This document shows positions 1 through 64,000 of a DNA stretch of 64,000 nt, one piece after another. Each line of letters starts with the position of its first letter. Position 1 is the stretch's first letter. Location of the stretch: NCBI RefSeq assembly GCF_018873765.1, contig NC_057925.1, forward strand, positions 48,267,010 through 48,331,009, in the 5' to 3' direction. Below the pieces are notes generated by a model. The model had not been told where the DNA came from. It ran no database searches and was given only the letters and a program-made list of their open reading frames with translations. The position numbers were made by a program, and so were the translations under genes. Source of the stretch: Telopea speciosissima. Its lineage: Eukaryota > Streptophyta > Magnoliopsida > Proteales > Proteaceae.

Positions 1-340
1 CAGCAGTCCAGTGTCGCAGAAGTGCTCCAATATAGGGAGAAGTAGTCCCAATAAACTCAGGCCTGATCTGCAATAAAATTTGGAAGCTCTAATTTCCGCA
101 AGAGGGAACCAGCAGCAACCATCGAACAGGAAAATTAGATCATGAATTAGGAAAAAAATGAGGTGAGAAGGGGCAGCAACTAGATCCTAAGATCACCTCT
201 GCAGTGCTGCCCTTAGATAAGGAGAAGAAGCAAGGAGAAGGAAGAGAAAAGAGATCAAGAGAGAGGGGAAAGAGAAGAGAACACGATGGGAGGGTGGGAA
301 AAAAAAAATTTAGGTTAGATCAATCATGGCTGTGATACCA
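1..340 (-). mobile_element. Internal 5' part of a Copia-type LTR element, cut by the window edge
   Basis: Directly left of the LTR at 341-660 lies 328-340, whose reverse complement reads TGGTATCACAGCC. This resembles the initiator-methionine tRNA primer site used by plant LTR elements, so the element reads leftward and continues outside the window. No coding sequence is visible in this stretch. A 'gggcagcaact' motif here also occurs in the leader of the Copia element at about 3320, which suggests a related family. Treated as a fossil. Confidence 0.6.
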
Positions 341-660
341 TGTTGAGAGAATAACTAGTTGATTAATGCTTAAGTGATTAATCCTATCACTTAGCCCTTT
401 ATTTATAGTAATAGAATCAAAGAGTACAACTCCTAATCAAAGTAGGAGTGCTAATAACAGAAATAGAAACAACTAGGAATGCACACTCCTAGTCAAACTA
501 GGAGTGCTCCCCTTGTTTATTCTAATAGAGATCGACAAGGGGAAAAATACAGAAATAAAAGGCAAATTACAGAATAATAAAAACAGAAAATAAAGAGGGA
601 GATAAAGTGGAAAAAAGGACCAGAATAACCCTACGGTATTCTGGCCCATTTATTCTAACA
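341..660 (-). repeat. LTR of the Copia-type element at the left edge
   Basis: The 320-bp segment has TG...CA ends (TGTTGAGAGA at the left, ATTCTAACA at the right), with a primer-binding site abutting its left end. On the minus strand it is therefore a 5' LTR. It contains repeated 'actcctaatcaaagtaggagtg'-like motifs similar to those in the LTRs at 2877 and 15103. The partner LTR is outside the window, so age cannot be estimated. Confidence 0.65.
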
Positions 661-944
661 CATACTATAATTAAATTGACAAGCTTGAAAGTTGTAAAGA
701 TACAGAGTAATATCCAGCAAAACGGGTAAGATTACCCATGACCAATCGTGCATAATTTGGATCTACTATCCATACCTTGTATTTGGAGTTTGGAGAAAGG
801 AGCAGAGGTCGAGAGCAACCGAGAGATCATCTGGTTCACATCACAGATCTGCAATGCAACACAGAGCTTAACTAAAAAGAGTAATTTTAAAAAAAATTAT
901 ACCAACTAAGAAATAAATAGAGCAACAGAGAGATGAATAGACCA
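661..944. other. Stretch with no recognised feature
   Basis: A+T-rich sequence between two LTRs. I see no coding potential and no terminal repeats. Confidence 0.5.
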
Positions 945-1840
945 TTCTAATTTTATTTAGACTTTTATTGTTGAGTTGTAATCGTAATTGGGATTCCTAG
1001 TTTAGTTTGGAATCCTAGTTGGGATTCCTAGTTTGAGTTTAGTTTCTATTTTTGTTTTCAGCTATATACATGTAATTGCTCTGAAGAGCTTCCCACGATT
1101 TGAAGAAATAAAGTTTATTGCTTTTGCAACCAGATTGTCCTAAGAGAGGCTGCAAGGGTGAGATGCCCAGGCTGAGATAGCCAACTTATCCCCCATCTTC
1201 TTCCCTACTCGATCTCCCTCCTTCTTCTTATTTTCTATTTGTTTTAAACCCTGCAACCAATATTCCGAGTGCTGTTTCTGGAGTTTGATTGAAGCTTTTG
1301 AGACCTAAGAGTCCCACAACAACCCTGACTTGATAGCTGGATCGAAGGAAACAAACCAGAGCTTGCGGCTGCATCAACTTTCTATTTTCTGTTGGTGATT
1401 CAAAGACTAATTTCAGCATACCTGCAACTAACAGAGGTGAGATTCTAGGGTTTGATTCTGCCCTGTATAAGCTAGAATCGATCAGCCTTTGAAGACCTCC
1501 TGGAAACAGATTTAGAAGATCTGCAATTTCTCCTTGGAATTGACATCAGCGGGCTAACCCTAGGCCAATCTCTTTTGCTATATCGATTATTATATTCCTG
1601 CAAACATTCCTCTGATCAGCACCATATTTGAAGGGTTATTTCCGCCCTTGGAGAGCTCCCCTCAATCTAGGTATGAGGTATATCTGCTGGCTGGTTTGAA
1701 CCCTAATCTTTAACCTTCTAATTCTGGTTTTATTTCTAATTTGGTGATCTGTTGACCACGATCTCTACTGCTGGGATTGCTTGGATTTTATTGTGGGTAA
1801 TCTTTGGGGTTAGGGTTACTTGTAACCTACCCTTACATTA
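945..1840 (+). repeat. Ty3-type LTR (5' side), left boundary approximate
   Basis: The right end is well supported: the segment ends CTTACATTA and is followed two or three bases later by TGGTATCAGAGC (1843-1854), a methionine-tRNA primer site, then an ATG at 1856 that opens a gag-like frame. The same CATTA/primer-site/ATG arrangement occurs, inverted, in the element at 54097-56623, so the two are probably one family. The left boundary is inferred from where similarity to the inverted piece at 2505-2800 begins. Confidence 0.5.
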
Positions 1841-2504
1841 TTTGGTATCAGAGCTATGGAAGAGAGTTCTAATCAGGCTTCTAAGCAAGCTCCTAATGCT
1901 GTTCTACAAGCTATCCAGCAATTATCTGAGAGGATGGATTCCATGGATAGGGAGCTCAAAGAATTAAGAGTGATGACAACTCATACTGGGGGACAGCAGC
2001 CTACAGTGAATAATGTTCCTTGACCACCTGTCCACCTCTACACCAAGCACATAGAGCTATAATAACAGCCACTGGTGATGGCCTTGAAGATGATGAAGAC
2101 TATGATGGCAAGCAATATTACTGTGATGATAAGCATAAGGTAAAGCTGGATCTCAAAGAATATAATGGGAAACATGATCTCATTGCTTTCCATGATTGGT
2201 TGAGTGCCCTAGATGACTACTTCAAGTGGTTTCGACTATTTGAGGATCGAAAGATGCAGCTGTTGAGTACTAAACTAACTGAAGGGGCCAGAGATTGGTG
2301 GCGCACACATGAGGGCAGATTAACTCACCGTCACATGGAACCAACTACTTGGGAAGCTATGAAAGATATTCTCACAGAGAAGTACCTACCTCCTTACCGG
2401 AGACGACTTCATGATCAGCTCAACACTATTCGACAAAGTACTTTGACTGTTGAAGAATATATTGATAAGTTTAATGACTTGTTATCACGTACTGGAGTTG
2501 ATGA
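1841..2504 (+). mobile_element. Fossil gag region of a Ty3-type element
   Basis: Reading from the ATG at 1856 shows a charged helical gag N-terminus (begins MEESSNQASKQ, with QQLSERMDSMDREL). About 2150-2490 encodes a stretch typical of plant Ty3 retrotransposon gag (YNGKHDLIAFHDWLSALDDY, GARDWWRTHEG, TWEAMKDILTEKYLPPYRRR). No protease, reverse transcriptase or integrase follows: sequence passes straight into an inverted LTR piece. The element is broken and incomplete. Treated as a fossil. Confidence 0.65.
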
Positions 2505-2800
2505 AGAAGAAGGGAGATCGAGTATGGAAGAAGATGGGGGATAGGTTGGCTTTCTCAGCCTGGGCATCTCACCCTCACAGCATCTCTCAGGACAATCTGG
2601 TTGCAAAAACAATAAGCTTTATTTCTTCAAATCGTGGGTAGCTCTTCAGAGCAATTACATATATATAGCTGAAAAAAATAAATAAAAGCTAAACTCTAAC
2701 TAGGATTCTCAACTAAGATTCCAAACTAAACTAGGAATCCCAATTAGGATTACAACTCAGCAATAAAAGTCCAAATAAAATAAAGACCTAAACTAAGCCC
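2505..2800 (-). repeat. Inverted copy of the first part of the 945-1840 LTR
   Basis: The reverse complement matches about 945-1215, including the 'ttgcaaccagattgtcc', 'aataaagttt' and 'ggcatctcaccct'-type stretches. The two pieces lie in opposite orientation around the gag fragment. This is not the normal direct-LTR layout and points to rearrangement or to insertion of one element into another. Confidence 0.65.
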
Positions 2801-2876
2801 ACAATTTTATGTTGGTGTAGGGGGGATCCCTACACCTGCAGCTGTATTTCTTTTTGGACAATTGGACAGCCGAGAT
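2801..2876. other. Flank of the Copia insertion
   Basis: Short stretch ending CCGAGAT before the Copia LTR. It does not match the right flank (ACATC), so no target duplication is visible. Confidence 0.4.
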
Positions 2877-3191
2877 TGTTGAGATAGGCTAAATTACCCG
2901 ATAGGGGTAATTTAGTCCTTTGGTTTTATTGTTTTTATCTTTTATATTTATTTCCTTTTCTATAATTTTTCCCCTTGACCGATCTCTATTTGGGATTCCT
3001 AGTTGTAATGGGAATTCCTAATAGGAATAGGCAAGGGGGGCATTCCTATTTTGAGTCATTCCTACTTTGATTAGGAATAAGTTGTATTCCAACTTTGAGT
3101 AGGAATAAGTTGTAATTCTGGATTATTATAAATAAAGGGGCTCGGTGATCAATTAAGACACTCAAGCATTCAGTTCTAAGGGCTGCTAACA
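2877..3191 (+). repeat. 5' LTR of the Copia element
   Basis: Begins TGTTGAGATAGGC and ends GCTGCTAACA, directly followed by the tRNA-Met primer site. It contains 'ATTATAAATAAAGG' shortly before the 3' end, a likely TATA/polyadenylation region. It also has several 'attcctactttga/taggaat' short repeats, and a perfect palindrome-like stretch 'ttacccgataggggtaa' near the start. Confidence 0.95.
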
Positions 3192-5958
3192 TGGTATCAG
3201 AGCCTATTCTGATCTAAAGAGCAGCTTTCTCAGTTTTTTGTTTTTGTTTTCACTTTCCCCTCTCCACGGCTTCTGGTTTTCTCTTCTCCACCACTCTCGG
3301 CTCCTCTCTCTCACTCAGGGCAGCAACTATGAGGTAATCTGATGAAGATTTAGATGCTGCCCTCAATCTTACCTCATTGAAGACTGAAGACTATTGGTAT
3401 GACCTAATTCTGCCGGCAGATCTCCTCCATTCTTGAAGATCGAGTTCTTCCTACTTGAAGATTGATCTGTCCTTTTTTTGGAGATTATTTTCTGCTATTA
3501 TTAGGGCATACCTTCCCTATTTGAAGACTGCAGAATTGGATCAAGTACAGTTCAGATCCAGATCTGCGATTTCTCCAAACACAGTTTTTTTCTAAGTTTT
3601 TATCAAATTAGGGTTTCTTATTAGCTCATCAGAAAGAGCTAATTTTTGGAAGACTTCTTCCCCACTGCTAGAGGATCACTCGACCTTTTTTTCAGCCTAT
3701 TCTGACGGCTGAAAGTACTGCAACTTCAAAACCCATCCTCCACACTTGAGTCAATTTTGAAGATCTGATTTTTTTCAAATTGGTGGATCGATGGGTGACT
3801 CAGAGATGACTACTGCTACTTCTGGAGGAGATAATCAGACTAGGAATGACTTTCTTCCCTATGCTGCTGCCATTAAGCTTGATGGTACAAATTATTTAAT
3901 TTGGGCCAGATCATTATCCTTGACCATGGCTGGTAGGGGACTCACTGGCCATCTCACTGGCACCACCAAACAGCCTACTGAAGAAGTTGCTGCCCGTACT
4001 AAATGAGCTGCCAACAATGCTATGGTGATGTCCTTTGTTTTGAATTCTATGACCACTGACCTCTCCAGTCAATATCTGCTCCTTGACACTGCTACTCAGA
4101 TATGGACTGCTGTCAAGGGAACTTATGGTCGCTCGTAGTGGTGCTCAAGTTTATGAAATCGTGAAGACACTCCAAAATACTACTCAAGGAGCCCCCCATG
4201 TCTCGTCACTAAATACTATGCTGCCCTCAAGTGTTTATGGCAGCAATTGGATCACTATGCTCGGTTTCAACCTACTACTACTACTGACATTACTGCCTAT
4301 CACTCTTATGTTGATCAGTTTCGGGTCTATGATTTCCTGGTTGGCTTTGATGATGTTTATGATCCTATTCGGGTGCAAGTTCTTGGTCGGGTTCCTTTCC
4401 CCACTTTAGAGGAGACCTTTTCTTATGTTCACAGTGAAGAGACCCGAAGGGCTGCCATGATGATCACTCCCAAAGTTGAGAGATCAGCCTTACGACACTC
4501 TGGCTCCACCCGGATACTTCTTCCGACAGTGTTGCTGCTATCGCACGCTAAAGAGCCTGTGAAGTGTGATCATTGTCACAAACCATATCACACTAAGGCT
4601 CAGTGTTGGAAATTACATGGGAAGCCTGCTGATTTTGAGGCCAAACGTGGTCGTGCTAAGCCTTAAAACAAAGCCAATCACACTGAAAGTGTAGCTCCAA
4701 CTCCCACTTCTGACATTGGTTTCTCCCAGGAAGAACTCCAGGCTCTCCGACGTCTATTGAACACATCCGCCGCCTCTACTACATCTGCTGCAATTCAAGT
4801 TCCTTCTTTGCTCGACAGTATTTCTTTTCTTGGTCATTGTGCATCAGTAGTCTCCACTCCTTGGATCATAGACTCCGGTGCTGCGATCACATGACAGTTC
4901 TTCCAGCCTCTTTAATACATATTCTCTTGCTTCTGGTAAAGATAAAGTAAAAATTGCTGATGGGACCCTCTCATCCATCTCAGGGAAAGGATCCGTTGGT
5001 TGTTCTCCTTCTCTTACACCGTCATCTGTGTTGCATATTCCCAAGTTTACCACTAATCTTCTTTCCATTAGCAGTATCACCAAATCTCTTAATTGTAAAG
5101 TAACATTTTTTCCCACTCATTGTGTTTTTCAGGAACTGGACTCGGGGAAGACGATTGGATCGGGTAAAGTACATGGCCGATTGTACCTGCTTGATGGAGA
5201 CCTTGCATCTACCCAGGCTTTACCTTCTAGGCTCTGTTACCCGGCATCTTTCTCTTCTGAATTACACAAATGGCACTCTAGACTAGGTCATCCCACTTTA
5301 GGTACTTTATCCACTTTATTTCCAGCATTAGTTAAAGATTATAATAAGGAAGATTTCTTTTGTGAGCCTTGTGTCTTAGCTAAACAGACACGTTCAAATT
5401 ATCCCATTTCTAATAAAAGATCTTCTTCCTTATTTCATGTTGTTTATACTGATGTGTGGGGTCCTAGTAGAAAAGTTTCTCTTTCTGGTCATTGGTGGTA
5501 TGTAACTTTTATTGACTGCTAGTCTAGGTTTACTTGGGTCTACCTTATGCACACAAAAAATGAAGTGTTTTCATGTTTTCAGCATTTTTACCAACTAGTT
5601 AAGACCCAATTTAATGCCACTCTTCAAATTTTGAGGAGTGACAATGGGACAGAGTATATGGAAGGTCAGTTCCAAAAATACCTTGCTGCCCATGGAATTC
5701 TCCATCAGACCAGCTATGTTGATACTCCAGCCCAAAATGGGGTGGCTAAGAGGAAAAACCGCCACCTCTTGGAGGTGGCTAGAGCTCTTATGTTTGCTCG
5801 CAATGTCCCTTCCCTTTATTGGGGGGATGCTGTCCTTACTGCAGCCTATTTGATTAATAGGCTGCCCAGTCGGGTTCTTAATTCCAGACCCCCTGTTGAG
5901 CTATTACTTGGCTCTTCTTCCTTTATCGTTCCCCCTACGGTCTTTGGCTGCGTTTGTT
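3192..5958 (+). mobile_element. Copia leader, gag, protease and integrase core (fossil)
   Basis: Gag begins near 3791 (MGDSEMTTATSGGDNQTRND, then DGTNYLIWARSLSLTMAGRG). A zinc knuckle of the form C-x2-C-x4-H-x4-C lies near 4567-4610 (CDHCHKPYHTKAQC). The protease active-site region reads IIDSGA near 4865. A pre-integrase HxxH/CxxC zinc-binding region (HKWHSRLGH ... CEPC) lies near 5265-5375. The integrase core reads YTDVWGPS near 5445, SDNGTEY near 5640 and QNGVAKRKNRHLLEVARAL near 5735, consistent with a DD35E core. The region is broken. Neighbouring pol sequence resumes at 12915, after the hAT insertion. Confidence 0.9.
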
Positions 5959-5966
5959 ATGCCAGG
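5959..5966. repeat. Left 8-bp target duplication of the hAT element
   Basis: ATGCCAGG is present here and again at 12907-12914, directly outside the two hAT ends. An 8-bp duplication is the hAT hallmark. Confidence 0.93.
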
Positions 5967-6631
5967 CATAGTTGTCACGGCGTCACGGCGATCCAAGTTG
6001 GTGGAAGGGTGTCACGTCGATATATCGACATGTCGCCCGCCATGGCGTTGCCTTGGCGAGCATGTCGACCATGTTTAATTTTTTATTTTCTCTATTTTTA
6101 ATGTCATTGAGTATGCTTTAATATATGTCCTATAACATCAAAAATCAACATGAAAGTGTACTACACTACTACTAATATACTATGCCACTATGGTTTAATT
6201 CATGAAAGTGTAACTAATACCCATTAGTGTATATGAAAGTATGAAAAATTGAAAATATAGATAACCTATCAAATAATTGAAAGCAATAGTAAAAATCAAA
6301 TGATAGGCTAACTGTTTCATCAAGCTTGATAGCAATAGTCTTTCTTCAGTGTGTGTGATTTGGAGTAAAGCAACCTGAACAAAGTAATAGGTATATATTA
6401 ATATATATGAATTTGATGAAAGAGGAGAGGAAATTATGTATTTAAAAGCCAAAAAATAATTTAAGATAGATAACTAATATAGTAATCAAAGATCAAATTA
6501 TTAAAGTCAAGTAATCAACCAAATATAGATAACTTTAAGTCCTTAACTAATCTTCAAAGATCAAAGTTTAAAGTTCAAACTTCAAAGTTTAAACAATCCA
6601 TAATCATAATATCCAAAAGGACCAAAACTAA

Positions 6632-9600
6632 TTAATTATCATATTCATCTAAAAGATCTGCATTTGGCAGATTTTCTTGTCGTGGCTCTTCGACACCAAC
6701 ATAGTCATCTACGACATTCTCGTCGTCATTCACATCATCTTCCTCTTCTTCCTCATCTTCATCTAGCTCAGAGTCATCCTGAACATCAGCCATCCTTGAG
6801 CTACCTCTCCCTCTAGCATGTCCACAGCGTGAATATGTCACATCGGCTCTAGAGGTTGATGCTTGAGTTCTCCTTGGTCGGATGGGGGCTTCAATCGATG
6901 CCCCCATTGCTCTACCAACATCATCCCACGTGAGATCATCATTGGGATGGACTAAATCTTCCTCTGACTGGGTAACCATCCACTCACTAGACCAATCCAG
7001 CTCATCAAGAATAGTGGATCATATGTTTTGTTTTTGCCTTCCAACTCACGTCTCTGTTGAAACCTTTCATGGAGGCGGCTATTGTATTGAACATAGACTA
7101 GATCATTCAAACGAGAATGTTCCAGTCTATTCCTCTTTTTGGTATGAATCTGAATTCATAAACAAGAGAGAACAAAAAAGTCATTTTTCAATAAAAAGAC
7201 ATAACAAAAGTGGAAAAAAAAAAGTCTAAAAAATAAATTAAAAGTAAATGTAATCATGTAAGTTAATACTTAATACTTACAAACTCAAATGTGCTCCAGT
7301 TGCGCTCGCAACTAGAAGAAGAGCAACAAAGGCCTAGTATGCGTCGTGCAAGCTTTGAAAGCTCAAAAGCACGACCTCCATTTGTACTCCACCAAGTAAC
7401 TATAAAAATATAATAAAAAAACTGAATTAATAGTAATACATCATAGACATAGTAGCATACAACGTAGGTACAAACTAAAAATACTAAGTTACTTACTAGG
7501 ATTTATGGTTGTCCGTTGTCTAATCGCCATATCCCTCCCGAAACAACCCTTTGAATATCTATAATCATCAATTTGCAAAGTTATCTTGTCTTGTATAGCA
7601 GGGTCAACTACCAATCTGGTCATGACATCAACCAATGAGATGTGTAGATTGGCAATCAGTTCGCCATTTTCATTTTCCTTGAACATGAAAAATTTTCCGG
7701 GATTAAGAAATAGTGCGGCTCCATACAATGGACGCTCCATCTGACACTCCCAACGCCTGTTGATGAGCACATTTATGTGTGAAATCTTAGGGTATAAAAC
7801 ATACATTTTACCACATTGGACAGAGTTACTCGGTGCTTTCTTATGCTTTTCAGGTTTTAGGTGAATTCTTGTGAAAATGGAGGAGATGATGCTAAGGAAA
7901 TGTTTTTAAGCTGTTTAGAGGTGTTAATGGCTTGGATGCGTAGCCCATCGAGTCAGCTTCGCAACGGTTCAAACGGCACTTGATTCCAAGTTGAAACAAA
8001 GAAGTTACGGCCGTTTCCATAACGAAGCGCGAAACTGGTCTGTAGGGGTTTATTTATAATTATTGACAGTCGGACAGGGACAAAATGAAGCAAAAGTTCA
8101 GATGCCAGGGGTCTTAACGCAATAACCAGAAGTTATATTTCTTGTACCGAAAAGATTCCATTTGGAGGGCTCTGGACAGTCCAACTTCAACTTGAGATAT
8201 CTTGGGCTCCCGAACTCCAAATTGGACGAAATTTGGGTCTATTTTGGGTGATTTTTCACAAGGAACACAATGGTGAGGCCTATATAAGCACCCCATGCTC
8301 CACGTTTTCTGAAGGACAGAATGGTTATTTTATTTATTCTTGAAGGAATCCTAGTCATCACCCTTACTCTCTCTCTCCTCTAACTTCTCAAGGGCACTTC
8401 TGGAATTCTACTTGGGATAGATTTATTTTGAAAGATATTCTCTCACCTATGGAAAGTTGAAAAATCAAAGATGCTTTGATTTTATTGCTTGGAGAAGATA
8501 TCTACAAAGAAAAGGAAGCACTTGTTAGAATTGGAAGTTTACTTTTCTAGAAATAGAAAGTCTATGTAAACAATCTTCTCTTCTTCTTCTTTCTATTTTT
8601 TTTCTTTTTTCTTAGGATTCAAGGCATTGTAAAAGAGGAAGGAGAAGAGAATATTCTCTTTTCTTAGGGAATATTTCTCCTACACTTCCCTCTTCTCTCT
8701 TCTCCTCTTTTCCCCTTATAAATACCCCTTGCCCTCTAGGTTATAAGAAGTTAGTTTTTTAGTTCAGTTTTTAGTTAGTTTCTAGTTCAATTTTAATTCA
8801 GTTTTTTAGTGTAATTTTTATTTCATTCACTTAGTGAAATTTTCTTTTCTTTTCCTATTTTTGGCTTAAGTTCTTAGTTTTGATTTCAAGTTCTTAGTTT
8901 TGATTTCATAAGTCTAGTTTAATGGTTGTAATAGTTTTAGTTTAAAGCTTCCTAGTCTAAGTTCCTATGTTGATGACAAGACATGGAGATTTAGAAGAGG
9001 AAGCCATGGTGAGTTTATTCAAGTATTCAAGCACATCAAGGTATCTCATTCTCTAAACCCTTAATCTCATTCTCCCTTTCCTCTATCTCTTTCTATCTTC
9101 TTCTTCTTCTCCCTCTATTTCTTTTATTTTTTTTATATGGTTGTGGTATGTGGATGCACTTTTATTCCCTTATTTCTTTTTATGTGATTATGAAGTGTGG
9201 CTACGTTTTTGTTATTCCTTTCAATTCGCTTTAGTTTGATAGGTTAGATGCTCATGTGTTAGGACGCCAATTTAATCCCTTAATTTTGTTAGATGCTTAT
9301 GAGTTAGGATGCATTAATTTTCATTAGTTTAATTAGTTTAATTTAACACTTTAATTTGATCTACTTTGCATTACTTTTAAGTTAATTAAATAGAGTGGCG
9401 TATATCTCCTCGTGTTCGACCCGTAGCTACGATTGACCCGTACGCTTGCGGTATTATTTTAACTCAAACACCTGTCAATGATACTTATAATTTTCTTCCA
9501 CAGCCGTTCTTTATGTGCTAAATGTTCACGTATTTTCTTTTTTGCCTCTTCCATAGCAACATAAACTTCAGGCATTGCAAGCCTCTCATCACCATCAACA

Positions 9601-11087
9601 ATCCTCAAAACAACAATAAGTGGCTTCGATGCTCTAATAAAATCCTCCACAGTGTTCCAAAATGGTACAGCAAACACCGTTTCTTCCACTTTCTTTCCAG
9701 CCTCTGTCTTTGACAAATTAGAACCCTTCCACTCATCAGAAATAAACAAATGCTTCAATGCATCCTTATGCCTAACTAAGCTCTGACATGTCAAACAAGC
9801 AGTTGCAAATCTAGTAACTGCAGCTCTCACAAGATCTTTTTATCCAGTTCTTTTCCTCATTGCATCAAGAAGACGTGTGTGCCTGTAGATGAAGGTGGTT
9901 ATTTTTTTTGCCTTACCTATCACATTCTTAAAGTCTCTCAGACCACCTATATCCTCCAACATCAGGTCTAAACAATGGGCTGCACAAGGAGTCCAGTATA
10001 GCTTTCTTCTCTTTTCCATAAGCATTTTACCAGCCAACTTATAGTTTGAAGCATTGTCAGTCACAACTTGAATGACATAATCCTCACCAATCTCATCAAT
10101 TTTGCTATCAAGCAATTCAAATAGCATTTGTGCACTTTGAACCATACCAGATGCATCAACAGATCCCATGAAATAAGTCCCCTCTGGACAGTTAACGAGA
10201 AAATTAATTAAGTGCCTTCCCCGTTTATCCGTCCATCCATCAGACATAAGAGTGCACCCATACTGCTTCCAATACTCTTCATATTTTTTCTTCATCTCTG
10301 CAGTTTCATTCACAGCATTTCTTAACAATGGCACTCTCACTTGATGATATGAAGGTGGAATAGATCCAAAACCATAATGTGCAATAGACTCGCACATCAC
10401 CTCAAAGGTCCTTGCCTTAATAGCATTGAATGGGATACCTTGCTGATACAACCACTTAGCAATGTGATAATCAACTCTAGCTTTTTGTTCTGGTGTCCTA
10501 AAACGGTTCTCTATAGCAGTCTGAGTAGAACTACTATTATGCCTCTCATTGATTACTTGCTCAGGAGTCCGTCTAACATGAGCATCCATGGGACCCCTTA
10601 CTTGAGGCTGAGTAACCTTTCTTTTCTTAGCAATTGTCCCAGAGCTAGGAGCCACCCTAGCAACTGTAGGAGTCTAGGATTGTCCTTCTAGTGTATCTTC
10701 TGATTGTATTTGCCCTCCAACTTCTACAGCATCATCATCACCATCATCATCATCCAATACTTCTGTAATTTGTTTCTTCTTTTTTTTATTTAGAGCTTCC
10801 CTCATCACTTGAGAAATAGAATCATTCGTCTTGGTACACTTAATAACGTCTCCATATCCACCCACCAAATGTTGCTTCAATCTTTTAATTCCACAACTCA
10901 TTTCTTTGCCACAAAGGGTGCATTTAACAACATTCTTGTTTGTTAGATCTGGCCAATACCCATACTTCCACCCAGGGTCATTTGATTTGGCCTTTCTTGC
11001 TGGGTCTTTGCTTGGATCATATCCTGGAGTAGCTCCAGTACTTACAATATTTTCACCCCTACTACTAATTGGTGTAGAACCATCCAT
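6632..11087 (-). pseudogene. hAT transposase pseudogene (BED finger, DUF659, hAT-C)
   Basis: The likely start is the ATG at 11087 (MDGSTPISSRGENIV). A BED-type zinc finger follows (GWKYGYWPDL, VVKCTLCGKEM, LKQHLVGG, IKCTK), then an acidic run. DUF659/hAT catalytic sequence lies near 9900-10400: LMSDGWTDKRGRH with the first catalytic Asp, VVTDNASNYK with the second, and WTPCAAHCLDLML with the CxxH motif. The middle part (RRWECQMERPLYGAALFLNP) resumes at 7755 after the nested LTR. The C-terminal dimerisation domain (WWSTNGGRAFELSKLARRIL, SSSSCERNWSTFE, IHTKKRNRLEHSRLNDLVYV) is spread over exons near 7270-7400 and 7000-7160, with usable GT/AG borders. Two in-frame stops (near 10674 and 9840), one apparent frameshift near 7015 and the 1.7-kb LTR insertion disable it. 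The acidic C-terminus ends near 6632. Confidence 0.9.
7761..9470. mobile_element. Solo LTR (Ty3-type likely) inside the hAT transposase gene
   Basis: The 1710-bp segment has TG...CA ends (TGATGAGCACATTTATG ... AACTCAAACA) and a perfect 5-bp target duplication CCTGT at 7756-7760 and 9471-9475. Removing it restores continuous hAT sequence on both sides. There is no primer site, purine tract or coding sequence inside, so it is a solo LTR left by LTR-LTR recombination. TATA-like stretches occur at about 8280 and 8716. The right end, with 'gacccgtacgcttgcgg', resembles LTR ends of plant Ty3 elements (recall, not searched). Strand is uncertain. It is the youngest of the three nested layers. Confidence 0.85.
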
Positions 11088-11379
11088 TAGTTGAGTGAAA
11101 GACACTAGTAGACTACAAAGGTAACAAAACAAAAAAAAAAAACAATTAAACTGATTTTTAGCATATTAACATTAAGCTGAACTAGGATGGAAAACAGTCA
11201 ACACAAAATCCAAGTACTGGTTTTTAGCAGATTAACATTAATGGATGGAGGGGGAAAAAAAAACTGAAATTATGGAGTTGAATATGTGCTTGCTGCTGTT
11301 GTGTGTGTGACACTGTGAGTCTGTGACTGAGACTGTGAGTGAAATCAGTGAATAGTGATGGACTACTGGCTGTAATAAC

Positions 11380-12140
11380 TATTAAATCCCTCCCCCCCCT
11401 TGTCTCTCGACTCTCTCCCTGTCTCTGTGTGTGTAAGTGTAACTGTGTATGTGTGGGCCTGTGGCTGTGGGCCTGTGGCTGTGTGCAAGGTAAGAAGAAG
11501 AAAAAATAAAAAACAAACACCTTCTCTGTGACTGTGCAACCCTGCAACTGCAAGGCAAGAAAAAGGAAAAAAAAAAAAAAAAACAAAAAACAGAGATAGT
11601 TCGGCTGTAATAAATCCCTCCCCCCTTCTGTCTCTCGACTCTCTCCCTGTCTCTGTGTGTGACACTGTGTGTATGTGTGCACTGTGCAGGGCAAGAAGAA
11701 GAAAAAAAAAAATGCAAGGCAAGAAGTCCCAAGGTCTGCGACTGTAAGCAAGCTAGTTGCAAGGCAAGAAGAAGAAAAAAGAAGAAAAAAAAAAAACCGA
11801 GAGGACTATGGTTACAGCACTGACTGGAATAAATCCCTCCCCCCTCTCTCTCGACTATGTCCCTGTCTCTGTGACTCTCTGTGACTGTACAAGCAAAGAA
11901 GAAAAAAGAAAAAAGAAAAAAACCGAGAGGGCTATGGTTACAGCACTGACTGGAATGAATCCCTCCCCCCTCTGTCTCTCGACTATGTCCCTGTCTCCGT
12001 GACTGTACAAGCAAAGAAGAAAAAAGAAAAGAAAATAAAAACCGAGAGGAGTCGAGGACTACTAACTGAAATAAATCCCCCCCCTGTCTCTCGACTCTCT
12101 CCCTGTCACTGTGTGTGTAAATGTGGCTGTGCAAGGCAAG
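11380..12140. repeat. Degenerate tandem repeat in the hAT 5' region
   Basis: At least five units share 'ctctcgactctctccctgtctctgtg' followed by 'gcaaggcaagaagaagaaaa' and an A-rich tract (near 11398, 11630, 11845, 11975 and 12085). Unit lengths vary from about 110 to 220 bp. The stretch lies upstream of the transposase start, on the minus strand. Long open frames across it are low-complexity artefacts. Confidence 0.75.
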
Positions 12141-12390
12141 AGAAAAAATAAAAATAAAAACGATACTACTGGCTGTAATCACTACCGGAGGCTGGGAGGA
12201 GAAGAACTGAAGAAGAAGAAGTTAAGAAGAAGAAGAAGAGGTCTGCCTGGGAGGAGGAAGCAAGGCAAGAGAAAAAATTACAAAAAAAAAACGATACTAC
12301 TGGCTGTAATCACTACCGGAGGCTGGGAGGAGAAGAACTGAAGAAGAAGAAGTTAAGAAGAAGAAGACGAGGTCTGCCTGGGAGGAGGAA
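12131..12390. repeat. Two-copy 130-bp tandem duplication in the hAT
   Basis: 12131-12260 and 12261-12390 are near-identical. Both start 'caaggcaagagaaaaaat', contain 'ctggctgtaatcactaccgg', and end 'gtctgcctgggaggaggaag'. A few differences fall in the A-rich part. It adjoins the looser repeat array to its left. Confidence 0.85.
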
Positions 12391-12639
12391 GAAGATACAA
12401 ATTAAAAAAAAATTAAAAATTTACTTGGAGAGTTGGAGTCCTGGAGATTGCCGGAGAACTGGAGAAGTTCGAACTTCGAACTTGTTCGAAGGCTGCCGAG
12501 ACTCGAGAGTTGCAGGAAGCGAGGAAGTTACCGTTGCCGGAGTCACGATCCCTCTCCTCTCGATTTTCCTTTTGCGATTTCTATTTCCCCCATTAGGGTA
12601 TAACCGTATAAGTTATTATGTTTATTTAAGTTTTATGAT

Positions 12640-12689
12640 AATGTGTATTGCAGGTGTAACTTGAAAAAGTTACACCTCCAATACACATT
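12640..12689. other. 23-bp inverted repeat with a GAAA loop near the hAT right end
   Basis: The left arm 12640-12662 (AATGTGTATTGCAGGTGTAA plus CTT) pairs with 12667-12689 with a single mismatch, around a four-base GAAA loop. It lies about 220 bp inside the right hAT terminus. A transcript from either strand would fold into a very stable hairpin. Function unknown. Confidence 0.85.
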
Positions 12690-12906
12690 AACGAAAAAGC
12701 ATCTAAGTTATTAAATCGTTTTTAAAATATATATATATATAAACCTGACTTTTATACATTAAATGTTCAAATATCGGTCGACATACCCATATATCGGCGA
12801 CGCCATGGAAGCCATATCGCTCGATATTTATACATATACCATGGCGGATCTCGATATGCCCTTTCCCCCAGCGCCAGGACGCCATGGCGACGCCATGACA
12901 ACTATG

Positions 12907-12914
12907 ATGCCAGG
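12907..12914. repeat. Right 8-bp target duplication of the hAT element
   Basis: ATGCCAGG, identical to 5959-5966; Copia integrase-end sequence resumes directly after it. Confidence 0.93.
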
Positions 12915-15102
12915 GATACAAAGTCCCCGAGTAAACTTGAACCACGTAGTCTCCGCTGCATTTTCTTAGGTTACTCTGCTACACAAAAAGGGTACAAATG
13001 CTATTACCCTCCATCCCGCCGGACTTTGGTCAGCATGGATGTCGTGTTTCATGAAAATGTTTCATATTATGTGTCCCCACCTCTTCAGGGGGAGAGTGCT
13101 AGTGAAGATGTGCTGACCATAGACTCTCCACCTCCACTCCAGTCTGTTTACAATGAGTCTGAACCAGTTCGGCCTGCTCCTAGTACTTCCCCTGAGTCAG
13201 GGGGAGAGATCCCTATACAGGGGGAGACCATCTCTATTCAGGGGGAGCAAACTAACCCAGTCCAGACTCCTGTCCAGAGGACTATTAGTGAATTTCAGAG
13301 GAGGATTGATGACAGTACTGTGAAGACCTATCGAAGGAAACATAAGCAGGTTCAATCAACTGTTGCTCCAGTACCCATCCAATTGCCGAATCCGGATCCA
13401 GAACCTGCCTCACCACCTGGTAATGTTCTTTCTACTGAATTACCTATTGCTCTTCGCAAAGGTGTCAGGACTTGCACTCAGCATCCCATATCTCATGTTG
13501 TTTCTTATGACTCTCTTTCCCCATCCTTTCGTGCTTTTGTTTCCTCTCTTTCTTCTGTTTGTATTCCTAACAATTGGCAGGAAGCTCTATCAGATGGAAA
13601 GTGGAAGGCAGCTATGATGGAAGAAATGGAGGCCTTAAAGAAAAATAACACATGGGAGCTTGTGGTTCTTCCACCTGGGAAGAAAACCGTTTGATGTAAA
13701 TGGGTGTTTGTGGTAAAACAGAAGGTGGATGGCACTGTGGATAGGTATAAGGCACTACTCGTGGCCAAGGGATTCAGTCAGACATACGGCATTGATTACT
13801 AGGAAACCTTTGCACCTGTTGCAAAGTTAAATACTGTTCGTGTGTTATTATCTTGTGCAGTCAACCTTGGATGGGATTTGCAGCAGCTAGATGTAAAAAA
13901 TGCCTTCCTAAATGGAGCACTGGATGAGGAGGTGTATATGGACATTCCACCAGGGTTCTCTTGTGACAGAAACCAAGGAAAAGTGTGTAGGTTGAAGTGT
14001 GCACTATATGGGCTGAAGCAGTCACCACGAGCATGGTTTGGCCGGTTCCACAAGGCCATGATTTTTGTGGGCTATAAGCAAAGTAATGTTGATCACACAC
14101 TCTTTATAAAGAGGGTTGGTGAAAAACTCACTGTTCGTATAGTCTACGTTGATGACATAGTGGTTACTGGCAATGATGGTGATGAGATCAAACGGTTGAA
14201 GACCTTCATTGGACAAGAATTTGAGATTAAAGATCTAGGGAAACTACGATACTTTCTTGGGATTGAAGTGGCCAGATCTTCTAAAGGCATTTTTCTCTCC
14301 CAAAGGAAGTATGTCCTAGACTTATTGACTGAAACCGGGTTGTTAGGCTGCCATCCTTCAAATACTCCTATGGATCCTACTGTTCAGCTCAAGGAAAAGG
14401 AGGGTGAGCCTGTTGATAAAGGCCGGTACCAAAGACTTGTAGGGAAGCTGATTTATCTCTCACACACTCATCCTGACATTGCTGTCGCCGTGAGTACTGT
14501 GAGTCAGTTTATGCATGATCCCTACTCTTCTCATATGTAGGTTGTTCTTCGTATCTTGCACTATTTGAAGTCAGCTCCTGGAAAAGGAATTCTTCTGTCT
14601 ACAGATGGTCACCTACGGATAGAAGCATACACTGATGCTGATTGGGCTGGTTCTGCGGATCGCAAATCTATTTCTGGGTATTGCTCCTTTGTAGGTGGAA
14701 ATCTTGTCACATGGCGTAGCAAGAAACAAAATGTAGTTGCTCGTTCTAGTGCCGAAGCTGAGTTTCGGGCTATGGCACAAGGTATTTGTGAGTTACTCTG
14801 GCTTAAAGGTTTGCTACAAGATCTTGGTGTTCCTATTCGTCTTCCTATGATGTTGTACTGCGACAACAAAGCTGCAATCAGCATAGCACACAACCCAGTA
14901 CAGCATGATCGTACCAAACATGTTGAAGTGGATAGGCATTTCATCAAGGAGAAGTTAGAAGATGGGCTGATTTGTATTCCCTTTGTGACATCTGCTGATC
15001 AACTTGCTGATATCTTCACCAAGGGATTGTCTGGGAAATTGCTTCATCCCAATCTAGTCAAGTTGGGCATGATCGATATCTTTGCTCCAACTTGAGGGGG
15101 AG
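12915..15102 (+). mobile_element. Copia integrase C-end, reverse transcriptase and RNase H (fossil)
   Basis: Starts with the conserved integrase C-terminal stretch (CIFLGYSATQKGYKCYYPP near 12960). Then follow the RT entry region (WQEALSDGKWKAAMMEEMEA near 13575), the RT core (LDVKNAFLNGALDEEVYMDI near 13890, ALYGLKQSPRAWFGRF near 14005, and the YVDD catalytic box near 14147), LSQRKYVLDLLTETGL near 14298, and RNase H (EAYTDADWAGSADRKSISGY near 14620, SSAEAEFRAMAQGICELLWL, DRTKHVEVDRHFIKEKLEDG near 14910, LADIFTKGL near 15005). A purine tract (about 15093-15102) abuts the 3' LTR. The region is broken. Treated as a fossil. Confidence 0.92.
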
Positions 15103-15417
15103 TGTTGAGATAGGCTAAATTACCCGATAGGGGTAATTTAGTCCTTTGGTTTTATTGTTTTTATCTTTTATTTTTATTTCCTTTTCTGTAATTTTTCCCC
15201 TTGACCGATCTCTATTTGGGATTCCTAGTTGTAATGGGAATTCCTAATAGGAATAGGCAAGGGGGGCATTCCTATTTTGAGTCATTCCTACTTTGATTAG
15301 GAATAAGTTGTATTCCTACTTTGAGTAGGAATAAGTTGTAATTCTGGATTATTATAAATAAAGGGGTTGAGTGATCAATTAAGACACTCAAGCATTCAGT
15401 TCTAAGGGCTGCTAACA
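15103..15417 (+). repeat. 3' LTR of the Copia element
   Basis: Same 315-bp length and ends as the 5' LTR; about six substitutions separate the two. Confidence 0.95.
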
Positions 15418-15743
15418 ACATCACCAGAATAGTCCTTGCCCCCTTCACACACACATACATTCTCTCCCTCCCCCTCCCTCTTCGTTATAAGCATAAAATT
15501 AGAATTTTAGAAAACCTTAAACAAAAAGGGGGATGATAGAAAGATCCCTACTTGTTCCTACTGCTCAATTAGTACATAATCTAGGCTCCATGTGCACCCT
15601 AATTTTGTCCCAACTTCTAGTGTCTTTATTAAGTTCAATGTCTCTTTACATGTACTAGCTTAGGCTCCTTGTTTCTACTGATTGGTATCTTATTGGTTCT
15701 CTAGGCACTTCAATTGAGAAAGGACAACAACTCAAGCAGAATT
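15418..15743. other. Stretch with no recognised feature
   Basis: Right flank of the Copia element. It contains a pyrimidine-rich run near 15460-15485 and no coding signal. Confidence 0.5.
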
Positions 15744-15758
15744 TGAAATCTCTCCCCT

Positions 15759-15862
15759 AAAAGGGGCATCCCAGTGCACGAGGCTCCCGCTACTACAGGA
15801 TCTGGGGAAGGGGAGATGTACGCAGCCTTAACCCCGCTTCACAGAGAGGCTGTTTCCTTTAA
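15759..15862 (-). mobile_element. Au SINE, 5'-truncated
   Basis: Reverse-strand match to the Au SINE body ('cccagtgcacgaggctcccgc', 'gatctggggaagg', 'acgcagcctta', 'agagaggctgtttcc'). It is flanked by a perfect 15-bp target duplication, TGAAATCTCTCCCCT, at 15744-15758 and 15863-15877. The tRNA-related 5' part with the A and B boxes is missing, as expected for incomplete reverse transcription. Confidence 0.9.
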
Positions 15863-15877
15863 TGAAATCTCTCCCCT

Positions 15878-17172
15878 ATCTCAAAATTTTAATTAATTTA
15901 TTCCAGTATTAATACAATTGTTGAAATTAATTGAGGTAGAATTAAACCATTTGCAAATTCCATCCAATCAACCACATTGATGAGGAAAGTAAGAACTTTT
16001 TGCATCGAATACACTAAAGTCACTTTGTACTCTGCATTTTTTTGTCTGCAGACCTGCAACAAACACACAAATTTGCAGCAGCTTGTACAAAACCAAATCA
16101 CTAGCTAAGTAACTATATGGCTTGTTTGGGAACAGCAACCCATAAGGAAGCCAAGTTTCTACTGCTGATTAAGCAGTAGAAGACACTGAGCAATCCCTTG
16201 ACAGAGTTATAATAGGTGCAAGAAACCCAGTGGTTGAGACACCATCAAGTGAGCAAAGGTTAAAAATATGCGAACCAGCAACTAAAACATGAGCCAACTC
16301 ATTAAGGGCTTCAAGGAAACGCATGTTCTTACTTTCTTAAAGCATAAGCATCCCTATAACCATATTCTTACTAAGAATTACATTAATCAACATCCAAGAA
16401 GATAAGATGAAATATCTAATACAATCATTTCTATGATTTTCCAATCAAACTATGTATTTCAAACGTATATCGATATCATGAGAAAGTAGCCCAAACTGTA
16501 GATGAACTCGAACAATAGCATCAACCTTTTCTCTAGCAGTAGGTCCAATGCCTATTCTTTCTTACTGATTCTAACCCTACATGCTTATTAAATACCCTCA
16601 TAGATTGAGCAAATATGATGGATTGAAGAAGTGTTTTGTCAAATCCTTCATATAAATTGCCATTGGATGTTCTAATAAATGATTGAAAACTCACGTATAA
16701 CTGAATACATAGTCCTAGGTAGAGTGAAGTGGGGAAAAGAGCTGTCTTGCTGAGCAGAAATATATAATAAGGTCCAGACGGTCATTATGATGATCTACAT
16801 TGCTGAGGTTTTGAGCAGGTTTCCAGGAATGGTTCTACATCACTATTAAAAATTAATAAAATAAAAAGGCTTGTAAGATCAGTATTATGAAAATATTCTG
16901 TTTTCACCATATCATAGGTTTGGGGTTGAAATAGTACAGGTAAAGGGGTGATCTGGAGAAAACATGGTCCAGTGTTGGACCTCTAAAGAAGGTGTCATGC
17001 GAAAGATTTCCAGCGGATAAGGATTCTTTGTTAAAGGTCCAGTATGTGAAACCTCTGATATACATATTCATTCTGTCTCCTATACGTCTAATAGAAGATA
17101 GAGAGAGTGAATGCAAAGAAAAAGAAAAGCACAGGAACAGTATTAACTTACTGTGAATATTCTACAAAAATG
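15878..17172. other. Intergenic stretch with no recognised gene
   Basis: A+T-rich unique-looking DNA. I see no conserved protein motif, RNA gene or clear terminal repeats. Confidence 0.45.
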
Positions 17173-17182
17173 AAAAAATTAT

Positions 17183-18758
17183 GGGAAAATTACCAGATTA
17201 GCTAACATTGGGTTTTAATTTACAAAACTAACCATCCAGTGTTTATGTTAACGGAACTAGCCTAATCGAATTTCACTATTACAAAAATAACCAAAATAGT
17301 ACCCCACCCTCATCACCACATATTTTTTTGACATTTTTGTCCCTTTCCTCTTCCTTCCTCGATCACCCCATGACCGCCCAACGCTGCAATTCTTCTCATC
17401 CCAAACCCCACCTACTGGAGGCTCTGGCCAGTCGCACCGATGAGATACCTCACCTCTGGCTCCTATTGCCCTCCTTCAACCCATCCTAGCCTGCATCCCA
17501 TCGCCTGCAATGGATTGAAAACCACACCGATGCCCTTTTGGAACAGAATATAGCGGATTCGATCAAGGAAATGGTGGAATCTAAGGACTTCCTACAGATT
17601 GTTCGTTGATGGTAGAAGACCGGCGGTGAAACAAATTTAGAATAACGCGGAATTAAGCGTTTGGATAAGCAACAAGAGTAGCGCGATGCTGAGGCAGAGG
17701 AGGGGAGAAACGGACACGAGGGTTCAAGGCGGAGGCTGCGACACTGAGCCCACTTTTGATGATTCTAACAAGATAATGTATAAATTCTGAGTTTTTGTTT
17801 GTTTTATTGTTCTTACACTTGAAATGTTGGACTGTGTTGCTCATTATCAAAGTTTCCTTCGGTTTGCAGACTTGGATTGAATGTTTGTCTTACCCCCCCC
17901 CAAAAAAAAAAGGATTGAACAGTTGAAATCGACAATTTAAAGAAATGAATTTCCAAACATTCAAGCATTTAGATTGAATATTAGAAGCATTCAAACTTCA
18001 GGTAAATCCTCCTGCCACTTCGTCTTCTTCGTTCTTCTTCTTCCTCTGCATTTCTGCTCTTTCCCTTGGCCCCTTCTTGTTCATTTTTCTTCTTCGTCTG
18101 CATTTCTGCTCTGCCCTCCCCTAGCCCCTTGTTCGTTTTTCTTCTCCCTCTGCATTTCTGCTTCTTCCCTCATCGACACTTCTTCTCTATTTTCCCTTTT
18201 TTAATAAAGCAAATACTGGGCTGTCGGGGCCAAAACACCATGCATTGTTCCTTGGCTCCTTTCTCCTCCTAATTCTTCTCCCCGTCCTTTGGTTTTGTTG
18301 ATTTCCCCCCCTTGATCTTGGTTCTCTTCCTCTTTATTCCTTATAGTAATTCAATGTCTCAAAGAAAGGCACGAATTTGTCTTCTATCTCAAATTTGAAA
18401 TTGGTGTCGTCGACTACTGCAAAAGAGAATCCCTTTGTTCCATGCCTTGAAATAGAAATCAGGAGGAAAAACTGTCTTTGGTTGCACACAAAGATCAGAT
18501 GGCGTTCTTGTATGCGATCGAGAGGAGACCCATTTAAGCTCATCTTCCATGGTAGATGATCTCACCCTTGGCTTTGGGGTGGACATGTTGAACAGAGAAG
18601 GTAAGGTTCAGGGGTAAAACTGTCTTCAGTTAAGAGAGGATACTATTTTGGATAGTTTTGTAAACTCAAACTTAATAGACTGTATTTTTGTTAACTGAAA
18701 CAATGGGTGGCTAATTTTGTAAGAGCAAACTTGATTTAGCCTAATCCTGTAATTTTCC
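17183..18758. mobile_element. MULE-like non-autonomous element (Pack-MULE candidate)
   Basis: The ends form long imperfect inverted repeats of about 80 bp. The left starts GGGAAAATTACCAGATTAGC; the right, read on the other strand, starts GGAAAATTACAGGATTAGGC; both then share 'TTACAAAA(C/T)TA(A/G)CCA(T/C)CCA' and 'GTTAAC' blocks. A 10-bp target duplication, AAAAAATTAT, lies at 17173-17182 and 18759-18768. Long inverted repeats plus 9-10 bp duplications are typical of Mutator-like elements. No transposase is present. The interior has higher GC patches with short coding-looking stretches, such as QWIENHTDALLEQNIADSIK near 17508-17570, and spliceless minus-strand frames near 18400-18580, which may be captured gene pieces (inference). 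Confidence 0.75.
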
Positions 18759-18839
18759 AAAAAATTATCATTGAACTTCTTCATAGGAAAAGTGGCTATG
18801 ACAGCAGGCTCCAGTCCGTGAAGCCCACGTTCCAATAGG

Positions 18840-19362
18840 CTAAGATCAGATGGAGGTTTTTTGTTAAAGCAACAGATATCTAGCAGAAGAACTAAAATGA
18901 GCGACTAACAACTATGCTCAGAGCCAGATCCTTGGTCGAGGAGGCTACATTAAGATATACAAAGGAATTCTACCTAATCATAGAACCATTGCCATTAAGA
19001 AATCAAAAATAGTTGATGAAAGTTATATTGAGCAATTCGCAAATGAGGTGGTTATTCTCTCTGAAATTAACCATAGATGTGTCGTAAAGCTACTGGGTTG
19101 TTGCTTAGAGATTGAGTTTCCTATATTAGTGTACAAATTTGTTAGGAACAAAACCTTATTCTACTATATCCATGGTGAGGTATGCAATTCCCCAATTTCA
19201 TGGGATAATCGTCTAAGGATAGCAGTAAAACCATCAGAGGAGATTGCTTATTTGCATTTACAACTTCACCACCTATTATTCACAGGATATTAAGTCCGCA
19301 AACATACTCTTGGACAATAATTATACAATAAAGGTGTCAGATTTTGGGATTTTCCCCAAAAG
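18840..19362 (+). pseudogene. WAK-type receptor kinase fragment, pseudogene
   Basis: The sequence reads through the juxtamembrane and N-lobe of a wall-associated-kinase-like Ser/Thr kinase: GGLLLKQQ near 18855, [18 protein letters not shown] (glycine-rich loop with the variant GGYIKIY), [12 protein letters not shown] with the ATP-binding Lys, and [14 protein letters not shown] ... [10 protein letters not shown]. It continues into the C-lobe start ([11 protein letters not shown]). Near 19275 the catalytic-loop region is out of frame, but SANILLDNNYTIKVSDFG is still legible. An in-frame stop near 18904 interrupts the juxtamembrane part. The HRD motif region is damaged, and nothing recognisable follows the DFG motif. 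There is no extracellular domain or transmembrane segment upstream. This is a decayed fragment, not a working kinase. Confidence 0.88.
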
Positions 19363-19482
19363 CAGTAAGAAGAATAGGGGAACCCAAGACTATAATATTA
19401 GATGAATGATTGTTAGAAAGAACACACATCAAATGGTCAATAGACTCAATACAAAGACTTGAATAGAATGCTGAACAACAGT

Positions 19483-19965
19483 GATGCATTAGAATCTCTT
19501 GAAGTGGACTGGTAGGGTAAGTAGATTGTTCAATGCACAATATGCCAAAAGAAAGTTTACCTGCAAAAGCAATCTGGAAAGCAATACCCTACATAGCAGA
19601 TTGTCCCCCTCGACGAAGCAATCCTTGGAGCCTCTTTTGTTTTCTCTGAGCTATTCTTCTCAAAGAGCTGTTGGAAACCCACGGAGCGAGAGAGAGGATA
19701 ACAGAGATGCATTACAATCTCTTGAAGTAGCCAGGTAAGGGTAAACTTCACAAAAAAACAAATAATGAAAGAGAATGGCAGCAGATTGCTCAGTGCGCAG
19801 TACGCCCAAAAAAAATTACCTGCAAAAGCAATACCCTAAGTAGCCGATTATCCTCGACGAAGCAATTCCGGGAGCCTCTTTTGTTTTCTCTGAGCTATTC
19901 TCCTCAAAGAGCTGTTGAAAACCCACAAAGAGAGAGAGAGAGAACAGAGACACTGAGAGCAAAAG
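19483..19965. repeat. Diverged two-copy tandem duplication
   Basis: 'gatgcatta(g/c)aatctcttgaagt' occurs at 19483 and 19706. 'agattg(t/c)tca(a/g)tgc(a/g)ca(a/g)ta(t/c)gcc' followed by 'ttacctgcaaaagca' and 'gagcctcttttgttttctctgag' occurs near 19523 and 19784. The unit is about 220-260 bp with indels. Function unknown. Confidence 0.8.
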
Positions 19966-20133
19966 AGAGACCAGATGTAGATTGAGGACGAGGGCGAGAG
20001 AGCGATGAGAGGAGTTCCTAGGGCACTAGGGCGAGAGTGATAGAGAAAGACAGATGAAAAAAAAAAGCGGGAAAAATCAGAAGATCTTGTGACGCGGCAC
20101 CAGAGCTCGACATGTGGGTGATTTGGGTTCTCA

Positions 20134-20354
20134 GGTGCGCTACAGATCTTGTGGCGCGGCACCAGGGCTCGCCATGTGGACGAACTCCCATTTGGATGGT
20201 GCGGACCATCGAACTGAAAATTCTGAGTGTGGTGCACATATGATGGACAAGAAGATATCTTAATTTTCTGGATTTTCAGCTCGATCCACGTCGTCCAAAT
20301 GGAAGCTTATCCACATGGTGAGCTCTGGCCGCACCACAAGATCTATAGCGCACC
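20134..20354. repeat. Foldback MITE-like element
   Basis: Arms of about 95 bp (20134-20230 and 20256-20354) are inverted copies. Both contain GGTGCGCTA(C/T)AGATCTTG, GCCATGTGGA / TCCACATGG and the 'CATTTGGA' block, and run inward to 'GAAAAT(T/C)C'. The loop is about 25 bp. A further partial arm copy ('agatcttgtgacgcggcacc') lies just left at about 20081. No target duplication was identified with confidence. Confidence 0.7.
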
Positions 20355-20689
20355 CCCACGCTATAGAGGAGCCGATCTCATTAGGTTTGTTTCGTGAGAA
20401 ATGAAAAATAAATATGGGAAAACAAAAAGAAAAAAAGGGGAAATTGATTACACGCGGATGAAAAACATTTATGATGGATTGAATAACTATTAACGATTTT
20501 ATTTTTTTGTAAAAAATAGATTTAGTGAGAACAAAAAATAGGCAAAATTGGGGCATCTGAATTACATAATTCAACAAGTCAATGAATGGATGTAGGCTCA
20601 GTTGTTTTGCACGCAAAAGACAGCACCTTTCAGGCTAAGGAGTCAGTTGTATTGTTTAGCTCCCGAGAAAAGTGGAGAAAATGACATTC
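20355..20689. other. Stretch with no recognised feature
   Basis: A-rich DNA; no protein motif or terminal repeat recognised. Confidence 0.45.
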
Positions 20690-21960
20690 CTCAAATAGAG
20701 AAGCCAACCATATGATGTCCAAAATGACAAGTGTAGGTACCGTGACCTCCCGGGATGCTGGGTTATCTGCCTTGTGGGCGGGATCCCTAGAGTAGTTGCT
20801 TATCGAGGTCCCTTGGTGACGGGGGTTTTGGATCATGCTACATATATCAAAATAAATTGAGTTGCCACCTAGGATTCGAGCTTAGGTTTCAATAGATGTA
20901 GCTCCATTCAGGGTGAATGGAAAGGACTACGTGATTCCATATGATTTGGACTCTGGACAGAGAGTCTAGGTAAGAGGTCTAATTACGATGATGGGAATGT
21001 ATTAATACCCCACCTTGTCCTGTTAAACCGATTTTTCTACTAGATGTTTGGTTTCGAACATTCTCCAATAATGATGTATCATATGTCCACATTCAAGGCT
21101 ATCCAATGATGAATCAAATATGTAAAATGAAATTAAGCATGTTATTTCTAAAAAAAAAAAAAAAAAGTTACTATTTACACTAAACAGAAAATTACTTAAT
21201 GATCTACATTTTGTCAAAAATGAAAGCAAAAGATGTAATAAAATATACTTTGCACATGAAAATACAAAAAAACACAAGATATAGGTTAATTATCTCAGGG
21301 CTCAGGTGGAGACAAATGATTGGCTCACCTTCCTCTAATCAGACAAAAGAAGGACAATGTAAAATGGATTTTTCTACTCGGATTTTAAGAAAAGTAGCGG
21401 TTGCAATAGACCAGAATTTGCTACTCGGACTTTGGCTAGAGTAACAGATGAAAATGAACTCTTGCTACTCGGACTTTGGGTAGAGTAACAGCTGGGAATA
21501 ATATTATACATAGTCAAGAATAGTAAAAAGTGGGATTTTGGGTGACTCGGGTCACAGACAGGGTAACAGGAATATAAGTTTCGAATGGGAGTGGACAAGG
21601 CTTCAAAGGGAGTTCAAAAGAGGGCTTATGGGCATGCAAAAAGGGGAGAAAAGAGGGGTTGGATGCACTTCCCGATGTTGGGGAGCTCCTCCTTCAAAAC
21701 GGGGGGGGGGGGGGGGACCCCTATTTATAGGGGTCATTAAAGTTGCGCAACGCTGTGTAGGCGTGCGCAATCACGACACGAGGCCGGGATTTTGGTTTGG
21801 TTGCAGTGCCGTGGTCACACTTTCGCAGTCTTAGGGGGACTTTTCTTTAGTTTTGTGAAGGTTCTGGCTTTCCTCAGGGTTGGTCCACTTCCAAGTGAGG
21901 TGCCGATGATCGCTCATGTCCTGATGTCGTCATTGTCGGGGGTGACAAAATTCAGGGTCT
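20690..21960. repeat. Probable LTR/untranslated fragment of a large LTR element
   Basis: The stretch 'ttgagttgccacctaggattcgag' near 20858 and 'gaggtctaattacgatgatggga' near 20971 recall untranslated parts of large plant LTR elements (recall only, Ogre/Tat-like guess). It also holds the short repeat 'tgctactcggactttgg' (21418, 21463), a 16-G run (21701-21716), and a perfect palindrome around a TATA-like core, GACCCCTATTTATAGGGGTC (21715-21734). Boundaries are not defined. No coding sequence. Confidence 0.35.
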
Positions 21961-21989
21961 GCGATTGGGGATGATGAAGATGGTGGAGA

Positions 21990-22660
21990 TCATGATTGGG
22001 ATGTCAACAGTGAGATGAAATATTTGCAATCTGATTCGACTTGAATATTATCCAAGCACTCAGCTATGGCATGAAGGAGGGCGGAGTGTACAACAACGGC
22101 TTCTCCCACGAGAGGAGATTGTAACTTGGAAGGTTCTGAGGCTGCCAGCTTGGGGTTACCTAGATGGTCTATGATTATAAAGCCAATACCACCGATAGAA
22201 TTTTCCTGATTTTGAGTGGCATCACTGTTGTTCTTAAAAATGCCAAGAGGAGGGGGCTTTCAAGATGTTTTTGCCTGAGAATTCAGAGGTAGAGGAGTAG
22301 CTGGAACTATTGAACTCTTATTGTTGGCATTTTGAAACTCTTCATAAGCTTTTACCGCTGTTGGGATAATTTCCATAGGAGACCAATGTCGATGTTTGCA
22401 ATGGACATCATTCCTTGCAATCCTAAGCTGCTAGCAACTAAACGAGCATAAGTAGGAGATCTCTCGGTACCTTTTCTTTTCCCATGTTTGGAAAGAAGCA
22501 AGGTTGTTAAGCCAAAGATGAAACTTTGGATCATCGGTTTGAGGAACCATAAAAGCCAAGGGTCGTCTGAACCAAACTGCTTTAGAGAAAGGGCAACCTA
22601 GCAGGATGTGGTCGGTTGATTCATTGGCAAAGCCACAATGAGGGTAGGAGGGACCCATTG
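21990..22660 (-). pseudogene. L1-type LINE 3' fragment (zf-RVT and RNase H)
   Basis: Minus-strand reading near 22658-22440 gives the zinc-binding RT-associated domain: PHCGFANESTDHILLGCPFS then KAVWF, with the C-x2-C ... H-x4-C spacing. Further left comes an RNase H-like domain (PPPLGIFKNNSDA, IGGIGFIIIDHLGNP, GEAVVVHSALLHAIAECL, IQVESDCKYF). These domains occur together at the 3' end of plant L1 LINEs. The reading frame is interrupted near 22440 and nothing of the RT itself is present, so it is a decayed 5'-truncated insertion. Confidence 0.75.
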
Positions 22661-22669
22661 GGATTTGTC

Positions 22670-22875
22670 AATGAAGGAGAGGTTTCACATGTCGCCAAAC
22701 GACAACATTATTTTATCGTCTAAAAAAATAGACTTTTAACGACAGAATGTTAAGTTTCAAATTTAATTAACTACGACCATTGAATTATTTTTTTCCCTTG
22801 TAGATAATACTTATTAAGATGGAGAAAAAATTGTCATAAAATATATAGTCAAAAATGCTCATTTTTCTTGTAGTG
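22670..22875 (-). mobile_element. CACTA (En/Spm) terminal fragment
   Basis: The right edge, read on the minus strand, begins CACTACAAGAAAAATGAGC, the usual plant CACTA end. The sequence further in contains 'TTAACGACA'/'GTCGTTTGG'-type subterminal motifs common to these elements. No matching opposite end is seen in the window, so only one terminus remains. An LTR-like repeat starts immediately to its right. Confidence 0.75.
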
Positions 22876-24130
22876 ATACATCATGCTTTGGTGATAAAAA
22901 CAACATTTTAGATAATGATAGTTGGGATTACTAATGTTGTATGTATGTAAAAGGATTAATTAATCACATGAGTAGTTCGGCATTAAAGAAGATTATTACT
23001 GTGTAAGCAACCATCATGTACAAAAATTAATGCATGTCTCAAAGATTTAATGGGAAAGCTTCACCAAGACCCAAGCTAATCCAAGGATGAAAAAACTAAG
23101 TCTTGGAAGAATCGAGAAGAAGAAGACTCCATTAGACATAGTCTTTCCTTTATTTTGCATTTCTTTGTAATCCTACGAGTGTATATCTCTAATTCTCAAA
23201 ATTAATTTAAAAGGTACTATAGATGCAATTGCATAATTCCCCAAACTTAGGTGTCTAATAAATCGGGTTAAATCTATTCAAATCGAAGAAAAAAATTTGT
23301 ATTTGGTCGTCCACATCCTATAAGAGACGTCTTCATGCCCTTGCGGAAACGTCCAATGAGAATTGGATGATCATTGTCTTTTGTCAAAGTGCATCCACAT
23401 GATTAACGAAACATCTATTGACATGGACAAGACGTTTGCACTCTTGCAGGAAGAAGAAGAAGAAGATCCAAAAAAAATTACTCCTCATTTTTTTCAGAAC
23501 ATTAATGAGGTCGGTCCTTGCTAATTAAAGGAGGAAATGACTCCTCTACCCTCGACTTTGGGACTTTGTAAGCATATGCTCATTAAAGTTCCAAAAAAAT
23601 TGACTAACAAACGATTTTTGGCCAAAATCTATAATAAGGTCTCAACTCTATTATGGGTTCTATTATTTTGATTTTTTAAAATAGAAATAGGGTCTATAAA
23701 TGATACCAAACACTTGTAAAAACGTTTTTGAGTCAAGAAAAACGAAATGAAAAAATGATACCAAAAAGACCCTAAGTCCTTTGTCAGAGTACACATGCAT
23801 AACTTAAGAGGCATTCACATAACCTAAGGACATCCGCATGACTTAAGGATACGTCTAAATCCTTGGATAGATGTTTGCACATATGTGCAGAAGCCAGATC
23901 GATGTTAAAGAATCTTTTGTCCCTTGGCTAAGTACATCCGCTCTTTGGTGCAGACGTCTGCCTTCTTAGGAAATGTCTATATACTTCAATAAAATACATA
24001 AACAGAGACTTTGAATCTTAGACAAGAGTAAGTGCATTGGTTTGACATATGTTCGCACATTGATGCAGACGTCTTCTAGACAGATGCAAACGCCCGCACT
24101 CCTATACGATGTTCACGTGTTAGAAATCCT
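22876..24130. repeat. LTR-like dispersed repeat, copy 1
   Basis: Matches 27645-28610 in the same orientation over about 1 kb, with many differences. Shared blocks include 'aggattaattaat(c/t)acatgagtagttcg', 'aactaagtcttggaagaatcgagaag', 'cataattccccaaacttaggtgtcta' and 'gttagaaatcc'. Internally it repeats 'gtccgcac/gcagacg'-type motifs. It resembles a decayed Copia LTR ('ttggtgataaaaacaa' near the start). No coding sequence. Confidence 0.6.
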
Positions 24131-24426
24131 TCGTTCCACTTCTAGTTCATAGAATTTGCTCCCTCTCCTTCCCCCAAAAAAATTCTTGACTACTCCTCTA
24201 CTTTTTGGTAGGAGGAGATTCCTTCTCTACACTTGTTAAGAGATGATTGCCTGGACCTACTTGTGTAGAAATTGTATACTTGTTAAATTATTTAAACAAG
24301 GGCATGAGTATTTATCTTAATTTTTGTACTTTTGAATTAGCAACCATGGTGGGTTTTAGGGGTGTCAATCAGTTGGCCCGATTGGTTTCAGTTGGGCCTA
24401 ATTGGTCCCTGCCAATTTAAGGCCCC

Positions 24427-24592
24427 GTATCTATTTACCCAGTGCATGGGGCTCCCGCCATTACGGGGTCTGGGGAAGGTCATGATGTACATAACCTTAT
24501 CCCTGCTTTCGCAAAGAAGTTGTTTCCAAATTCAAACCCATTACCACTTGGCCACGTACAATTGAGCAACCTTTACCGTTGCACCAAGGAGA
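24427..24592 (-). mobile_element. Au SINE, near full length
   Basis: Reverse-strand Au SINE. The body ('cccagtgcatggggctcccgcc', 'ggggtctggggaagg') continues into the tRNA-like 5' part ('ttcaaaccca', 'ccgttgcaccaagg'). Many substitutions suggest an old copy. I could not define a target duplication. Confidence 0.85.
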
Positions 24593-24649
24593 TGGGCTAA
24601 TTGACTAATGGCTATAAATGGTCTTTAAATGTGCTAATTGGGCTATAAA

Positions 24650-24770
24650 AAAGAAAAAAAGAAAAGGCGTACCTAGTGCACAAGGCTCCTGCCACTACAT
24701 GGTCTGGGAAGGGTCATAATGTACACAAACTTACCTCTATTTTCGCAGAGAGCCTATTTCTACAGCTAAA
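24650..24770 (-). mobile_element. Au SINE, 5'-truncated
   Basis: Reverse-strand Au SINE body ('gcgtacctagtgcacaaggctcc', 'ggtctgggaagggtcataatg'). An A-rich stretch on its left and 8-bp flanks GCTATAAA at 24642-24649 and 24771-24778 mark the insertion. It lies only about 60 bp from the neighbouring SINE. Confidence 0.82.
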
Positions 24771-25023
24771 GCTATAAACGGTCAGTTATTGTTTGCTTCA
24801 TTCGGTTGGTCCTGATCGCGCAACCGCCAGACCACTACCTTGCACTGGGAATGCTCGATTATTAATCGGTTGGTGCTTGAGCTTGACACCTTTAGTAATT
24901 GGCCGGGGTCAGGGCGATCACAAGCTTCAATCGATCAATTGAGGCCGAGTCTATCTGTCTCACTAATCAAGTTTGAACATGAAATAAATAGAGAAAATAA
25001 CTTAATGACTTTGAAGTGAACAT

Positions 25024-25926
25024 AAAATTATTAAAATGCCATTATACACATTTCTATTTGGTGAAATGGCACTCATGTCATTTTATGAAACTTGTAGTTT
25101 TTTTTTTGGATCAGAACCTACTTAGCTACTCTAATGGATAGGGAGAAAAGAAGACCACAAGGCTCGAACCTCAGACTTCTTGATAGGATGGGTTTTACCG
25201 CTCCACACTTTACCAATTACACTAGGCAGATGTCGCCTAATGTTTAAAGATTCCCCTCAACGGTCACAGAGAAATCAAACTCAAGACCTACACTTTCTTA
25301 GGCATGGTCCCAAGCCATCAGAGACAGATCCCTTGAGGGTGAAATTGTTTGGGAAGAGATGCAAAAAAACCTTACCACTTATGTGAATCAAAGAAGCAAA
25401 AAAACGAAAAATAGAAGCAAAACAAGCAACCACAAACCAAAAGAATACAAGATTTAATGTGGAAAACCCTAAAATTATTAAAATGTCATTATACATATTC
25501 CTATTTGGTGAAATGGCACTCATGTCATTTTATGAAACTTGAAGACTATTTTTTTAATTTTTTTATATCAGTACCTACTCAGCTACTCTAATGGGGGAGG
25601 GAGAAAAGAGGACCACAAGGTTCAAACTTGAGACTTCTTGATAGGATGGGTTTTACCGCTCCACACTTTACCAATTACAAGGCAGATGTCCCCTAATGTT
25701 TAAAGATTCCCCTCAATGGTTACAGAGAAATCAAACTCATGACCTACACTTTCTTAGGCATGGTCCCAAGCCATCAGAGATAGATCCCTTGAGGGTGAAA
25801 CTATTTGGGAAGAGATGCAAAAAAACCTTCTTACTTATGTGAATCAAAGAAGCAAAAAAATGAGAAATGAAAACAAAACAAGCAACCATAAACCAAAAGA
25901 ATACAAGATTTAACGTGGAAAACCCT
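25024..25926. repeat. 447-bp tandem duplication
   Basis: 25024-25470 and 25471-25926 are direct adjacent copies, both starting 'aaaattattaaaatg(c/t)cattataca'. Shared landmarks are 'ggtgaaatggcactcatgtcatttt', 'gacttcttgataggatgggttttaccgctccac' and 'aggcatggtcccaagccatcagaga'. Each ends 'atttaa(t/c)gtggaaaaccct'. Divergence is a few percent plus small indels, so the event is not very recent. Confidence 0.93.
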
Positions 25927-26398
25927 TCAATGTGAAAAGAAAAACCACGGGACAACTCCGAGAATAATCCACTAAAAGAAATAGAGGATTACAATGATTC
26001 ACTTCTCAAGTTTATGCCTAAACTTGAGATCCACCACAAAATAAGAATAGAAATAACAAGCAATTGGAGAGATTACAAGGTTACCTCGCACTTTAATGAA
26101 AATACTACCAATTAAATCGCCTCTAAAAAAACCACCAACAATTTCTACGACCACTTGGAGAACCCAAACTGAACAGGGCAAACTGCAACTTCGGTTCCCC
26201 AGTTGATGTAGAGCGTGAGATATAGCAAAACAGCCTCAACAATTGCCCAAATGTGAGAACAAAACCTCCACACAAAAAAATCTGTACTTCTTCTCCAAGA
26301 GCACTAAAAACAAACTTCTTCTTTTCTTCTCAACAAAGTTGAAACCCTTTTTCTCTTCTCAAACCTTGCATTTTCTCTCTCCTCAGAGAAAACCCATT

Positions 26399-26466
<68 letters not shown>

Positions 26467-27644
26467 CTTAAAAGAAAACCCCCACTATACACTTTACAAA
26501 GTGGCTCTTTTAATTTTACAATCCACTAAGGAAGGTAGTAAATGCCAACTCATTGACTATTGACTTCACATGGGTTTTCGACTCAACTTAGCCCAAACAC
26601 CCAAACAACTCCACATGGAGCTGAACCAACATAGTCCAACACCCAACAAAACTTGTAGACTTATTCGTTGTTTTTTAAACAACTTATACACTTATTTGAG
26701 CATATATGAAAAGACACCTTATTACATTATAGGTTGTAATAAGGCTAAAGAGCTAAGCAAACAATTTACCATATTCTTTCAAACAATCTTATCATCACTA
26801 GTTTTCATAAAAAAAAAAAACAAGAAGACTTCTCATTACTAGTGATCTTCCTCTCTGGTTCTATGAAAGTGACAACTCAAAGATGATTTTAACCAGTCAA
26901 CCATGAGGCTATAATCACGGATAACTTTCATTTTTGATGGCGGCCTAAAGTGTCAAACTTAAATCATGAAATGTTAAGCATGAATTTTAAATCTAAACCC
27001 ATCTCTAAACAAATAACACTATTGTTTTAGATAGAGATATCATCAGAACTTTGGCAAAGTTTCAAAATGGCAGGATCAAAGATTGTTGGAGGGTGAAACG
27101 TTGCGGGAACATTGTAGGAACAAAGAGAGAGTACCAAGGACGGACAAAAAAGAGAGGAGCACAACCAGAGCGCCTCGCAAAGAAAACTATTGCGCTACCG
27201 CGCTTTACTTACTCTAAAGGGTGCGCTAGCCATTGTATATAGTCGGGGCCTTGCTTGTTGCCTCCGTTTGTGATCGTAGACGACCCTCCATTTGGTCGTG
27301 CTACTATGATGTAACGTGCAGTTGTCCCGAGGCAGCAGGATGTATGGTATAGGGCCCCCTATTTCCTCTTCCTTAAAGTCTCAATGGGCAGTGGCTTATT
27401 CGGCGCTATATCACAATTCATTCTTGGGCATAGCTGTTCACGAAATGTGGCATGGAAGAAGAAAAATCCGATGGCCCATTTTTAGCTTTAGGGTCAAATT
27501 TGTTTGAATCATTGAATGTTGGTTGTTACAACTAACTTTGCAAAGAAATTCTCATTACATATATATGGATAAAGGTTTCCGCCATCCACCGAAGATGAAG
27601 AGAGAATCTCTTCATCCAAGGTGATTTGACGTTGAACCATAAGA
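25927..27644. other. Intergenic, possibly LTR-derived in its first part
   Basis: 25927-26200 ('aaaaaccacgggacaactccgag', 'cttgagatccaccaca') follows the 'ttaacgtggaaaaccc' motif common in plant Copia LTR regions, so part may be LTR-derived (weak). After the microsatellite I see no gene. Open frames here lack recognisable motifs. Confidence 0.35.
26402..26462. repeat. Compound (CT)n(AT)n microsatellite
   Basis: About 15 CT units followed directly by about 15 AT units. Confidence 0.97.
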
Positions 27645-28610
27645 TCCATACCTCATGTTTTGATGATAAAATAGCTTTTTAGATATTGATGGTTAGGATT
27701 ATTAATATGTGTGTGCATGTGAAAGGATTAATTAATTACATGAGTAGTTCGACATTAAAGAAGATTATCATTGTGTATGCAAGAATCATGTAGAACAATT
27801 AAAACATGTCTCAAAGATTTAATGATCGAGAAAGTTTCACAGACCCAAGCTTATCAAAGGATGAAGAAACTAAGTCTTGGAAGAATCGAGAAGAATAAGA
27901 CTCCATATGGCATAGTCTTTGCTTTATTTTGTATTTCTTTGTAATCCTATGGGTGTATATCCCTCATTCTCAAAATTAATTTAAAAGGCATTATAGATAC
28001 AATTGCATAATTCCCCAAACTTAGGTGTCTAAAAAATTGTGTTAAATCTTTTCAAACCGAAGAAAAAAAATTGTCTGTGGTCGTCCCTGCATCCTATAAG
28101 AGACGTCTTTGTGCTCTTGTGGAAATGTCCAATGAAAATTGGATGATCATTAAGCCTTTTGTCAAAGTGCATCTGCGTGATTAAAGAAACGTTTGTTGAC
28201 AAGGACAAGACATCCTTACTCTTGTGGAGATGTCCGATAAAAACCAGATATCTTTTAAGTCCTTTGTCAGAGTATGCCTGCATAACTTAAGAGACATGAC
28301 TTAAGGACATCCGCATGACTTAAGGAGACATCTGCATCCTTGGATAGATGTCCACACATATGTGCAGATGCCCGATTAGTGTTAAAGAATTTTTTGTCTC
28401 TTGGTTGAGTACATCCGCATTTTGGTGTAGGCGTCTGTATTCTAAGGAGACGTCGACATACTTCAGCGGACGCAGAAACAAAAACTTTGAATCTTAAACA
28501 AGACTAAGTCCTTTGGTCTGACAGATGTTCGCATACTGATGCAAACATCCTCTAGACTGCCGCAAACATCAGCACTCCTATACACACGTTCACCTGTTAG
28601 AAATCCAATA
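27645..28610. repeat. LTR-like dispersed repeat, copy 2
   Basis: Second copy of the repeat at 22876-24130, same orientation, about 4.8 kb apart. The LTR-like sequence may continue rightwards (an AT microsatellite at about 28639-28658 and further A+T-rich DNA). Whether the two are remnants of one element's LTR pair is unresolved. Confidence 0.6.
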
Positions 28611-30296
28611 GATATTTTTTTATTGTTGGAAGTCTAAAGACTATATATATATATATATTACCGTTGGAGGCCAACAGAAGTCTACACTATTTGAGTGGTC
28701 CTCTGAACAATGTTTTAAAGTTGATTTCGAACTAATTTATTTTAAACAAAAAAGGATTCTACATCAGTGTCTACAGATGTTGGTAACTTACCCTCCCTTG
28801 CGATCTCAAAATATAAGTTTTTCAAACCTTTAACAACACTGCTCAAAACCTATAATTAAGAATCATTTTTGTTTTTAGGTTTTTAGAGATTGTGAGAAAT
28901 TTGTGCTTTGCATTTGCAATATTCTACCTTCTTAGAGGTTACTAGTTCTCACTTTAATTTGTTGAATGTTTTATACTTGTGTGGAGGCTTGGGTCACACA
29001 AAAAATGTCAACTAATAATGTTGTCATTAGTTGTGGTGTGTTTCGTGAAAAAATGTTTTTTAAGTTTGTAGTGAGCTGAGGAAAAAAATCAGTTTTAAGG
29101 GTTTGATTGCTACCTTAGAAAACTATTGAGAGTAATACAAAACCTTGTATAGCCTTGATAGTAAATCTAAGGAAACTTCCAAAATCACTCTAAACTCATT
29201 TTTCCTTTTATTTTCCCATTGAATGATTCAACTAAACATCTTTCATCAGTCTCTCAATGTCAATGTCAATCCTAATTGATAATGTCAGTCAAAGAATCCG
29301 GTAGTTGACCTTAATTTAGTTACAAAATAAGTATTTTTTTATATGATTTGGATCAAATTTTCTCCACCTTATGAGGAAGAGAGAATCATTTCATCCACCT
29401 TTCTTTGACTCTCTATTACATTTTTTTTAAAAAAATGCTTCTAATAATAAGCATGTGCCGTGCTAGTTTGAGTCATCTAGAGACATGGTCAAAAGGGTTG
29501 GTGACAAGCACAAGACATCCTTTGTGAAAAAAAATTGTGTAAATTTTTTTTATGAGGAACTGTCAATTTTAGTCTAATTAAAAAAAGATTGAAATGGAAA
29601 ATGAAACTTTGTATAAGTGGGTTTGAATTTTTCCAAGTTTTTATCCAGGCAATGGAATACATGGATGAACACTAATAATGCGTTTGGTATATATGCATTC
29701 TAGAAATCATATCAAATGCTTCTTTAATTTGAAAAAGTCTACTATATAATTTTAAATGCGTTCAAAGTATAGTTGTATATTCTTTTAACCACAACTCAAG
29801 ATCTTCGGGAGTGGGATTCTAAGGACCCACAAAATGTTAAGGTTGAGAAGATGAGATGACAAATATAAGTTAAATAAATAGTGGGTCAAGATGTTTAAGA
29901 TCATGGGTGGAAGACTACGATTGCATTTGGATGATTTCTTGGAATGCATTCTTGACCTAGAATGCAAACTGAATGCAGTCCAAGTTTTGCTATGTGGGAG
30001 GTCGAGAGGGGTTGGAATCATGGATTTAGTTCACGGGATATTGTTACATATCAGCCATATTGCGATCAGGCTTGATAGGATGATTTTACCTCCCAATTAT
30101 TCTCAAACACTTCCCCTCCCTAATTTTGTACCAGTGATTCGATATCGGGTTGGTATCAATATTGTCAACGGTTTATACCCATATGGATCGGCCGTATCCT
30201 GATAACTAAATCCATGGTTAAAAATATATGGAATTTTAGAGCTCAAGATCATTGTTTCACATGTCAAGTTTCAATCTCAATAGAGTTTTGTAAGTA
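28611..30296. other. Intergenic stretch with no recognised gene
   Basis: A+T-rich DNA without conserved protein motifs; one short AT microsatellite near 28640. Confidence 0.45.
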
Positions 30297-30306
30297 CTAA
30301 AAACAA

Positions 30307-30462
30307 GGAATGAGTTTTCTTCCACCCACGGTGAATAGGATCTCATTCACCGCGGGACGGTATAGGGAGGGTATTTGGAAACATACTAAAACCCTAGGAG
30401 AGGTTTGTGAACCCTAATGGTGGGTGAACAGTCCTCCTCTATGGGTGGAGGAAAACTTAGTC
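30307..30462. mobile_element. MULE-type MITE with 10-bp target duplication
   Basis: The 156-bp element is flanked by the direct repeat CTAAAAACAA at 30297-30306 and 30463-30472. The inverted ends share AGTTTTC(T/C)TCCACCC. Target-duplication length points to a Mutator-like origin (inference). No coding capacity. Confidence 0.78.
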
Positions 30463-30650
30463 CTAAAAACAATAAGCTGGTCAAATACTGAAAAAGAATA
30501 TATAAATATGTAAGAATAAATATGATTGAATTCAAGTCTAAAATTTGGTAAATTGCAACTCTAAGCCATTCCTTAGCTAGATATTATATGGGAAAAAGAT
30601 CACCGCGGTCCGCTTAAGGTACATATTGTCTTATATAGTTTTTTTTTTAT

Positions 30651-30789
30651 GAGAAAGAGAATGCTACTTGGTTGCGTGTGATCTACATGCACTTGCGCAT
30701 AGACACAAGGCCACGCGAAATCCTTGGGAATGCAGCGGTTATTTCGTGCAGCCCTGTGTCTGACGTGACTAAATAGCATTCTTTCACCC
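30651..30789. mobile_element. MITE just upstream of the chitinase promoter
   Basis: Inverted ends (GAGAAAGAGAATGCTACTTGG at left; the right end read in reverse is GGTGAAAGAATGCTATTTAG) with an internal inverted 'gacacaaggcc'/'ccctgtgtc' pair. Length is about 139 bp. Its right end is about 125 bp from the chitinase TATA box. Confidence 0.7.
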
Positions 30790-30903
30790 TATTTAAATAA
30801 AAAAAAATAAAAAAAAAAAAATAAAAATAAAAAGAAAAAAAAGAAAGAGCTGGCCAAATTTGAAGACGGTGTCTATGTTCAAACTTAAGGGGAGACTTTC
30901 TAA

Positions 30904-31914
<1,011 letters not shown>

Positions 31915-31976
31915 ATTGGGTATCTATTTACTTGTGGGTTTCTGTAATAATCTAAGTTTGTTTCAGTTTTCAAGTC

Positions 31977-32120
31977 CAGTAGTCATCTTCTTCTCTTATT
32001 CTATGGAAAATGTTTGAGAACAGGTCTCACAGCACAAGAAAATAAATGAAATACTTTTAACACAGTAGTCATTCTCCTTCTCTTATACTACTATGGAAAT
32101 TGTTTGAGAACAGGTCTCCC
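31977..32120. repeat. Tandem duplication in the chitinase 3' region
   Basis: 31977-32030 and 32063-32120 share 'agtagtcat', 'ttctcttat', 'ctatggaaa', and a perfect 'tgtttgagaacaggtctc'. The period is about 86 bp. An AATAAA signal (32041-32046) lies between the copies. Confidence 0.85.
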
Positions 32121-32282
32121 AATTCATACAACCAAGTCAAACCGTAAATTACTCACACAAGGCCATTGAATTAAACAACAAAGTCAATATTTAGCCTACC
32201 CACAAGATAGTCAATTATGAGGCAACTAGTTAACCAAATGATTATCCCCTTGATAGCTCTCTCTTTCACACAAGGACCATTT

Positions 32283-32640
32283 GGAGGAAAAGGATTCTGT
32301 CCAGCCGTGGTGGGAGCTCGCTAAACGACAGCAAAATCAAGGGTGGGGTGGTCATTTCACAGGTGGGTCAACCCTGATTTTGCTGTCGTTTAGTGGGGCT
32401 GGACCATCCAGCTCTTGCCACGTCTGGACAGGAGCCAGGTCCCACAATTGGGACCTGGCTCTCCTCCAGCCATGGCGGGAGCTGGAGGGTCCAGCGCTTG
32501 AACCCCCTCCCCCCAAAAAAAAAGAAAACAGGGGTGGGTTGGTCATTTCACAGGTGGAGAAATGACCAACCCACCACCCCTGTTTTGGCTGGGCTGGACC
32601 CTCCAGCTCCCGCCATGGCTGGAGGAAATCCTTTTCCTTT
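32283..32640. mobile_element. MITE with GGAAAAGGATT ends
   Basis: Left end GGAGGAAAAGGATT...CCAGCCGTGGTGGGAGCT; right end, reversed, GGAAAAGGATT...CCAGCCATGGCGGGAGCT. Internal inverted segments ('ggtcatttcac', 'aaaatcaaggg'/'cctgattttg') indicate several stem-loops. Open frames on both strands are mirror artefacts of the inverted repeats. Confidence 0.7.
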
Positions 32641-33034
32641 GGGTGCATATATTCTGACCAGTTCTCTTGATGAATTTTCCTTGCATTGTAAACAACTTAA
32701 TACGGAAAGTGCTAAGTGGTGAAGGTCATCTATGATCATTGAATGGACTATATTCAATTTTACGCATCCATAAGTCATATTCAATGTGTTTAAATTTTAA
32801 ACCATCATATGAATTTAGTTAAAATAATAAGTGTCAGAAAAAACACCACAAAAATTGAGAATATAGGACTTATCTTAACGACTTAATACGGTCAAATGCT
32901 GTAGGAGAACTTTATACACCAACGAAAATCACGACCACTTGTCAATGGCAAATATGACACTTCATGCGAATAAGAATGACGGTGAAGCTCAGTCGTACCA
33001 CCGACCACTCTCCTTAACATCATAATCGCCCTCT

Positions 33035-33600
33035 ATGATGCAATATGGGTCCTTGTCCTTGCAAATGAATCTCTTAGTTGAAATAGCCGTTTTAGGCCTT
33101 CCAAAGTTGATGGATTGTGCTTTTACTAGAGCTGTATGGTTTGGATCACAATTATCATTTTGTCCCAGTAAGGAGAATCCACAACTCTCTCAATTCATTC
33201 AAAGTTGGGACAACCTGTTCACAAGAGGGAGGTAGACATTGAAGGAAATAACTGGTACTGCAGCTTTTATATGTTGGTGCATTTGGAAATCTCGAAATGA
33301 AGACATCTTCAGCCCGGCACGAAAAGACCTCCGGAATGGAATATGTATTATTTTCCTTTTTTTATTCTCTGTTATAATGCTAAATAGAAATTTGTTTGTG
33401 AAAGAAGAAGATTCAGCCAAAGTTATTTGATGGATGGAGAAATCGGCAGATGAGCCTTGTTTCATACTCATTGTATCAGACCTACAAAGATCCTTGTTTA
33501 GTAAATGCAGTTTAGATTCCAATGGACACAAAAAACTGAAAATGAGGTGGCCAATGAATTAGCTAAACAGGTGGTTGTTTGGCCAAAAGTCCTTCATGTT
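33035..33600 (+). pseudogene. L1-type LINE 3' fragment, decayed
   Basis: Readable pieces are typical of the RT-zinc-binding/RNase H end of plant L1 elements: DCAFTRAVWFGSQLSF near 33114, FIQSWDNLFTRGR near 33195, TAAFICWCIWKSRNEDIFSP near 33256, and NEVANELAKQ near 33540. The frames change between pieces and no RT is present. It is a second, separate L1 remnant besides the one at 21990. Confidence 0.65.
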
Positions 33601-33641
33601 GTAGGTCTTTTATGTGATTTCAATAGAGGAGCAGGGGATAA

Positions 33642-34044
33642 TGTTAGAACAAACACCAACCAAAACATGAACAGAAACAAAAACTGAGCAAGATGACATG
33701 GTGATTTATCGTGGTTCACACACCGGTATAGTGTGCTACATCCACAGGCGAAGGTGAAGATGATTCACTATGTAAAACAAAGAAAATTACAATGGAGATC
33801 TCTCAAGAACACTCAAAACGGCGCTGCTTCAGTCTCTCAAAAACCCTAAAACGAAAAACCCCAAAATCTCACACTCTACAACAAAGTGTGTAAAGAATAT
33901 ACATACTCCTCCATCGGATCGGGTCGAACCGTATCATCCCAAACCCTTTGCTACCATCACTGATCTTAGAAACGGGTCGCCACAAAAAATGTCGGAGCGA
34001 GTCATTCTTCGAAACGGGTCCATGAATTCGAGGCATACATAACA
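33642..34044 (+). mobile_element. Solo LTR with 5-bp target duplication (Copia-type likely)
   Basis: 403 bp with TG...CA ends (TGTTAGAACAAAC ... GCATACATAACA) and a perfect GATAA duplication at 33637-33641 and 34045-34049. The stretch 'atttatcgtggttcacacaccgg' is a motif I associate with plant Copia LTRs. No internal domain, so a solo LTR. Confidence 0.85.
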
Positions 34045-34406
34045 GATAAGGATATCACTATGAGATGTGTTGTGGGTTTTTTTCTTTGTATTTTTGTTGC
34101 AGTTGCTGATTTGAGGTGCAAAGACCAAACCTTATTTCCCAGATTTGGAACTTGGAAGAAAGTAAGGTATGGGTTTTATGGGTTTGGGTTGAAATCAGTG
34201 AATTCAATCCTCTCCCCCCTCCTCCCCAACCCATTTTTTTTTTTTACAATTCTACCATTACCGAATCTAAAATCCCCAACTCCCAGCAGAGGTGCTATGA
34301 ACACATCTTGAGTTTTAAGTTCAAACTACCAATAGTATATAGATTGGAATTGTATTATCAGAACACATAACAGTCTATTTGTTAATCCAAAATGACTCTT
34401 AAAATA

Positions 34407-34982
34407 CTAATAGCCATAATCATAAGCAAATTCAGAGACACCAAACATAGCTGAAAGCACTTGGGAAACAATGAAAATACCACCCCCTAAGATGGTTATA
34501 ATGAGAATTGCAGAAATTGGATTCTTCAACAGCTCCAGAATAGGCTGGAAGATAGTGTAAATAACACCAGTGCTCACTGTAACAATATATAGCCCATATC
34601 TTCTCATGTTGTCCCAAAATTCCTCCATCAAAGGCCCTTCAGGACCCAAAGCCAAGGCCTTCCCATCATCTATCCCTGCAAGCAGAACTGCCAATCCAAG
34701 AGAAGCTGCACCCAATATCACAAACCTTTGTAGCCCAGTCCTTTTCTGTGAAGGTATAGGAACATTGGATTTGAAGGCAATACTGGTGAGTAGCTTCTTC
34801 TTGTCCCTGCTGCTGTCCTTACTGAACCATCTTATAATTTGGCTTTGTTGTTGTGAATCTGAAGGGCTTTTCCTTGGCTTGGTTCTGAGGGGAAGGAGAT
34901 GGGTGGAAGGTTCAGATGTTGGCCGATTGAGGTTAGATTGCATCGGCAAAGAAATATGAGATTTCAGAGCACAGGTTGTCAT
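34407..34982 (-). CDS. Plastid-targeted Ycf33/DUF751-family membrane protein
   Basis: Intact single-exon frame. I choose the ATG at 34982 (MTTCALKSHISLPMQSNL, 191 residues) because plant relatives start with a comparable transit peptide. An in-frame ATG at 35114 would add 44 residues of basic, low-conservation sequence overlapping a CT-rich leader. The N-terminal ~80 residues are Ser/Thr/Lys-rich and fit a chloroplast transit peptide. Hydrophobic segments follow (VILGAASLGLAVLLAG; YIVTVSTGVIYTIFQPILEL; ISAILIITILGGGIFIVSQV). FWDNMRRYG followed by LLKNPISAIL matches the Ycf33/DUF751 pattern, a protein encoded in the plastid of some algae and nuclear in land plants. Function is unknown. Family call from recall, no search. 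Confidence 0.8.
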   Translation of the reverse strand: MTTCALKSHISLPMQSNLNRPTSEPSTHLLPLRTKPRKSPSDSQQQSQIIRWFSKDSSRDKKKLLTSIAFKSNVPIPSQKRTGLQRFVILGAASLGLAVLLAGIDDGKALALGPEGPLMEEFWDNMRRYGLYIVTVSTGVIYTIFQPILELLKNPISAILIITILGGGIFIVSQVLSAMFGVSEFAYDYGY

Positions 34983-35114
34983 CTTACTATTCTCTCTCTT
35001 TCTCTGTCTCTCTCTGCTCTTTTGTGATTGTAATTTCAAACTCCAAAGTGGTTTTCTCTTCCAGAACGAGTGGCTGCCATGGAGTGTCTTGGGGCTAAGC
35101 CTTATCCATTGCAT

Positions 35115-35873
35115 ATCAATATGTACGGTTTCTAAGTCTGATCAAGAAGAGACCCAGTTGAGCCCATTATGTCTATTGGATCTGGGTCTGTGATGCAATC
35201 ACCATCACAGGATTGTTTAAACTCGGATCGGGAGAGTATTTTTATTGTTTTCTTCATATTTGCACATTTTGAGTTTATACAATTCATTCTTCCGGTCAGA
35301 CCTTTCAGCTGCCTACACCACTCTGGCTCAGTTAAAAATGTTGCAATGAGCTTGGGCCAACCTTCTTACATCCTTACGATTGAGGCTGAAATTAATTAGT
35401 GTTCTTGTTAGTGGGTAAGAGGGAATCCTTAAAAGAGCATTAAGATGTCAGATTAAGTTTTCCTTTCATTAACTCCCATCTCCTATTGTATGAGGTTGAA
35501 AATGAGAATGGATCATCTGAGAGACAGCCACATGTCCCTTTTGTTTTCATAAATATCCCTCTTCCCCTTGTAAATGGCAAAAATGGGACATGTGGCTGCT
35601 TCTCACATGTATGTACGTGCAAAAGAACTTGAACTCGCTGAAAATACCATTCCCCAGTCTAATCAAATCGTCAAATCTCATGCTTGAAGAGATTCTCTCT
35701 TGACCATGGGTTAAGAGAAACTGGGTCCTAAGATACCCGTGTGAAATGGGCTTGAAATGTGGCCACCATCCTAAAGTTTGTGTAGGATAGGTTAAGCTTG
35801 GGTTTTTTTGTAAGATCCTGTGTTTATGGACTAGTAGGTTTGGGATTTGAACAAGGTGGTTCATCCAAAATCT
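35115..35873. other. Intergenic stretch with no recognised gene
   Basis: Upstream flank of the DUF751 gene. The CT-rich segment at 34985-35030 is probably its leader. No further gene seen. Confidence 0.45.
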
Positions 35874-36150
35874 AGAGGCTCCAGTCCAACCCATTCATAC
35901 CGGTTTACTCTGAGTAGTATATACAGCCCTTACTAGAAATGTCCAATGGTCATCTATTAGGAAAAATCTTACTTTTTTCTCATTCTATATGTATAATCTA
36001 TTATGCCTAGTAGAGGCTCCAGTCCAACCCATTCATACCGGTTTACTCCGAGTAGTATATACAGCCCTTACTAGAAATGTCCAATGGTCATCTATTAGGA
36101 AAAATCTTACTTTTTTTCTCATTCTATATGTATAATCTATTATGCCTAGT
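35874..36150. repeat. 138-bp nearly perfect tandem duplication
   Basis: 35874-36011 and 36012-36150 differ by about one substitution and one base in a T-run. Both start 'agaggctccagtccaaccc' and end 'tattatgcctagt'. This implies a very recent event. Confidence 0.97.
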
Positions 36151-37168
36151 AGTATCTATATGATGATTATTTATGACACATGACTGATGAACGATTTCTC
36201 ATAAATAATTCATGAATAGAAGGGATAATGTTATCTGACATTATCCCATTTAAGTTTAGTACAGATAGAATCCAACGGTTATTACGCAAGATTCAGGATC
36301 CAACGGATGATAATAAGCTTGCATGGGAGATTCTTAGCCAAACCCCCAGACAGAGAACATTATCCCTGAATACAAATAGAAATTATACCAAAGAGAGCCT
36401 TAAAACCCCCATTAGGTTTTTTTTTTTTTTGATAGGGACCCATTAGGTCAAACATTAAGGGTCATTCCCATCGTTACATTACATGGGAAAATTATCATTG
36501 TACTTAAAAATAGGATTTGATTCACCAAATTATTGTCCTTACAACGGTTCTTCATTTCTTTTAGGAAGGCATCAAGAAACAAATTCTGGAATTTGTGCAT
36601 GTGGCTTTCCCTTACAAATTTCCCAATAAAGGAACAAAAAACAAAGTTAAATATACAATCAATTTTCAACATCATGTAATCATATAGAAATTTTTAGGGG
36701 AAATGATTCTCATGCCAATGGCATGGACATATGCTTTCCCACACCTCTTACATCTGATCTGACCATGTGAACCCCTCACTAACACTTTCTCTCTTCCCAC
36801 ACCATGTGGGTTCCCTGTCAACAAAACCTTCTCCCACACAGCAGCGGCATGGCAAACCCATGGACAAACGATCAAACAATCTGAAGAAGATATACAAGAC
36901 TTCAATTCATAACAAAAAAAATATGACTTTGAGCAAATATTCCTTATGGGTCAAATATGGATGCAGTCCAATTAAATACAGATATATTCACTCTAACATC
37001 TATGTCCAATTCAACGGCTCTATATTCAGATTTTCATCCACCACAACAACTAGATCTCAAGATCTCAATCACGAGGCATGACATCCATTGACAAGAGAAA
37101 AGGAGAAATTAATTTAAAAAATTTCATATAAACCTCCTCCCTCACAGAAAATATACCATTTCCAGCTA
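36151..37168. other. Intergenic stretch with no recognised gene
   Basis: Downstream of the WSS1-like gene; part must be its 3' untranslated region. 'ggataatgttatctgacattatccc' (36222-36246) is a short hairpin. No coding motif seen. Confidence 0.45.
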
Positions 37169-40100
37169 TTAGTCCCAGCGGCCAACATTGGATGCAGGGA
37201 TGGAAACTGGTGGTCCACTTGAATACCTCCACTGTTCACAAGCTGAGCATCTCTCTTCCTTGACACTGTTTTCCAGAGTGCAAAATTTGCAAGCCCAGCT
37301 CTTGAACTTAACTCCAACATCTTTCGGCTTTTGGCTACCACAAGCATCACATATTGGAGCTAATGGCTGCAGTAACGCACCATCATTACCAATGAGATAC
37401 AATCAAAAGTGACTTATAGTAGGGATGATATGTAGAAACAAGAAACAGGAAATACTATCTCAGTAGGGGAGTTTTCTTTTTGCAAGGAATGTGAAATGAA
37501 GTTGCAAACTAGCAATATATTATACAACTGGCAGGTTCTAATGCTGATTGGTTTTCCATGCCTCTGTGAAAAATCTACAGCAATTAATGTGGCATGAGAT
37601 CTACAGATGTTCTTAAACCTATCTTGCACCAATTTAGCAAAATACATTCCCTAAAGCTGATCACTTTTCCATTCAAGTGTGACAAGTATAAAAAGTTAAT
37701 GCTTAACTTCAGCGTTAAGTTCCAAGGTGGCCCAATATTGACAAATCATGGTTGTGATCTACCATAGGACGTAAAGACAAAATAGTGAATAACATTTTGC
37801 AAAGAAACAAGTGCCTTTGTCGTGGTTTAAACAGTTATTTCATGTTAGTTCGAACACATCAGACTAGGTATAACATATTTTGAAAAGACAGTTTAGATGA
37901 CCATAGGACAAGTGGTGAGGAAGGACATGCATAGTCTAGGTCTGGTCCCAAGTATAACGTCGGACAGCCTATTGGAGGGCAAAGATACATGTATCAGACC
38001 CCATTTAGCTGAGATTATCCTGATGTGTTGGGCTGTGCCTCTTTCTTCTTACTATCTTTCATTTTTCTATTTATTTCCCATCTTCCATTTGTCTTTTTCC
38101 TTTTGTCATTTCTCATCTCTTTCCCCATTCCTCTTCTCCCATCTTTTCTTCACCTTTTTTGAGTATAACTCCGTTTTCTCTATTTTGTTTTGTTTGGATC
38201 CATGTAACCGACCCTGTTAAGTTGGGATAAGGCTGAGTTTGTTGTTGTTGTTGTAGTTTAGATTACCCATTCTTTAAGACTCCCCTCTTTTCCAGGTAAA
38301 AACCATATATAAAAGGAACATTTTCGGGTAAAATCATTACAAAAAGAAAAAACGATATTTACCTGGAAAGAAATGCAACCTAAATAGTGCCAGTTTTAGT
38401 AAAAATGATAGGAAACCCATTACCCCTAAACCCATTTAGGTTTTCCAATGTTGACAAATTAGTGTGATAAGTTGCTTATAATCACCAAATGTTAAAAATG
38501 GCTCGCTGTTTACAGTAGCAAGCTTTTATTTTGAGCAACATAACTTAAGAGTTGGGGTCAAAATTTCTACAAATATTCCCTTCAATTAGAAACAGTAGCA
38601 AATGAAGCTTTGGAACCCTATCAAGGAGCATCTTATGGATTTTTCCCACCTTTATATGAATGAATAAGCATCTGATCAGGAGTTTTTGACCTACCATCTG
38701 GGAGTTGAAGCTCTTAGGGAATAAATTAGATACCATTCGAGCCAAAACACAAAATTATAGTCAAGGACTAAGACAAGAATACACAAGAGAGCCAAAGGCC
38801 ACTCAGAAGAATATATAGGTTTTAAAGGATGGAGAGAATAAATGGCAAATATGTACACCTAGACTGGATTGACTTGCAAATGCACAACTTGTGCACCTTT
38901 TTTTTGAGTGATAAAATGTGGACAGATAGTTTTTCTTTTGAATAAAAGCAGGTGCAGAAATTTGATCCGTTGTAAGACAATATTTTATGAACCGTAATTG
39001 GTTAATGAATCTATCAGATTAGCATGGAAAAATATTCTAAACACTAGTTTCATTGCTAGATGTTGCAAATATCAACCATTACAGAGTCAATAACAGAATT
39101 TTAAAATAACACTCTTCAGAGTTTTATGAAAATCCTAAATAATTATATAGTTAGGGACCAGTAAGAGTAAGAACTTAACAATACAAAGAACAAGCATGTA
39201 TAATTAATTACTGCTCAAAATACATTCCAGAAAACAATCCAATGACTAAAAGATGCTATGCTTAAAAAAGAAATCCACCTCATAAATAAATCAAATAAGT
39301 ACAAAAAAAATTTCATGATATTAAGTTTGTGGGACTCACTGGATTGAACAAAGTGCATGTTCCACATTCCCAACTAACTTTATCCTCAGTATCATCTGTT
39401 TCAGCATGTTTAAGCATAGATCCGGAAGTTGAAGCTTCCACAGTCAAATCCACAAAACTAGATTCTGGCCTCAGATCAGAAGAATGGATAAATGACTCAT
39501 TATCCGACAAACGACTTTTCTTCCGAGGTTTCAAAACTGAATCGTGTGGTTCAGAACCATCCAAATTTTCGGAGCTTTTGGCAGATGGACCCACGCACTC
39601 AAGCGTTTCAATTACATTGGAGTTACTTTCTTCTTCACCTAACATTTCAGAAGATCCACACCATAAATCATCCTGCAATCTCCTTTCAGCAGCCATGGCA
39701 GCAGCCTGTATTGGACTAAGTGCAACCATAATATTGCTGTCACCACCAAGGCGCTTGGGTCCAGATGGTAGTAGAGATCCAAGACGCAGTCGCTTTTCTG
39801 CAGCAGTCAATGCAGTTTGGCGAAGAGATGACAAAGGGGGTTGACGAGTAGAACCTCCCAAACGTCTTCCTCGAAGATCAAACCCCTCACCTGTGCCAGT
39901 TATTCCCTTGGAAATAAGATCCTCACATTCCTGAAAAAGAGCATGAGCTGTTGGATGAAATTCTTATAAAGCAAAGAAGCCAAAGAAGCAAAGGACTCAA
40001 TGCACATACACAGAATAAAGGCTCAATCCACCAAAACAACCAAACTAGATAAAAATTTAATGTCAAACTATAAAGGCTTCAATTGTTTCAAAAGAAAATA

Positions 40101-41296
40101 GTTTGTAGTAATTGTGTTAAAGTCATTGTTAACAAACAAGTAGCAAAGAAATACAAAATAGAGTTTATGATTACAAATTGAGTTTCCGAGAATTATGTCC
40201 CACTGATAGAAGTGGAGCCCCCAAGGGAAATTATCTGGCAAATAATGAAAATGCATTGGTACTAACATTTTATCTCTAAGGGAACCTGCTCCAAAACATA
40301 AATAATTCAGAAAAATATTCCACCAATAACAAGTGTTATGGTAAAAATAAGGAGGGGGCGACTAAGATAGTCCCACACTCCCACATCGTTTGGGTATGGA
40401 GAGAGCTTGCGGTTTATAAGCAAGGGCCAACCCCTTCCACGTAGACGCGTTTTAAAACTGTGCAGGCCTCAGCCCAAAGTGGACAACATCACATGGACGC
40501 AACAACGAGCATTGGTTCAACAGATTTTTTGTCCCCAGTAAATCTTCACTAGCAGATAAAAAAAGAGTCACAAAAAATGTTATATGGAGTAAAAACCAAT
40601 AATGAATTCAAGCAGAGCTTGTGAAAACCTCTGGATAGAGTTCCAAGTAACTACTGGATTAACACCACAAACTTTATATTTTGATTCCTAGGACATATAA
40701 CATATTGATGTGAAGCGATAAATGGAGGCTCTTTTAAAACCATAACTAGAATACCTACATACAAGTCTACCTTGAGAGCTTTGTTATTTCCTTTTGATAG
40801 GCTATCTATCGATCATTATGGCATATATGAAAAGTGAAAAAGACGAACCTTTCGGAGTTCGTCCCAGAGCTTGTAGAAGTTGGCGTTGTGAGGGCCATGG
40901 GCATTATGGCACAGCTCGTGAAGCATCGTATCAAGAATCTGATCATAAGGGTAAAAGTCCCATTCTCTATTTGGCTTCCGCAATCTGAGCTTAACCTGGA
41001 TACCTCTTCCCACATTCAACCCTAGAAGACACCGATTGTTCGGACTGCAATTTTTTAATTCATATCTTCTTTTTTCAATTTCCATGAAAAAAAAATAAAT
41101 AAATTGAAGACGAAAAGAGAGATTGATTATAGAAGAATTACCAAAACTCAGAAAGAAGCTTAACTCTCCATTTACGCTTTCGCATGATGGGTTCTACCTG
41201 GCTTGCAATTTTCTGAAGAATCTTCCTTGCTTCATTTTCTCCGTCTCTTTTAAGGGTTTTGATTTCCCAAACCTTGTTAAGATCGCCCGAATTCAT
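37169..41296 (-). CDS. WSS1-like DNA-protein crosslink metalloprotease (WLM domain)
   Basis: Exons (minus): 41142-41296, 40849-41044, 39340-39930, 37169-37366. All borders are GT/AG and phases fit, giving 379 residues. I chose the ATG at 41296 (MNSGDLNKVWEIK), which matches plant relatives; one 33 bp upstream is also in frame. The WLM domain spans about residues 5-130, with the zinc-protease motif HELCHNAHGPH at 94-104 (ligands His94, His98, His104; catalytic Glu95). GEGFDLRGRRLGG resembles a CDC48-binding SHP box. FVDLTV resembles a SUMO-interacting motif. The C-terminus holds two RanBP2-type zinc fingers (WECGTCTLFNP...CDACGSQKP, split by the last intron, and WACKFCTLEN...CSACEQW). Wss1/SPRTN-type proteases degrade proteins crosslinked to DNA in the nucleus. 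The last intron holds an RTE LINE piece and the second intron a Pol III-like promoter element. The gene is divergent from the Tim17-family gene. Confidence 0.95.
37899..38254 (+). mobile_element. 5'-truncated RTE LINE in the last WSS1 intron
   Basis: Ends with the RTE 3' signature ('gttgggataaggctgag') and a (TTG)n tail. The target duplication AGTTTAGAT lies at 37890-37898 and 38255-38263. The start matches the terminal RT-coding stretch seen near 58390 ('gtggtgagga(a/g)(g/a)gacatgcata'). A pyrimidine-rich segment (about 38025-38160) has no counterpart in the other copy. Antisense to the host gene. Confidence 0.88.
40378..40530 (+). promoter_or_regulatory. snRNA-type promoter motifs (USE, TATA) and T-run in a WSS1 intron
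   Basis: CTCCCACATCG at 40378-40388 matches the plant snRNA upstream element RTCCCACATCG except at the first base. TTTATAAG begins at 40413, 24 nt later, which is the spacing used by plant Pol III snRNA-type genes (U6), shorter than that of Pol II types. A T6 run at 40525-40530 could end a transcript of about 85 nt starting near 40445. The transcribed part does not look like U6, 7SL, MRP or U3. The block resembles a dispersed plant repeat, so this may be a repeat rather than a gene. Confidence 0.4.
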
Positions 41297-41811
41297 CCGT
41301 CCTTCGCAGAGCACCGATGAGCGAAACACGATTTCACTATTCTTTTTGCTCTATCAAATCATCCGATAGAGTTTCTTCATCTAATCAAAATTTCAAAAAC
41401 ACCGACCCCTTCTGGTTCGAAGCCTACCTGTTTCAATTTTGTGGACATCGTTGTCGACGTTGTGATGTGGCTGGCCCCACATTCGAAAAAAAAATTTTGC
41501 ACAAGAAAAGTGCAAAGCGGGAACTCCCTTACCAAAAGCCAAGAGGCGCTTTGGTCCGATACCGATTCAAATCGGCCTGCATCGGATGGATTTGCTCCCA
41601 ATTTCATTTAAAATTTGGTTTTTTTTTTCCTTACCATTTTACTCTTTATCCGTACTGATCCACTGATACGTATCAGGTTCTATTGAATACCAATATATTT
41701 GATTGGAATCGTTAAAATTGATCGGTTTAGGTTCGTTAATAATTATCCCCAATTCTTTGCTTATTGAGTCCAATCATGTAACTTACTCTAAGTCTTTAAA
41801 TCTTTTTGTTA

Positions 41812-42045
41812 AGGAGAAATGTTTTGTGTGGGAGAGACGAGTCTCCATAGTCCATGCCCACCAGACATAGAGGACCTGGCTCTCCTCCAGTTGTGGTGGC
41901 GGGAGTTGAAGGATCTAGCCTAATAAAAACAGGGGGTTTGGTCATTTCACAGCCGAATCATAGAGGGGTGAAATGACGACCCACCCCATAAAAACGGAAA
42001 TGCTCGCCACACTCTCACACGGAGAACTGTTCCCTATTCTATAAT
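41812..42045. mobile_element. MITE between the two divergent genes
   Basis: The left end 'ggagaaatgttttgtgtgggagag' and the reversed right end 'ggaacagttctccgtgtgagag' are imperfect inverted repeats. The interior shares 'gacctggctctcctccag' and 'ggtcatttcaca' with the element at 32283-32640, so they are relatives. It sits about 470 bp upstream of the Tim17-family ATG. Confidence 0.6.
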
Positions 42046-42517
42046 TATGAGAGTATATAAACCTGGTGCTCCCACCCGATCAACCGTTCAGCAAGTGGGA
42101 AGGTCAGTCCACAGGTACCACATTCCGCAGCTAATGGCCCGCCCGTCCATAGTACATGCCTCCATTCTCAATACCGTCTAGAAGTCCTTATGGACAGCAC
42201 AGATGGTCGGTAGTCAGTACTCCATACTCCATAGTCCATTACCCCAATCTCCAAGGCGTTCTGCGCCTCTGCTGCCCTTTCTCTCAATCAACTGCGATTC
42301 TCTGATCCTCACAGTCACAGATTCAGCTCGTCTGGTTGGAGTCCTAACTCCAAACTTATAAGTTGATCCCTCTGCCTGACCTCTGATTTCATTGGACGTA
42401 TTATTTGTTTTCCGATTCGTCAATCATTATTTTTCAACAGTTCCGATCATACGGTCATGAACACGATCTGAGTAACACAATCACTGCGTCTTCGTAACGA
42501 TCGTAGAGCCTTAGATA
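42046..42517 (+). promoter_or_regulatory. Upstream region of the Tim17-family gene
   Basis: Presumed promoter and leader. A TATA-like GTATATAAAC lies at about 42053, rather far from the ATG (42518). Either the leader is about 430 nt or the promoter is TATA-less. Confidence 0.35.
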
Positions 42518-45500
42518 ATGGCAGGAGTAGCTCTGTTGTTAGATCTTTTGAGGAAAAATCCCTCTGTTTCGACCCAAACCCTGCATTCTTATGGCTTATT
42601 CTCCGCAACTGTTGCTGCTTCTGCCGCCGCCGCTTCTGTTGCAGCTGGAAGACCTTTTGCTTCTAGGTTTTTGTTCGGGTACGTTGCCTATAATCTCTTT
42701 AATTGCCCCGAACTCTTCTCTCTTTTTCTTTCTTTGAGTTTGTATTTGTTTTGAAGTTTGGTTCTAGAAAAAGGTTTATATTAGAGCATGATTAACATGG
42801 AGAAAATTTTAGATGTCGTTGCAGTGGTGGCTGATTAATGTTTTTGTATGAATCAGTAGTTTATTTTTTAAAAGATGATCGATCATGGTTTTGCTTCTTT
42901 CATAGATTTGAACGTCTAGGTGGGTTTGACAAGAAAATAGAGTTGTAAATGTGGTTTGTGCATTTTTTTTTTCCGGTTCATCAATTTGCGCCTTTTGTCA
43001 GTTAATTCTTACCATATCCCTTTGGCTTCAGTAAGGAATTAAGCAATGCTTTGATTAAGAGTTAAATTTCTCCTCTTATTCAGGCTGCTTTCAACTCATG
43101 CATGTAGATATCTTATTTCTGCAAATTGTCTTCCTCTCTTCTGTTCTTTTTTCATTCTTATCTTTCCCTCTTTTTTTATAGCTTCGGGAGTCTGATTTAG
43201 GCTGTTTTGTTACTATACTAATGATGTAGGATATTTTCCAAATGGTGTAGATGTGAAACTTGGATGATTCAGTACTCTAGTTGTCAGTAATAATATGCTC
43301 CATTCCCTTTCTAAATCAATTTGGTTTGTTCTAAAGATCCACCCCTCTAATCAATTTTTCTGAGTAACAGAGACTTTATTTTTCAAAGTTCTGCTGTGTC
43401 AGACACTGTGTCCATGTTCTGCCTTTATTGGGTTCTATTGCTTCTGTTTTCCATATAAGCACACTTTTCATAAAATGGTGCTGTTTGGTCGCCATAAACC
43501 ACTGCTGGGCAATGAAAATTATATCTATATGCAGTCATCTTTGTAAGCACTCAAATTTGGAATTATAATGGGTGGGGTTATTGCTTGGCATTTCTTGGAT
43601 CAAGGTTGGCAACAATGGGGAAATTTGACAACATGGTGTTGCTGTGAAGCCCTAATTTGGTTTGATCCAAAACCTCAGTCTTGTTAATGGGTATTCAAAA
43701 TTTTCCTTCATTCCTTGTAATGGGTTGTTAATTGGGATCATCATTTCCGTCAACGTGGAATGTTGATGAAGAAGAAAACACAATAGCATTCTTCAACCCC
43801 CTCTGTTTTTCTTCCTCCCCCCCCCCCCCCCTCATATCAGATGCTCCGTCTCAATTGAGTCGTACTTGAACATCTGATGCTGAAGGGGTTATTCTAGGAC
43901 ACTGTAGTTTTCTTTTTAGTTTCCCTTCATACTAGTTTCTTCTTGGGCTCTTATATGTTGGTGTTAATTGTCTGGCAGTACCCAGTACTACCATGAGTAT
44001 TCATCATTGAGGAATGTTGAGGAAGAAAAGTAACACATTTTGCATTGTTCAACCCCTCTCTCTCTCTCTACCGTTTCAATTGACTCATGTTAAACTCGTG
44101 ATGCTGATATGGTCACTTGAGGGTATTGTGCCATTCTTATTAAATCTCTTTTATACAAGGAATTTTCTTATTGACACCCCCTAAGGTGTCAAAGAATTTG
44201 TAACATTATTTTTTTGTCATTTTAGTATAACACACATTTTCTTTCAATGAGGGTAAAACTATCTCTCTCTTTCTCGTATCAGGTACTCTCTACCATCTTC
44301 TTCTCCTTTCTTCCTCCTAACTTCAGTTTCTGGTTCACATTTGTGTTAGCATATACCAGCAGTCCCTTAGGTAGTAAGTTGGATCTCCTCCATCTCCTTT
44401 CTTTTCTTCCCTCTCTTTTGGTCGAAGGCACCTCTACCTTAGGCAATTCCACCCTAGGTTTCCAGCCACAAAATATCCTTATTCTGTGAGAATCAGTCCT
44501 GCAATTAGGGAGCCCCTGAATCTGTCCTCCGGGCCAAGGGTTGCAGAATATTTGAACTTCAGTTAGCCATCTGTTGAGTTTGATATCGCTTGCAACAAAG
44601 GTTGCGATTCTTCATCCCCAGTTTCAGGTTGATTGGGTTCCTCGCAAAGATGATCTTAAGCCTGCAACTAGCTCTTCTTTCCGCTGGGTTCTGGTTGAGT
44701 TCGAAGGAAGAAGATAATAACCCCTTCCCCATGATTCCTCTCTCTTTTATTTTCTTTACCCCACTATCCAATTTCACCCTTCCATATTGTCATTAACCCC
44801 TTCTATCCTTTAATTTGTTTTGCTTCCAAATCTGTCCCTACACAATAAAAATGATAATTCCTTTTACGTCCTTTCTTCTTTGCCTTCCTAATTAAGCTTT
44901 TGAAATACTAGTTATTTACACTTTTTGCCATTTCGTTCAGTTGAGCCATGTGATAATCGGGTGGGCCCACAAGCAACCTAATAAGGGTTATTCTAATCTG
45001 GGTTTGCATCAGAAAGGACGGGGTCTGGAGAAGAACTATTGGGATAGAATTGCCCCTTCAAATAGATATAGCAGCTATACCTATGAAATGGTTTTACTAT
45101 AAAAATCTCTTTTCAAATTTCCAGCTAGTGTCACTTGGAATGGTTAACTCTGTACCATAGAAAGGAAATATCCCACTACTGAAATGTATAAGATTGATTT
45201 CATTCCTTTATGGATGGATGACATCACATGCAATGGTTGGCTGTTCTCCTCGAAGATTGACACAGTGATCCTTGTCATGTCGGCCTTGCTTCTTTCTATG
45301 TTGGGAGTAGCAGAGTAGGCCTTGATGTATTTTTTTTTCTTTGGGGGGGGGGGGACCTATATTACTAATTGACATTTATTTGCAATCCCAGGTTTCAAAG
45401 CCCTAATTTTGGGTCATATGATAGTACTCAATTAATCAAGGATAATGGCAATATTGTAATTCTGGAACAATATAGGACCCTTTTGGAAGAGGCAAATAAC

Positions 45501-48500
45501 AGTTAAGACCAATTGCTAATTAAACTTGAAGAGAGGGTTTTTTTGGAATTTATAGTAAAGGGAGGAAGGGTGCAAGTGTTAGCTAGTGCGTCTCCTATAA
45601 GCGACGAGCTGCGTTGGCACCCAAATGTGGTGATAATAGGCAAGGGTTCTCGCACCATGGCCGAGTATTGGTAAAGAAGCTAGTCCAAAAGCGTAGGATT
45701 AGATTAGCAGCTTGGAACATTGGATCTTTAATAGGTAAGAGTCTAAAATTGATAGATGTTATGAGGAGGAGGAGGATTAACATAGCTTGTATTCAAGAGA
45801 CTAGACGGAAGGGTAAAAAAGCTAAGGAGTTGGACGACTTTAAACTTTGTTATATGGGGGATAAAGTAATAGAAATGGAGTGGACATAGTAGTGGATAAA
45901 TATTTAAAGAATGATGTGGTGGATGTCAAAAGATTCGGAGATAGGATTTTATCCATCAAACTTGTGTTGGAGAAAGAGGTTTGAGGGCGGACCTTGGTGC
46001 AACGGTAAGGTTGCTTCATTGCGACCTAGTGGTCGGGGGTTCGATTCGGGAAAGAGCCTCTCTGCGAAGCAGGGGTAAGGCTGTGTACATTATGACCCTC
46101 CCCAGACCCCGCAATGGTGGGAACCTAACCTCGTGCACTAGGTATGCCCTTTTTTGTGTGTTAGAGAAATAGGTCATCAATATAATTAGCGCTTATGCAC
46201 CTCAAGTAGGGTTGGATGAAAGTAGTAAGTTACAATTTTGGGAGCAATGGATGGATTAGTGCAAGGTTTTAGTCAAGGAGAAAGGATTATTATATCTGAA
46301 TGGACATGTTGGGAAAGATCGTAGAGGCTATGACGGTGTACATGGAGGATAAGGATTTGGAGAGAGGAGAGGAGGTGATCTCATTTTTTTTGATTTTGTT
46401 GTGGTTTATGATTTATCCATTATAAACACTTATTTTGAAAAGAGAGAGAAGCATTTAATTACCTTCAAAAGTGGGCATCATGGTAGCCAAATAGATTTCT
46501 TCCTAACTAGAAGGTCCAATAGATTATTATGTAAGGACTGTAAGGTTATACCTAGGGAGGGCCTAACAACACATCATAGGTTACTGGTCATGGATATGTG
46601 CCTCACTACGCAGAATCGTAAGAAAGGTGGGCTTATTTTCCCAAGGATAAGGTGGTAGAGCTTAAAAGGAAATATTTGGAATCATTTAGTGATAAAGTGG
46701 TCAAACAAGGAAAGTGGGACTTTAAGGGAGACACTAATACGATGTGGAATGAGATGACTATTTGTATTAAGAAGGATGCTGAAGATGTTTTAGGCGAATC
46801 AAAAAGAAAATGTCATTCCTCTAAGGAGATTTGGTGCTGGGCTTATGAGGTTCAAGCAACCATTAAGACTAAGAAAACTAGTTTTATGTCATGACAAAGG
46901 ACTAAGGATGTAGATGATCTACAAAGGTATAAATTTGCCAGAAATGAAGCCAAGAAGAATGTGGGAAAAGCATGGGTGAAGAAATATGAAGATCTTCATA
47001 ACAATCTGAGCACAAAGGAAGGGGAAGAAGTTATTTATAAGATAGCTAAAATGTGGGAAAGGAAGAGTAGAGATCTCGACCATGTTAGATGTATAAAAAA
47101 TAAAGTTGGTAAAGTACTAATAAGGGATGAGGACATTAAGTAGACGGGGAAAGATTATTTTTGCAGCCTACTAAATGGAAACACTACTAGTAATAGTGTC
47201 ATGGAAGATTGCATTACCCATCAAAACACCACATGTCGTAGATATATACGAAAAATTAGGGTGTCTGAAGTAAAAGAAGCTTTAAGGAGGATGAAAGTAG
47301 GCAAGACACAAGGTCCAGATGAGGTCCCAATAGAAGTGTAGAAGAGCTCAAGAATCTGTGGTTTTTGTTTCATGAAATAAGGGATTATGTGCTAATTACG
47401 AAAGAGGTTATCTTCAACCCCTCAATAAAGGCAACCAGCGGCAACGTCTATCGATTCCAATTGATAAAGCTCCCTGATGCAGAGCTGAAGCACTACATCC
47501 GCAAGAAGAAAGAAGAACAAGAAGTTGCCCAAGTAGAAGTAGTAGTAGTGGTCCAATAGTTTTTTTGTTTCCCAGGATTTTTTATGTTTTTAAATTGAAC
47601 CGGCCAACGTGGTTGAACCAGTGGTTCAATTTAAGTGACCTGAGTCACCCCCTTTTATTTATTATGTAAATTTTTTTTTTTTTGGGTCCACACCACACTT
47701 CCACGATTTAGAGAGAGTGTGGACTAGTCAAGTTAAGTCGGCTAGGGGTGGTTAGATTCCTAGGTTGAGTAGGTGTAAGGCTGTTGAGCCCTATTTAAAT
47801 TAATAGAATTTGTGGAGCTCATTACTCTCCACTTTGAAATTAAAATTATGCTTGTGCAAGCTGCTGCTGCTTCTCTTTCACTGTGAAGATTGCTTTGTGT
47901 CTGATTAAAGCAGGTGGGATTGGTGTTTGATCCAATCGACACCTTGCGGTGGGAAGCCCAGGTGGTTCGTACAAGCTCTCCTTTGCAAGATTCAATTTTT
48001 ATTCAAGGTTCTGCTGCTGCCGATTGATCTCTGCTACTGCAAGTAATTGTGACAACATCCCCATCCCCTTACGTCTTCTTCTCATCCTCTACAGCCCAAC
48101 CCTAACCTTCCCCAGTTAGTTTTTACTGTTTCCCACACTCTAAATGCTGTCCAGACCTAACCCTCCATCAGAATTATATCAAATTCAAACCACAGCATCA
48201 CCAACATACCCCCTCCACTCAATCCATACCTCTGCCCCACCCGGCCCTCAAAACCCTAGATGCCTTTAACCTCCTTTAAACCCCCAAAACCCTAAATTCC
48301 TGTCCACATAATTCCGGCCCATAATTCCAGCCATTAAAACCCTTCCTTACTCTGGCAGAGTGCTCATCTCTACCCCTGGAGAACTCGATCCAAAGCTCCC
48401 TCCCAATTTCCCACTATAAACCCTAGATTCTCTCACTTCACTCTTTTCAAAAACCCGAAACCCTAACTTGCTGCCATTCAATATTACACACTTCTGCTCA

Positions 48501-51500
48501 TCAAACCATCACTGGACCTTCATTGATAGACTCCCCTACACCTGCCTAGCATAACCATACCCTCAAACCCTAACCCTAACCCTAACCCTAACCCTAATTT
48601 TGACCTAAATCCTTATTCTGCCCCAATCGGACTGCCTGTTCATAGAAGATCCTGTAGTACTGGTTCCTAGTTGGTCTCCTATCCACCTAGGACTACATTA
48701 CTCTCTCGATACTAATCTATTCCGGTTGAAACTCAGGAATTAAACCTTAACTCATTACTCTCTTAGAAGTTAGAACATGCTGTAACAGTCCCCAAATCAC
48801 GGATTAAATAGCTTTTTTTATGCTGCAATCTGGTCTGGTGGTAGAAAGGAAAACCCATATCTGAACTTGACAGTAACTTCCCAGTCCAGCAGGTTCTCAA
48901 ACTGAAGTTCGGCAAGAAGGGGTCGCCCAAGGGTGTCAGCTGACCCTCCCAAGTTTGGGATTGGGAGATCAAAGCATGAAAGAGATCGACTAGGTTTCTA
49001 GTGAACACAGTTTAGTGCAGGTACAGAACTGAGAAAAGAATAGAAGAATAAGGGAACAGAGAAAGAAGAAATAAAGGAAATAGGAAGGTAAGATAAGAGC
49101 TTACCGGAGAGGGAATGAATCACACTGGAGAGTGGAAGAGAACAGGGAAACGGTAACCCACGGCAGTAGAAAATTTCCAATATTCTTATTCACTGTCTTC
49201 CAACGCAGGTTACATGCAACTATATAAAGATAAAGAATAGACTCCTATAGGAACTACTAAAACAACTTCTCTCAAAATAGAAAATTAACATCTAAATCTA
49301 ATTCCCTACACAGCTCTCTCCAATATAAAATAAAAGGCAATTACAAAAATATCCCCAATTAACTAAATAAACTCTACCAACCCTTATTGGACCAAAAACC
49401 AAGATTGGGCTGGTTTCGCCTTGGTCTGGGCTTCCAGATCAGGTTATGTTGGTCCAGTCATGATAGCACTACTGCATCAACTGCTCTGCTCTTTAAACAA
49501 CAATTGTGATTTAGTGTCTCGATATTTACCATTCCTTTGAAAAGACCTTACTGTTTGTTGTCCTGGTATGTTTCAGTGATGGAGGGATATCAGTTGCTTT
49601 TTCTGATGCTGGTGCAGAATGGGCTGAAGATTACATTTCTAATTTACGAAGTGCTTCTGCAAATATCTTTCAGCATGGTTCTATCAAATACAATACCAAG
49701 GAATACCCAATAGAATTGAAGCCTTTATTCTCAGCTTTTGGACTGAGGTCTTTTGCAATGACATCCTTGAGGTCCTTCTTAATGTTTTATTTGCCTCTTT
49801 TGGAGCCACGTTCGAACATAAACGAGGACGATGATGATTTCTTACAGGACTCCTCAGAAGAGCAGCATATTGATTTGGTTGTTCCCTTTAAAAAATCCAT
49901 CAAGCAAATAATTCGTGAGGTAAGTATTTACCAATTTCTTCCATATTTGTCACAAAGATTTATCTGGTTTAATCAATGTCAAATTGCCACTTTGCTAACT
50001 CATCCTGTTCCAGGATATTTTCATTCCTTATAATTAGCAAATTTGAGTTGGGAAAAAGGAAAATTGCGAAGGGCTTGAATCTACTGACATGAGAAGCATT
50101 GAATAGATAAAACTCTGGGGAACCACATTTTTGGTTGTCCAAGTCTTGTGGCTGTTGGCCTAACTAACAACTCATGAACCAACTTCTGTCATCCAAAGAT
50201 TTCACCAGACTTAGCACGGGCATCGGACCTGTCTCAGTGATGGTGGATCCTGTCTTAACTGGTTCAATCACATATAATTAGAATTGGGAAAAGGTAAACC
50301 GATGAGTAACTCTATTCTCACTGGAAGGAGAAAGATTCAGATTCCTGCTGAAATCTAAAAGGCTTGTCTATTATTTGTTGGACATTTTCACTGTTGGATT
50401 TCTTGCATGTCCATACTTGTCGTGCAAACCTTACCCTCCCTTTTCCTACACAACCGCCCAGGTGAAGGCAGGATTTGATCCCAGGACCTGGCAACAATAG
50501 GCCTAGGTCATTACCAGCTGCGCTAGCTGGCACTTATGCATGTTTTGACTTTAAGCCAGCTTAACACAGTCATACTTGGATGTTTCCTTTCAGTTCTAAA
50601 TTTTTGTTGATTGTGTCCTTTTTGACACTGTTTATTTATTTGCACTAAAATACACCTTATTTAGTGAATGTTTTCCTAGTCTGACACACAAATATAACTT
50701 TACCTGGTCTGTGCACCTTGTTGTCATGTGGAAGGGTGATGTAGCTATTCTGACCGTTGGATATTTAGGAAATGACATGAATAGGTCCATGTGTCATCCT
50801 TCAGCCCCAAATTCAATCATGTACCCTCCAATGTATGTTATGCACCCTCTCCAATAGTCCTGAATTTTGAAATGCTTTATTTCCATTTTGTTAACTCCAT
50901 TTGGTGAAACTTGCCATGTGAGCAGGGATCCTTGGGTTGTACATGTGAACAAAATTTCTGCGTCATCTGACCTGCTATGTGGCAGTAACTGAGGGCAGAC
51001 CAGGAAACCGTTACCCTATTTTTATTTATGTTTCCCATCATGTTTGCCCTTAGCTTTACTTACCTTTTTACCTACGTAATATAATATTATCTGACATATG
51101 AAGAGGCAAGGGGATAGAAGTTACTATTCCATAATGTAAGCATCAAATAAGTTCATTGTTATGTTGCCTTCCACTTTTTGGAAGGACCCCTTTCCCATTG
51201 TAGCTTGGATTACCTACCTGGAGAAATTCAAATACATGCCAATCACACGTAATAGATTATATTTATAAAGGTGTGTCACCATTCTGGATCAGGGTTTGCT
51301 TTGTCTGTGTCTACACATCATAGAGGTTAGATTTATTTTGTATTTATGACTAACCTGTTGATATTATCTCTCTTGAGATCTCATCAATCATTCTCTGCTG
51401 TGCTTTGCCCTAAAACTATTTCCAATAACTTTCAGATTTCAATAATTATACTGACCGTTGTCTTTTAGTAAGCATTTAATCCAACCTTCTCCCTCACTCT

Positions 51501-54500
51501 TAGTTCTTTAATTGGTGGGGGAATTTATCATGCTTCTTCTGTTTAAAATTTGTTTTACAAAGATGACCATGAATTTAGAGGTTCATTGATCATTAACTCC
51601 CTGTTCCAAGCCCAAATAAAGGAGGATTGGTGCGTCAGGTCGGCAGCCGGCATTGTAAAAACTTTAACCAAACCCTTTTGCATGGATTCTGGGATTTTTT
51701 ATTTTCAACCATGTGCTAGGGTGTCCCCCCACAAGCAACACATTGCATTATAACCCTGGTGTAGTGGATAGTGAGCAAGGCTTAGCTAGCGCATCCCTTG
51801 TAAGCGACACACTGCTTTGTTGCTGGTTGTGGTGACAAGTGGGCAAGGGTTCTTGCACCATGGACAAGTGCAAGTAAAGAAACTAATCCAAAAGCGTAGG
51901 ATTAGATTAGCTTCTTGGAAAATGGGAACTTTAATGGGAAGGATTTTGAATTGATAGATATAGTGAGAAGAAGAATTAAGATAGCTTGTATAAATTAGAC
52001 TAGATAGAAGGGTAAAAAGGCTAAGGAATTAGATCATTATAAACTTTGGTATACTGGGGATCAAAATAATAAAAGTGGGGTGAGAATAGTAGTAGATGAA
52101 TATTTTAAAAATGATGTTCTATATGTTAAAAGAATTGGTGATAGGATAATATCCATCAAACTTGTGTTAGGAAAAGAGGTAAAAGGGCGTACCCAGTGCA
52201 TGAGGCTCCCGCTATTGCGGGGTCTGGGGAGGGTCAAAATATATGCAGCCTTACCCCGACTTCATGGAGAGGCTGTTTCCAAACTCGAACCCGCAACCAC
52301 TAGGTCGCAATGGAGCAACCTTACCGAGTTAGGAAAAGAGGTAATCAATATAATTAGTGCTTATGCACTACAAATCGGATTAGAGCAAAATACTAGAAAC
52401 AATTTTGGGAACACATGGATAGATTAGTTCAAGGAATTAGTCAAGGAGAAAAGATTATTATAGGGGGAGATTTAAATGGATGTGTTGGAAGAGATAGTAG
52501 ACGTTATGAAATAATTCATAGAGAATATGGTTTATGAGATAGGAATGAGGAGGGAACTTTAGTTTCAGAATTTGTTGTGGCTTATGATTTATCAATAATC
52601 GGCACATGCTTTTAAAAGAGAGCATATTTAATAACCTTCAAAATTCGGTAAAATAGGCTTCTTTCTAACTAGAAGGTTGATAGGTTATTATGTAAAGATT
52701 GTAAGGTTGTACCAAGGGAGAGCTTAACCACGCAACATAGGTTAATGGTCATGGATATGTGTTTTAAAATGCTCAATTTTAAAAAATGTTAGATTATTTG
52801 TCCTAGGATAAGCTGGTAGAACTTAAAAGGAGAAAACTTGAAGACATTTACTGATAAATTAGTAACACATGAAAGGTGGGATTTCAATGGAGACTAATAT
52901 GATGTGGAACAAGATGGCTACTTATATTAAGAATGTATCTAAAGAAGGTTTAGGCGAATCTAAAGGAAAACGACATTCATCTAAGGAAATTTGGTGGTGG
53001 AATAATGAAAAGTTCAAGCAGCCATTAAGGTTATGAATCTAATTTAAAATGTTAGGGAAGGCAAAGACTAAGAAATATGAGGATCTCTATATCAATTAGG
53101 CACAAAGGAGGGGGGGGGGGGGGGGCGGAAGATATCTATAAAAGTGAAGATGGTAATGTATTTATAAATAATGAGATTAAAGAGAGATGGAAAATTTATT
53201 TCTACAACTTACTAAATGAAAACAATACAAGTCATAGTGTTTTAAAAGGTTGTAATAACCATCAAGAAACCAAAAATCTTAGATATATACCGAAAATTAG
53301 GGTGTCTGAAGTAAAAGAAGCTTTAAAGAGGATGAAAATAGGTTAAGCAGGTCTAGATGGTACTTTGGTAGAGGCGTGAAAGAGCATAGGAATTAGTGGA
53401 ATAACTTGGCTAGCTAAGTTGTTTAATAAGATCATGAGCACAAGAAAAATGCCAGACGAATGAAGGAGAAGTATTGTGGTTCCAATTTATAAAAATAGAG
53501 GTGTTATTCAAATCTGTAATATTAAATTAGGGGAGAGAGTAATTGAAACCTGTCTGAGACAAGAAACTAATAAATTGGATAACTAATTTGGTTTTATGCC
53601 AGGAAGATCAACCACAAAAGCTATTTATTTGCTTGAGAGAGTACTTCAAAGATTTAGAAAATGTAAGAAAGTACTCCATATCTTTTTTATTGACATAAAT
53701 AAATCTTATGAGAGAGTCCCTAGAGAGTTAATTTGGCAAGTTTTAGAGGAAAAGTGCTTTGATTAAGTATGTGGGCATAGTTAAAGATATATATAATGGT
53801 GTAGTGACTTGTGCAAGGACAGTTTTGGGGGGGGGGGGAGGGGAGTAGTGAATTCCCAGTTACAATCAAATTACATCAAGGATCAACTCTAAGCTCGTAT
53901 TTGTTTGAACCAATCATAGATGAGCTGACTAGAGGCATCCAAGACCAGAACCCTTGGTGTAAAAATTTTGTTATTGATATTGTTTTGGTGGACGAAACAA
54001 AAGTAGGGATAAATACATAGTGGGAATTATGGAGATCAATGATGTAGACTTAAGGGTGCATATACAAAGAGGAATAAAGGCCACAAACAGACCCACTAAT
54101 GTAGAAGGAGTTCAACTAAGAACCACTCACAGTAGGATCGATAATAGTTACAGTAGAACACCAAAATAGAAACTAAATCAGAATTAGTAACTTAGTGAAT
54201 AAGGACCAAACCAGCAGCAGGAATGGCTCCAAAGTAGGATCGAGTGAAGGCCTAGGCAAGGGTGGTTTGTGCTCCAAGTATCAGCCAATTCTAATGGCTG
54301 GTTGTGAAGTTAATTCAAGTCTGAAGTTTGCAGCAGATTCTGGGCAGAACTGAGATCGCAGGTGCAGCAGTCCTTCACTTGATTGTGTAAACAGCAGCAG
54401 CAGTACTTGGTGATGATTGTGGATTGATTCAAGTCTTCAAAGAGTTCTCCAGCTGCAGTTTATTGCAGTCACAACTCACAAGATGGCAGCAACAGTAGGG

Positions 54501-57500
54501 GTCGATTGGAAGAACTAAAAAAAAAAGAAAATAGAAGGATAGATAGAAAGGGGGATAGGGATAGGAGGGGGGGGGGTAGGCTATCTCAACATTGAGTCTC
54601 TCACCCATAGCTATCTCAGCTGTTGAAAGGCAAATTCTTTCTCAGAATTGGAAGGGGGTTGGTGGTAGGTTATCTCAGCATTGGGTCTCTCACCCACAGC
54701 TATCTCAGCTGTTGAAAGGCAAATTCTTTCTCAGAATTGTGCTTGTAAATTTCATTAATCAATTGGTGACTCGGGTGCCAATTTTGTTGTTTCGGTAAGC
54801 TTACAAAATAGAAAAGTAAGAAATTGGAACTACTAAGGCTTTAAAGAATCCAGCCTTCTAAACAAACAAGGAAACAAAAATAGAAACTAACAAAAATTAG
54901 AAGCTACCTAAATGAAATAAAATAAACTTTCTAAAACTGAAAATAGAAAATTAACTTTGGCAGCATTAGGATAAGATCTTTCTCCACTTGATGGGCCCAC
55001 AGGATCTTCTAAAAAGCATCCCCCCACACAAGGCAAATATGGGCTGTGACATTGTTCACGTGAACAGTAACATGAACAATGTTTTGGTCTTTTTTTCTTC
55101 ATATTTCGATCTACATCAACTCTACCCCACTTAAAAGAAATTCGACCTCGAATTTTAACAAGTGTAGGACCAATCTTCGTGTTGTGCACGTTTGTCTTCA
55201 ATCCATAGCAGGATTCAGGTAGTGCTTTGAAGATACGAATGTAATCCAAAAGGTTTGGAGTTCGTTCTTCAAAGTACTTTGGTGGAATAACAAATTCCAC
55301 GTGTTCAACTTCCACATCATCAGTCGTGTCCATGGGGTTGTCCACGAATGTTTCTTCGACCTTCTTTGCTTTAAACTTAAGCTCTCTAAGTTTTCCTTGT
55401 CATTCATAGCCTCCTCAATGGTTTCTTCTTGTTGGGGAACCATAATCATCTCGGCTGTCTCTTCCTTGACGACTTCGACATAGGCCTCCTTAGTAGGACC
55501 ATTGAGCTGTTTGTCTAACATCTGCAGAATTGCTTGCAGTGTCATAGTAGCATTTGTAGGAGGTGGACGGTAACCAGGACAAAAATCAGCTTTTAGCTCT
55601 TGAACTTCTCTCTTCAAAGAAGCAACTCCTTCAACCAACTGTTGTACAGCTAATAAAAGATCATCACTAGCATTTATCAGAGCATGGTTAGGGTTCTTAG
55701 AATTCCCCTCTTCCATGGCTTTGATACCAAATAATGTAGGAGTTCAACTAAGAACCACTCTACAGTAGGATCGATAATAGTTGCATTAGAACACTAAAAT
55801 AGAAAAAATAAAAGGCTGAAATTAGAAAGTAATCAAATCTGAGCAGACCAGCCGCAGGAATGGCTCCAAAGTAGGGTTGAGTGAAGGCCTAGGCAAGGGT
55901 GGTTTGTGCTCCAAATATCAGCCAATTCTAATGGCTATTTGTGAAGGTATTCATGTCTGAAGTTTGCGGCAGATTCTAGGCAGAACTGAGATCGCAGGGT
56001 GCAGCAGTCCTTCACTTGATTCTGTAAACATTAGCAGCAGTACTTGGTGATGATTGTGGATTGATTCAAGTCTTCAAAGAGTTCTCCAGCATTAGTTTAT
56101 ACCAGTCACAAGATGGCAGCAACAGTAGGGGTCAATTGGAAGAACAAAAAATAGAAAATAGAAGGATATATAGAAAGGGGGATAGGGATAGGAGAGGGGT
56201 GGGGGGGGGGGGATAGGCTATCTCAGCCTTGGGTCCCTCACCCCCAGCTATCTCAGCTGTTGAAAGGCAAATTCTTTCTCAGCATTAGAGGAAAGCATTG
56301 CTTGTAAAGTTCATTAATCAATTGGTGACTCTTTCTTACAATGGGTGCCTATTTTATAGCTTAGGCAAGCTTACAAAATAGAAACTAATGGAAAATAGAA
56401 ACTACTAAGGCTTTATAGGATCCAGCCTTCTAAACAAACAAGGAAACAAAAATAAAAACTAAACTTTGGCAGCATTAGGATAAGATCTTTCTCCACTTGA
56501 TGGGCCCACAAGATCTTTTAAAAAGCATCCCCACATAAGGCAAATATGGGCTGTGACACTGTTCACACAAACAGTAACGAACAGTGTTTTGGTCTTTTTT
56601 TCTTCATATTTCGATTTACATCACCCACACTTGGGCCCAACGACTGAAGTGTTTTAACTAGCTCATGATAGGCCATAACTTAAGTTGAGCTCACGATAGA
56701 CCATAACTTAAGTTGCAAGTCAGGTCCATATATGGCCCATATGCTAATTATCACTTAAGCCCATGAGATAACTTTTGAGTAGCCATTGACCAGCTTGGTT
56801 GGAGGATTTCTTTGGTCCATGTGACTGCCACATGGGTGTTGCTACAAGCTAAATTGGTTTCTAAAGTGTTTTAGTTCCTATTATGCTTAGTTTTCATCTA
56901 TATAATAGACTTATTGTCGCAGTGGCAACTAAGAATCTCACTTCTGTTTTTAGAAAGTTTCTATTTATTGTAGTGGCTTAGCAACCAAGTAACCCCATGC
57001 ATGGTAGGATGACCATTGCTTATATCTTGTTATTGGAGCATATAAATAAAGGAGATAGGCATGATGCACACTATTTTGGCTATTTAAAAAATTGCTCTTG
57101 TAAGTGTAGCTACTGTGGTAATTCAGTTGCAAAGGTCCTTGGTGGTGAAGCTGACCTAATAAGCTTGGTGGTGATACCAAGTCATATCCTCCCTACCCTT
57201 CTCCCATCTTCTCTTTCTCTTTCTTCTACCTTGCTGTTCTGTTGATTTCCAGCAACCTCCTTCTTTACTATCTTGGTCATCTATTGGTAATATCTATTCC
57301 TTCTTATGTTTTCTCTTATATTTATCATATATCTGTTTGTTACTATTTCTGCAGATTTATTTTCTGTTTCTCCACTCCTACAGTTTTCTGATTTGCCATA
57401 TTCTAACAGCAACTTTGTCGTACTCCCAATCCAGCACTTCGTTAAGGCTCAAACTTTGACCTAATATTCTCCTCCTTAGGCCTTACCTTCAACCAGGATT

Positions 57501-60302
57501 GGCACACCGTCCCTGTGCGGTAAGCTAGGGAGTGGCGCCAATGGGGGTGCAAGGCGGGGCATCATACAGGATGGGCAGGGAAGTCATTTCAAGATAGGCG
57601 CTAGCTTGTGGTATACTGGTGGTATGCCCAACCTTTTCCCCTTTTTTTTTTTCTTCTAAATTCTGTCCTTTTTAAGTTTCTAATTCCTGTTGCCTACTGT
57701 TCTATTCGATTCAAATCTCAGACCCATTCTGAGATATCATAGTTTATATATTCTGGTTTTACTGTGATTCTGTCCTGCGTAGTTTTGTTCAATAATCTGC
57801 CCTACATGTTATCGTTCCGTATCATCCAACCTTGGAATTAAAAGATATTAAGTAGAACAAAAAACAGAGTATATGGTGTGTGACTTTAACAAAAATAAGA
57901 CTGAAAGTGGGGTGGTGAAAATTGATGATAGAGAGATACCACAAAGTGAAAATTTATGTACCTAGGTTCAGTCATAGATAAAGAAAGAATTAGAATAGGG
58001 TGGATGAAGTGGAAGGATGTGTCCGGAGTGTTGTGTGATCGCCGTATTTCTTTAAAATTCGAAGGAAAATTTTATAGGATAGTTATACGACCAGCAATGA
58101 TGTATTGAGCTGAATGTTGGGAATGAAGAAACAACATGTAAACATACTTAGTGTAGCTGACTTAAGGATGTTGAGATAAATGGGTGGTAAAATTAGAAAA
58201 GATAAAATAAGAAATGAACAAATAAGAGCTGATTTAGGAGTAGTTTCGATACATGATAAATTGCGAGAGAGTCGTTTGAGGTGGCATGGGCATATATGCA
58301 AGGCCTTTGAATGCGACAGTACTGAGGGATGATTTGATTCAGATTGAAGGAGCTAAGAGAGGCAGGTGTAGACCTAAAATGACTCTACGAGAAGTGGTGA
58401 GGAGAGACATGCATAACTTGGGACTAGAAATAAGTATGGCTTTGAATAGAGTTGATTGCATAAAACTGATCCATGTCTCTGACCCCATTTAGGTGGGATA
58501 AGGCTGAGTTGAGTTAAGTTGTATTGATCATTGGCTACCACATTTGTTTTCTCTTTCGGAGAAGTATTTATTAGTCTAGCATCATTCTTATTGCGTTTTA
58601 AAAGATTTTGTTTGGCATGTTTGTTTATATTGTTTAGTATGTAGTAATCTTTGGCTATTAGCCTTCTGTTCTATGTCCTCGGAAATATAAAGGAATTCTT
58701 AATATATGTTTCCTCATTGTTAGTTTGATCCTTAGCCTAAGTCTTGAAGGGAATTTGAATGCAGACTACAGTTGTAACAACGAGGCGGTTGCTGGAAAGA
58801 CTTGCTGTGCATTATGTGTCAGAGCGGATGGCATGGAAACTTCTGAAAGGTACTCCCTCTGCAACTGTGAGTCTTAAAAGGGGCAAAAGTAGGATAAATG
58901 AAATCACAGCTATTGATGTTATTATAGTATAGACCGTCGTCGTGGTTTCACATTGCACTGATTGCTAGTTGATAAAAAACTGATGTGTCAGGTGACTGTG
59001 TATAGCCTTCGTTCCCAGATATTTTCCAAATCTTTTGTTGCTATGTTGTTGTTCATGTGTTATTTTTGTTCTATCGGTCATTGCTAATAGTCAACTGATA
59101 TTGGATTTACGTGTATTAGATGCTCCAAAATCTGCAAAGCGCAAGGCCGGAAGGGGGATGCCTACTTTTGTTTACTTCTACAGCGTCAGTAGAACTACTT
59201 TTAGAGGTCAAACTCTTACATTCGAAATGATGTTCACTCTAATCACTGTGCTGGATGCCTGACACCTCCTCTGGTTCGGTTTATCAGGTCACTTGCTGGG
59301 AGTCTTAGCATCATGGTTTGTCCAAGTTGGAATTGAGATATACCGGTGCTTCTCTCGTATTGCCAATGATGAAGAGGTTGATCAGGTTGCTAAACGTGAA
59401 CAAATACGGGTTCTTGGGAAGAAAGTTTCAGGTGCAACTATAAGGTGTGGGTCAGCCTTGGTCTTTGCTTCTATTGGAGGTGGGATTGGTGCCCTTTTCC
59501 ATCCTTCAGCAGGGCAATGGATTGGTAAGCAGATTGCATTATGTTTTGACTCTTATGTTTCCCATTTAACAATGTTCAGACTGTTTTCGCATGGAAAGGA
59601 GTGTGGGAGCCCTAAAAGGGCATATCCAGTGCACGTGGTTCTCGCCACTGTGGTCTGGTTAACCAGTTTAATAGTTCCTATCATTGGATGTGACATCCTA
59701 ACTTTTCTGAGGTCTCCAATTTTCAGGTTCAGGTTATGTTCCTTATTTTAGTAATAAAAGTGGGGTTTGGTTTTGGGTTGCTCTCTGAGTTGTTAAACCC
59801 AGGGCCAATCATTGCTTTTACTGCTGGACCCAACACAAGCTGGTCCCGAGGTTCATATCCTTGGATTCCTTTCACCATTCTCTCCTCCCTGTTGGGGGGC
59901 AATAGAGATCGTCTACGGAGCTGCCCGTAGCAGCCTGTGCGGTGCAGACTGGGCCGCGTGCGCAATGACCGCCTTACCCCCTACCCAGTGTCTTGCCTGA
60001 GCGGGGGTAAGGTGGTCATTGCACGTGCGGCCCTGTCACGTCGCATAAGCTGCTACGGGCAGCTGGGCCATAGGAGATCTGGATCCGTTGGGGGGTGGGT
60101 TGAGGGGTGATGCTTTTATTTATCTGTTGTAGCCATTCTGCGGTTCCCATCCTGTATCAAGTTTTGATTCAAATTTTTGGTTTTTCTAATTGGCTAACAA
60201 ATCAAGTTGTGTGCCTTTCCTACAGGCTGTGCTATTGGGGACTTTACAGGGCCCATAATTGTGACGTTTTGCTTGGAGAGGGCTTTTCACCTGGAGGTTT
60301 AG
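42518..60302 (+). CDS. Tim17/Tim22/Tim23-family membrane protein, six exons over 17.8 kb
   Basis: Exons: 42518-42678, 49577-49919, 58765-58849, 59120-59206, 59288-59524, 60226-60302. All have GT/AG borders and consistent phases, giving 990 bp including the stop (329 residues). The N-terminus is MAGVALLLDLLRKNPSVSTQ. The middle has an acidic patch (NEDDDDFLQD) and TTVVTTRRLLERLAVHYVSE. The membrane region GHLLGVLASWFVQVGIEIYR and GATIRCGSALVFASIGGGIG carries the glycine-rich helices of the Tim17/22/23 family, and the protein ends GDFTGPIIVTFCLERAFHLEV. The sequence matches my memory of an Arabidopsis protein annotated as Tim17/Tim22/Tim23 family; the exact import role is not established by sequence. 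Introns 1 (6898 bp) and 2 (8845 bp) are swollen by transposons. Coding sequence looks intact. Confidence 0.9.
42679..45574. other. First part of intron 1, no insertion recognised
   Basis: Unique-looking A+T-rich intron DNA with a C15 run (43817-43831), CT-rich stretches and a G12 run (45343-45354). Short open frames have no recognisable motif. Confidence 0.5.
45575..47345 (+). mobile_element. RTE-clade LINE, copy A, 3'-incomplete
   Basis: Apurinic endonuclease domain is legible: KRRIRLAAWNIGSLIGK near 45690, INIACIQETRRKGKKAKELD near 45778, and the domain's end ERKHLITFKSGHHGSQIDFF near 46443 with TTHHRLLVMDMC near 46568. The copy then runs to 'gtctgaagtaaaagaagctttaaggaggatgaaagtaggcaagacacaaggtccagatg'-type sequence at the RT start, and stops near 47345, before the RT core. 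Frames are interrupted by several stops. An Au SINE is inserted at 45981-46160. Same strand as the host gene; the LINE 5' end matches copy B at 51775. Confidence 0.88.
45981..46160 (+). mobile_element. Au SINE inside LINE copy A, full length
   Basis: 180 bp. The A box TGGTGCAACGG (45995-46005) and B box GTTCGATTC (46039-46047) match the Pol III tRNA consensus. The body contains 'agcctctctgcgaagcaggggtaaggctg' and 'cctccccagaccccgcaatgg', with a T-rich 3' end. The 14-bp target duplication TTGGAGAAAGAGGT (45967-45980) / TTAGAGAAATAGGT (46161-46174) carries two differences. Confidence 0.95.
47346..48567. other. Intron 1 DNA with one unidentified open frame; possible LTR-type leader
   Basis: 47365-47559 (+) reads 64 residues (SIKATSGNVYRFQLIKLPDA, then a Lys/Glu and Val-rich tail) that I do not recognise; it lacks context for a gene. 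From 47690 to 48040 the sequence ('ccctatttaaattaatagaa', 'cggtgggaagcccaggtggttcgtac') has the feel of an LTR or retroelement leader, but no boundaries or partner are visible. Confidence 0.3.
48568..48597. repeat. Short interstitial (CCCTAA)5 array
   Basis: Five perfect hexamers CCCTAA. Most plants have the heptamer CCCTAAA at telomeres, so this is the vertebrate-type unit, and it sits in an intron. Nearby 'aaccctag/aaccctaaa' matches suggest local slippage of a C/A-rich sequence. Confidence 0.9.
48598..49576. other. End of intron 1, possible LTR-derived leader
   Basis: About 48770-49300 has a G/A-rich segment followed by 'caactatataaagataaagaatag', and could be a minus-oriented LTR fragment, but no TG...CA ends or partner were found. 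Confidence 0.3.
50395..50535 (-). mobile_element. tRNA-like SINE candidate in intron 2
   Basis: On the minus strand, 'GCCAGCTAGCGCAGCTGGTA' contains the A box TAGCGCAGCTGG (50514-50525). 42 nt further is the B box GATCAAATC (50472-50480). Both fit the tRNA-gene Pol III consensus at every fixed position. The body after the B box ('CTGCCTTCACCTGGGCGG', 'GGGAGGGTAAGG') is unrelated to Au SINE. Target duplication is unclear (TGCATG on both sides at most). Confidence 0.6.
50536..51774. other. Intron 2 DNA, no insertion recognised
   Basis: A+T-rich intron sequence; no motif or terminal repeat recognised. Confidence 0.45.
52181..52327 (-). mobile_element. Au SINE inside LINE copy B, opposite orientation
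   Basis: Reverse-strand Au SINE, nearly full length. The body includes 'gcgtacccagtgcatgaggctcccgc', 'ggggtctggggagggtc', 'ggagaggctgtttcc' and 'aactcgaaccc' (B-box complement). It has a perfect 15-bp target duplication GTTAGGAAAAGAGGT at 52166-52180 and 52328-52342. The target is the same LINE position that is occupied in copy A. Confidence 0.95.
54097..56623 (-). mobile_element. Short Ty3-derived LTR element (LARD/TRIM-like fossil)
   Basis: Direct LTRs lie at 54097-55118 and 55732-56623, flanked by the duplication CCCAC (54092-54096, 56624-56628). Read on the minus strand, LTRs start TGATGTA and end CTACATTA. The 5' LTR is followed by the primer site TGGTATCAAAGCC and an ATG (MEEGNSKNPNHALINASDDL, LKREVQELK), a gag start like that at 1856. 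The 613-bp interior goes from a short gag-like part straight to 'ttcgaggtcgaatttcttttaagtgggg', the conserved Ty3 stretch before the purine tract. All of pol is absent, so it is non-autonomous. The LTRs differ by many substitutions and indels, including a tandemly doubled ~80-bp segment in one, so it is clearly older than the Copia element. Confidence 0.82.
56629..57844. other. Foreign sequence inside LINE copy B, nature unresolved
   Basis: Together with about 54030-54091 this DNA separates the two halves of LINE copy B, and the Ty3 element lies within it. It contains a duplicated 'ccataacttaagttg' (56691, 56711), 'catctatataatagactt' and C/T-rich stretches, suggesting an LTR or solo LTR, but ends are not visible. 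57500-57620 is GC-rich and may be another small element. Confidence 0.35.
59612..59662 (-). mobile_element. Au SINE remnant in intron 5
   Basis: 'aaaagggcatatccagtgcacgtgg' and 'ctcgccactgtggtctgg' match the 3' body of Au SINE on the reverse strand; the rest is absent. Confidence 0.75.
59904..60080. mobile_element. Foldback MITE in intron 5
   Basis: Inverted arms: 'gagatcgtctacggagctgcccgtagcag' at the left and, reversed, 'agatctcctatggcccagctgcccgtagcag' at the right. Inner arms 'gcaatgaccgccttaccccc' and 'gggggtaaggtggtcattgc' also pair. About 177 bp. No target duplication assigned. Confidence 0.75.
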
Positions 60303-62510
60303 TATCCATGGGATTTGCTTAACATTTCTTAATTTATGCGCTGACTTGAAATTAGGACCAGTGCACCTTTATTGCGATTTAGATCTTCAAAACAGTTACT
60401 CGAAAGATTTAACTGTTTGTCTGAAAGCAACTATGGGACAGGTATTTGGAGTAGAAAAGCCACTTCACACCTCTAATAGGCTGTAGGCTGTAGGCTGAAG
60501 ACTCAGTTTGGGAGTGGAATTCCAATTGCTTTTCTTACAGATTTGTCTCACAAACTTGGTTGTAAGAAATTTTGGACCTTGAAAAATAAGTTGCTGATAA
60601 ACTGCCAGCATTCTTTCCTTGGCTCACGACTGTACTTGGAATGAATTAGATGATTCAGCTTTTGTTATCACTGACTGAATGGCTGTGGATGTGCAGTTAG
60701 TGGATTCTAGTCGTAGTAACCCATGTTACTCTCTCTAATTTCCTCTCGGAAATAAGTATTTTATTTTTTTTGGGGGGGGGGGGGGATGAAGAGAAGGGGA
60801 GTGTGTGCTACGCCGAGACAGAGAGGGAGAAAGGCAGGGCGGGGGACTAAATGACCAGCCTACCCCCATGAATGGCAATAATGATCACCCTGTTGATGTC
60901 ACCGAACCCTCTGCATACGGGCCAAGCTCTCCCACTGAACTCTTGCCCTTTCTTACCATGCAGTAGATCGTGCATAGCCGATAAATCGGAAAATTAATTG
61001 TTTGATTGTATTTCTTAGAATTGGCTGTTAAGGGTCAGATTACAATAACATGCTAACAATTAACAAGTCAACAAAAAAGATTGAGGATATGATTCAGGGG
61101 CTGTGCGAGTTCGGAGGAGAATCTGTGACGGTATGCATAGATTGAAGCCAAAACAGTAATTCAAAATTAATAGAGGTACTTTTTTTGGTTTTTTGAGAAA
61201 GGGGGGAAATCTCTTCCCCTTATACTGCGATCTGGTTGATTAGCCATAGGAGCTTATCTACATCCACGACTAAGACCAATGCTTATTCTGTTGTTGCTTC
61301 ACTGCAAACGTGGAAATCTCCTCCACCCCGACACAGGCCACAGCTTTTATAGATCTTACTAGTTAGGTCCATTGTGACCTGTAAGATATGAGACAAGCAT
61401 ACCTTCCTACTATCAAAATCCAGCAGATCCGAAGTGGGTACCCAATATAATTTCTGTGCAGTTTTTTTGGCAGTTAGTCTAGGAAGTGTCCAACCCAATA
61501 ACTACTGTGAGCTGAAAACAGGATTGATAGAGAGCCTGAGAGGCGTAAGGGGGAGGGGAATTGGGGGGGGGGGGGGGGATTGCACTATTCTCCAATTATC
61601 CATTCTTCTGAAGTGAAGGTCAAAGATACCGTGGTAGTTGATAGGAACACCACCCTGGGAAGACCACTTCCGGCTCTACTTAACTGTGTTGGTGACTGTT
61701 TTCTCATTCCTGCACGCACCAATTTCCTCGTTTCAGGAGAGCCATTGGTTAGTCTTCAGAATCCAATTACAAGTTGCGTGGGTCAGGTAGCAGATCCTTC
61801 TACAGCATCCAACCAGCACCAAGGTACTGTCTCCTCTGGACAAACAATACAAGGACCTGCAACAAAAAAAGGCTGTCGACCGACCACCCTTCAATTGTGG
61901 TTCATGAGGCTTGCCAATAAGCATAAGTTAAACTATTACAACTATCCCTGATTAACCAACACTGTATTGAGAATGATCTGGGACTGACAAACTCACCACT
62001 AAATTCATGCTTACCACAATTCATAACCTTTTTGTTTGGGGTGTGTGCGATTGTGGCCAACTACAAGTCAATCTCAATACTGCACCTTAGTACCTCAAGA
62101 AATTGAATTTTTTATTGCTACAAATCATCCGTAGCATCTAAGTCAATCTCAATACTGCACCTTTGTACCTCAAGAAATGGAGATTGTATGGCAAACAAAT
62201 CATCAGTTATAACTTCTGGAAAATTTTTCTGAAAGGCAATTTGTAAAGAACTCCAGTCAAAATTCATCCCAACATACAAGGAGCAACAAGACAATAAGAC
62301 CTTCCCAAAAGAATGACCCCTCTTTTCGTCCTATTAGTAAATTATCAATAGGCGAAATAAGGATATGGCACCATGATCAAAATGAGCTGTCAGAACCCTC
62401 TCTCAAGCTGAACATCCCTAGGAATTGCAAGAAAAGAAGATCCAAATCATCAGATAAAATAAAAATTATTTGCCCCACTTGCCCATGGAATAAAATTCTT
62501 CGTAACTCAG
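60303..62510. other. Intergenic region between the convergent Tim17-family and TIM50 genes
   Basis: Contains the 3' untranslated regions of both genes, G14 (60772-60785) and G16 (61563-61578) runs, and a GC-richer stretch at 60790-60930 that may be a small element. An open frame at 61580-61951 (+, 123 residues) has no recognisable motif. A two-copy tandem repeat of about 74 bp lies at 62066-62180 ('tcaatctcaatactgcacctt', 'gtacctcaagaaat'). Confidence 0.45.
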
Positions 62511-63907
62511 CTATTCCTCTTCTTCCTTAACGTCGCCAAAAATGGCCATGCTGCTTCTGTTCTTGCATCCGCCTGCATTATTGACACAGCAACACAAAAT
62601 GTCAAGCAGCATAAATAATAAAATATTACAGCAGCTCTCATTCAACTGATGCACAAAAATTAATGAATAAATTTTAACCACCAATCAAATAACCTGCATC
62701 AATCCCCACCTCTCCTAATCTAATCAGCCCAGTTCATTACTGGACCATGAAATCACCTTAACCATACAACTTAAAAGGCGGTTTTCTGGAAGGCCAATAA
62801 AGTTTTCAAACATCAAAAGCAAAATATTTATAAATAAAAATCTGATGGTTAGCAATCCACCAACCTTACAATCCTAAACATGAATAGAGCCCTCAACAAA
62901 GCAAGGGAAAATGATTGGGGGAAATAAAAAGAGAGCACCACTTTAACCTACACCATTTGTATTTTGGGATCATTCATGCATAGGCACAATTCAAGCTCCA
63001 GACAGACTCCCAAACATAGTACCAATCAACAGAGCAAGAATTAAGCTATTGACGTGTCTTAATGCACTCTATGTACTGCACCTCCAAAGCATAAATGATA
63101 CTGGTAGATAGATCGGGCACATGGGTAATTTGCAGATACATGTCACCCAATCATTAAGCAGAAATCAAAAGCTGTGTTGCAGAAACTGCAGATGAAGCTG
63201 GTCAATATCAGCAAACTGAAGAAAGTTGGCATATCAGAGACATTGATATTATCCTTATTAATAAGATACCACAAACTTACTGTAAATAGTCCAAGGCCAC
63301 AGAGCTACAGGCAATAATTGTTAATTGTCCATGTAACACAGAGACAAAGATGTATATGGCCCTTCTCATAAGCGGTCTTTTGAAATAATAACCAGTATGG
63401 GATTTTTAGTGGTATAAAGAATGAAGCTAAGGGATATGAAGACCAAAAATGGTCAACTGCAAACTTCATAGCTGCTTGAAGTAAGCAAACATAGAATGGA
63501 AAAGATATTACCTCTGATGCTCTTTCGACCGCTCAATAAATTCCTTAGCAATGTCCCGTCCTTGATAAGAGGCTAGAACTGGTCTTATATCAGCAGGTCT
63601 GTGGCGGGCCACATCTGTATAAGCCAAAGGTCAAATCAATAAATGTTTTCACTCCCAGAGGTGGATTCAAATTAGGAAAATCAACATAAGCACAAGTAAT
63701 GCATCTATTAGCAAAATTACAAGGAGAAAGTATCATGGTAGTTCACTTACATTCAAGAAATGGAATAAGATCCACAAGTGCAGTATCATCTGATTCAAGC
63801 TTCCAAGGCTTAATTGGAACACAATTTTCTGGCTGAAGGCAAGACTCATCTGCATGTCCACTCACATAGAGAACCCTTGAAGGGTCCCTATTCAGTTTTG
63901 CAAGGTC
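62511..63907 (-). CDS. TIM50: TIM50, mitochondrial inner-membrane import receptor subunit (3' end only)
   Basis: Three last exons are visible on the minus strand, 63751-63907, 63512-63614 and 62511-62572, with matching GT/AG borders and phases; the 5' part lies beyond the window. They encode the end of the FCP1/HAD-like domain and the conserved C-terminus: DLAKLNRDPSRVLYVSGHAD, ENCVPIKPWKLESDDTALVD, LIPFLEY, then VARHRPADIRPVLASYQGRD and IAKEFIERSKEHQR, then RMQEQKQHGHFGDVKEEEE and a stop. TIM50 is the intermembrane-space-facing receptor of the TIM23 complex that receives presequence proteins from the TOM complex. In yeast and plants the catalytic phosphatase residues of the fold are not conserved; that part is outside the window. 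The acidic tail is a little unusual compared with the basic ends I remember. Confidence 0.92.
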
Positions 63908-64000
63908 CTGCCAGAAAGGATTTTATTTTATTTTTATTTGATAGATGTAAAAAAATACAGCAAGGATTTTGTCATTCATATATATATATATGCACATCTC
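63908..64000 (-). other. TIM50: TIM50 intron running off the window
   Basis: Acceptor AG at 63908-63909 (minus strand); contains an AT microsatellite near 63980-63992. Confidence 0.7.

Follow-up and report, generated by a model that had tools for sequence, protein, structure and literature searches.

Probably independent insertions of Au-like SINEs at nearly the same position of two neighbouring LINE copies in Telopea speciosissima

Two LINE copies that lie 6.2 kb apart in the genome of Telopea speciosissima each carry an Au-like SINE at nearly the same position, in plus orientation in one copy (SINE A) and in minus orientation in the other (SINE B). Did these SINEs arrive independently, and if so, does the LINE draw them to this point? 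We investigated the pair within a window of 64,000 nucleotides of contig NC_057925.1. Both LINE copies and their oppositely oriented SINEs were recovered as an earlier sequence-only reading of the window had described them.

LINE copy A (45572..47345, plus strand) comprises an endonuclease-like part and the start of a reverse transcriptase (RT) part, split by SINE A, and aligns with copy B and with further copies in the genome. SINE A (45983..46155, plus strand; ends ambiguous by 1-3 nt) is full length at ~173 nt, with a T6 tail. Its left target site duplication (TSD), TTGTGTTGGAGAAAGAGGT (45962..45980, plus strand), was shortened by one base, to TGTGTTGGAGAAAGAGGT, in an automatic call. The right TSD (46156..46174, plus strand) differs from the left by a TG slip (an extra TG) and two substitutions. 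LINE copy B (51775..54002, plus strand) contains endonuclease-like and RT parts, split by SINE B, aligns to copy A and other genomic copies, and has lost its 3' end. SINE B (52183..52327, minus strand) is 5'-truncated: about 20 nt of its start are missing at the end next to a TSD, as an ordinary minus insertion with 5' truncation would show. Its left TSD, GTTAGGAAAAGAGGTAA (52166..52182, plus strand), recurs unchanged as the right TSD (52328..52344, plus strand), so that SINE B is indeed flanked twice by one sequence, as had been claimed. Both left TSDs were read from the sequence, and the TSDs of each SINE match its own LINE copy. Counting the c of 'cttgtg' in the respective LINE copy as 0, the TSD of SINE A covers about +1..+19 and that of SINE B +5..+21.

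The LINE, a putative member of the RTE clade, carries an RT of the non-LTR type. One read-through frame of copy B matches RVT_1 with an E value of 1.4e-5 and 25.4 bits, under Pfam's cut-off of 29.6, and the related copy L030 matches it at 1.6e-21, with R2 and LINE-1 proteins among the best solved-structure matches. The insertion site lies in an endonuclease-like coding stretch directly before an AYxPQ motif, judged by eye from the open frames of related copies. These frames also resemble an APE-type endonuclease upstream of the RT by eye, without a Pfam match; no Pfam endonuclease domain was found in L033, L020, or the window frames tried (with X at stops). Neither the window nor the fetched loci showed the 3' end of the LINE, and an exon-like frame between copies A and B gave no Pfam match.

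The SINE name, Au, is a putative assignment that follows the sequence-only reading. By eye, the SINE contains GGTTCGATTC, a B-box-like motif and candidate for part of a tRNA-derived pol III promoter, and ARAGORN called 0 tRNA genes in the window. The element has the length and T run of Au and the TSDs of target-primed insertion. The Au family is described as 181 bp long (PMC5787218) and, in wheat, as associated with genes, and a second source lets Au-like SINEs end 3' in a short run of T and calls their partner LINE unidentified (PMC3747384). SINE A, with ~173 nt and its T6 tail, compares well with the about 180 nt and short T run of these descriptions.

The TSDs of A and B have 15 nt in common and do not coincide, as their ends are offset by 4 nt on the left and 2 nt on the right. 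Of the supposed single target point, near-coincidence therefore stands and exact identity does not. The two SINEs are 82% identical, and their inverted arms (46003-46126 and 52203-52326) are 85% complementary. In our sample, SINE A is closest to L201 (87%) and SINE B to L219 and L075 (about 90%). By bit score, which also depends on length, SINE B ranks 86th of 109 for SINE A, and SINE A 68th of 109 for SINE B (self included). The nearest relatives of LINE copy A are L144 and L248, those of copy B are L167 and L032, and the two copies are just about 75-77% identical, and hence old. These differences in where the TSDs end, in 5' truncation, and in the closest relatives of SINEs and LINEs support two probably separate insertions, in agreement with the sequence-only reading. 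Descent from one insertion, copied along with the LINE or followed by a flip of one SINE in place, would fit the nearly equal positions and the neighbourhood of the two copies. However, the same differences, together with the opposite orientations, make it extremely improbable. One TSD abuts the tail of SINE B and the other its truncated 5' end, the arrangement expected of a fresh minus insertion. As direct repeats, the TSDs would also offer a flip in place no inverted repeat to act between. On TSDs, truncation, and nearest relatives, we rejected both an inversion in place and a copying along with the LINE.

We therefore turn to two events: A and B are likely to have arisen independently, each by ordinary target-primed insertion of an Au-type SINE, at positions that match by chance in an Au-rich stretch, perhaps with a mild local preference, and with neither a strong hotspot nor a directed mechanism. 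Judging from the positions of TSDs and tails, the bottom strand in A would have been nicked at the left end, CAAAC|TTGTG, with cDNA synthesis primed on the T/U tail, and the top strand in B would have been nicked at the right end, GAGGTAA|TC. Because A would be nicked left on the bottom strand and B right on the top strand, the target-primed model places the primary nicks on opposite strands, about 21 nt apart. With the TSDs of about 17 nt typical of this family, two primings on opposing strands at a distance of about 20 nt would then duplicate almost the same segment. A weak site preference of the (A/T)TT type and a mildly insertion-prone zone may have aided the coincidence.

How often is the site occupied elsewhere? 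The left-flank survey covered the best 100 of 348 matches (90 read, 10 typed from coordinates alone). None of its 94 distinct LINE copies other than seed B, all best-matching copies, carries an Au at the site (1 of 95 with B included), and the same is true of all 19 right-flank loci, 18 of which are new copies. The surveyed copies, being the best-matching, are probably younger, and the occupied copy A and a further occupied copy, C3:15855, fall outside both sets. Coordinate pairing, which overlaps the loci read, found 14 of 15 pairs empty in one comparison and 13 of 14 in a second, with B as the exception in both. Occupancy among the well-matching copies surveyed thus does not single out the site as a strong hotspot, and the strong target preference suggested earlier finds no support in it. 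A count of the kind proposed as a check, made on the surveyed copies, yielded no excess at the site; one additional case in the zone, C3:15855, comes from outside them. A pattern for minus junctions showed no excess, as it matched 84 times vs 94 in a reversed control; 30 matches were excised, and B was the sole match placed at the site with an Au. Another match to this pattern, C1:54624268 (L150), has a non-Au insert at the same LINE site. The pattern for plus junctions matched 32 times vs 67 in the control, and only A was recognised at the site.

The additional insertion, C3:15855, is a third Au in the same 25-nt zone elsewhere in the genome. It is in plus orientation and 5'-truncated, with a TSD (AAGCTTGTRTTGGAGA) whose ends are shifted by 4-9 nt. 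Its LINE copy had been fetched for another SINE, and it was therefore not selected for this LINE site. When the natural chimeras of A and B served as queries for junctions (40 candidates scored for each), it came up again as the one further Au-LINE junction in the zone. Common descent by copying could be raised for A and C3:15855 as well, as both are plus, the LINE parts are of one subfamily, and L248 is the best relative of the left piece in each. Against this, C3:15855 ranks 10th (right) and 12th (left) among the relatives of the LINE A pieces, the SINEs are not mutually nearest either, and TSD limits and 5' truncation differ.

With the L234 chimera as a control for another site of the LINE, a search in which 40 of 3592 candidates were scored returned its own locus with two SINEs. 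At this site, that of L079 and L234, one LINE copy holds two Au SINEs, so repeat insertions are not peculiar to the zone of A and B. The control search also gave one further SINE, at C8:62979, which lies 238 nt away from the LINE anchor. Other candidates were set aside: C9:7480956 (L069), where a SINE with a comparable TSD, AGAAAGAGGTA, is flanked by fragments of LINE, is not at this LINE site; C3:70624613 (L235) has no LINE match; L070 adjoins a LINE copy with a missing 5' part and an empty site, and so is not a SINE inside a LINE; and the 150-nt insert of L071 has no SINE match by eye.

Can chance account for three insertions? The genome has about 7,400 Au matches and 790 LINE matches, and from the densities alone ~18 Au-in-LINE insertions are expected. 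In a simulation that leaves the closeness of A and B (6.2 kb) outside, a triple within 20 nt anywhere in the LINE has a P of 0.14. Had the zone been named beforehand, three Au within 25 nt would exceed expectation (P 5e-4 at n=18), as would two more given one seed (P 0.010). The window is rich in Au: a 20-mer matches 4 times in 64 kb vs 0.6 from the genome mean, and there are copies at 15759-15857, 24450-24589, and 24659-24760 in addition to SINE A, SINE B, and a 27-nt piece.

The target preference of Au is weak in our sample. At the score limit applied, 36 of the 60 copies sampled gave TSDs, with a mean of 17.4 nt, and a matrix built from these TSDs holds at most 0.27 bit per column, with a leave-one-out AUC of 0.64. 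In L004, nick B as its TSD places it ranks 3305 of 5988, and TTG|ATTACC, one base off, ranks 83 of 5988; L028 was left out of this ranking as it was read from another CTTGTGT. We rejected the matrix as an explanation, as it is too weak and scores nick B as placed poorly.

The zone itself lies at about 19-43 of the anchor and contains a purine run, GAGAAAGAGG, flanked by AT-rich stretches. It is unlikely that these 25 nt form a real, moderate hot zone whose sequence or structure makes nicking or entry more frequent, whichever the strand, for the Au machinery and possibly for other elements too. The rank of TTG|ATTACC and the third Au, fetched for an unrelated reason, both fit such a zone. Among 20 distinct interruptions by non-LINE sequence, eight break off the LINE homology at 38-72 nt from the start of the anchor vs 3.2 expected by exposure, with a post hoc p of 0.0085 for a bin picked after seeing the data. 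With the zone at about 19-43, however, most of the eight coincide with its 3' border or lie as much as 30 nt past it. The LINE is lost at the 3' side of the zone in 3 of 19 right-flank loci (L236, L240, L250), and one LINE copy (L179 and L240) seemingly has an LTR-like insert of about 3.9 kb there with a 5-bp TSD, GTAAT. The absence of Au from 94 plus 18 other LINE copies, the weak matrix with its poor rank for nick B, and the doubly hit control site argue against a hot zone. C3:15855 and the dense other interruptions at or just beyond the zone leave room for a mild preference. Somewhat less probable again is that the zone and its 3' edge are hot regardless of orientation and entered several-fold more often by Au and unrelated elements through local DNA structure or chromatin, which would make the LINE family a natural multi-copy target assay for the Au helper.

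The sequence-only reading had also suggested that LINE sequence may attract the machinery that mobilises Au, or that the SINE could strike a competitor or helper. A relation of this kind, in which LINE sequence draws the Au machinery or Au disables its helper, would suit a site within the endonuclease-like coding part, yet we regard it as very improbable. Au is not above the genome mean in LINE-selected DNA: none was found beside B in 113 kb, where about 1 is expected. Among the 98 non-seed Au SINEs listed, one (L079) lies within the LINE query parts and one (L070) beside a 5'-less LINE copy. The age of copies A and B and the tails also speak against it, as plant RTE LINEs are reported to have (TTG)n or (TTGATG)n 3' ends and Au-like SINEs a T tail (PMC3747384). 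Neither proposal, nor mobilisation of Au by this LINE, is borne out by the Au density or the published tails.

The preferred reading, two independent insertions, has known parallels. Same-site, opposite-strand SINE insertion has already been published for Alus in NF1. According to that report, one cleavage site in intron 14 was used on the antisense strand for a sense AluY and on the sense strand for an antisense AluYb8 (PMC3219598). As at those human L1-endonuclease sites, SINEs here would have reached one site independently; the NF1 case, however, concerns Alu and L1, a known endonuclease motif, and a single-copy locus in different patients, whereas ours concerns a plant SINE in different repeat copies. 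Toothed whales likewise have independent SINE insertions at nearly one position, classed as precise (TSD shift up to 1 nt) or nearly precise (2-3 nt), at a frequency of 0.18-0.29% (PMC10531181). The whale loci are orthologues in different species, ours are paralogous copies of a repeat, and the shifts of A and B (4 and 2 nt) and of C3:15855 exceed the strict whale classes. Nested plant LTR retrotransposons are reported to favour certain regions of other elements (PMC6911290). They share with our case non-uniform insertion of element into element, and differ in being LTR elements with a regional preference, whereas the question here is one of site-level preference. Among the open-literature matches listed, no title dealt with Au insertion sites within LINEs. 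The case is a tidy example, with published precedent, of SINEs that recurrently enter paralogous copies of a repeat. If the zone is hot, the ~800-copy LINE family would provide many replicate targets on which to measure where the enzyme behind T-tailed plant SINEs prefers to nick.

Two LINE copies in the window lie in the same orientation, and both have an Au-like SINE inserted in them: SINE A (45983-46155, plus strand) in copy A (~45572-47345) and SINE B (52183-52327, minus strand) in copy B (~51775-54002). The copies belong to one LINE family and have both diverged, with ~75-77% identity over the longer aligned pieces. The reverse transcriptase (RT) domain was found in an open frame of a related LINE copy (RVT_1, 1.6e-21), whose nearest solved relatives include R2 and LINE-1 proteins. 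The endonuclease-like part was recognized in open frames by eye alone, and Pfam searches of LINE frames from the window and from related copies gave no match to it. The names RTE for the LINE clade and Au for the SINE are presumptive. The window is rich in Au-like copies, with others on the minus strand at 24450-24589, 24659-24760 and 15759-15857, the first two sharing an orientation and separated by ~70 nt.

Counted with the c of 'cttgtg' as 0, the target-site duplication (TSD) of SINE A spans +1..+19 and that of SINE B +5..+21. The sequence-only reading was right in placing opposite-strand Au SINEs at one place in two LINE copies, but the TSDs are offset rather than identical. A third Au insertion, here called C, lies at C3:15855 in locus L233, with a TSD of -3..+12 and borders CATC|AAGCTTGTATTGGAGA on the left and TTTTT|AAGCTTGTGTTGGAGAAAGAGG on the right. 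All three insertions fall inside 25 nt of the LINE, hereafter the zone. Under a target-primed model, the tail positions would put the priming of A and C on the bottom strand, at points 4 nt from each other, and that of B on the top strand, ~20 nt away. The LINE copy that contains C (C3:15854700-15857000; L233, L079 and L234) has three Au SINEs, one of them at the zone; the other two are ~100 nt apart, each beside ATAGTAGCCAAATAGAT, with repeated LINE pieces in between.

From TSD limits and 5' truncation that differ among all three, and from the SINE and LINE relationships below, we conclude that each LINE copy was struck by its own insertion; the separate origin proposed for SINEs A and B holds. 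SINEs A and B are 82% identical, and their best sampled relatives are closer (87% for A, ~90% for B). By bit score, which also depends on length, B ranks 86th and C 109th among 109 entries (self included) for A, A ranks 68th of 109 for B, and in the list of 92 for C, B comes 16th and A 83rd. The best relatives of the LINE flanks are L144 (right) and L248 (left) for A, L167 and L032 for B, and L034 and L248 for C. The LINE parts of A and C belong to one subfamily and have the same best relative on the left, yet C is just 10th and 12th in A's lists. A published case resembles SINEs A and B: AluY and AluYb8 inserted on opposite strands at one cleavage site in NF1 intron 14 (PMC3219598). In whales, precise parallel SINE insertions are put at 0.18-0.29% (PMC10531181).

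We surveyed the site across LINE copies, for which a shorter 21-mer gave 816 matches versus 28 for a reversed-pattern control. The left-flank search (27-mer, up to 3 mismatches) gave 348 matches, 100 of them listed, and the right-flank search gave 245, 100 of them listed. Reading around the left anchor covered 98 loci (95 distinct): 90 out of the 100 places listed for the left flank, and 5 others. Among the 95, Au was at the site in B alone, seen as L005 and L014, and it was at the site in 0 of the 19 right-flank loci read; 18 of these are new, since L240 appears to show the other end of the L179 copy. Among the matches listed, 14 of 15 left-right coordinate pairs were spaced 39-42 nt (empty) and 13 of 14 motif-right pairs 21-29 nt, the exception both times being B (204 and 183); these pairs overlap the loci read. 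Copy A appears among the right-flank places listed but not among the 100 left-flank ones, and the survey is tilted to well-matching, probably younger copies.

Approached from the SINE instead, the genome had 7444 matches to a 20-mer of the SINE 3' region (control 39), ~one per 111 kb. Our sample was all 100 SINEs listed, with short flanks, out of 341 matches. A, B and L079 were within the LINE parts serving as query, and L070 adjoins a LINE copy lacking its 5' part. Seeds excluded, 1 of 98 listed SINEs lay inside these parts, which lack the LINE 3' end; this SINE is L079, and its LINE copy bears two other Au SINEs, insertion C and one next to the L079 site. When the natural chimeras were used to search for junctions (40 candidates scored out of 4327 for A and out of 3950 for B), C alone turned up at the zone besides the seeds; weaker junctions would have escaped this search. 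A control search with a chimera from the L079 site (40 of 3592 scored) recovered the locus it came from, which has two SINEs, and a further candidate LINE-SINE pair at another position (C8:62979).

At the genome-wide density, about 790 LINE copies of ~2.5 kb each would be expected to hold ~18 Au insertions. In a simulation with uniform positions, the probability of some pair within 4 nt is 0.43 and of some triple within 20 nt 0.14 at n=18, rising to 0.67 and 0.32 at n=25. Had the zone been named beforehand, the probability of at least 3 insertions would be 5e-4 at n=18, and that of two beyond a single seed 0.010. The model leaves out the closeness of A and B; against that stands the Au richness of the window, with 4 matches to the 20-mer in 64 kb versus 0.6 from the genome mean; alignment shows five copies there, along with a 27-nt fragment. 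An estimate from the SINE side (1 of 98 among SINEs listed) would put n near 75, with wide error, and a triple somewhere is certain in simulation at n=77. The LINE-side sample argues for fewer insertions, because 113 kb of LINE-selected DNA, flanks included, had no Au besides B where about one was expected. A strong hotspot is not supported, given the near-empty survey of well-matching copies and the chance probability of the triple at n=18, and the 113 kb without an Au excess gives no support to the ideas that the LINE attracts the Au machinery or that a SINE strikes its competitor. Nor do the 3' ends published for its presumptive clade favour this LINE as Au helper: in PMC3747384, plant RTE LINEs end in (TTG)n or (TTGATG)n, Au-like SINEs are T-tailed and their partner is left unidentified. 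For wheat, PMC5787218 places 1268 of 1886 Au insertions (67.2%) in or near genes, which is in line with Au clustering.

The measured sequence preference does not explain the site. A target matrix from 36 of the first-sampled 60 SINEs, those with good TSDs, was only weakly biased (no column above 0.27 bit; (A/T)TT at the TSD start; AUC 0.64). Nick A ranks among the best 5-7% of positions for each of L003, L004 and L034; rows for L028 were excluded as coming from a different CTTGTGT in that locus. Nick B, where the TSD puts it (TTGA|TTACC), ranks 3305 of 5988 in L004, and TTG|ATTACC, one base away, ranks 83.

The data leave a mild, testable hint that the zone is prone to insertion, sustained by other interruptions nearby. 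LINE homology ends early in 32 of 90 anchored copies: on inspection, LINE sequence resumes in 9 (as an indel or a rearrangement), one is B, and the others, once duplicates are merged (L150 with L152, L022 with L179), amount to 20 distinct interruptions by non-LINE sequence. Eight of the 20 lie 38-72 nt from the anchor start versus 3.2 expected from exposure (p 0.0085), with exposure worked by hand and the bin picked after the data were seen. As the TSD zone is at ~19-43 of the anchor, most of the eight sit on its 3' margin or within the next 30 nt. One, L151, has an insert of ~250 nt and then LINE again. Among the 19 right-flank loci, LINE sequence also breaks off at the 3' side of the zone in 3 (L236, L240 and L250). 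The places C3:33718754 and C3:33722725 (L179 and L240) suggest an LTR-like insert of ~3.9 kb at the zone, with TG...CA ends and a 5-bp TSD, GTAAT. L022, 24 kb away, has a very similar left junction and so is probably part of a duplicated stretch. L150 and L152, on contig C1, have similar non-LINE sequence, beginning TGATGTAGGG, directly past the zone.

The RNA form of SINE A (45983-46156) is predicted to pair its 5' and 3' ends, in a fold more stable than those of shuffled sequences (z -3.9). Just past the 3' loss of LINE B is a direct-repeat pair (54091-55118 and 55726-56623), ~81-91% identical in pieces, and a short telomere-like CCCTAA run lies at 48567-48597 amid otherwise unrelated sequence.
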